38,623 nt of DNA, from assembly GCA_019118425.1 (NCBI GenBank), contig DWYZ01000152.1, forward strand, positions 1-38,623. Direction: 5' to 3'. The notes beneath the pieces are model-generated. The model did not search any database. It saw nothing but the letters and a program-made list of their open reading frames with translations, and was not told where the DNA came from. Shown here piece by piece: positions 1 to 38,623 of this stretch (positions within the stretch are counted from its first letter, which is position 1; the number at the start of each line of letters is the position of its first letter). A program made the translations under genes and the position numbers. Source of the stretch: Candidatus Blautia faecavium (GTDB taxonomy: Bacteria > Bacillota > Clostridia > Lachnospirales > Lachnospiraceae).

Positions 1-15
1 TATATGATTTATTTC

Positions 16-44
16 TTGTTTTACAGAAAACTTGATGCTATAAT
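16..44 (+). promoter_or_regulatory. sigma-A-type promoter TTGTTT-17-TATAAT
   Basis: TTGTTT at 16-21, TATAAT at 39-44, 17-nt spacer, upstream of ORF at 109 with AGGAGG RBS. Confidence 0.7.
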
Positions 45-108
45 GAAACCGCATTAAGAGTTCTGGACAGAAAGAACCATAATAAGAATAAATCAGGAGG
101 ATTTCAGA

Positions 109-726
109 ATGAAAATCAACAAATTATTTGCAGCAGTATTATCAGCTAGCATGATTATAGGCAGCAGTACAGCGGCTATGGCAGCGCCAAGTATGATGAA
201 TGCCTTAGACACAAATCAGGTTAGCGCTAGCGAGGGAACAGTCACAGTTACAGAAATGTCTGTAGAAGATTTAAGCGCACAGTACGGCGAAGAGGCTGGC
301 GCAGTAGCAGAAGCAATCCAGTCCGCTGACGTAAACAGCACTTTATCTGAAATTTTTGAGACCGCTCTTGGAACAGATGGACTGGCAAGTCTTGAAATCA
401 AACTGTTCACAGACGGCGTAGAAGGAGAGGCAGTTGATCTGGAGAGCATGAAGGTTCTTTCCCCTGTTGTTGACTTACAGCTTGACGGTGTAGAGCCTAC
501 AGAGGAGAATCCGGTAGACGTTACTTTTACAGCAAACAATGCTACAGATGACATTGATGTATATGTACTTCACCTGTGTGATGGCCATGGCTGGGAAATC
601 CTTTCCACAGAGAAGGCAGCAGATAACCAGGTAACAGCTCCGTTCCATTCTTTATCTCCGGTTGCCCTTGTTTATGCAGATGCAGCTGAGGATACAGAGG
701 CAGTGGAGTCTCCGGCTACAAAATAA
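109..726 (+). CDS. secreted protein of unknown function (signal peptide, Ala-X-Ala cleavage-like site)
   Basis: ORF 205 aa; N-term MKINKLFAAVLSASMIIGSSTAAMAAP signal peptide; RBS aggagg. Confidence 0.8.
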   Translation: MKINKLFAAVLSASMIIGSSTAAMAAPSMMNALDTNQVSASEGTVTVTEMSVEDLSAQYGEEAGAVAEAIQSADVNSTLSEIFETALGTDGLASLEIKLFTDGVEGEAVDLESMKVLSPVVDLQLDGVEPTEENPVDVTFTANNATDDIDVYVLHLCDGHGWEILSTEKAADNQVTAPFHSLSPVALVYADAAEDTEAVESPATK

Positions 727-796
727 TTTTGTTTCCATACAGTGTATGATGTCTGTACTCCCCGGAAAATTAAGGGATAGTATAAGAATGGATTTT

Positions 797-822
797 GGCG
801 GGACATTTGTCCCGCCTTTTCT
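797..822 (+). terminator. Rho-independent terminator
   Basis: GGCGGGACA-TT-TGTCCCGCC followed by TTTTCTTT. Confidence 0.85.
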
Positions 823-969
823 TTATGTCCTTTCCCGCATCCATTTTTGCAGGAATTCCGCCTGTTCCTGGTCGGAGATCATCTGAGAGGCGGCGTCGTT
901 TCCCGCTGCCAGGCAGCAAAACAGGACCAACGCCTGAAGTGCAAAGAATAACAGAAGAAACAAGATCAT
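823..969 (-). CDS. small membrane-anchored protein (48 aa), not in supplied ORF track
   Basis: MILFLLLFFALQALVLFCCLAAGNDAASQMISDQEQAEFLQKWMRERT*; RBS AAGGAGG 8-9 nt upstream of ATG at 969; one hydrophobic helix then charged tail. Confidence 0.7.
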   Translation of the reverse strand: MILFLLLFFALQALVLFCCLAAGNDAASQMISDQEQAEFLQKWMRERT

Positions 970-1104
970 GTAAAAGCCTCCTTAATTATTGATATTTTAC
1001 AGTATTATCATATTTAAGAAAATTATGCGGCAAATATGGTAAGATTATGATATAATTAAAAATACGTCTGGGTTTAGACGTAATTTTTTCTTTTGGAGGG
1101 AACC

Positions 1105-1653
1105 ATGCGAAAGACAGAATTTAAAGTACATACCATTTATTCCAGAGAGGACATCCTGCAGATGGAAAAGGTGTCAGGGAGAAAAATGCGGCATTTAGGG
1201 CTTGGCATTACCGGCGCTGTTTTTATTTTGTATCTGGCTGTGGTCCTTTGGGAAGTGGTGCAGGGAGACGGACATGCCTGTATTTTTCCTTTTATTTCCG
1301 GCGGAGTTTTAGATGTGGTTCTGCTGGCCATCCTGGCGATCTGCTTTGTCATGATCTTTTGTATGCCGTATTTACAGAGGCATAAGATTTTGAAAGATCT
1401 GCCGGGAGGAGTATTAAAGGCAAACTATTATTTCTATGAAAGAACCTTCCAGTATGGATGGGGCGAGACTTTTACCACGGTAGGCTACGTGGAAATCCAG
1501 GAATTTATCAGTCTTCCAAACAGTTTTTACATCAAAGCAAAGGATGTTTCCTATTGGGTGAAAAAGTCAGACTTTCAGGTAGGCACACCAGAAGAGTTCC
1601 TGGAATTTATGAAGGGAAAAGTAAAATGTAAAGTAATTGAAAAGACGGCCTGA
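1105..1653 (+). CDS. YcxB-like membrane protein
   Basis: two TM segments then YERTFQYGWGETFTTVGYVEIQEF...FYIKAKDVSYWVKKSDF pattern; RBS TGGAGGG; start MRKTEF. Confidence 0.65.
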   Translation: MRKTEFKVHTIYSREDILQMEKVSGRKMRHLGLGITGAVFILYLAVVLWEVVQGDGHACIFPFISGGVLDVVLLAILAICFVMIFCMPYLQRHKILKDLPGGVLKANYYFYERTFQYGWGETFTTVGYVEIQEFISLPNSFYIKAKDVSYWVKKSDFQVGTPEEFLEFMKGKVKCKVIEKTA

Positions 1654-1712
1654 GAAGCAAAAGGCATTGTCCCGGAATAAGGTAAAGAAAGTACATTTTT
1701 TGGAGAGGGACT

Positions 1713-2549
1713 ATGCATCAGGAACGTTATACAGGAAGAGGAATAGGGGTAGCGGTGCTGGACACCGGTATATATCCCCATATGGATTTTGATAACAGGA
1801 TATGGATGTTTTTTGATTTCCTTTCTCATAGAAGCAGCCCCTACGATGACAATGGACACGGAACCTGTGTGGCAGGGATCCTAGGGGGCAGCGGAAAGGC
1901 CTCTTACGGAAAATATAAAGGTATGGCGCCGGGATGCGGCATCGTCGCTCTTAAGGTGCTGGACCGGTTTGGAAACGGAAACAAGGAAGATGTTCTAAGA
2001 GCCTTTCGCTGGCTTTTGCGGTATAAAGAACAGTATCGGATACGTGTAGTCAACATTTCTGTGGGAACTACTTATAAGACAAAAGATGAACATTTCGCCC
2101 TGATCCAGGCAGTGGAAGAGCTGTGGGATGCAGGGCTTATAGTGGTAGCTGCGGCGGGGAACCAGGGACCTTCTCCGGGAAGTGTGACAGCTCCCGGATG
2201 CAGCAAGAAGATCATAACTGTGGGTTCCAGCGATATGCTTCAGGGAAATGGGGCAGTCTCCGGAAGGGGGCCTACCTTTGAATGTGTATGCAAGCCGGAT
2301 CTGGTAGCACCGGGAAGCCGGATCACTTCCTGTGCGCCGGGCAGGGATTTCCCATATGCTGCCAAAAGTGGCACTTCCATGTCCACGCCTCTTGTCTCCG
2401 GGGCAATCGCAAGGGCGCTGGAAAAAAATCCGTCTCTTACCAATGTGGAAATAAAGATGATGCTCAAAGAGAGCGCAGATGACATGGGATTGCCTCATAA
2501 CCAGCAGGGATGGGGGAAATTTAACTGCAAAAGGTTTTTATCCCTTTAA
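1713..2549 (+). CDS. subtilisin-like serine protease (peptidase S8)
   Basis: catalytic motifs AVLDTGIYPHMDF (Asp), DDNGHGTCVAGIL (His), SGTSMSTPLVSGA (Ser). Confidence 0.93.
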   Translation: MHQERYTGRGIGVAVLDTGIYPHMDFDNRIWMFFDFLSHRSSPYDDNGHGTCVAGILGGSGKASYGKYKGMAPGCGIVALKVLDRFGNGNKEDVLRAFRWLLRYKEQYRIRVVNISVGTTYKTKDEHFALIQAVEELWDAGLIVVAAAGNQGPSPGSVTAPGCSKKIITVGSSDMLQGNGAVSGRGPTFECVCKPDLVAPGSRITSCAPGRDFPYAAKSGTSMSTPLVSGAIARALEKNPSLTNVEIKMMLKESADDMGLPHNQQGWGKFNCKRFLSL

Positions 2550-2595
2550 AATTCTGCTGTTTTGTATAAATGTGCTGCGGTAAAGTATAAAAGCG

Positions 2596-2624
2596 TTGAC
2601 GGATGAAAAGATTTCCGCTACAAT
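2596..2624 (+). promoter_or_regulatory. sigma-A promoter TTGACG-17-TACAAT
   Basis: TTGACG 2596-2601, TACAAT 2619-2624, upstream of citrate synthase-like ORF. Confidence 0.75.
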
Positions 2625-2687
2625 GATAGACAAAATGATATCAAAGGACGTATTTGGTATCGCAAACATACGAGGAGAGGATAGAAC

Positions 2688-4079
2688 ATGCAGAACAGAC
2701 AAGTAAAAATGGACCAACATACGAATCTTCTTCAATTGGAAGAGCATATGTACCCGCTGGTAGATGTGGAGACTCCAAATGTTTTCCGTAATCTTTTTCC
2801 TTATTCTGAGGTTCCAAAGATTGCCTTTAACGATCGAATCGTTCCCCATCATATGCCGGATGATATCTGGATCACAGACACCACTTTCAGGGACGGACAG
2901 CAGTCCAGGGCGCCCTATTCCACAGAGCAGATCGTAAGGATCTACGATTACCTGCACAAACTTGGGGGACCGGAAGGCAGGATCCGCGCATCCGAATTTT
3001 TCCTGTACAGCAAAAAAGACAGGGACGCGGTAGAAAAGTGTATGGAAAGAGGCTATGAATTTCCGGAAGTAACCAGTTGGATCCGTGCAAGCAAAAAAGA
3101 TTTTGAACTTGTCAGAGACATGGGTATGAAAGAGACCGGGATTTTAGTAAGCTGTTCCGACTATCACATTTTTTATAAGATGAAGATGAGCCGCCGCCAG
3201 GCTATGGAGCATTATTTAAGTATCGTAAAGGAATGTCTGGAGATCGGTGTGGCGGTGAGGTGCCATCTGGAGGACATCACCAGAGCGGATATTTACGGCT
3301 ATGTGATTCCCTTCTGTCTGGAACTTATGAAGCTGCGCCAGGAATACGGCATTCCGGTAAAGGTGCGCTGCTGTGACACCATGGGATATGGCGTGAACTA
3401 TCCTGGTGCTGTGATTCCCCGTTCTGTGCCGGGAATTATCTATGGCATTATGGTCCATGCGGGCGTACCGTCAGAGCTCATCGAGTGGCATGGACATAAC
3501 GATTTTTATAAAGCGGTCAGCAATTCTACCACAGCATGGCTGTACGGTGCCTGCGGTGTGAATACTTCTCTCTTCGGCATTGGTGAGAGAACGGGAAATA
3601 CGCCTTTGGAGGCCATGGTCTTTGAGTACGCCCAGCTTCGCGGAAACCTTGGGGGAATGGATACTACGGTGATCACAGAGCTGGCGGAATACTACGAAAA
3701 AGAAATTGGCTATAAGATTCCGCCCCGTACACCTTTTGTTGGAAAGAACTTTAATGTGACAAGGGCTGGCATCCACGCCGACGGACTTTTAAAAAACGAA
3801 GAGATCTATAATATTTTCGATACGGACAAATTTTTAAACCGTCCGGTAGAAGTGGCTGTTTCCAATACTTCCGGTCTGGCAGGCATTGCCCACTGGATGA
3901 ATACCCACTATCATTTAAAAGGGGAGAAACAGGTGGAGAAAAACTGTGATCTTGTTAAAAAGATCAAGGAATGGGTAGACGCCCAGTATGACGAAGGCCG
4001 TGTGACCGTTATGTCAGACGCCGAGCTAGAGGATATCGTAGCCAGATATTGTGAAGAACTGGGAATTACATTGGCATAG
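2688..4079 (+). CDS. (R)/Re-citrate synthase-like, homocitrate/isopropylmalate synthase (HMGL-like) family
   Basis: DTTFRDGQQSRAPYSTEQIV motif, HGHNDFY metal-binding motif, NTPLEAMV; adjacent to isocitrate dehydrogenase. Confidence 0.8.
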   Translation: MQNRQVKMDQHTNLLQLEEHMYPLVDVETPNVFRNLFPYSEVPKIAFNDRIVPHHMPDDIWITDTTFRDGQQSRAPYSTEQIVRIYDYLHKLGGPEGRIRASEFFLYSKKDRDAVEKCMERGYEFPEVTSWIRASKKDFELVRDMGMKETGILVSCSDYHIFYKMKMSRRQAMEHYLSIVKECLEIGVAVRCHLEDITRADIYGYVIPFCLELMKLRQEYGIPVKVRCCDTMGYGVNYPGAVIPRSVPGIIYGIMVHAGVPSELIEWHGHNDFYKAVSNSTTAWLYGACGVNTSLFGIGERTGNTPLEAMVFEYAQLRGNLGGMDTTVITELAEYYEKEIGYKIPPRTPFVGKNFNVTRAGIHADGLLKNEEIYNIFDTDKFLNRPVEVAVSNTSGLAGIAHWMNTHYHLKGEKQVEKNCDLVKKIKEWVDAQYDEGRVTVMSDAELEDIVARYCEELGITLA

Positions 4080-4163
4080 AAAGCTGTAATTGATCCGAAA
4101 TGTGCAGACCAGTGAGATATAAATTATTTTGCGGAATGAAAACAAAACAAACAGGAGGAGAAA

Positions 4164-5372
4164 ATGAAGAAAATTCAAATGCAGACGCCCCTTGTGGAGA
4201 TGGACGGCGATGAAATGACAAGAATTCTATGGAAGATCATTAAGGAAGAGCTCCTTCTTCCTTATATCGATCTGAATACAGAGTATTACGACCTGGGTCT
4301 TGCCCATCGTAATGAGACAGACGATCAGGTGACCATAGACGCCGCAGAGGCCACGAAAAAATATAAAGTGGCTGTAAAATGCGCAACCATCACCCCTAAC
4401 AAGGCAAGGATGGAAGAATATGACCTGAAAAAAATGTATAAAAGCCCCAACGGAACCATCCGCGCCATTTTGGATGGAACCGTATTTCGCGCCCCTATCG
4501 TGGTAAAGGGAATCGAGCCTTGCGTAAAGAACTGGAAAAAACCGATCACCCTGGCCCGTCATGCCTACGGAGACATTTATAAAAATACAGAGTTTTATAT
4601 TGATAAGCCAGGTGAGGCAAAGCTGGTATTTACAGCAGACGATGGGGAAGAACGCAGCGAGACGATCCAGCGTTTTGATAAGCCGGGCGTACTTCTTGGC
4701 ATGCATAATCTGGACGCGTCTATTGAAAGCTTTGCGAGAAGCTGTTTCAATTACGCTCTGGACACGAAACAGGACGTTTGGTTTGGCTGTAAGGACACGA
4801 TCTCCAAGACCTATGACGGCCGTTTTAAAGAAATTTTCAACAGGATTTATGAAGAAGAATTTAAGGAGAAATTTGACGCAGAGCATCTGACTTATTTTTA
4901 CAGCCTGATCGATGACATTGTAGCCCGCGTGATGAAAGCGGAGGGCGGATTTATCTGGGCCTGCAAAAATTATGACGGAGATGTAATGAGCGATATGGTT
5001 TCTTCTGCCTTCGGCTCTCTTGCCATGATGACCTCTGTCCTTGTTTCTCCTCATGGCTACTATGAATATGAGGCTGCGCACGGTACAGTACAGCGGCATT
5101 ACTACAGACATCTGGAAGGAAAAGAAACTTCTACTAATTCCGTTGCCACTATATTTGCATGGACGGGAGCCCTTCGAAAGAGAGGGGAGCTGGACGGCAA
5201 TAAAGAACTTTCAGATTTTGCAGATAAGCTGGAAAAAGCTACCAAGTCTACTATAGAAAGCGGAAAAATGACAAAGGATCTGGCTCTTATTACAGAAATG
5301 AAAAATCCGAAAGTCTTAAACAGCAGAGAATTCATCCTGGCAGTAAAAGAAAAGCTGGATAAATCTCTGTAA
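4164..5372 (+). CDS. icd: NADP-dependent isocitrate dehydrogenase (dimeric, eukaryote-like type)
   Basis: TPLVEMDGDEMTRILWKIIKEEL, SPNGTIRAILDGTVFRAPI, YEAAHGTVQRHYY...TNSVATIFAWTGAL. Confidence 0.95.
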   Translation: MKKIQMQTPLVEMDGDEMTRILWKIIKEELLLPYIDLNTEYYDLGLAHRNETDDQVTIDAAEATKKYKVAVKCATITPNKARMEEYDLKKMYKSPNGTIRAILDGTVFRAPIVVKGIEPCVKNWKKPITLARHAYGDIYKNTEFYIDKPGEAKLVFTADDGEERSETIQRFDKPGVLLGMHNLDASIESFARSCFNYALDTKQDVWFGCKDTISKTYDGRFKEIFNRIYEEEFKEKFDAEHLTYFYSLIDDIVARVMKAEGGFIWACKNYDGDVMSDMVSSAFGSLAMMTSVLVSPHGYYEYEAAHGTVQRHYYRHLEGKETSTNSVATIFAWTGALRKRGELDGNKELSDFADKLEKATKSTIESGKMTKDLALITEMKNPKVLNSREFILAVKEKLDKSL

Positions 5373-5396
5373 GAAAAGAAAGAGGATAAAGCATAA

Positions 5397-5422
5397 AAGA
5401 ACTGGCGGTTACGCCAGTTCTT
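5397..5422. terminator. bidirectional terminator hairpin between convergent icd and ABC-F genes
   Basis: AAGAACTGGCG-GTTA-CGCCAGTTCTT; loop includes the ABC-F stop codon complement. Confidence 0.75.
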
Positions 5423-7316
5423 CCCATTTTTCGTAAAGTTCTTCTAGTTCTTTTTGAAGGGCTTCTTTTTCTTTGCTCAATTCTGTACACCGGGCTACAT
5501 CCGTGCATACCTCAGGAAGGACCAGTGTGGCATCGATCTCCTTATCTCTGGTTTCCAGCTCTTCAATACGGGCTTCTACCTTTTTCAGATCGTTTTCCCT
5601 TTTCCGCTTCATTGCCTGTTCTTCTTTTTGCTGCTGCCAGGTGAGCTTGTTTTCAGAAGGCGCGGCGGAAACTTCTTCCTGTTTTTGAACCGGGGCGTAG
5701 ATTTCTGTAAGTTCTTCTTTTTTCTCAAGATAGTAATCGTAATCCCCGATATAATTTACAATGGCCTGGTTGGTCAGATCCATGATCCTGGTGGCCGTCT
5801 GATTGATAAAGTAACGGTCGTGGGATACATAGAGTACAGTTCCAGTATAGCTGTTTAATGCCTCCTCCAGGATTTCCTTGGAAGTGATGTCCAGATGGTT
5901 AGTAGGCTCGTCCAGGATCAGAAAATTCGCCTCAGAAAGCATGAGCTTGGCCAGTGATACCCGGCCCCGTTCTCCTCCGGAGAGGGAAGAGATCAGGTTA
6001 AATACCTCGTCCCCGGTAAATAAAAAGGCGGCTAGCATGTTTCGTATCTCTGTCTCCGTTAGGGTGGGATAGGTATCGGAAATCTCCTGAAAAATAGTTT
6101 TATCCTGGTGGAGGACATGGTGTTCCTGATCATAATAACCAATCTGCACCTTGGAACCAAGGGTAAACTTTCCTGTATCGGCAGGAAGAAGTCCGTTTAA
6201 AATTTTTAAAAGGGTAGTCTTGCCTGTTCCGTTATTTCCGATGAGGGCTACCCGCTCACCCCGCTTGATCTCAAAGGAGATTCCTGTAAAGAGGGTCTGG
6301 CCAGGAAAGGATTTAGACAGCCCTTCCACAGTCAGCACATCGTTCCCGCTTACATATCTAGGCTCAAGGACAAGGCGCATCTGGTCGTTGATCTCCGTGG
6401 GTTTTTCAAGACGCTGGATCTTGTTCAGCATTTTTTCCCTGCTCTCAGCCCGGCGGATGGATTTTTCACGGTTAAAGGATTTTAGCTTGGCAATGACTGC
6501 TTCCTGGTGTTTGATCTCTCTTTGCTGATTTAAAAAGGCCTTATACTGGGCATCGCGGATCTGGGCCTTTTTTACCGCATAGGCAGAGTAGTTTCCATCG
6601 TATACGCGAACCTGTCCGGCCTCAATTTCCACGATTTTTGATACTACTTTGTCGAGAAAATAGCGGTCGTGGGAGACGATGAAAACCGCTCCGGGATAAT
6701 TGATCAGATAGGTTTCCAGCCAGGATATGCTTTCCATATCCAGGTGGTTGGTGGGCTCGTCCAGAAGAAGAATGTCCGGTTTGGAAAGAAGGAGCTTGCC
6801 TAAGGCAACTCTTGTTTTCTGCCCGCCGGAGAGAGTTTCAATCTCTCTGGAGAAATCTTCTTCTGTAAATCCGAGACCTTTCAACACGCCGGTAAGTTCG
6901 CTTTTATAGGCGTAGCCGTTTTCCGCTTCGAAATCGTGAGTAAGGCGCGTATATGTATTCATCAGGCTTTCCAGAGCTTCTCCCTGGACATGCTTCATGT
7001 CCTGCTCAATTTGCCTCATACGTTTTTCCATATCCAGGATGTGCTGTTTGGTAGTCAAAAGCTCTTCATAGATCGTGCGGCTTCCATGGATGTCCTGATA
7101 CTGAGCCAGGTATCCGATATTTTTATCCCGGGAGATCACTACGGACCCGGAATCTTCAGGGAGCTCATCCATGATGATGCGCAGAAGAGTAGTTTTTCCT
7201 GCGCCGTTGCTGCCGATAAGAGCTGCTTTTTCCCGTTCCTCTATATGAAAAGACGCGTCGTTTAAAATCACTTTATCACCAAAAGCCTTACACAGATTCT
7301 GACATGATAAAATCAT
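5409..7316 (-). CDS. ABC-F family ATP-binding protein (YdiF/Uup-like)
   Basis: two Walker A (GSNGAGKTTLLR, GNNGTGKTTLLK), two LSGGQ/LSGGE signatures, linker region; start MILSCQN with RBS ggagga. Confidence 0.93.
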   Translation of the reverse strand: MILSCQNLCKAFGDKVILNDASFHIEEREKAALIGSNGAGKTTLLRIIMDELPEDSGSVVISRDKNIGYLAQYQDIHGSRTIYEELLTTKQHILDMEKRMRQIEQDMKHVQGEALESLMNTYTRLTHDFEAENGYAYKSELTGVLKGLGFTEEDFSREIETLSGGQKTRVALGKLLLSKPDILLLDEPTNHLDMESISWLETYLINYPGAVFIVSHDRYFLDKVVSKIVEIEAGQVRVYDGNYSAYAVKKAQIRDAQYKAFLNQQREIKHQEAVIAKLKSFNREKSIRRAESREKMLNKIQRLEKPTEINDQMRLVLEPRYVSGNDVLTVEGLSKSFPGQTLFTGISFEIKRGERVALIGNNGTGKTTLLKILNGLLPADTGKFTLGSKVQIGYYDQEHHVLHQDKTIFQEISDTYPTLTETEIRNMLAAFLFTGDEVFNLISSLSGGERGRVSLAKLMLSEANFLILDEPTNHLDITSKEILEEALNSYTGTVLYVSHDRYFINQTATRIMDLTNQAIVNYIGDYDYYLEKKEELTEIYAPVQKQEEVSAAPSENKLTWQQQKEEQAMKRKRENDLKKVEARIEELETRDKEIDATLVLPEVCTDVARCTELSKEKEALQKELEELYEKWEELA

Positions 7317-7482
7317 AACGATTCCTCCAAAATTTGATAGTACAAGCACTCTCAATTATAACGGAAACGAAAATTTTGTAAAGTAAAATCGAATATTTAT
7401 AACAAACAGCAAAGAAATTTATGATTTACTATAAAAAAGATAAGGGAAAATGCAAAAACTTGTTATAAGACCTCAACTTTAA

Positions 7483-7511
7483 TTGACAAGAAAATGTCAT
7501 TTCGATATAAT
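7483..7511 (+). promoter_or_regulatory. consensus sigma-A promoter of rex, TTGACA-17-TATAAT
   Basis: TTGACA 7483-7488, TATAAT 7506-7511; inverted repeat TGACA-N6-TGTCA overlaps spacer. Confidence 0.85.
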
Positions 7512-7540
7512 TAGCATAGTATTATAAGGAGGGGAAAATT

Positions 7541-8188
7541 GTGGAGTCAAAAGAAATTTCAAAGGCGGTGATCAAGAGACTGCCACGTTATTACCGCTAT
7601 CTGGGCGAATTAATGGAGGAAAATGTAGAGCGGATCTCTTCCAATGATCTGAGCAAAAAAATGCATGTCACTGCTTCTCAGATCCGTCAGGACCTTAATA
7701 ACTTCGGCGGGTTCGGCCAGCAGGGCTATGGCTATAACGTACGTTATCTTTATACGGAAATCGGTAAGATCCTGGGACTGGATACGGTGCATCCCATGAT
7801 CATCCTGGGAGCGGGAAATTTAGGACAGGCCCTTGCCAATTACGTAGATTTTGAAAAAAGAGGATTTAAGCTGGTGGGGATCTTTGATGTAAACCCGGTG
7901 TTGGAAGGAATTGCAGTACGGGGAATAGAGATCCAGCTTTTAAGCGAGCTTCCTCTGTTTTTGAAGGAGAATCAGGTGGAGATCGCGATCTTGACCCTGC
8001 CTAAGAACAAAGCGAAGGAAATGGCTAATATTTTAGTGGAAAACGGCATCAAGGCGATCTGGAATTTTGCCCACATTGACCTTGACACTCCACAAGACGT
8101 GATCGTAGAAAACGTACATCTGTCAGAGAGCCTGATGACGCTGTCCTATAACCTGAGCCAATACCGCCAGGAGCACATCGAAAAATAA
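7541..8188 (+). CDS. rex: redox-sensing transcriptional repressor Rex
   Basis: SKAVIKRLPRYYRYL, SSNDLSKKMHVTASQIRQDLNNFGGFGQQGYGYNV, ILGAGNLGQALANY Rossmann motif; GTG start with aaggagggg RBS. Confidence 0.96.
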   Translation: MESKEISKAVIKRLPRYYRYLGELMEENVERISSNDLSKKMHVTASQIRQDLNNFGGFGQQGYGYNVRYLYTEIGKILGLDTVHPMIILGAGNLGQALANYVDFEKRGFKLVGIFDVNPVLEGIAVRGIEIQLLSELPLFLKENQVEIAILTLPKNKAKEMANILVENGIKAIWNFAHIDLDTPQDVIVENVHLSESLMTLSYNLSQYRQEHIEK

Positions 8189-8235
8189 AAGCTGTTTAGG
8201 AAGAAAGAACCCTTTCTTCCTGTCCATGGAAGTGC

Positions 8236-8275
8236 GCTGCTGCCTGAAAGAGACTCTGGCAGCAGCCTTTTCTTT
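8236..8275 (+). terminator. Rho-independent terminator after rex
   Basis: GCTGCTGCC...GGCAGCAGC followed by CTTTTCTTTT. Confidence 0.8.
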
Positions 8276-8315
8276 TCAGGCTGAAGAAAAATAGTAAAGA
8301 CAAAGGGGTGAGGAT

Positions 8316-9866
8316 ATGAAAGAAATCGTTACTTGCAGTGAAATGAAAGAATTAGATCACAGGACCATAAAGGATATGGGCGTCCCCTCCTGCGTACTTA
8401 TGGAACGTGCAGCCCTTAAAGTAGTGGAGGAGATGGAAAAGGATTTTACAGACAGCGAGCATATCCTTGTGGTATGCGGCAGAGGGAACAATGGCGGAGA
8501 CGGCATTGCCATTGCCAGGCTTCTCCATTTAAAAGGAGTACGGGCGGAGATCCTTCTGGCCGGAGGAGAGAAAGGGATGACAGAGGATGCGGCCCTTCAG
8601 TACAGGATTGCTGAAAATTATGGAGTACCTTTTGTGAATAACCCGCATTGGAGTGAATATACTACTATAGTAGATGCTATATTTGGCGTGGGACTGCAAA
8701 GAGATGTGGAAGGAAAATATTACCAGCTTATCCGTCAGATGAACGAAGCCCATGCCCGGAAGGTTGCAGTTGACATTCCTTCCGGTGTAAACGGGGATAA
8801 CGGAAGAGAGATGGGAATCGCATTCCTTGCAGATCTGACCGTAACCTTTGCATTCCGGAAACGGGGCCTATGCTTTTATCCCGGACGTATGTATGCGGGA
8901 AGGACAGTGGTGGCCGATATCGGCATCTACGGCGGCAAAGACAAGGTAAATCAGACATGGCATCTGGAAAGAAAAGACATGAAGCGCCTGCCTGAAAGAG
9001 TGGCCTACGGAAATAAAGGGACTTTTGGAAAGGTTCTCTTGGTAGCCGGATCGGAAGGAATGTGCGGAGCTGCGTTTTTAAGCGGGGCTGCGTCGTTTGC
9101 GGCAGGAGCAGGTATGGTAAAGATCCAGACTGTGGAGGAAAACAGGATTCCTCTGCAGACCCTGCTTCCGGAGGCGATCGTTTCCTGTGCTTTTAATGAG
9201 GAGGAAAACGAAAAAGCTCTTGACTGGTGCGATGTCATTGTCATAGGACCGGGGCTTGGTATGTCCGGAAAGAGCAGGGAGCGTGCACAGTGGTTTCTTT
9301 CCAGAGGACACAGCGCGGGAAAACCTGTGATCGCCGATGCAGATACATTAAACTTATTGGCAATGTACCCTGAATGGCGTAAGTATCTGGGCGAAAAAAT
9401 GATAGTGACGCCCCATTTAGGTGAAATGAGCCGGCTTTGCGGCAGGAGCATCGGAGAAATCCAGAATACCATGGCTGAGACGGCCGCTGAATTTTCAAGA
9501 GAGACGGGTGCGGTCTGTGTTCTGAAGGACGCATGTACGGTGATCACAGACGCAGTGGGAAACACCTGCCTGAATCTGTCTGGAAATGCAGGAATGGGTA
9601 CTGCAGGCAGCGGCGATGTGCTTTCCGGCGTACTGGCGGCAGTATGCTGTATGTATCTGCCTTATCCTGAGACTGCGCCGGACATGGGAATGCAGGCTGC
9701 CCTTGGAGTTTATCTTCATGGGATTGCCGGAGATATGGCGGCGAAAAAGCTGGGAATGCACGGTATGACAGCAAGAGATATTATCAGGATGCTGCCGGAG
9801 GCTTTAAAAAAAGAGGTAGAAGCTAATGGCAGAATACAGGATGGAGGAAAACATGAAAGAGCATAA
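8316..9866 (+). CDS. nnr: bifunctional NAD(P)H-hydrate epimerase / ADP-dependent NAD(P)H-hydrate dehydratase
   Basis: N-term YjeF_N (VVCGRGNNGGDGIAIARLL, DIPSGVNGDNG) plus C-term carbohydrate kinase-like domain (VTPHLGEMSRL, GNAGMGTAGSGDVLSGVLAA). Confidence 0.93.
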   Translation: MKEIVTCSEMKELDHRTIKDMGVPSCVLMERAALKVVEEMEKDFTDSEHILVVCGRGNNGGDGIAIARLLHLKGVRAEILLAGGEKGMTEDAALQYRIAENYGVPFVNNPHWSEYTTIVDAIFGVGLQRDVEGKYYQLIRQMNEAHARKVAVDIPSGVNGDNGREMGIAFLADLTVTFAFRKRGLCFYPGRMYAGRTVVADIGIYGGKDKVNQTWHLERKDMKRLPERVAYGNKGTFGKVLLVAGSEGMCGAAFLSGAASFAAGAGMVKIQTVEENRIPLQTLLPEAIVSCAFNEEENEKALDWCDVIVIGPGLGMSGKSRERAQWFLSRGHSAGKPVIADADTLNLLAMYPEWRKYLGEKMIVTPHLGEMSRLCGRSIGEIQNTMAETAAEFSRETGAVCVLKDACTVITDAVGNTCLNLSGNAGMGTAGSGDVLSGVLAAVCCMYLPYPETAPDMGMQAALGVYLHGIAGDMAAKKLGMHGMTARDIIRMLPEALKKEVEANGRIQDGGKHERA

Positions 9867-11022
9867 GAGAGTAAGGGCGGTTATATCATTAGATGCCATT
9901 GCCCATAACTTCCAGGAAATGAAAAATCAGATTGCGGAAGGAACAAAGATCATTGCAGTGATCAAGGCAGACGGATACGGACACGGAGCGGACGCAATTG
10001 CCAGACTGATCCATGATTACGATTATATCTGGGGATTTGCCACAGCTACAGCGGAGGAGGCTTTAAAGCTGCGCCAGGCAGGGGTAACGAAGCCTGTGCT
10101 GATTCTGGGGCTTGTGTTTGAAGAATATTTTAAGGAACTTATCGAACAGGATATCCGGATAGCCGTGTGTGATCTGAATACGGCACGGAAGCTGAATGAG
10201 GAAGCAAAAAGGCAAAAGAAAACAGTACATATTCATCTGGCTGTAGACACGGGGATGTCCAGGATCGGTTATGCGGATGTGCCGGATAATATAGACGAGA
10301 TCAAGGAAATTTCCATGCTGCCTTATTTGGATATAGAAGGGATGTTCACTCATTTTGCCAGGGCAGACGAGTATGACAGGAGCCCTGCTCTTTTGCAGCT
10401 GGACAGGTATTTGGTCTTTTTGGATATGCTGGAGCAGGCGGGAATCCATATTCCTGTGCGCCATTGCTCTAACAGTGCCGGGATCATCCGGGTTCCGGAA
10501 GCTAATTTAAGTGCTGTGCGGGCAGGAATTACCATTTACGGGATCTATCCTTCTGACGAGGTGGAAAGGGATGTGATCCGGCTTTGGCCGGCTATGGAAC
10601 TGAAAAGCTCCGTCTCCTATGTGAAAGGAGTAGAGCCGGGGAAAGAAATCAGCTACGGAGGAACCTATGTGACCGATCGCCACTCCAGGATCGCGACTAT
10701 CCCTGTAGGCTATGCGGACGGCTATCCCCGGACCTTATCCGGAAAAGGCTGGGTATTGATCCATGGAAAAAAGGCGCCTATCCGGGGACGCGTCTGCATG
10801 GATCAGTTTATGGTCGATGTGACGGATATTCCGGATGTAAAACCAGGAGATGAGGTGACCCTGATCGGAAGAGACGGAGAGGAATGTATCCATGTGGAAG
10901 AATTAGGAAAACTGAGCGGAAGATTTTCCTATGAATTTGTATGTGAGATCAGTAAGCGCGTTCCCAGAGTTTATATAAAAGACGGAAAGATATGGGAAGA
11001 GCAGGACTATTATAAGGGGTAA
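9853..11022 (+). CDS. alr: alanine racemase
   Basis: AVIKADGYGHGA PLP motif, VDTGMSRIGY, GRVCMDQFMVDVTD; ATG at 9853 preceded by GGAGG. Confidence 0.95.
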   Translation: MKEHKRVRAVISLDAIAHNFQEMKNQIAEGTKIIAVIKADGYGHGADAIARLIHDYDYIWGFATATAEEALKLRQAGVTKPVLILGLVFEEYFKELIEQDIRIAVCDLNTARKLNEEAKRQKKTVHIHLAVDTGMSRIGYADVPDNIDEIKEISMLPYLDIEGMFTHFARADEYDRSPALLQLDRYLVFLDMLEQAGIHIPVRHCSNSAGIIRVPEANLSAVRAGITIYGIYPSDEVERDVIRLWPAMELKSSVSYVKGVEPGKEISYGGTYVTDRHSRIATIPVGYADGYPRTLSGKGWVLIHGKKAPIRGRVCMDQFMVDVTDIPDVKPGDEVTLIGRDGEECIHVEELGKLSGRFSYEFVCEISKRVPRVYIKDGKIWEEQDYYKG

Positions 11023-11124
11023 GACTATTAAGACGATAACCACGCATGTATACACAAGAAAAATATGGAGATACTAATTCTAGAATACGGCGGATGCCGG
11101 AGACAGAATCGGAGTGTGAATTGT

Positions 11125-11472
11125 GTGGTAATAAAAAGAGGGGATATATTTTATGCAGATTTAAGACCAGTGGTGGGAAGTGAACAGGGCGGTGTGCGGC
11201 CGGTCCTGATCATTCAGAATGATGTGGGAAACCGGCACAGTCCCACCGTTATCTGCGCTGCCATTACATCTAAAATGAACAAGGCAAAACTGCCGACACA
11301 TATTGAGATCGATGCTTCTGCTTATGGAATCGAGAAGGATTCCGTGATCCTTTTAGAGCAGCTGCGCACCATTGATAAAAGAAGACTGAAGGATAAGGTT
11401 TGCCACTTGGATCAGGTGATGCTGGACCGGGTGAACCATGCTCTTGAGATCAGTTTGGAACTGACGTTTTAA
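11125..11472 (+). CDS. MazF/PemK-family mRNA interferase (EndoA-like)
   Basis: [30 protein letters not shown]..., [12 protein letters not shown]; probable GTG start near 11125. Confidence 0.9.
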
Positions 11473-11546
11473 GACGGCAGGAAGGTGTTTATATCTTTTT
11501 GCCTGACAGAAGCCGGACCACAGCCCTTTTTGCGCTGAAAAAGATG

Positions 11547-11605
11547 GACACATGTCACACCGTAACCACGCACCCGCTGCGTGGTTACGGGCTAGTATGA
11601 ATCAG
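11547..11605 (+). mobile_element. 59-bp palindromic MITE/REP-like element, copy 1
   Basis: 13-bp perfect stem CCGTAACCACGCA-CCCGC-TGCGTGGTTACGG; 46/59 ungapped identity to 23609-23667; flanked by imperfect 9-bp direct repeat (aaaaagatg/caaaggatg). Confidence 0.75.
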
Positions 11606-11623
11606 CAAAGGATGTGGTCCGGC

Positions 11624-12349
11624 TTATTTCATCCCCCTGGCGCCCAGTGCCTTAAGGATATGAGGGATTTCCCGGGATTCTGACAGAATCTGATAAAAAG
11701 GTTCTTTTATATCCCAGAGATAATGGGCATCCGAACTGCAGAGGATCTGGCAGGAATGAAGATATGGGTTCGCTTTCTGGAGAGAATGCAGGTTCCTAAG
11801 GTCGTGGAGCTCTGCGCAGGTGAAGCTGCTCTTTGGAGGAATAAACCCCAGATTAGAGATCAGACTTGTAGAAGATTTATCCAGATGAGCCGGAAATGCC
11901 AGTCCATGATAGGAAGAGACAAGGGAATCCGTTTGTTCAAAAGAAATGTCTGTGGCATTGATCAGCAGATTTTCCACCCGCCCGGTCTCTTCGTCCTTTT
12001 CGTTTATGATCTGCTGTTTCCCAAAGATATGCTCTTTATTTTTTACAGGAAGCATATGTCCGTAAACATAAGCGTCAAAGGCCATGGCGTCCTCAAGAGA
12101 AGGAAACAGGCAGACCACATGGACCTCCTCGGCGGTACACAGCTCCATGCCCGGGATCACTGTGACTCCATATTCCTTTCCGTGATACATGGCTGCCGGA
12201 CAGTTTTTGCAGGAATTATGATCTGTCAGAGCGATCACGTCCAGCCCTTTTACGGCAGCCATTCCCACTATATTCCCGGGCGTCATGTCATCGTCTCCGC
12301 AGGGAGAGAGACAGGAATGGATATGAAGGTCATAGTACAAGGGGATCAT
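11624..12349 (-). CDS. PHP-domain phosphoesterase
   Basis: YYDLHIHSCLSPCGDD, ALTDHNSCKNC, SSDAHYL metal-binding motifs. Confidence 0.88.
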   Translation of the reverse strand: MIPLYYDLHIHSCLSPCGDDDMTPGNIVGMAAVKGLDVIALTDHNSCKNCPAAMYHGKEYGVTVIPGMELCTAEEVHVVCLFPSLEDAMAFDAYVYGHMLPVKNKEHIFGKQQIINEKDEETGRVENLLINATDISFEQTDSLVSSYHGLAFPAHLDKSSTSLISNLGFIPPKSSFTCAELHDLRNLHSLQKANPYLHSCQILCSSDAHYLWDIKEPFYQILSESREIPHILKALGARGMK

Positions 12350-12681
12350 TGTTCCGCCCTCAGCCTGTGGATAGCCAGAGCTGTGTCAAAAATGGGCAGA
12401 TCCGTCTCAAAGACCGTGATGCCTTCGTCTATGGCACACTTCTTATCACTTTCATTTAGATGGACTCCCTCTGCAAGGATCACACAGGCAGTGTCAGTAA
12501 GGGAAGCCACAGCAATGGTATTTTTATTGGCCATTACCGTTACCCAGGCGCAGCCGGAAGGAGCCTTGGACATGGCGATGCTCAGGAGGTCGCAGCAAAA
12601 TACGCCGGTTATGGTTTCTTCCATTTTTCCCTGGGCAGCAAGCCTGCATTCTTTTATCCGGGCAATCTCTTTTACAGTCAT
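12346..12681 (-). CDS. DRTGG-domain-like protein
   Basis: ORF MTVKEIARIKECRLAAQGKMEETITGVFCCDLLSIAMSKAPSGCAWVTVMANKNTIAVASLTDTACVILAEG; RBS aaagga; overlaps the PHP gene. Confidence 0.75.
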   Translation of the reverse strand: MTVKEIARIKECRLAAQGKMEETITGVFCCDLLSIAMSKAPSGCAWVTVMANKNTIAVASLTDTACVILAEGVHLNESDKKCAIDEGITVFETDLPIFDTALAIHRLRAEQ

Positions 12682-12718
12682 ATTAATCACATCCTTTCTG
12701 GCCGGCAGACAGCAAAGT

Positions 12719-14098
12719 TTAAATCTGCCGGTTTAAGTCTTTTAATTCATCCATTAATCTTTGGATATTTTCTTTTACTTCCGGAGGTGACGGAGCTTTA
12801 GATTCCTGCTGCTGGATGGTTCCGGCCAGGTTTTGTATCTCGTCTGACAGACGGTTTATGGAATCCCGGAATACATAAGTGCAGTCATTGATGCTGGCCT
12901 CTCCGCGGACAATATCCTCTGCAAGTGCCTGACAGGTCGGGGCTCCGCAGGAACCGCAGTCAAGACCGGGAAGCTGTTTGGTGAGGGACTCTACTGTTTT
13001 CATCATGTGCAGACTTTCTTTAAAAGTACTGCCTAAACGGAATACCGGTTCATATTCAATGCGGCCGTTCCATTTCAGATCCAGATCAGGATAAGATTCC
13101 AGGTGATTTTGGGCCACCGGAAGATAGCGGGTGATCTTTTTCGTCTTGCTCTCTGCCACATAAGGATTTTCTACAGTGAGGACGCCGCCTACACAGCCTC
13201 CGTTACAGGCGTTTAATTCTACGAATTTCAACCCATGTATTTTTTCGTCTTCTAATCCCTCCAGAACCCGCAGAACATTGACAATGCCGTCTGCGGCCAG
13301 ATAGCTGTCAGTGATGATGCCTGCCGCTTCTCCGCCGCGGTTGCTCCAGCCAATGCCGATCCGTCCGGATTTAGAAAGAGGTGGCGCGTCTACGGCATGT
13401 TTCATATGAGGAAGAAGGAGGGGATAGACCTCTTTTATAGCTACCACGTTGTCGATATCGCTTTTTTCGATTCCCAGAGGGGCCTTGGCATAGGAAACCT
13501 TGGAAGGACAGGGAGAAATAAAGATGATCCCGATCTCCGAGGGGGAAAGCCCTGTTTTTTTGACAGCATTTTTACGTGCGATTTCCGCCGCAATCTCCAC
13601 AGGGGGCTTCAGGGGAAGCAGCCTGGGAATCAGGGCCGGGAATTTTACCCGTACCAGCCGTACGATGGAAGGACATGCAGTGCTGATAAAGGGCGCTTCA
13701 TCCTGGTGTTCTTTTATGTAGGCGCGGGTGGCTTCCGATACCAGCTCAGCAGCGGCGCTAACCTCAAAGACATCGTCGAAGCCCAGCTTTAATAAGGCGT
13801 TCAGTACAATATCCGGACTGGACAGGTTATTATACTGGGCATACAGAGAGGGAGCAGGAAGAGCAACTGTATATTTAAAGTTGTTCAGCACATCCAAAGA
13901 GTCATATTCCGGTATTTTCGCGTGGTGCGGACAGGACTGGACGCATCTGCCGCAGTCAACGCAGAATTTATCTATAATGTGCGCTTTTCCGTTATGTACC
14001 CGGATAGCCTGGGTAGGACACTGCTTAATGCAGTTGTAACAGCCTCTGCAGGCATTTTCATTCAGGCGTACGGAGCGTATAAATTTGTACATATTCAT
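12719..14098 (-). CDS. [FeFe]-hydrogenase large-subunit-like protein (putative group D / sensory-type), ferredoxin + H-cluster-like + C-terminal Fe-S (CGSCGxPxC) domain
   Basis: 2x[4Fe-4S] CRGCYNCIKQCP / CVDCGRCVQSCP; STACPSIVRLV, SPCPSKVSY, NACNGGCVGG; LDCGSCGAPTCQALAEDIV. Confidence 0.85.
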   Translation of the reverse strand: MNMYKFIRSVRLNENACRGCYNCIKQCPTQAIRVHNGKAHIIDKFCVDCGRCVQSCPHHAKIPEYDSLDVLNNFKYTVALPAPSLYAQYNNLSSPDIVLNALLKLGFDDVFEVSAAAELVSEATRAYIKEHQDEAPFISTACPSIVRLVRVKFPALIPRLLPLKPPVEIAAEIARKNAVKKTGLSPSEIGIIFISPCPSKVSYAKAPLGIEKSDIDNVVAIKEVYPLLLPHMKHAVDAPPLSKSGRIGIGWSNRGGEAAGIITDSYLAADGIVNVLRVLEGLEDEKIHGLKFVELNACNGGCVGGVLTVENPYVAESKTKKITRYLPVAQNHLESYPDLDLKWNGRIEYEPVFRLGSTFKESLHMMKTVESLTKQLPGLDCGSCGAPTCQALAEDIVRGEASINDCTYVFRDSINRLSDEIQNLAGTIQQQESKAPSPPEVKENIQRLMDELKDLNRQI

Positions 14099-14110
14099 GG
14101 CGTTCACCTC

Positions 14111-14533
14111 CTAGATATGGACATCCATGGTGACAGTGGTACCCTTTCCCAGTGTAGACTCGATTTCCATACGGTCGGAATATTTTTTCATGTTAGGCAG
14201 TCCCATACCGGCTCCGAATCCCAGAGAGCGGACGTTTTCCGGCGCGGTGGAGTAGCCTTCCTCCATTGCCTTGGAGATATCCGGGATTCCTGGTCCTTGG
14301 TCTTTCAGGACGATCTTAATATTATCGTCGCTGATCTCCACAGTGATGATGCCTCCATTGGCATGGATGACCATATTGATTTCCCCTTCATACATGGCAA
14401 TGGCCACCTTTCGGACAACCGTATTGCTGACTCCCATCATTTTCAATTTGTTTTTAATGTCGCTGCTGGCTTCCCCGGCTCTTGTGAAATCATCTCCGGG
14501 GATTTCATAGCGGAATGTGATGCTTTCGCTCAT
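14111..14533 (-). CDS. anti-sigma regulatory factor / RsbW-like Ser/Thr kinase ATPase
   Basis: KVAIAMYEGEINMVIHANGG (N-box), VLKDQGPGIPDISKAMEEG (G1), GFGAGMGLPNMKKYSD (G2). Confidence 0.88.
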   Translation of the reverse strand: MSESITFRYEIPGDDFTRAGEASSDIKNKLKMMGVSNTVVRKVAIAMYEGEINMVIHANGGIITVEISDDNIKIVLKDQGPGIPDISKAMEEGYSTAPENVRSLGFGAGMGLPNMKKYSDRMEIESTLGKGTTVTMDVHI

Positions 14534-14878
14534 TTACGCACCTCCCCGAAGACCGTTTAAGTACAGGATGCCGCAAGTGGTAAACATATGGTGGGTGGTT
14601 GCAAGGATCACGATATTTTTTTCCCTGGCCAGACGCAGGATAGGCTCGTCCGGACTTTTTCCCCGGACAAAGATGATACAGACGATATCCAGCATTTCGG
14701 CAGTCCTGACTACCTGGGGATTGCATAGGCCAGTTACTAATATAGACTGTTCTTTGGCGTAGGCAAGAACATCGCTCATCATATCTGAGGAAAAAACGAA
14801 TTCTGCATCCTGATCCAGCAGTTCCTCGCCGAATAGCACATGGGCATCCAGCAGTTCTTGAATAGTTCTGATCGTCAT
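14534..14878 (-). CDS. DRTGG-domain protein
   Basis: MTIRTIQELLDAHVLFGEELLDQDAEFVFSSDMMSDVLAYAKEQSILVTGLCNPQVVRTAEM...; RBS AAGGAGGTC upstream of ATG 14878. Confidence 0.8.
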   Translation of the reverse strand: MTIRTIQELLDAHVLFGEELLDQDAEFVFSSDMMSDVLAYAKEQSILVTGLCNPQVVRTAEMLDIVCIIFVRGKSPDEPILRLAREKNIVILATTHHMFTTCGILYLNGLRGGA

Positions 14879-14924
14879 AAAGACCTCCTTTTGGTTCAGA
14901 TGTCTGTGGCAAAGATTTTTATTA

Positions 14925-14953
14925 AGTATAACATTCATACTATTTAAAAACAA
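14925..14953 (-). promoter_or_regulatory. sigma-A promoter for the minus-strand signalling operon (TTGTTT-17-TATACT)
   Basis: reverse-strand -35 at 14948-14953 and -10 at 14925-14930. Confidence 0.7.
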
Positions 14954-15110
14954 TCAAATTATTTTCAAATAATAATGAGAAAAGTAGAGAAAAATGGGAT
15001 GGAATAATGATAAAAACATATTTGTAGTAAAAATAGACAAATCAGTCTCTTGAATTTTGTGCAGAAATGCAGAAAAAATAAAAGAAATAGAAAATAGACT
15101 TGTTCTATGT

Positions 15111-15146
15111 TATGATAAATTTGTGACAGGAGTGTCAATATGTTAA
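15111..15146 (+). promoter_or_regulatory. hyd operon promoter/operator region: -10 TATGAT followed by palindrome TGACA-GGAG-TGTCA and a TGTTAA half-site
   Basis: TATGAT 15111-15116; TGACA 15124-15128 / TGTCA 15133-15137; TATGTTAAC 15139-15147. Confidence 0.45.
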
Positions 15147-15206
15147 CGTGGTTATAGATAAGAGTGAGATGAGTATAAGAAATAAGATTTAAGAGGAGGT
15201 AAGAAA

Positions 15207-15701
15207 ATGCAGCCAAAGAAGCAGACCGTTCCTTTTAAAGGAACAAAAGAGCAGGAAGACGCCCTGAAACAGGCGATCAAGGAGCTCAGAGAGGAAAAAG
15301 GAGCATTGATGCCTGTTCTCCAAAAGGCACAGGAAATCTACGGATATCTGCCCCTGGAGGTACAAAAGATCATTGCCAATGAGATGGAAATTCCTCTGGA
15401 GAGAGTATATGGTGTTTCTACTTTTTATTCACAGTTTACCCTGAATCCCAAGGGAAGAAACCGGATATCCGTCTGTCTTGGAACTGCGTGCTATGTTAAG
15501 GGTTCCGGAGATATTTACAATGCTTTGATGGAAAAGCTTGGGATCGTAGGTGGAGAATGTACGCCGGACGGAAGATTTTCCCTGGATGCCTGCCGCTGCG
15601 TAGGCGCCTGCGGACTGGCGCCCGTCATGATGGTAAACGATGATGTATATGGCCGTCTGACCGTGGATGATATAGACGGCATATTGGAAAAATATCAGTA
15701 A
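15207..15701 (+). CDS. hydC: NADH-quinone oxidoreductase 24 kDa-like (NuoE/HydC) hydrogenase subunit
   Basis: GVSTFYSQFTLNPKGRNRISVCLGTACYVKGS, DACRCVGACGLAPVMMVND (4-Cys 2Fe-2S). Confidence 0.93.
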   Translation: MQPKKQTVPFKGTKEQEDALKQAIKELREEKGALMPVLQKAQEIYGYLPLEVQKIIANEMEIPLERVYGVSTFYSQFTLNPKGRNRISVCLGTACYVKGSGDIYNALMEKLGIVGGECTPDGRFSLDACRCVGACGLAPVMMVNDDVYGRLTVDDIDGILEKYQ

Positions 15702-15705
15702 GCTT

Positions 15706-16263
15706 ATGATGCCGGAAATTGCGCTGAATATATTGGATGTGGCGGAAAACTCCATCCGGGCCAAGGCGTCTCTTGTAGAGATCAGTGTGTCTGTCCGTCC
15801 GAAAGAGGACAGAATGGAAGTGATCATTCGGGATAATGGCTGCGGAATGGACACGGAACAGGTAAAAAAGGTACAGGATCCTTTTTTTACCACAAGAAAG
15901 ACAAGGAAAGTAGGTCTGGGAGTACCTTTTTTTAAACAGGCTGCAGAGTGCACAGGAGGAACCTTTTCCATCACCTCAGAGAAGGGAAAGGGCACCCAGG
16001 TAAACGCTTCTTTTGTCTTGTCCAGTATAGACCGCATGCCCTTAGGCGACATCAGCGGGACCATACATACACTTGTGGTGTTTCATCCGGATAGGGATTT
16101 TATTTACCGTTATATCTATGATGATAAAAGTTTTGTTCTGGATACCAGGGAAATGAGAGAAATCTTAGGAGATATTTCTTTTCGGGAACCAGAAGTGTCG
16201 TCCTTTTTGTCGGAGTATCTAACGGAAAATAAGCAGACAGTGGACGGCGGCGTGGAAATTTAA
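15706..16263 (+). CDS. histidine-kinase-like ATPase (HATPase_c) protein
   Basis: LDVAENSIRAKASLVEI (N-box), VIIRDNGCGMD (G1), KVGLGVPFFKQAAECTGG (G2). Confidence 0.85.
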   Translation: MMPEIALNILDVAENSIRAKASLVEISVSVRPKEDRMEVIIRDNGCGMDTEQVKKVQDPFFTTRKTRKVGLGVPFFKQAAECTGGTFSITSEKGKGTQVNASFVLSSIDRMPLGDISGTIHTLVVFHPDRDFIYRYIYDDKSFVLDTREMREILGDISFREPEVSSFLSEYLTENKQTVDGGVEI

Positions 16264-16284
16264 CCTTAGAAATGGAGGAAGTTT

Positions 16285-16665
16285 ATGAAGACTCTGGAAG
16301 AATTAAAAGCGATCCGAGAAAAAATGGAAGGCAGGATCCATATGCGTTCGGAAGACGAAAAACAGATCCGCGTAGTTGTAGGAATGGCTACCTGCGGAAT
16401 CGCCAGCGGGGCAAGGCCGGTTCTGACGACTCTCTCAGACGCGGTACAGGAATTGGGTCTGGATAATGTAATGGTGACACAGACAGGGTGCATCGGGCTC
16501 TGCCAGTATGAACCCATCGTAGAGGTGATACAGCCTGGAAAAGAAAAAGTAACTTACGTAAAGATGAATCCCGAGAAAGCCATGGAGGTAGTGAGACTGC
16601 ACCTTGTGGACGGACAGGTGGTTACCAAATATACCCTTGGAGCTGAAAAAATAGGAGAAAAATAA
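16285..16665 (+). CDS. thioredoxin-like [2Fe-2S] ferredoxin
   Basis: VVGMATCGIASGARPV...VMVTQTGCIGLCQYEPIVEV 4-Cys pattern. Confidence 0.88.
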   Translation: MKTLEELKAIREKMEGRIHMRSEDEKQIRVVVGMATCGIASGARPVLTTLSDAVQELGLDNVMVTQTGCIGLCQYEPIVEVIQPGKEKVTYVKMNPEKAMEVVRLHLVDGQVVTKYTLGAEKIGEK

Positions 16666-16684
16666 CGAAGAGGAGGCAAAAGAT

Positions 16685-18472
16685 ATGTATCGTTCACATG
16701 TTTTGGTGTGCGGGGGAACCGGATGTACTTCCTCGGGCAGCAAAAAAATCATAGAAAGATTGCAGCAGGAAATTAACGCGGCAGGTCTTGCCATGGAAGT
16801 TGGGGTTGTACAGACCGGATGTTTTGGCCTTTGTGCGCTTGGCCCTATTATGATCGTATATCCGGAAGGTAGTTTTTATTCCATGGTAAAAGAAGAAGAT
16901 ATTCCGGAGATCGTACAGGAACATCTGTTAAAGGGAAGAGTGGTAAAACGTCTTCTCTATGATGAGACGACGAAACAGGAGGAAGTTCTTCCCCTTCAGG
17001 AAACGAAATTCTATAAAAAGCAGAAAAGAGTGGCGCTTAGAAACTGCGGTGTTATAAATCCGGAAAATATTGAAGAATACATAGGTACAAGAGGATACGA
17101 GGCCTTAGGAAAAGTTCTTACCCAAATGACGCCGGATGAAGTCATACAGACTATGCTGGACAGCGGCTTAAGAGGAAGAGGAGGAGCCGGTTTCCCTACA
17201 GGTCTGAAATGGAAATTCGCAAAGCAGAATGACGCGGATCAGAAATATGTGTGCTGCAATGCAGACGAGGGCGATCCTGGGGCATTTATGGACCGTTCCA
17301 TCCTGGAGGGCGATCCTCATGTGGTTTTAGAGGCAATGGCTATTGCCGGATACGCCATCGGCGCTTCCCAGGGATATATTTATGTACGTGCGGAATATCC
17401 CATTGCGGTAAAGCGGCTTCAGATCGCAATTGACCAGGCAAGAGAGTACGGTCTGCTGGGAAAAGATATTTTCAGCAGCGGCTTTGATTTTGATATTGAG
17501 CTCCGTCTTGGCGCGGGGGCTTTCGTATGCGGTGAGGAGACGGCTCTTATGACTTCCATCGAGGGCCGCAGAGGAGAACCCCGTCCCCGTCCGCCGTTTC
17601 CGGCATTAAAAGGTCTGTTCCAGAAACCGACAATTCTGAACAATGTGGAGACCTATGCCAATGTGCCAAGGATCATCTTAAACGGACCGGAATGGTTCGC
17701 CTCCATGGGAACAGAAAAATCCAAAGGAACGAAGGTATTTGCCCTTGGCGGAAAGATTAACAACACAGGTCTTGTGGAAATTCCTATGGGAACAACCCTC
17801 CGTGAGATCATCGAGGAGATCGGAGGCGGCATTCCTAACGGAAAGAAATTTAAGGCGGCTCAGACGGGAGGTCCGTCCGGCGGATGTATCCCAGCGGAGA
17901 AGATGGATGTTCCCATTGACTACGATAACCTGATCGCGATCGGCTCCATGATGGGATCCGGCGGACTGATCGTTATGGACGAGGATACCTGTATGGTGGA
18001 TATCGCCAAGTTTTTCCTTGAATTTACTGTAGATGAGTCCTGCGGAAAATGTGCTCCCTGCCGTATCGGTACCAGGCGTATGCTGGAAATCCTGGAAAAA
18101 ATCACGAAAGGCCAGGGAACCATGGAAGATCTGGATAAACTGGAAGAGCTCTGCGAGCATTTGAAAGCCAATTCTCTTTGTGCTCTGGGTCAGACAGCGC
18201 CGAATCCTGTAATTTCTACTTTGCGGTATTTCCGGGACGAGTACATTGCTCATATCGTAGATAAAAAATGTCCTGCAGGCGTCTGTAAGGATCTGCTCCA
18301 GTACAGGATCGATGCGGACAAGTGTAAAGGCTGTACCTTGTGTGCAAGAGTATGTCCAAACGGAGCGATCATCGGTGAGAAGAAACAGCCTCATATGATC
18401 AATCAGGATAAGTGTGTGAAATGTGGCGCTTGTATGGAAAAATGCCGCTTCGGCGCGATTTATAAAGAGTAA
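16685..18472 (+). CDS. hydB: electron-bifurcating hydrogenase subunit HydB (NuoF-like; Trx-like 2Fe-2S + FMN/NAD + 2x[4Fe-4S])
   Basis: GLRGRGGAGFPTGLKWKFAK, CNADEGDPGAFMDRSILEGDPH, ESCGKCAPCRIGTRRM, CKGCTLCARVCPNGAI. Confidence 0.95.
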   Translation: MYRSHVLVCGGTGCTSSGSKKIIERLQQEINAAGLAMEVGVVQTGCFGLCALGPIMIVYPEGSFYSMVKEEDIPEIVQEHLLKGRVVKRLLYDETTKQEEVLPLQETKFYKKQKRVALRNCGVINPENIEEYIGTRGYEALGKVLTQMTPDEVIQTMLDSGLRGRGGAGFPTGLKWKFAKQNDADQKYVCCNADEGDPGAFMDRSILEGDPHVVLEAMAIAGYAIGASQGYIYVRAEYPIAVKRLQIAIDQAREYGLLGKDIFSSGFDFDIELRLGAGAFVCGEETALMTSIEGRRGEPRPRPPFPALKGLFQKPTILNNVETYANVPRIILNGPEWFASMGTEKSKGTKVFALGGKINNTGLVEIPMGTTLREIIEEIGGGIPNGKKFKAAQTGGPSGGCIPAEKMDVPIDYDNLIAIGSMMGSGGLIVMDEDTCMVDIAKFFLEFTVDESCGKCAPCRIGTRRMLEILEKITKGQGTMEDLDKLEELCEHLKANSLCALGQTAPNPVISTLRYFRDEYIAHIVDKKCPAGVCKDLLQYRIDADKCKGCTLCARVCPNGAIIGEKKQPHMINQDKCVKCGACMEKCRFGAIYKE

Positions 18473-18486
18473 TGGAGGAAGCAAAC

Positions 18487-20229
18487 ATGGAAAACGTGAA
18501 TCTTAAGATAAATGGTATCAGTGTATCCGCACCTGCCGACTCTACCATTCTTGAGGCGGCGCATATTGCAGGGATAAAGATCCCTACCCTTTGTTATTTA
18601 AAGGAGATCAATGAGATCGGTGCCTGCCGCATGTGTGTGGTAGAGGTCAAGGGTGCGAGGAATCTTGTGGCAGCCTGCGTGTATCCGGTAAGTGAAGGAA
18701 TGGAAGTGCAGACGAATACGCCCCGGCTGTTAAAATCCAGGAAGCGTACGCTTCAGCTTCTTTTATCCAACCATGATAAAAACTGTCTTTCCTGTGTACG
18801 GAGCGGAAACTGCGAACTGCAGCAGCTTTGTAGAGAGCTGGGCGTGGATGATGAAAATTACTTTGCAGGAGAAAAGAATGAATATGAGCTGGATACTTCC
18901 GCTGCACATATGGTCCGTGACAATAACAAATGTATTCTCTGCAGGCGCTGCAGCGCAGTGTGTGAAAAAGTGCAGGCAGTAGGGATCATCGGTCCCAATA
19001 AAAGAGGCTTTGCTTCTTATATCGGAACAGCCTTTGACATCCCTCTCGGTGAGACAAGCTGCGTATCCTGCGGACAGTGTATTGCGGCCTGTCCTACAGG
19101 TGCCCTTTATGAAAAGGATAACATCGGGGAGGTGCTGGATGCCATCGCGGATCCTTCCAAACATGTGGTGGTACAGACTGCGCCTTCTGTCCGGGCAGCT
19201 CTTGGAGAAGAATTTGGCTATCCCATGGGAACGGATGTGGAAGGAAAAATGGCGGCGGCTCTTAGAAGGATCGGATTTGACAAGGTATTTGACACAGATT
19301 TCGGAGCGGATCTTACCATTATGGAGGAAGCCAATGAATTTCTTGACAGAGTGAAAAACGGCGGCGTTCTTCCAATGATCACCTCCTGCTCTCCGGGATG
19401 GGTGAAATACTGCGAGCATTATTATCCGGATCAGCTTTCCCATCTTTCCAGCTGTAAATCTCCGCAGCAGATGTTCGGGGCAGTCACAAAGACTTATTAC
19501 GCAGAAAAAATGGGACTGGATCCAAAGAATATCGTCTGCGTCAGCGTGATGCCCTGTACAGCTAAGAAATTCGAGATCGGACGTCCGGATCAGGATGCGG
19601 CCGGGGTGCCGGATGTGGATATTTCCATTACCACCAGAGAACTTGCCCGCATGATCAAACGTCTGGGTATTGATTTTACCTCTCTTGGGGAGGAAGGCTT
19701 TGACGATCCTCTCGGAGAATCTACCGGTGCAGGAGTGATCTTCGGAGCCACCGGCGGTGTTATGGAAGCGGCTCTCCGTACAGCAGTAGAAACGCTTACC
19801 GGAGAAGAGCTTTCTAACGTAGAATTTAATGAGGTACGCGGAACGGAAGGCATCAAGGAAGCGGTATACCATGTGGCCGGAATGGACATAAAGGTTGCGG
19901 TAGCTTCCGGAGTGACCAATGCAAAGATCATTATGGATAAGATCCGGGCAGGAGAAGCGGACTATCATTTCGTTGAGATCATGTGCTGCCCGGGCGGATG
20001 CGTAAACGGAGGCGGACAGCCTCAGGTGCCGGGCTATATCCGGAACTTTAGCGACGTACGTGCAGTCCGCGCGAAAGCTCTGTATAAGAACGATGAGAAG
20101 AAGGCGATCCGTAAATCTCATGAGAACCCGTCTATCAAGAAATTGTATGAAGAATTTTTAGGACAGCCGGGAAGTGAAAAAGCACATCATATCCTTCATA
20201 CATCCTATGTGAAGAGGAGTATTAATTAA
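18487..20229 (+). CDS. hydA: [FeFe]-hydrogenase catalytic subunit HydA (group A, M3-type architecture)
   Basis: H-cluster motifs TSCSPGWVKYCEHYYP, VMPCTAKKFEIGRP, EIMCCPGGCVNGGGQP; N-term 2Fe-2S, His-ligated cluster and 2x[4Fe-4S]. Confidence 0.97.
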   Translation: MENVNLKINGISVSAPADSTILEAAHIAGIKIPTLCYLKEINEIGACRMCVVEVKGARNLVAACVYPVSEGMEVQTNTPRLLKSRKRTLQLLLSNHDKNCLSCVRSGNCELQQLCRELGVDDENYFAGEKNEYELDTSAAHMVRDNNKCILCRRCSAVCEKVQAVGIIGPNKRGFASYIGTAFDIPLGETSCVSCGQCIAACPTGALYEKDNIGEVLDAIADPSKHVVVQTAPSVRAALGEEFGYPMGTDVEGKMAAALRRIGFDKVFDTDFGADLTIMEEANEFLDRVKNGGVLPMITSCSPGWVKYCEHYYPDQLSHLSSCKSPQQMFGAVTKTYYAEKMGLDPKNIVCVSVMPCTAKKFEIGRPDQDAAGVPDVDISITTRELARMIKRLGIDFTSLGEEGFDDPLGESTGAGVIFGATGGVMEAALRTAVETLTGEELSNVEFNEVRGTEGIKEAVYHVAGMDIKVAVASGVTNAKIIMDKIRAGEADYHFVEIMCCPGGCVNGGGQPQVPGYIRNFSDVRAVRAKALYKNDEKKAIRKSHENPSIKKLYEEFLGQPGSEKAHHILHTSYVKRSIN

Positions 20230-20231
20230 AA

Positions 20232-21944
20232 TTGAAGGTAATAGATTTTCGTGATGCAAGCTGCAGGCATTGCTATAAGTGCGTGAGAAACTGCAGCGTA
20301 AAAGCCATTTCCGTAAAAAATGCCCAGGCACACATTATTACGGAAAATTGTATCCACTGCGGTCACTGCCTGGAAGTCTGTCCCCAAAACGCCAAGACTT
20401 TTTCCAGTGATCTTGACCGGATAAAAAGCTGGCTCAGGCAGGGGACAAAAATCGTGGTTTCCATTGCCCCTTCTTATTTGAGCGTACTTTCCTATGATAA
20501 ACCGGGGCAGGTAGTGGACGCTCTTTTACGCCTGGGATTTTATGAGGTGCGTGAGACAGCGGAAGGCGCTGCCTATGTGACAAGAGAATACCAGAAGCTG
20601 ATCAAAGAGGGCGGCATGAAAAACATCATTACCACCTGCTGTCCCAGCGTGAACGACCTGGTGGAAAAATATTATCCCAGCCTTGCCTCACAGATGGCTC
20701 CGGTGGTGTCGCCTATGATCGCCCATGGGCGCCTTATTAAAAAGATATATAAGGATACGGTAAAGGTTGTGTTTTTAGGCCCCTGTATAGCGAAAAAGGC
20801 GGAAGCAGAGGGGGACGAAAGAGTCGCAGGAGCGATCGATGCCATCCTTACCTTTGATGAATTGACAGAATGGCTGAAGGCAGAAGGAATCCGCATCATT
20901 GACTGTGAGGAAAAAGCCCTCGGCAATCCCAATCCGGAGGTGAACCGCCTGTATCCTGTAAGCGGCGGTATCGTAAAATCCGTTTTGGCGGAGGAAGAGG
21001 CGGAGAACTACAAAAAGGTATATGTGGATGGCCTCAATGCCTGCATGGAACTATTTGAAAGTATGGAAAGGGACGAGATAAGCGGCTGTTTTTTAGAGGT
21101 AAATATTTGTGAGGGAGGCTGCATTAAAGGGCCTGCCTCACATAATTGGAACCGTTCCTTTGTAAAGGGAAAGCTGAAGGTGGAAAGCTATGTACCCAGG
21201 GAGACTGCGCCTAGGCAGGAAACACCGGATGTGGAAATGGAGAAACATTTCTGCGACCGGAGGATCAAGGAGCCTGTGCCTTCTGAGCGGGAGCTTTCAG
21301 GCATTTTGCATGCTATGGGAAAATATACAAAAGAAGATGAGCTGAACTGCGGGGCCTGCGGCTATCCTTCCTGCCGGGCAAAGGCAGAGGCTGTTTATAG
21401 GAATAAGGCGGAGATCAGCATGTGCCTGCCTTATGCCCTGGCTCAGGCGGAATCTATGTCCAATGTGATCCTGGATGCTACGCCTAATCTGAATTTCGTG
21501 GTAGACCGGGAACTTAGGATACGGGAATGCAATAAGAGGGCCCAGGAATTTCTGAACATTTCCAGAGAAGAGGCATTGGAAAGCTATATATTTGAATATA
21601 TCAATGAAGAGGACGTGGAAGAGGTATTTAAAGAAAAGGCTCCTGTGATACGTAAAAAGCTGGATTTAAAGGAGCTTGGCATCATCGCTTTAGAGACCGT
21701 AGTGTATATTGAGAAAAAAGACTGTGTCCTTGTGATCCTTCAGGACGTGACGCGGGAGGAGAAGGCAAGGGAACAGAGGTTTAAGCAGAAACTGGAAACC
21801 ATGGAGATCGCCCAGCAGGTGATCAATAAGCAGATGATGGTGGCCCAGGAGATCGCAGGGCTTTTAGGAGAGACTACAGCGGAAACAAAGGTAACCCTTA
21901 CAAAGCTTCGGGATTCTGTCCTTTCAGAGGAAGAGGGGGATTAG
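20232..21944 (+). CDS. hydS: sensory-type [FeFe]-hydrogenase homologue (HydS-like, group C) with C-terminal PAS domain
   Basis: ferredoxin motifs; TTCCPSVNDLVEKYYP, FLGPCIAKKAEAEG, NICEGGCIKGP; CGACGYPSCRAKA; PAS LDATPNLNFVVDRELRIRECNKRAQEFLN; TTG start. Confidence 0.88.
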   Translation: MKVIDFRDASCRHCYKCVRNCSVKAISVKNAQAHIITENCIHCGHCLEVCPQNAKTFSSDLDRIKSWLRQGTKIVVSIAPSYLSVLSYDKPGQVVDALLRLGFYEVRETAEGAAYVTREYQKLIKEGGMKNIITTCCPSVNDLVEKYYPSLASQMAPVVSPMIAHGRLIKKIYKDTVKVVFLGPCIAKKAEAEGDERVAGAIDAILTFDELTEWLKAEGIRIIDCEEKALGNPNPEVNRLYPVSGGIVKSVLAEEEAENYKKVYVDGLNACMELFESMERDEISGCFLEVNICEGGCIKGPASHNWNRSFVKGKLKVESYVPRETAPRQETPDVEMEKHFCDRRIKEPVPSERELSGILHAMGKYTKEDELNCGACGYPSCRAKAEAVYRNKAEISMCLPYALAQAESMSNVILDATPNLNFVVDRELRIRECNKRAQEFLNISREEALESYIFEYINEEDVEEVFKEKAPVIRKKLDLKELGIIALETVVYIEKKDCVLVILQDVTREEKAREQRFKQKLETMEIAQQVINKQMMVAQEIAGLLGETTAETKVTLTKLRDSVLSEEEGD

Positions 21945-21945
21945 G

Positions 21946-23118
21946 ATGAATGTCTGTATCGATGCGGCATGGAAAAGCCTGAACAAATTTGAAGAGGAGC
22001 TTTGCGGGGATAAGGTGGAAGTACATAAAACAGAGACGTCAGATATCGTGATCCTGGCGGACGGCATGGGAAGCGGGGTAAAGGCAAATATACTGGCGAC
22101 CCTTACCTCTAAAATCCTGGGGACTATGTTTTTAGAAGGCGCTTCCATTGAGGACTGTGTGGAGACCATAGCTAAGACGCTGCCTGTCTGTCAGGAAAGA
22201 AAAACCGCATACGCTACCTTCAGTATCCTGCAGATTTTTCATGACGGAAACGCTTACCTTGCGGAGTTTGATAATCCAGTGTGCGTGTTTGTGCGGGATG
22301 GAAAGATCGTGGATTATCCCTATACAGAGCGGATCATAGAGGAGAAGAAAATCCGGGAATACCGTTTTCGCGTACAAAAGAACGACTGTTTTGTGCTTAT
22401 GAGCGATGGAGTGATCTATGCAGGGGCTGGGGAAATCCTGAATTTCGGGTGGACCTGGGAAAATATGGCAGAGTATACGCTGAAGTGTACCAGGCAGACA
22501 CTTTCTGCCGCCCGTTTGGCCAGTCTTTTAAGCGATGCCTGCAATGATCTGTATGAGCAGAAGCCGGGAGATGACACGACTGTGGCTGTGGTGCGGGTAC
22601 GTGAGCGCCAGGTAGTGAATATCTTTACCGGTCCTCCTGAGAAAAAAGAAGACGATGAGCGGCTTATGTATGATTTTATGCATTCTCCGGGAAGGAAGAT
22701 CGTCTGCGGCGGGACTACGGCGAATATCGCGGCGCGTGTTTTAGGAAAAGAGATCGTTACTTCTGTAAATTATGCCAATCCGGATGTTCCCCCCACGGCG
22801 TCCCTTGAGGGAATCGACCTGGTAACGGAGGGGGTTCTGACTCTTGGAAAAACCTTAAAGCTTTTAAAGCGTTATGCGGAAGATGATTTTGACGTGGATT
22901 TCTTTGATGAGCTGGATGCGGATAATGGAGCGTCCCGTCTGGCAAAGATCATAATAGAAGAATGTACGGACCTTTGTCTTTTTGTGGGAAGAGCGGTGAA
23001 TACCGCCCACAAGGATTCCAGCCTGCCCTTTGATCTGAGCATGCGGATGAATCTGGTGGAGCAGTTAAAAGAGACGGCAGAGAAGCTGGACCGGCAGGTG
23101 ACAGTGTCTTATTACTAG
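21946..23118 (+). CDS. SpoIIE/PP2C-family serine phosphatase
   Basis: VILADGMGSGVKANILA, CFVLMSDGVIYAG, PGDDTTVAVVRV. Confidence 0.88.
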   Translation: MNVCIDAAWKSLNKFEEELCGDKVEVHKTETSDIVILADGMGSGVKANILATLTSKILGTMFLEGASIEDCVETIAKTLPVCQERKTAYATFSILQIFHDGNAYLAEFDNPVCVFVRDGKIVDYPYTERIIEEKKIREYRFRVQKNDCFVLMSDGVIYAGAGEILNFGWTWENMAEYTLKCTRQTLSAARLASLLSDACNDLYEQKPGDDTTVAVVRVRERQVVNIFTGPPEKKEDDERLMYDFMHSPGRKIVCGGTTANIAARVLGKEIVTSVNYANPDVPPTASLEGIDLVTEGVLTLGKTLKLLKRYAEDDFDVDFFDELDADNGASRLAKIIIEECTDLCLFVGRAVNTAHKDSSLPFDLSMRMNLVEQLKETAEKLDRQVTVSYY

Positions 23119-23125
23119 GATGATC

Positions 23126-23170
23126 ATACAGGCCCGAATCATGCAGCAGGTGTGTGGTTCGGGCCTGTAT
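23126..23170 (-). repeat. diverged copy of the palindromic element (20-bp arms), doubling as 3' hairpin of hyd operon
   Basis: ATACAGGCCCGAATCATGCA-GCAGG-TGTGTGGTTCGGGCCTGTAT; reverse complement CGAACCACACACCTGCTGCATGATTCGGGCC matches copy 3 core CGAACCACGCACCTGCTGCGTGGTTACGAGCC. Confidence 0.6.
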
Positions 23171-23207
23171 GCAACCTGATTAAAAGGAACATAGGAAAAA
23201 GAAAAGA

Positions 23208-23236
23208 TTGCCCAAAATGGGCTGAAATGATACAAT
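23208..23236 (+). promoter_or_regulatory. promoter of toxin mRNA TTGCCC-17-TACAAT
   Basis: -35 23208-23213, -10 23231-23236. Confidence 0.65.
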
Positions 23237-23301
23237 AAATAAGAACAACCGTGTTGCAGGGTGGCTGACCTCTATTCTTACATAGAATGGGGGTAGTGCT
23301 G

Positions 23302-23394
23302 ATGGACAAGAAACATTTTGATTTCAAAAACTTGATGGCCTTTGGTATGTTCATCCTGGCATTGCTGACATTCGTATTTACGTTTATCAGATAA
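23302..23394 (+). CDS. putative holin-like type I toxin peptide (30 aa)
   Basis: MDKKHFDFKNLMAFGMFILALLTFVFTFIR*; single TM with the LM.AFGMF.LALLTF motif of small Hol_Tox-like peptides; leader GGGTGGCTGACCTCTATTCTTACATAGAATGGGGG. Confidence 0.75.
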   Translation: MDKKHFDFKNLMAFGMFILALLTFVFTFIR

Positions 23395-23403
23395 TGTTTT
23401 AAA

Positions 23404-23503
23404 GCATAGAAAAACCACCCTCATAACTTTGACCGGTTTAGGGTGGCATTTCTATGTACACTTTTTAACTTGGTCAACCACTTTGTGGGCGGTTGTTCTT
23501 TCT
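23404..23503 (-). ncRNA. candidate antisense antitoxin RNA of the type I TA locus
   Basis: minus-strand promoter TTGTAA-17-TATAAT (23533-23538 / 23510-23515); transcript would begin near 23503, converge on toxin mRNA and share direct repeats with its leader; hairpin 23405-23421/23440-23456. Confidence 0.65.
23405..23456. terminator. shared convergent hairpin of the TA locus
   Basis: CATAGAAAAACCACCCT / AGGGTGGCATTTCTATG, 15/17 pairing. Confidence 0.6.
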
Positions 23504-23608
23504 ATTTGTATTATAAAGCACACTGAAATAAATTACAACAGAAATTTGATGTTTGTGGTGCAATCCCTTATATTCCATTATCGTCCCATTTTAGGATTGT
23601 AAACGAGT

Positions 23609-23667
23609 GTTATATGTTACACTCGAACCACGCACCTGCTGCGTGGTTACGAGCCAATATGATTCAA
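23609..23667 (+). mobile_element. 59-bp palindromic MITE/REP-like element, copy 3, with perfect 9-bp flanking direct repeat
   Basis: flanked by TAAACGAGT at 23600-23608 and 23668-23676; core CTCGAACCACGCA-CCTGC-TGCGTGGTTACGAG. Confidence 0.8.
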
Positions 23668-23725
23668 TAAACGAGTCGTTCAGTCACAGGGCATTTGCGG
23701 AAAGCCTTGAAAAAAGGAGTTTTTC

Positions 23726-23754
23726 TTGACTAACATATAAGAAAGTGCTATATT
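23726..23754 (+). promoter_or_regulatory. sigma-A promoter of yebC (TTGACT-17-TATATT)
   Basis: -35 23726-23731, -10 23749-23754. Confidence 0.7.
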
Positions 23755-23839
23755 TTAGCAGGAACTGTGCAGACAGACAGACTTTTTAAAGGGCTGCCGG
23801 CCGAAAACATATAGAAATAAGAAAAGGAGAACAGAAGAG

Positions 23840-24568
23840 ATGTCAGGACATTCAAAATTCGCAAACATAAAGCATAAAAAAGAAAAAAATGATGCCAAAA
23901 AAGGAAAAATCTTTACCGTGATCGGTCGTGAGATCGTTATGGCAGTAAAAGCAGGCGGTCCGGACCCTAATAATAACAGCAAACTTCGTGACGTGATCGC
24001 TAAGGCAAAAGCCAACAATATGCCAAACGATACCATCGAAAGAGGAATTAAAAAAGCTGCAGGAGCAGACTCAGCGGACAACTATGAAAGAGCGGTATAT
24101 GAAGGATACGGCCCGAATGGAGTGGCGATTATTGTAGAGACTTTGACGGATAATAAAAACCGTACGGCAGGAAATGTGAGAAGCGCCTTTACCAAGGGAA
24201 ATGGAAGCATTGGAACCCAGGGCTGTGTTTCTTTCATGTTCGATCAGAAGGGCCAGATCCTGATCGATAAGGAAGAATGTGAAATGGATGCGGATGAGCT
24301 GATGATGATCGCTCTGGACGCTGGCGCGGAGGACTTTAATGAGGAAGAGGACAGTTACGAAGTACTCACAGCACCGGATGATTTCAGTGCAGTACGTGAA
24401 GCACTGGAAGAAGCAGGCGTACCTCTTCTGGAAGCGCAGGTGGCAATGATCCCTCAGACCTATGTGGAGCTTACAGATGAAAAGGCGATCAAAGATCTGC
24501 AGAAGACTCTGGACCTTCTGGATGACGATGACGACGTAACGGACGTATGGCATAATTGGGATGAATAA
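23840..24568 (+). CDS. yebC: YebC/PmpR-family protein
   Basis: [26 protein letters not shown]...[21 protein letters not shown]. Confidence 0.97.
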
Positions 24569-24587
24569 TTTTCCTGTATAAACAATG

Positions 24588-24622
24588 AAAAAGACCCTCG
24601 TTCTTGTAGAAGGGGTCTTTTT
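24588..24622 (+). terminator. Rho-independent terminator after yebC
   Basis: AAAAAGACCC...GGGTCTTTTT. Confidence 0.85.
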
Positions 24623-24751
24623 CATTTTTGAAAGAGATTTTCTATGCTGTTTATTTTTCTATAAAAATTTATCTTTAAATCTTATTCCTACAAAATTGTA
24701 GGCTTGCTGTTATCTTGCAGTAGGTTTCCTATGGTACTCTTTCTGTATAGT

Positions 24752-24920
24752 CAAAAATCCCGCAGCAGGCTGTAGGGCATCAAATTTGCGGCGCAGCAGA
24801 GCTGCTGGATTTTTGGTCTACGCTTGGCGTGAAACATGTGCCGCTGGCACAAAGCGCCCCTCGCGGCAGCCGCTAAGTGGACATGCAAGCATGTCTGCTT
24901 GACTCGCTGCTCGCGGGAAT
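24752..24920. repeat. GC-rich run of successive hairpins, possible dispersed repeat or structured RNA
   Basis: CAAAAATCC(CG)CAGCAG / CTGCTGGATTTTTG; GTGCC-GCT-GGCAC; GCGGC-A-GCCGC; GACATGC-AA-GCATGTC in about 170 bp; no convincing CDS. Confidence 0.4.
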
Positions 24921-25054
24921 AAATAGAAAGAGGTGTTAAAAACAATGGATATAACAAAAGTATCCGGCAGGATCCTTACAGGAACCTTACAGAACAGCAG
25001 CCGCATTCATCTGATTTCCTGCGGTGCTCTGAAACAATCGCGGAGGTGTTGGAA

Positions 25055-27382
25055 ATGAAAAGCTATTTAAGTCTGATCCCGATATCAGCAAAGGTACATC
25101 GCAGACAAAACCGTATGACACTTTTGTGCATTATCTTCGCTGTATTTCTTGTGACTGCAATTTTTTCGATGATGGAAATGTGGACAGATTCGGAAGTTAC
25201 ATCCATGCGCAGAAAACATGGAGACTGGCACATTGTTGTACAAAATGTTTCGGAGGATAAAGGCGGGCAGATCAGGGAAAATCCGGATATCGCATATTTT
25301 TCCTGGTATGAGGAGATCAATGCAGACGCTGATGAAGGGTATTTTATCAATGGGAAAAACGCTGTTCTTTATGGAACTGAGGAAACTTACCTTGCAGATA
25401 TCAGAAAATATCCTCTGGAAGGAAGGTATCCTGAAAGTGAAAAGGAAGCGGCACTCAGCGCTGATGCAAAAGAGCTTTTCGGTATACAGACCGGTGAACA
25501 GATCATTTTGCAGACACCTGCAGGAAATGTGGAATATACAGTTTCTGGCTTTTATGAAGATGACAGCGAATTTAATGATATTATTGGCGGATGCTGCGTA
25601 TATATGGGTCAGACCGCGTTTGACAAAATAAGGGATATGAATAATGTGGATCCTGCGCCGCAGTTTTATGTCCGATTTCAGAAGGAAAATGGATTAAAGG
25701 ATAGGATTGCCGATTTTAAACAGCAATATGACCTTACGGAGGAAAACGTAGAAGAAAATACGGCTGTATTGCTGCCGCTTGGAGCCAGCGGCAGCAGCAG
25801 TGTAAATGACCTGTATCCTCTGGCGGCCGTTTGTTTCCTTATTATACTGTTTGCAGGTATTTTTATGATCTCAAGCTGTATGAATAGTAATGTGGCGCAG
25901 CGGACTGCATTTTTCGGTATGATGCGCTGTATCGGGGCAAGTAAACAGCAGATCATACGTTTCGTGAGACTTGAGGCTCTGAACTGGTGTAAAACGGCTA
26001 TTCCTATCGGATGTCTGCTGGGAGCGGTGACTTGCTGGATCTTATGCGCGATACTGCGTTTCTTCGTAAAAGGTGAATTTGCGGATATGCCGCTTTTTAC
26101 GGTCAGTATACAGGGAATCCTCTGGGGTGTTGCCGTCGGGATCATTACCGTGTTTCTTGCGGCGCATTCTCCTGCAAAGCAGGCGGCAAAGGTTTCCCCG
26201 GTCGCGGCGGTATCAGGGAATATTGAAATGTCCCAGAAAATTCACCGAGCCGCCAATACCAGGCTGTTTAAAGTAGAAACCTCCCTTGGAGTGAAACATG
26301 CGGTGGAATCAAAAAAAAATCTGCTGCTGATGACCGGATCTTTTGCATTGATGATCGTGCTGTTTCTGGTATTTTCTGCCTGCCTTGATCTAGTGCATAA
26401 GCTTTTGCCTTCTGTGAGCGATTTTACGCCGGATATCATGATTTCAAGCCAGGATGAGGAGAATTCCATTGAACTTAACCTGCCAAAAGAGCTTTCTCAG
26501 ATTCCAGGTGTAGACAGTGCATTTGGCATAATGTATCATGCTGCCTTTCCTGTTGAAGTCAATGGCCAGTCCTCTGCCATAGATCTGTTTTCTTATGATT
26601 ATGTTATGATGGAACAATTTAAAGACTCTGTGATCAGCGGAAATCTGGAGAAGGTTATGGAAGAAGAGGGATTTGCCCTGGCTGTCTACAACCAAGATGT
26701 CCGTTTAAATGTGGGAGATAAGGTCAAGATCGGAGAAAAAGAATTAGAAATTGCCTGCGTCACATCAGAAGGAGTGGGAAGCATCAGCGGCTCGCCCATC
26801 GTGGTGTGCTCTGAGGAAACTTTTACCTATGTGACAGGAGAGAAGGACTGTGGCATGGTAGGTGTTGTACTGAACAAAGAGGTTTCAGACCAAGCAGTCA
26901 GCAGGATCAAAGATCTTGCCGGGGATAATAATTTCGTGGATAACCGTGAAGCAAACAGTGACAACTATGGCTCCTATTGGGTTTTCAGGATTGCCGCATA
27001 TGGCTTTTTGGCTATTATTTCTTTTATCACTATGCTTAATATCATGAACAGCATTTCCATGAGCGTTTCGGCAAGGCTGAGACAGTACGGCGCCATGCGG
27101 GCAGTTGGTATGAGCGTAGGCCAGGTCACCAGAATGATTGCGGCAGAGGCAGTTACTTATGCGGTCTGCGGGACGATTGCGGGATATGTTTTTGGATTAT
27201 TTTTTCATCATTTATTTTACAGAAAGATAATTATTACACATTTTGGGGGTGGATGGAGTGTTCCTTTGTTTCCTATGGCGATAATTTTAGCCTTGGTTTC
27301 TGTTTCCTGTATTCTGGCAATATATTCTCCTTCTAAACGGATGAAAAATTTGTCTGTCACAGAAACAATCAATGAACTGTAA
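25055..27382 (+). CDS. FtsX/MacB-type ABC transporter permease
   Basis: 778-aa ORF; two FtsX-like modules (MMRCIGASKQQIIRFVRLEA; RLRQYGAMRAVGMSVGQVTRMIAAEA); RBS ggaggtg. Confidence 0.88.
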   Translation: MKSYLSLIPISAKVHRRQNRMTLLCIIFAVFLVTAIFSMMEMWTDSEVTSMRRKHGDWHIVVQNVSEDKGGQIRENPDIAYFSWYEEINADADEGYFINGKNAVLYGTEETYLADIRKYPLEGRYPESEKEAALSADAKELFGIQTGEQIILQTPAGNVEYTVSGFYEDDSEFNDIIGGCCVYMGQTAFDKIRDMNNVDPAPQFYVRFQKENGLKDRIADFKQQYDLTEENVEENTAVLLPLGASGSSSVNDLYPLAAVCFLIILFAGIFMISSCMNSNVAQRTAFFGMMRCIGASKQQIIRFVRLEALNWCKTAIPIGCLLGAVTCWILCAILRFFVKGEFADMPLFTVSIQGILWGVAVGIITVFLAAHSPAKQAAKVSPVAAVSGNIEMSQKIHRAANTRLFKVETSLGVKHAVESKKNLLLMTGSFALMIVLFLVFSACLDLVHKLLPSVSDFTPDIMISSQDEENSIELNLPKELSQIPGVDSAFGIMYHAAFPVEVNGQSSAIDLFSYDYVMMEQFKDSVISGNLEKVMEEEGFALAVYNQDVRLNVGDKVKIGEKELEIACVTSEGVGSISGSPIVVCSEETFTYVTGEKDCGMVGVVLNKEVSDQAVSRIKDLAGDNNFVDNREANSDNYGSYWVFRIAAYGFLAIISFITMLNIMNSISMSVSARLRQYGAMRAVGMSVGQVTRMIAAEAVTYAVCGTIAGYVFGLFFHHLFYRKIIITHFGGGWSVPLFPMAIILALVSVSCILAIYSPSKRMKNLSVTETINEL

Positions 27383-27506
27383 GCGGGGATATATGTATTA
27401 GGAAGTAAGACTATATGCGAAGGAGTTAAAGTAAATAGTTGCGGGTCATGTCATGTGCGCGGCTGAGAGAAACTTTTTTAAAGGAAGCAGTCTGCCGCTG
27501 TATTTA

Positions 27507-27549
27507 AATTGCCGGGGCTGTCTTTGACAGTTCCGGTATTATTTTTTTG
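27507..27549 (+). terminator. Rho-independent terminator
   Basis: TTGCCGGGGCTGTC-TTT-GACAGTTCCGGTATTATTTTTTT. Confidence 0.75.
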
Positions 27550-27744
27550 TAGAGGGATGTACTGGCTTTTTTGTTGATTCCTTGCTGGATGTTTTCCAAA
27601 AATGAATGGGAATGGCAGCTATTACTTGAGCGGAGAAGAAATATAAGCTAAAATAATAGTTATATAGAACATCTTCCAAATGACATAAAAAGAATATTAT
27701 TTAAGAAGATATTTTATTATAGAAAAGGAGTGAAGCAAACAACG

Positions 27745-28890
27745 ATGAAGATAACCATTGCAATTGACTCTTTAAAAGGCAGCCTTACTTCTTTAGAGGC
27801 AGGCCGCGGGGCAGAAGAAGGAATAAAAAGAGTGTTCCCGGATGCGGAAATTAAAGTCCTACCCATAGCGGACGGAGGGGAGGGAACTGCAGAAGCATTG
27901 GTATACAGTATGAACGGCGGCTGGGAAATGGTGACAGTAAAAGATCCGCTGGGAAGAAAAATCACAGCTCGTTACGGAAGAATTGAAAAGAAAAAAATGG
28001 CTGTGATGGAAATGGCGTCTGCTGCCGGACTTACTCTTTTAAAGCCGGAGGAGAGGAATCCTCTGAAAGCAACTACTTTTGGCGTGGGACAGATGATCCG
28101 TGATGCCATACAAAAGGGCTGTCGTAATTTTTTGCTTGGAATTGGAGGAAGCGCCACAAATGACGGGGGCACAGGCATGCTGGCCGCTCTGGGATATGAA
28201 CTGCTTGACCAGGAGGGAAAACAGATACGTCCAGGGGCAGAAGGACTGGCCAAGCTGCATCGCATTGAGACAAAGCATGTGATTCCGGAACTTTCAGAAT
28301 GTACCTTCCGTATTGCCTGCGATGTAACGAATCCTTTATGCGGGAAAAATGGATGCAGCGCAGTTTTTGGCCCTCAAAAAGGGGCGGATCCGGAAATGAT
28401 CCGGCAGATGGACGGATGGCTGGAACATTTTGCCGAATTGACGGAAGAAATTTATCAAGCCATCACCAGAGACCATCCGGGCGCAGGAGCGGCTGGCGGA
28501 CTTGGGTTTGCATTTTTGGCTTACACGAAGGCAAGGCTGGAATCAGGAATACATATGGTACTGCAGGAATCCGGCGTGGAAGAGTATATACGGGAATCGG
28601 ATTTTGTGATCACCGGAGAGGGAAAGCTGGACGAGCAGACTGCCATGGGAAAAGCACCCATTGGCGTAGCAGGGCTCGCAAAATCATACCACAAACCAGT
28701 CATTGCATTTTCCGGAGCTGCAGGGGAAAATGCGAAGATCTGCAACGAGAAAGGAATTGATGCGTTTTTCCCTATCGTACGAAAGCCTGTATCTGTGGAA
28801 GAGGCCATGGATAAGGAGAATGCAAAGAAAAATATGGCGGATACTGCAGAACAGGTATTCCGCTTGATTTGTGCTTTGAGAAAACAGTAA
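27745..28890 (+). CDS. glxK: glycerate kinase
   Basis: MKITIAIDSLKGSLTSLEAG..., IGGSATNDGGTGMLAALGY, ITGEGKLDEQTAMGKAP. Confidence 0.95.
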   Translation: MKITIAIDSLKGSLTSLEAGRGAEEGIKRVFPDAEIKVLPIADGGEGTAEALVYSMNGGWEMVTVKDPLGRKITARYGRIEKKKMAVMEMASAAGLTLLKPEERNPLKATTFGVGQMIRDAIQKGCRNFLLGIGGSATNDGGTGMLAALGYELLDQEGKQIRPGAEGLAKLHRIETKHVIPELSECTFRIACDVTNPLCGKNGCSAVFGPQKGADPEMIRQMDGWLEHFAELTEEIYQAITRDHPGAGAAGGLGFAFLAYTKARLESGIHMVLQESGVEEYIRESDFVITGEGKLDEQTAMGKAPIGVAGLAKSYHKPVIAFSGAAGENAKICNEKGIDAFFPIVRKPVSVEEAMDKENAKKNMADTAEQVFRLICALRKQ

Positions 28891-29059
28891 GAGGCTCTCC
28901 ATAGTTAATAATATATATGAGTTAGTCCTTGAAAAGACAGAAGATTTGGGATAAAATATCATATATAAACAAATTTGGGCTTTGAAAGCGAAATATAAAA
29001 TAAATCAGCGAATTTGTTGCGAAAATTATCTGAAATATTCAAAAAAGTATCACGAAACT

Positions 29060-29123
29060 GCTTAGTGCGCTGCTGGTTTAGGCAAGTGTTTACTATGATT
29101 CTCAGCTTGACAGCACACTAGGC
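29060..29123 (+). promoter_or_regulatory. structured 5' leader (long-range stem) upstream of LRR protein
   Basis: GCTTAGTGCGCTG 29060-29072 pairs with CAGCACACTAGGC 29111-29123 (12/13 incl. one G-U). Confidence 0.35.
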
Positions 29124-29157
29124 AAAGGCAAGCCGGTATAAGGCAAAGGAGGAAGGT

Positions 29158-30915
29158 ATGAAAAGAAAATTTGTACTATGGCTTTGTGCCGCCGCAATGC
29201 TTTTGGGAAGTGAAGGGGCGGTGTATGCTTCGGATTTTGGTGATGTGGGAGAAGTGGTCTTTACAGATGACTTTGACAGCACAGATTTAAGAGATGCAAG
29301 GGCTGAATTTACAGACGGATCATCGTTTCTTTCAGATACGGCAGATTCCGGAGAGAATTTACAGGATCCACAAGAACCGGCGCAGGATTTGGAGGATGGC
29401 AGGATCGTAGAAAATGGTCTGGTTTATCAAAAAATCAATGAGTATTCATTAGGCCTGGTTGGCTATGAAGGAGAACCTGTGGATTGCGTGATCCCTTCTG
29501 AAGTACAGGGAATGACAGTGGTGCGCATCGGGGAAGGCGCCTTTTGGAGCTGTAATACTTTAAGAAGTGTACAAATGCCGGATACGATACGAATTATTGG
29601 AAGAAATACCTTTCGAAACTGCCGGAACCTGGAGCAGATAAGACTTTCAAATAATCTGGAAGGGATTCCCCGGGATGCGTTTGCCCTTTGTACAGGATTG
29701 CTGGAAATACGGATTCCCGGCAGTGTAAAAGGGATTTCCATAGAGGCGTTTGCTCTCTGTGCTTCTTTGAAAAAAGTGGAATTAGGGGAAGGACTGCGCA
29801 CGATCCGTGATACGTCTTTTAGTTACTGCAAGAGTTTGAAAGAAATTGTGATCCCAAGTTCCGTACAGAAGATAGAGGGTTCTGCTTTTGATGGAAGCGG
29901 TCTTGAAAAGGTTACTTTTAGGAATCGCAGCTGTGTTCTCCAGGGAAATTATATATTTCCTTCAAAAACCGTAATATACGGTTATAATGCCTCCACTGCC
30001 CAGGCATATGCAAAACAAAACGGAAATCCTTTTGTATTTATGGAACTTCCCGAATTAGAAAGGGTCAGCCTGCGAAGCATGGCAAATGTAAAAGGAGATT
30101 CCATACGGATTACGTGGAATCCAGTGGTAAATGCAGATGGTTATGAAGTTTTTCGGAAGAAAAACGGAAAGTGGGTAAAAATCGGAGAGCGTACAGCCGA
30201 TACCTGTTCTTATATAGACAGAGATACGAAGATTGGGTATGACTATGTTTATACAGTCAGAGCATATGCAAAAATGCCAGGGGGAACAGTCTATGGGAAA
30301 TATTATGAATATGTTTCTCCGCTGAAACAGGTTTTTGACGATATACCTGTGGAGATCACAGATAGCAGACGTCTTGCAGACAGCTCTCTTGGAATTAAAT
30401 GGAACACCCGGAAAAAAGCAGAGGGTTATCAGATCCTTCGCCGAGAAGCGGGCGGCTCCTGGAAATTATTGAAAACAGTAGGAAAGATCAATTCCTATCG
30501 GGATAAAACCTGTATACCAGGCACACGGTATTATTATCGTGTCAGAGCTTTTGCCCGTGGGGCGGATGGAAAATATTCCTACAGCGATGATAAGGCCGTC
30601 AGCTTGATTTCACGCCTGCGGCAGCCGTCTGTAAAAGTAATGGCTGCAGGAAGCGGACAGGTCTTTGTTTCCTGGTCAAAACAGCCTGGAGTGAGCGGCT
30701 ATCTGATCTGCCGCAGGGATAAAGGAACCGCTGGGTGGACATGTATTTATACTGCCGGCGCAAATTCTTCTTCCTATATGGACAAAACAGTAACGTCCGG
30801 CAAATCTTATTATTATACGGTCCGTCCATATAAAAAAGCAGATAAAGCAGACGAAATAGAAAAAACGATATATGGTCCGTATTTAAAGGAAGGAAAACCT
30901 GTAACCATACAATAA
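29158..30915 (+). CDS. secreted BspA-like leucine-rich repeat protein with C-terminal Fn3-like domains
   Basis: signal peptide; LRR_5-type repeats (IGEGAFWSCNTLRSVQMPDTIRIIGRNTFRNCRNLEQI); repeated GYEVFRK/GYQILRR/GYLICRR...YYYTVR Fn3-like modules. Confidence 0.85.
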   Translation: MKRKFVLWLCAAAMLLGSEGAVYASDFGDVGEVVFTDDFDSTDLRDARAEFTDGSSFLSDTADSGENLQDPQEPAQDLEDGRIVENGLVYQKINEYSLGLVGYEGEPVDCVIPSEVQGMTVVRIGEGAFWSCNTLRSVQMPDTIRIIGRNTFRNCRNLEQIRLSNNLEGIPRDAFALCTGLLEIRIPGSVKGISIEAFALCASLKKVELGEGLRTIRDTSFSYCKSLKEIVIPSSVQKIEGSAFDGSGLEKVTFRNRSCVLQGNYIFPSKTVIYGYNASTAQAYAKQNGNPFVFMELPELERVSLRSMANVKGDSIRITWNPVVNADGYEVFRKKNGKWVKIGERTADTCSYIDRDTKIGYDYVYTVRAYAKMPGGTVYGKYYEYVSPLKQVFDDIPVEITDSRRLADSSLGIKWNTRKKAEGYQILRREAGGSWKLLKTVGKINSYRDKTCIPGTRYYYRVRAFARGADGKYSYSDDKAVSLISRLRQPSVKVMAAGSGQVFVSWSKQPGVSGYLICRRDKGTAGWTCIYTAGANSSSYMDKTVTSGKSYYYTVRPYKKADKADEIEKTIYGPYLKEGKPVTIQ

Positions 30916-30954
30916 GACTATAGCAAACGTCATAATTCTTATCATTTTGCACAT

Positions 30955-30985
30955 ACTACCTCCAGGATAAAATCTTGGAGGTAGT
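30955..30985 (+). promoter_or_regulatory. hairpin sequestering the RBS of the ClpP/TepA-like gene
   Basis: ACTACCTCCA-GGATAAAATCT-TGGAGGTAGT followed by TTTT then ATG at 30989; SD GGAGG lies in the 3' arm. Confidence 0.6.
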
Positions 30986-30988
30986 TTT

Positions 30989-31705
30989 ATGTCAGAAGAA
31001 GCAAAGAAACAGGAACTGGATCAGGAAAACGAGCAGAATGAACAGATTAAGGATATGGGGCAGGTCCTCTTGGACGGAAATGAAAAGAAATATAAAGTAG
31101 AACTTTTGACCATCATCGGGGAGGTGGAGGGGCACGAATCTGCACCTGCGCACAGCAAAACTACAAAATACGAGCACGTGCTTCCAAAACTTGCCATGAT
31201 AGAGGACGATGCCTCTGTGGACGGACTTTTGATCCTTTTAAATACAGTGGGAGGAGATGTGGAGGCAGGGCTTGCCATTGCAGAAATGATTGCTTCTTTA
31301 AGTGTGCCTACGGTTTCTCTTGTGCTTGGAGGGGGACATTCTATCGGTGTCCCTATGGCAGTTTCCGCAGACTATTCTTTTGTAGTACCGAGCGCTACCA
31401 TGGTGATCCACCCGGTACGTTCCAGCGGAATGTTTATCGGCGTGGCACAAACTTACCGGAATATGGAAAAAATACAGGACCGGATCACCACCTTTATCTC
31501 AGATCACTCTAACACCACTCAGGAACGGCTGGAAGAACTGATGCTGGATACCACTCAGCTTGTAAAAGATGTGGGTACTATGCTGGAAGGCAGAGAGGCA
31601 GTGGAAGAAGGTTTGATTGACGAAGTAGGGGGAATGAAAGAAGCGCTGAAAAAGCTGTATGAATTGATCGAGGATAAGAATAACCCAGTATCCATAGGAA
31701 AGTGA
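30989..31705 (+). CDS. ClpP-family (TepA-like) serine protease
   Basis: DGLLILLNTVGGDVEAGLAIAEMIASL, LGGGHSIGVPMAVSADYSFVVPSATMVIHPVR. Confidence 0.88.
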   Translation: MSEEAKKQELDQENEQNEQIKDMGQVLLDGNEKKYKVELLTIIGEVEGHESAPAHSKTTKYEHVLPKLAMIEDDASVDGLLILLNTVGGDVEAGLAIAEMIASLSVPTVSLVLGGGHSIGVPMAVSADYSFVVPSATMVIHPVRSSGMFIGVAQTYRNMEKIQDRITTFISDHSNTTQERLEELMLDTTQLVKDVGTMLEGREAVEEGLIDEVGGMKEALKKLYELIEDKNNPVSIGK

Positions 31706-31833
31706 CAGATAAGAGCACCGCAGCGGATACAGGGTGAATGTACGGTAAAAATTCTCCTGCCTTTAGGAAAATCAGGATTGGTTTCTATGAAAAGATAAAG
31801 TTTCATGGTATACTGAGACTGAAAAATATAAAG

Positions 31834-32517
31834 ATGCAGGGGGAAAGAAAATTGAAAGAAAATAAAAGGAAATTTGCGGCAGATACTTCCCAGAGAAGTA
31901 TCAAGGATTGGGTCAAGGCTCTTCTGGTCTTGCTTTTAGGGCTTATTATTGCGCATTTAGGAGTGACTCTTTTTCTTTTATCGGAATTAGGTACGGATAC
32001 GTTTACCGTATTTATCCAGGGATTATCCAGAGTATTTGGCCTGACCGTGGGTACCGTTCATGTGATCGTTCTTTGCATACTGATGTTTTTGATGCTTATC
32101 AGCACAAAAGGATATGTAAAACCAGGTACAGTTGTATGCGCTTTTTGCGGAGGACCGATCATAGATTTTTTTACATGGCTCCTGGGAGAAGCGGTAAACG
32201 GAGCGTCCTTTATGCCGGTAAGAATAGGAAGTATGCTTTTGGGATGTGTGATCCTGTCTCTGGGTATGTCTGTAGTTATCAACAGCAATGCCGGGACGGG
32301 ACCCAACGACCTGGTTGCTATTATCCTGTCGGATAAAATAGAAAAAATGGAATTCCGCTGGGTCAGAGTAGCCTGTGACTTATTCTTTGTAGTGCTGGGC
32401 TTTTTCCTTGGGGGAACAGTCGGTGTGGGAACGGTCTGCGCTGTGTTCCTTACAGGACCGCTGGTACAGTTTTGGCTTCCTATTACCAAAAAATTTACAG
32501 AATCTGCCGGATGCTGA
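31834..32517 (+). CDS. YczE/YitT-like integral membrane protein
   Basis: multiple TM segments, LSELGTDTFTVFIQGLSRVFGLTVGTVH, INSNAGTGPNDLVAIIL; exact start uncertain (31738, 31834 or 31852). Confidence 0.7.
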   Translation: MQGERKLKENKRKFAADTSQRSIKDWVKALLVLLLGLIIAHLGVTLFLLSELGTDTFTVFIQGLSRVFGLTVGTVHVIVLCILMFLMLISTKGYVKPGTVVCAFCGGPIIDFFTWLLGEAVNGASFMPVRIGSMLLGCVILSLGMSVVINSNAGTGPNDLVAIILSDKIEKMEFRWVRVACDLFFVVLGFFLGGTVGVGTVCAVFLTGPLVQFWLPITKKFTESAGC

Positions 32518-32612
32518 TCTTTCTATAGTAATATAGGGAAAGAATTTGGTTTTTTGACGGGGGAGACGGAAAGAAAGTTAACGGATTCCTGTAAAAAAAT
32601 CTAGTTTTTTCT

Positions 32613-32640
32613 TTGATTGTCTATTCTTTTGTGCTATAAT
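32613..32640 (+). promoter_or_regulatory. promoter of second NuoEF operon (TTGATT-16-TATAAT)
   Basis: -35 32613-32618, -10 32635-32640. Confidence 0.6.
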
Positions 32641-32693
32641 GCTAAAGAATGAATATTTATGTTTAAAATCATTTATATAGGAGGGACAATCAT

Positions 32694-33206
32694 ATGAGCA
32701 ATACGTGTGGATGTCAAAACGGCGGAAATGCAGATTTCGCTGAATTGGCTCCTGTACTGGAGAAGTATGCAAAAGTGCCAGGAAGCCTGATCACCATTCT
32801 TCAGCAGACACAGGATATTTACGGTTATCTTTCTCTGGATGCCATTAACTATATCGCAGAGAGAACCGGTATCATGCCTGCAAAAATTTACGGCGTGGCT
32901 ACTTTCTATGCTCAGTTCCGCTTACAGCCTGTAGGCAAATACCTTATCATGCTTTGCAAGGGTACTGCCTGTCATGTAAACGGTTCTGACATGATAGAGG
33001 AAGCTGTCTGTGAACACCTGGGCATCAAGGACGGCGAGACAACAGAGGATGGATTGTTTACCCTGAATAATGTTGCCTGTCTTGGCTGCTGTTCTCTGGC
33101 TCCCGTAATGATGGTGAAGACTGTGGACGGCGAGGAAACATTCGGTAACCTGACGAAATCTTCCGTTCAGAAGATTCTTGATGATTACAAAGCACAGAAT
33201 GCATAG
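32694..33206 (+). CDS. NuoE-like [2Fe-2S] subunit of bifurcating complex (StnC/HydC-like)
   Basis: GVATFYAQFRLQPVGKYLIMLCKGTACHVNGS; NNVACLGCCSLAPVMMV. Confidence 0.92.
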   Translation: MSNTCGCQNGGNADFAELAPVLEKYAKVPGSLITILQQTQDIYGYLSLDAINYIAERTGIMPAKIYGVATFYAQFRLQPVGKYLIMLCKGTACHVNGSDMIEEAVCEHLGIKDGETTEDGLFTLNNVACLGCCSLAPVMMVKTVDGEETFGNLTKSSVQKILDDYKAQNA

Positions 33207-33217
33207 GAGGTAGAAGT

Positions 33218-34972
33218 ATGAAGGTTGTTGTAGGACAGGGCAGCTGCGGCATTGCCACCGGTGCAAAGAAAACCTCTAACGAATTTGAAAGAATCGTAGC
33301 GGAGAAAAATCTGTCAAACGTTGTCGTTGACAAGACCGGATGTATCGGTACCTGTTACCTGGAGCCCATCGTAGATGTCTATAATGACGAAGGCGCTCTG
33401 GAAGCAAGATATGTAAAATGTACCACAGATAAAGTGGAAGAAATTGTAGATGAACATCTTATAGGCGGAAAGCCTGTTGAAAAATATGTGATCCCTAAAG
33501 AGGACGAAGCCTTTTTGTCCCAGCAGCAGAGGATCGTGCTGCGCAACTGCGGACAGATCAATCCGGAAAAGATTGAAGAGTACATTGCGGTCGGCGGTTA
33601 TGAGGCTGCAAAAAAAGTTGTTACTTCCATGACCCCGGATGAAGTGATTGAAGAAATCAAGGTTTCTGGACTCAGAGGCCGCGGCGGCGCGGGATTCCCC
33701 ACTTGGTTTAAATGGAACGCCATTAAATCAAACAGCGGTCCTAAGAAATACATGGTCTGTAATGCGGACGAGGGCGACCCGGGCGCGTTCATGGACCGTT
33801 CCGTATTGGAAGGCGATCCCCATTCCGTTCTGGAAGGAATGATCATCGGCGGTTTCGCAGCAGGAGCTACAGAAGGCATCATCTACTGCCGTGCTGAGTA
33901 TCCGCTGGCTATTGCCAGACTGGAAATTGCTATGGAGCAGGCAAGAGAAAAAGGATTTTTAGGAAAGAATCTTTTTGGCACAGATTTTAATTTTGATATC
34001 CGCATTAAAGCGGGCGCCGGAGCATTTGTCTGCGGTGAGGAAACTGCTCTTATCGCATCCCTGGAAGGTGAGCGAGGCATGCCTCGTCTGAAACCTCCAT
34101 TCCCGGCAGCAAAGGGTTATTGGAAGCTTCCTACCAATATTAATAACGTAGAAACTTACGCAAACGTTGCTTGGATCATGTTAAACGGCGGACAGGCATT
34201 CGCTGCCAGAGGATCTGAAAAGTCAAACGGTTCCAAAGTATTTGCCCTTGCTGGAAAGATCAAGAAGGGCGGTCTTGTGGAAGTTCCTATGGGAATGACT
34301 CTGAAAGAAGTTATTTATAACATCGGCGGAGGCATTAAAAACGATAAGAAATTTAAGGCAGTTCAGATGGGCGGTCCTTCCGGCGGATGTATCCCGGCAG
34401 AACTTATCGATACCCCGGTTACATATGAAGATATTAATAAAACAGGTGCTATCGTTGGTTCCGGCGGTATGATCGTTATGGACGAAGATACCTGTATGGT
34501 AGATATGGCGCGTTTCTTCCTGGATTTCACCAAGAAGGAATCCTGCGGTAAATGTAACTACTGCCGTATCGGTACAAAGAGAATGCTTGAAATCCTGGAA
34601 AGGATCACAAAAGGAGAAGGAAAAGACGGAGACATTGAGCTTTTGGAAGAGCTGGCAGGAAAGATTAAAGACGGCGCTATGTGCGGTCTTGGCCAGACAG
34701 CTCCGAACCCTGTCCTTACCACTTTAAAATACTTCCGTAACGAGTATGAAGACCATATTTATAACCATAAATGTACAGCGAAATCCTGTAAAGCTCTTAT
34801 CCATTATGAGATCACTGACAACTGTAAAGGATGCGGCGCATGTGCAAGGAAATGTCCGGTGGGAGCGATCAGCGGTGAGAAGAAACAGATCCATAAGATC
34901 GATCCGGCTGTATGTATCAAGTGCGGCAAGTGTGAAGAGTCCTGTAAGTTTGACGCAGTAAAGAGAGTGTAA
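33218..34972 (+). CDS. NuoF-like FMN/NAD(H) subunit of bifurcating complex (StnB/HydB-like)
   Basis: GLRGRGGAGFPTWFKWNAIK, CNADEGDPGAFMDRSVLEGDPH, ESCGKCNYCRIGTKRM, C-term 2x[4Fe-4S]. Confidence 0.94.
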   Translation: MKVVVGQGSCGIATGAKKTSNEFERIVAEKNLSNVVVDKTGCIGTCYLEPIVDVYNDEGALEARYVKCTTDKVEEIVDEHLIGGKPVEKYVIPKEDEAFLSQQQRIVLRNCGQINPEKIEEYIAVGGYEAAKKVVTSMTPDEVIEEIKVSGLRGRGGAGFPTWFKWNAIKSNSGPKKYMVCNADEGDPGAFMDRSVLEGDPHSVLEGMIIGGFAAGATEGIIYCRAEYPLAIARLEIAMEQAREKGFLGKNLFGTDFNFDIRIKAGAGAFVCGEETALIASLEGERGMPRLKPPFPAAKGYWKLPTNINNVETYANVAWIMLNGGQAFAARGSEKSNGSKVFALAGKIKKGGLVEVPMGMTLKEVIYNIGGGIKNDKKFKAVQMGGPSGGCIPAELIDTPVTYEDINKTGAIVGSGGMIVMDEDTCMVDMARFFLDFTKKESCGKCNYCRIGTKRMLEILERITKGEGKDGDIELLEELAGKIKDGAMCGLGQTAPNPVLTTLKYFRNEYEDHIYNHKCTAKSCKALIHYEITDNCKGCGACARKCPVGAISGEKKQIHKIDPAVCIKCGKCEESCKFDAVKRV

Positions 34973-34987
34973 TAGGAGGTGCAGACT

Positions 34988-37900
34988 GTGAATAAGTACA
35001 GATTAAATATTGACGGAAAAGAAGTTTACGGACTTCCCGGTCAAACAATTCTCGAAGTTTGCAGAGAGAACGACATTTTCATCCCGACTCTTTGCTACGA
35101 CGAAAGAACAGAAATTTACGGCGCCTGCGGTTTATGTATGGTGGAGCTGGAAGGAAATCCGAAACTTTGGAAAGCCTGTGCCACTGAGATCGCACCAAAC
35201 ATGGTGATCCGTACCAATACCCAGCGTGTTATCGAATCCAGAAAGACGAACCTTGAGCTTCTTCTTTCCAACCATAAGGGTGACTGCCGTCCCCCATGTA
35301 TGCTTGCATGTCCGGCAGGTACAGACTGCCAGGGCTATGTAGGCCTGATCGCAAACGGACAGTACGAAGAAGCCATTAAACTGATCAGAGAAAATATTCC
35401 TCTTCCAGGTTCCATCGGACGTGTCTGCCCGCATCCGTGTGAGACAGCCTGCCGCCGCGGCTTAGTGGACGAGCCGGTTGCTATTGCAAATCTTAAGAGA
35501 TTTGCAGCGGATACTGACGAATTCGGGGAAGATCCGTTTATGCCGGAATGTGAGCCGGATACAGGAAAGAACGTGGCTATCATCGGCGGTGGTCCTTACG
35601 GTTTATCCATGGCATACTTTTTACGCCAGTTAGGCCATGATGTGACCATCTATGAGGCAATGCCGAAACTTGGCGGTATGCTTCGCTATGGTATCCCGGA
35701 ATATCGTCTGCCTAAGGAAGTGCTTGACGAAGAAATCGCACTGATCGAAAGAATGGGCGTTACCATGGTAACAAACACTAAGATCGGTGAGGATATTTCC
35801 TTTGAGACCATCAAGAGAGATTTCGATGCAGTTTGTATCGGTATCGGTGCGTGGGTATCCACAGGCGTACGCTGCAAAGGAGAGGATGCCAACGGCGTGA
35901 TCGGCGGTATCGACTTCCTGCGCAAAGTAGTCCGCAATGAGCCAATCGACCTTGGAAAGAACGTAGCCATCGTAGGCGGCGGAAATACAGCTATGGACGC
36001 ATGCCGTACAGCTGTACGTCTGGGTGCAGAAAATGTTTATAATATTTACAGAAGAACAAAGGACGAAATGCCTGCAGATATGGTAGAAATCGAAGAGGCA
36101 GAAGAAGAAGGCGTAATCTTCCTGAACCTGACCAATCCTCTGGAGATTATCTCCGATGAAAACGGACATTGCCGTCAGATGGTTCTTCAGGTTATGAAGC
36201 TTGGCGAGCCGGATGCTTCCGGACGTCGTGCGCCTATTCCTGTAGAAGGTGAGACAAAGACTATTGACGTAGATACTGTTATCCTTGCTATCGGCCAGAA
36301 AGTAAACGCAGCCGGCATCGAAGGCGTAGAGCTGACAAGAAAGGGCGGCATCGTTTACGATACCAAGACCTTTATGACAGCAATCCCAGGCGTATTTGCC
36401 GGCGGTGACTGCGGTAATGACAAGATTTCCATCGCAGTAGAGTCTATTGCAGATGCGAAAAAAGGATGTCTGGTAGTAGACGCATACCTTCGCGGAGAAG
36501 AGATCGCATATGAGCCAAACTACTATGTGACTAAGAAGGATGTGACTGCAGCAACCTTTGAAGACCGTGAGAGAATGTGCCGTCCTACTATGGAACAGTT
36601 AAATGCCGAGGAGAGAAAGGATAACTTTACAGAAGTTGTCTTCGGCTATGACGAAGAGCAGGCGGTGGAAGAAGCACATCGCTGTCTGGAATGTGGATGT
36701 AAAGATTACTTTGAATGTAAATTGATCTCCTATGCAAATATGTACAATGTAGATCCGGATCGTTTTGCAGGTGATGTGAACGAAGTAGACTATGAAGATG
36801 AACATCCGTTTATCTTAAGAGATCCGAATAAGTGTATCCTCTGCGGTCTGTGTGTTCGTGCCTGTGATGAGGTTATGGGTGTAGGTGCCCTTGGCCTTAT
36901 AAAACGTGGATTTGACACAGTGGTTATGCCTGCACTGGAACAGCCTCTGGCTGAGACTGGATGTATTTCCTGCGGTCAGTGTGTAAGCGTCTGCCCGACA
37001 GGTGCATTACAGGAAAGACTTTCCATTGAAAAATCTGTTCCGCTTGATACAGAAGTTACAGACACCACCTGTTCCCATTGTTCTGTGGGCTGCTCGATCC
37101 ATCTGGAAACTTATGGCGATATGCTCATAAAGGCAGTTCCGGATAAAGAGGGTGCAGTAAACAAAGGACTTCTCTGCGGAAGAGGTAAGTTTGGATTTGA
37201 CTGCTCCGTTATGGACGGAAAGATTCTTGAGCCAATGGCAAGAAAGAACGGCGAGCTGACAGAGGTAGACTACCATGAGGCATTTGTCCTTGTAGCGAAA
37301 AAGGCAGAATCCCTTGCTGCAAAATATGGAAAAGATGCAGTAGCGGTAGCGATCTCCGACAGATATACAAACGAGGAAGCTTATGTAATGAAGAAATTCG
37401 CGGATTCCATCGGTGCAAAGACACTGTGCTTTAACAACCGCGAAAATGGTCTGACAAAGGTTCTGGGTGTAAATGCATCCCCGAATACGATCGACGAACT
37501 TCTTTCTGCAGAAGTAATCCTCTGCGCAGGCTTTGTTGCAAAAGAAAATCAGGTAATCCGCCTGAAACTGAAACAGGCTGCAGCAAACGGCGCTAAGGTG
37601 ATCCTTGTAAATCCGGAAGGTTATGAGCAGGATCATATGAGCTTTGCTTACAAGACTATTTCTACAAGCAACAGCCTTGCGTTCTTTAAAGGCGTTGCAA
37701 AAGTTCTGGCAGATATGGGCAAAGGCGCAGGCGTAGAAGGCTACGATGCATTTAAAGCTTCCGTAGAAAATGCAGATGTATGCGAAGAGATCAAAGCAGT
37801 TGCAGAGCTTTATGCAAACGCAAAGAAAGCTATGATCGTATTCCAGCAGAATGTAGTTTCTGTTGAGGCTGCAACCCTTCTGGCAGACATTGCAGTTCTG

Positions 37901-38488
37901 TCCGGACATATTGGAAAAGCACGTGACGGTATCCTTGAATTAAAGGCTAAGAATAACAGCCAGGGTATCATTGATCTTGGCATCACTGCTGGCGCTGAGG
38001 CAATGGAAGGAGTAAAAGCACTCCTTGTATTTGGCGAGGATGTTCCGGCTGAAGCATTAAAAGAGCTGGTATTCCTGATGGTATGCGATACGCATATGAC
38101 AGAGACCGCTAAGATGGCAGATGTTGTGATCCCAGGTACAGGTTTTGCATCTACCTATGGTACTTATACCAATACCGAGCGCAGGCTTCAGGTAGTAGAG
38201 CAGGCAATCGAAGAAGATGTTGTATTTAACAACTGGGAAGTAGCTGCAGAACTGGCTCATGTATATGAGATCGAAATGCCATACGATGACATTGAGGATA
38301 TCTCCGATGAAATGAATGAGAAACTTCCTGTTTACCGTTACGGTGAAATGGGTGAGATTTCCGGAGGCGTTCTGGAATGTAAGGACGCGAAACTGGTTCC
38401 AGTGGCTGATGCCGCTCTCGTTGCACCTCTGAAATGTACGGATCATCTTACCAATATGATCGATGAGAGACTGCCTAAGGCGAACTAA
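34988..38488 (+). CDS. fusion protein: NuoG-type 2Fe-2S/4Fe-4S N-terminus + GltD/NfnB-like FAD-NADP(H) domain + 2x[4Fe-4S] + NuoG/molybdopterin-oxidoreductase-like domain (StnA-like)
   Basis: CYDERTEIYGACGLCMVEL; CMLACPAGTDCQGYVGLIANGQYEEA; AIIGGGPYGLSMAYFLRQLGHDVTIYE; VAIVGGGNTAMDACRTAVRLGAENVYNIYRR; CSHCSVGCSIHLETYGD; GFASTYGTYTNTERRLQ. GTG start after AGGAGG. Confidence 0.9.
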   Translation: MNKYRLNIDGKEVYGLPGQTILEVCRENDIFIPTLCYDERTEIYGACGLCMVELEGNPKLWKACATEIAPNMVIRTNTQRVIESRKTNLELLLSNHKGDCRPPCMLACPAGTDCQGYVGLIANGQYEEAIKLIRENIPLPGSIGRVCPHPCETACRRGLVDEPVAIANLKRFAADTDEFGEDPFMPECEPDTGKNVAIIGGGPYGLSMAYFLRQLGHDVTIYEAMPKLGGMLRYGIPEYRLPKEVLDEEIALIERMGVTMVTNTKIGEDISFETIKRDFDAVCIGIGAWVSTGVRCKGEDANGVIGGIDFLRKVVRNEPIDLGKNVAIVGGGNTAMDACRTAVRLGAENVYNIYRRTKDEMPADMVEIEEAEEEGVIFLNLTNPLEIISDENGHCRQMVLQVMKLGEPDASGRRAPIPVEGETKTIDVDTVILAIGQKVNAAGIEGVELTRKGGIVYDTKTFMTAIPGVFAGGDCGNDKISIAVESIADAKKGCLVVDAYLRGEEIAYEPNYYVTKKDVTAATFEDRERMCRPTMEQLNAEERKDNFTEVVFGYDEEQAVEEAHRCLECGCKDYFECKLISYANMYNVDPDRFAGDVNEVDYEDEHPFILRDPNKCILCGLCVRACDEVMGVGALGLIKRGFDTVVMPALEQPLAETGCISCGQCVSVCPTGALQERLSIEKSVPLDTEVTDTTCSHCSVGCSIHLETYGDMLIKAVPDKEGAVNKGLLCGRGKFGFDCSVMDGKILEPMARKNGELTEVDYHEAFVLVAKKAESLAAKYGKDAVAVAISDRYTNEEAYVMKKFADSIGAKTLCFNNRENGLTKVLGVNASPNTIDELLSAEVILCAGFVAKENQVIRLKLKQAAANGAKVILVNPEGYEQDHMSFAYKTISTSNSLAFFKGVAKVLADMGKGAGVEGYDAFKASVENADVCEEIKAVAELYANAKKAMIVFQQNVVSVEAATLLADIAVLSGHIGKARDGILELKAKNNSQGIIDLGITAGAEAMEGVKALLVFGEDVPAEALKELVFLMVCDTHMTETAKMADVVIPGTGFASTYGTYTNTERRLQVVEQAIEEDVVFNNWEVAAELAHVYEIEMPYDDIEDISDEMNEKLPVYRYGEMGEISGGVLECKDAKLVPVADAALVAPLKCTDHLTNMIDERLPKAN

Positions 38489-38504
38489 TAAACAGATTTT
38501 TTCG

Positions 38505-38533
38505 GGCTGGCCGGATTTTCGGCCAGCCTTTTT
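38505..38533 (+). terminator. Rho-independent terminator after second bifurcating operon
   Basis: GGCTGGCC-GGATTTTC-GGCCAGCC-TTTTT. Confidence 0.88.
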
Positions 38534-38559
38534 GCGTGGTTCGGGTGTGACATGTATCC
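38533..38559 (-). repeat. truncated half copy of the 59-bp palindromic element
   Basis: reverse complement GGATACATGTCACACCCGAACCACGCA matches copy 1 GGACACATGTCACACCGTAACCACGCA. Confidence 0.7.
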
Positions 38560-38623
38560 AGAAGCTTTTCTGTTTTTTCTGCTGTCTTGTAAGTTTACCG
38601 GGAATATGCTATAATGTGGAAGA

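Follow-up and report, generated by a model that had tools for sequence, protein, structure and literature searches.

The palindromic 60-bp repeats in the window (the whole stretch of 38,623 nucleotides that was analysed) are, with good though not full confidence, short and probably immobile derivatives of a MITE of about 133 bp (ends GTTACnnGTCACAC) that is moved by an IS66-type insertion sequence and has been shortened by deletion. The family is a MITE with IS66-type ends, of which the 60-bp copies in the window are truncated members. A sequence-only reading of this DNA had proposed a non-autonomous, MITE-like palindrome with target duplications and copies across the genome, and this part of the proposal stands; its suggestion that a 59-bp palindrome is the transposing unit most likely does not, the unit being in all probability the 133-bp element, which carries two more hairpins and the genuine right end.

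The first of the short forms occupies positions 23609 to 23668 of the plus strand and, as aligned with the other copies in the same genome (hereinafter G000), comprises the left end GTTATATGTTACAC, the hairpin H1 (23623-23652, plus strand; CCTGC loop and bulged A, identified from sequence and covariation) and a spacer; it matches the covariance model of the family with E=5e-11 and breaks off at ATTCAAT where the consensus has ATTCAAC. The repeat TAAACGAGT is found, as described earlier, at 23600-23608 and 23668-23676 with 59 bp in between. The family-wide length of the target duplication is 8 bp, not 9 bp, and the element is accordingly 60 bp long (23609-23668), not 59 bp; the ninth base, the T common to 23600 and 23668, is a product of chance, be it a mere coincidence or a C-to-T change at the last base of the element. 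The duplication proper, AAACGAGT, lies at 23601-23608 and 23669-23676 (8/8 at +60). The 11547 locus, which had been aligned without gaps to the same palindrome, is a second short-form copy (11547-11606, plus strand; E=4e-7), flanked by a duplication that had been missed, AAAAGATG at 11539-11546 and AAAGGATG at 11607-11614 (7/8 at +60). In this copy, the H1 bulge is gone, leaving the perfect palindrome CGTAACCACGCA..TGCGTGGTTACG, and the insertion site is the loop of a terminator-like hairpin, GCCGGACCACA...TGTGGTCCGGC.

Two further segments noticed earlier also belong to the family. The supposed truncated copy is a genuine 5' remnant at 38533-38560 on the minus strand, which consists of the left end and the 5' arm of H1 (GGATACATGTCACACCCGAACCACGCA), lacks the right end and forms a 28-nt inverted repeat with 11545-11572 (89% identity); it abuts a terminator-like hairpin located 3' of a 1169-aa ORF. 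This hairpin (GGCTGGCCGGATTTTCGGCCAGCC-TTTTT) spans 38489-38532, and the remnant starts right past the T-run. The supposed diverged copy (23118-23175, minus strand) is a degraded one that on its own gives a weak match to the model (E=0.07), its H1 stem being lengthened into a longer palindrome (CATACAGGCCCGAA/TTCGGGCCTGTATG). Nearby, at 23304-23395 of the plus strand, we observed an ORF for a membrane peptide of about 30 aa (MDKKHFDFKNLMAFGMFILALLTFVFTFIR) followed by a hairpin at 23407-23460, a combination (23304-23460) that resembles type I toxin-antitoxin pairs of the TxpA/BsrE kind; a similar layout adjoins the MITE copy L012/L044.

The window corresponds to contig C44 of the 3.5-Mb genome G000 (318 contigs), in which a blastn search yielded at least 40 good copies (40 of the 74 candidates scored). 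There are 29 exact occurrences of the hairpin core per strand and none of the reversed control pattern, and a genome scan with a covariance model, the check proposed in the sequence-only reading, produced 125 matches at E<=0.1. The repeat family is genuine, and its abundance greatly exceeds what chance would give. In a set of 60 distinct left ends, a flank repeat of at least 7 of 8 bases was found for 22 copies at +132/133 and for 6 copies at +60 (28 in total), and 6 further left ends, those of subfamily B, have such a repeat at +144/145; in all, 34 of the 60 left ends show an 8-bp duplication at the expected offset, against 1.9% in a shuffled-flank control (offsets +59/60/132-134). The duplicated targets are A+T-rich and mostly start with AA. 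A crude ORF test placed 42 of 44 copies between genes, in mixed orientation to the neighboring ones; such placement would be expected if insertions into genes are lost. A search of the window against Rfam gave no match at the gathering threshold (only a chance miRNA match at E=0.21 in three loci), and no exact match to the H1 pattern was found in viral contigs.

Inspection of the flanks of the G000 copies showed that most of them run on past the H1 palindrome into further sequence. The full element of subfamily A is 133 bp long and consists of the left end GTTAC(A)TGTCACAC, the hairpins H1 and H2, and a right-end palindrome, H3, with the consensus GTTACATGTCACACC-[CGAACCACGCA cttgc TGCGTGGTTACG]-GGCCAGyATGATTCAAC-[AGGCAATTTGGC taaagcgaagcgaactttaaat GCCAAATTGCC]-CGTTACTGGTCAC cgt GTGACCAGTAAC. 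H3 begins with an internal direct copy of the end, to which the right inverted repeat is joined. H3 palindromes of 27 bp also occur alone, and one of these (L105), located between GTTTTATA and GTTTCATA, fits a deletion of all the sequence that separates the direct copies of the end. The terminal inverted repeats are GTTACATGTCACAC / GTGTGACCAGTAAC in subfamily A and GTTACTATTCACAGCC / GGCTGTGAATAGTAAC, a perfect pair, in subfamily C; the 60-bp form in the window has none, the right end having been lost. The family combines the features of a MITE, namely, short, non-coding, dispersed copies with terminal inverted repeats and a fixed 8-bp duplication.

Imperfect palindromes scattered between genes in many copies are also characteristic of REP/BIME and ERIC repeats. 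The present family shares these features but differs, in a comparison made by description (the model test being that against Rfam), in having 8-bp duplications and inverted ends in common with a DDE insertion sequence. Bacterial MITEs of the MITEPsy1 kind are likewise short and non-coding, with inverted ends, a target duplication and a probable origin from a co-resident insertion sequence; MITEPsy1 itself is 100 bp long, with 18-bp ends, a 4-bp duplication and an IS5-like partner (PMC3189936), in contrast to the IS66-type ends, 8-bp duplication, three conserved hairpins and about 100 copies of the family described here.

How the short forms arose is indicated by their junctions. In nine copies (L001, L008, L022, L026, L033, L257, L260, L285 and L290), the element ends in TTCAAC with the duplication directly after, and in another such copy (L294) the duplication is at +61; other short-form junctions lie at +57, +58 and +59. 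We read the short forms as deletions because the TTCAAC junction has AAC in common with the right end GTAAC, because L020 and L041, with a junction that differs from TTCAAC, have duplications (ACAGGCTG/AACAGGCG) that match the internal AACAGGC exactly at the junction, and because L264 carries a sublineage variant, GTAGACTTAA, of the long copies L281 and L287. Judging by these junctions and variants, the short forms are polyphyletic. Internal deletions that retain the right end and the duplication were observed as well (L129, 64 bp; L263, 72 bp; L029, 113 bp; L262; L279). The roughly ten copies that stop at the same TTCAAC junction, with the 8-bp duplication directly after it, could also be taken to mean that the 60-bp form is itself mobile, the transposase recognizing the right end ...GATTCAAC (GTTGAATC on the other strand) and the form spreading independently of the 133-bp one. 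We consider this unlikely: that right end matches the left end no further than GTT/AAC, short copies share their sublineage variants with different long copies (L264 with L281/L287), the junctions at +57, +58, +59 and +61 occur too, and at two of the junctions there is a match to the local target duplication, which slippage predicts. The 60-bp forms look like recurrent deletions of H2 and H3 rather than a separately mobile unit.

A search for an insertion sequence with ends matching those of the MITE, which had been proposed earlier, revealed IS66-type elements in the genus, including one in G000. With the C-type end as the query, we identified in genome G062 an IS66-type element (L195) whose right end is identical to the left end of subfamily C (20/20), with a second copy that runs off its contig; a complete relative of 2495 bp (L202) has inverted GTTAC ends around an IS66-like transposase. 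The element in G000 (L199; C29:132-2491, 2360 bp) has inverted GTTAC ends, a 14-bp inverted repeat and an IS66-like transposase that matches the Pfam family PF03050 with E=4e-25 (89 bits, cut-off 23); against the NCBIfam IS66 profile, the candidate partner transposase scores 162 bits, under the curated cut-off of 180, which suggests a divergent branch. This element has no target duplication and is at best 13/15 identical to the right end of subfamily A; the actual driver may therefore be another element. A search of the genus with its transposase retrieved GTTAC-ended copies with perfect 8-bp duplications in G001 (three copies: TAAGATTC, GACATGCT and TTCTATAC), G068 (TTTTGGTT), G014 (CGCCGGGG) and G006 (TGCTTTTC). 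The end of a further IS66-type element, L210 in G035 (GTTACAAGTCACACCCTAACCA), matches the left end of subfamily A at 20 of 22 positions; a target duplication was not found for L210, and a model search of G035 showed no MITE of the present family. An IS4-type element in G063 (L179, 1068-2833, 445-aa transposase) has the MITE ends on its flanks but was rejected as a partner: its own ends are CAATGTCAGTAAG, and it lies with one arm of a solo H3 palindrome on either side, apparently an insertion into the hairpin loop. A relative in G000 (L197) is without GTTAC ends.

On the sequences compared, the link between the MITE and the IS66 type is strong; the assignment of a particular insertion sequence as the driver of subfamily A is inferred. 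Members of the IS66 family are listed with 8-bp repeats (PMC3281130), and the ends of its classic members are reported as GTAAGCG (PMC12888890). The MITE has in common with this family (PF03050, DDE_Tnp_IS66) the 8-bp duplication and the terminal inverted repeats that it shares with the IS66-type elements examined here, and differs from it in being non-coding, with a length of 133-145 bp, and in having ends that begin with GTTAC, not GTAAGCG; the partner elements examined encode one small ORF and the transposase, with no clear TnpA and TnpB pair. The difference in the ends indicates that the IS66 branch involved here is a different one. The same observations bear on whether these repeats are REP/RAYT-like or IS200/IS605-type single-strand elements driven by a Y1 transposase, as might be thought of dispersed, intergenic imperfect palindromes with a bulge and a high copy number. 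Consistent 8-bp duplications and terminal inverted repeats are foreign to that mechanism, REP/RAYT elements being defined by a Y1 partner and no target duplication, and the elements with matching ends are of the IS66 type, with a DDE transposase, which makes a Y1-driven origin highly improbable.

The IS66-linked family extends well beyond G000. Genomes G003 and G027 from the same genus contain subfamily B (144-145 bp), and when 85,488 genomes were searched for a pattern in which the stem letters were free, 45 stretches were returned, nearly all from Lachnospiraceae MAGs, many of these from the rumen; two of the 45, L141 (Paludibacteraceae) and L175 (Leucobacter), are without the ends and were taken as chance matches. 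The stretches returned include subfamily C (145 bp), with near-identical copies that have 8/8 duplications, and 17 of 27 B and C copies in other MAGs have duplications of at least 7/8. Model searches of four chosen genomes added subfamily D (142-143 bp) in G006 and, in G001, the more loosely related E (L234, duplication CTGTATGC). The layout of subfamilies A to D is the same (left end, H1, H2 and an H3 derived from the end); in E, one hairpin resembles H1 and another H2, and the right end is less regular. A subfamily C copy in G063 (L154, L180) carries extra inserted hairpins (GGAATCGTGCGCTTCGGAACAAACTTTAGTTTGTTCC and others) and is about 300 bp long, with its GTTAC ends intact. In G001, we also found a 121-bp GTTAC-ended palindromic element with a different interior (L236; G001:C1:2515044-2515164; duplication GATTGTTA), which suggests that there are more IS66-type MITE families in the genus.

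The fold of the element is conserved to a greater extent than its sequence letters. In 35 distinct H1 sequences of subfamilies A to C, 94.8% of the cells pair and 6 of the 12 pairs show changes on both sides (8 of 13 when D is added), counts that are inflated by the relatedness of the copies; the covariation score is 0.259 compared to 0.170 for shuffled sequences (a value reached by none of 500) and no more than 0.086 with the partner slid. The extra purine near the base of the H1 3' arm and the CTTGC loop are kept in D, where the stem is otherwise different; in B and C, the outer arms of H2 change together; and the consensus-like copies of A to E have single-strand folding z-scores of -5.4 to -10.5. 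Template switching can 'correct' a palindrome even where no selection acts, and the lost bulge of the 11547 copy, the extended stem at 23118-23175 and a terminator-like stem gained by L016 are what template switching would give. In L016 (G000:C140:5520-5652), the right end has inverted arms matching the right flank (AAAAGAGCCTC...GAGGCTCTTTT), so that a terminator-like hairpin was formed, apparently by template switching. Such correction removes bulges, yet the consensus keeps them, which suggests, without proving it, selection on the spreading copies.

Tentatively, and with low confidence, the H1-H3 fold, rather than being passenger DNA, could be needed for IS66-type mobility and be recognized single-stranded, as DNA or RNA, via the bulged purine of H1 and the CTTGC loop, with H3 able to swap pairing with the left end; if so, IS66 transposition would include an undescribed strand-specific, structure-recognizing step. 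The folding z-scores (-5 to -10), the strong covariation and the intergenic location (42/44 by the crude ORF test) would also be expected if the repeats were host regulatory or structural RNAs, or REP-like processing or terminator signals, that are kept for the neighboring gene and for which mobility is incidental. This explanation is quite improbable given that individual copies decay (broken pairs, truncations, remnants), that their orientation to the neighboring genes is mixed, that Rfam gives no match above threshold and that the target duplications show insertion; the intergenic location is in any case expected from selection against gene disruption.

Under the preferred reading, a deletion-shortened IS66-type MITE, a DDE transposase of the IS66 type, produced in trans, would recognize the ends and insert the element. 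Once in place, the element would lose the part from TTCAAC through to the right end, a stretch able to fold into H2 and H3, by replication slippage between short repeats, either AAC...AAC or the internal AACAGGC and a matching target duplication; what is left would be the 60-bp form with the duplication still on both sides. On weaker grounds, the H1/H2/H3 fold may be kept by selection on the spreading source copies, given that individual copies decay while the subfamilies keep their pairing.

MITEs as such are known; neither the IS66-type origin nor the conserved three-hairpin body seems to have been described in the open-licence literature searched, with ISfinder outside the scope of the search, and no open-licence paper was found that deals with MITEs derived from IS66 or with those of gut Clostridiales. 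Rumen and gut Lachnospiraceae carry a high-copy, IS66-linked MITE family, in several cases with identifiable partner insertion sequences, and the near-identical subfamily C copies point to recent activity in some species. From the short forms it can be seen how insertions rich in hairpins are eroded, apparently through slippage, with the target duplications kept, which is a trap for elements defined from duplications alone. The folded architecture is the same in subfamilies A to D despite the turnover of the stem letters, and is mostly retained in E, so that whether a MITE needs its internal fold to spread becomes a directly testable question.
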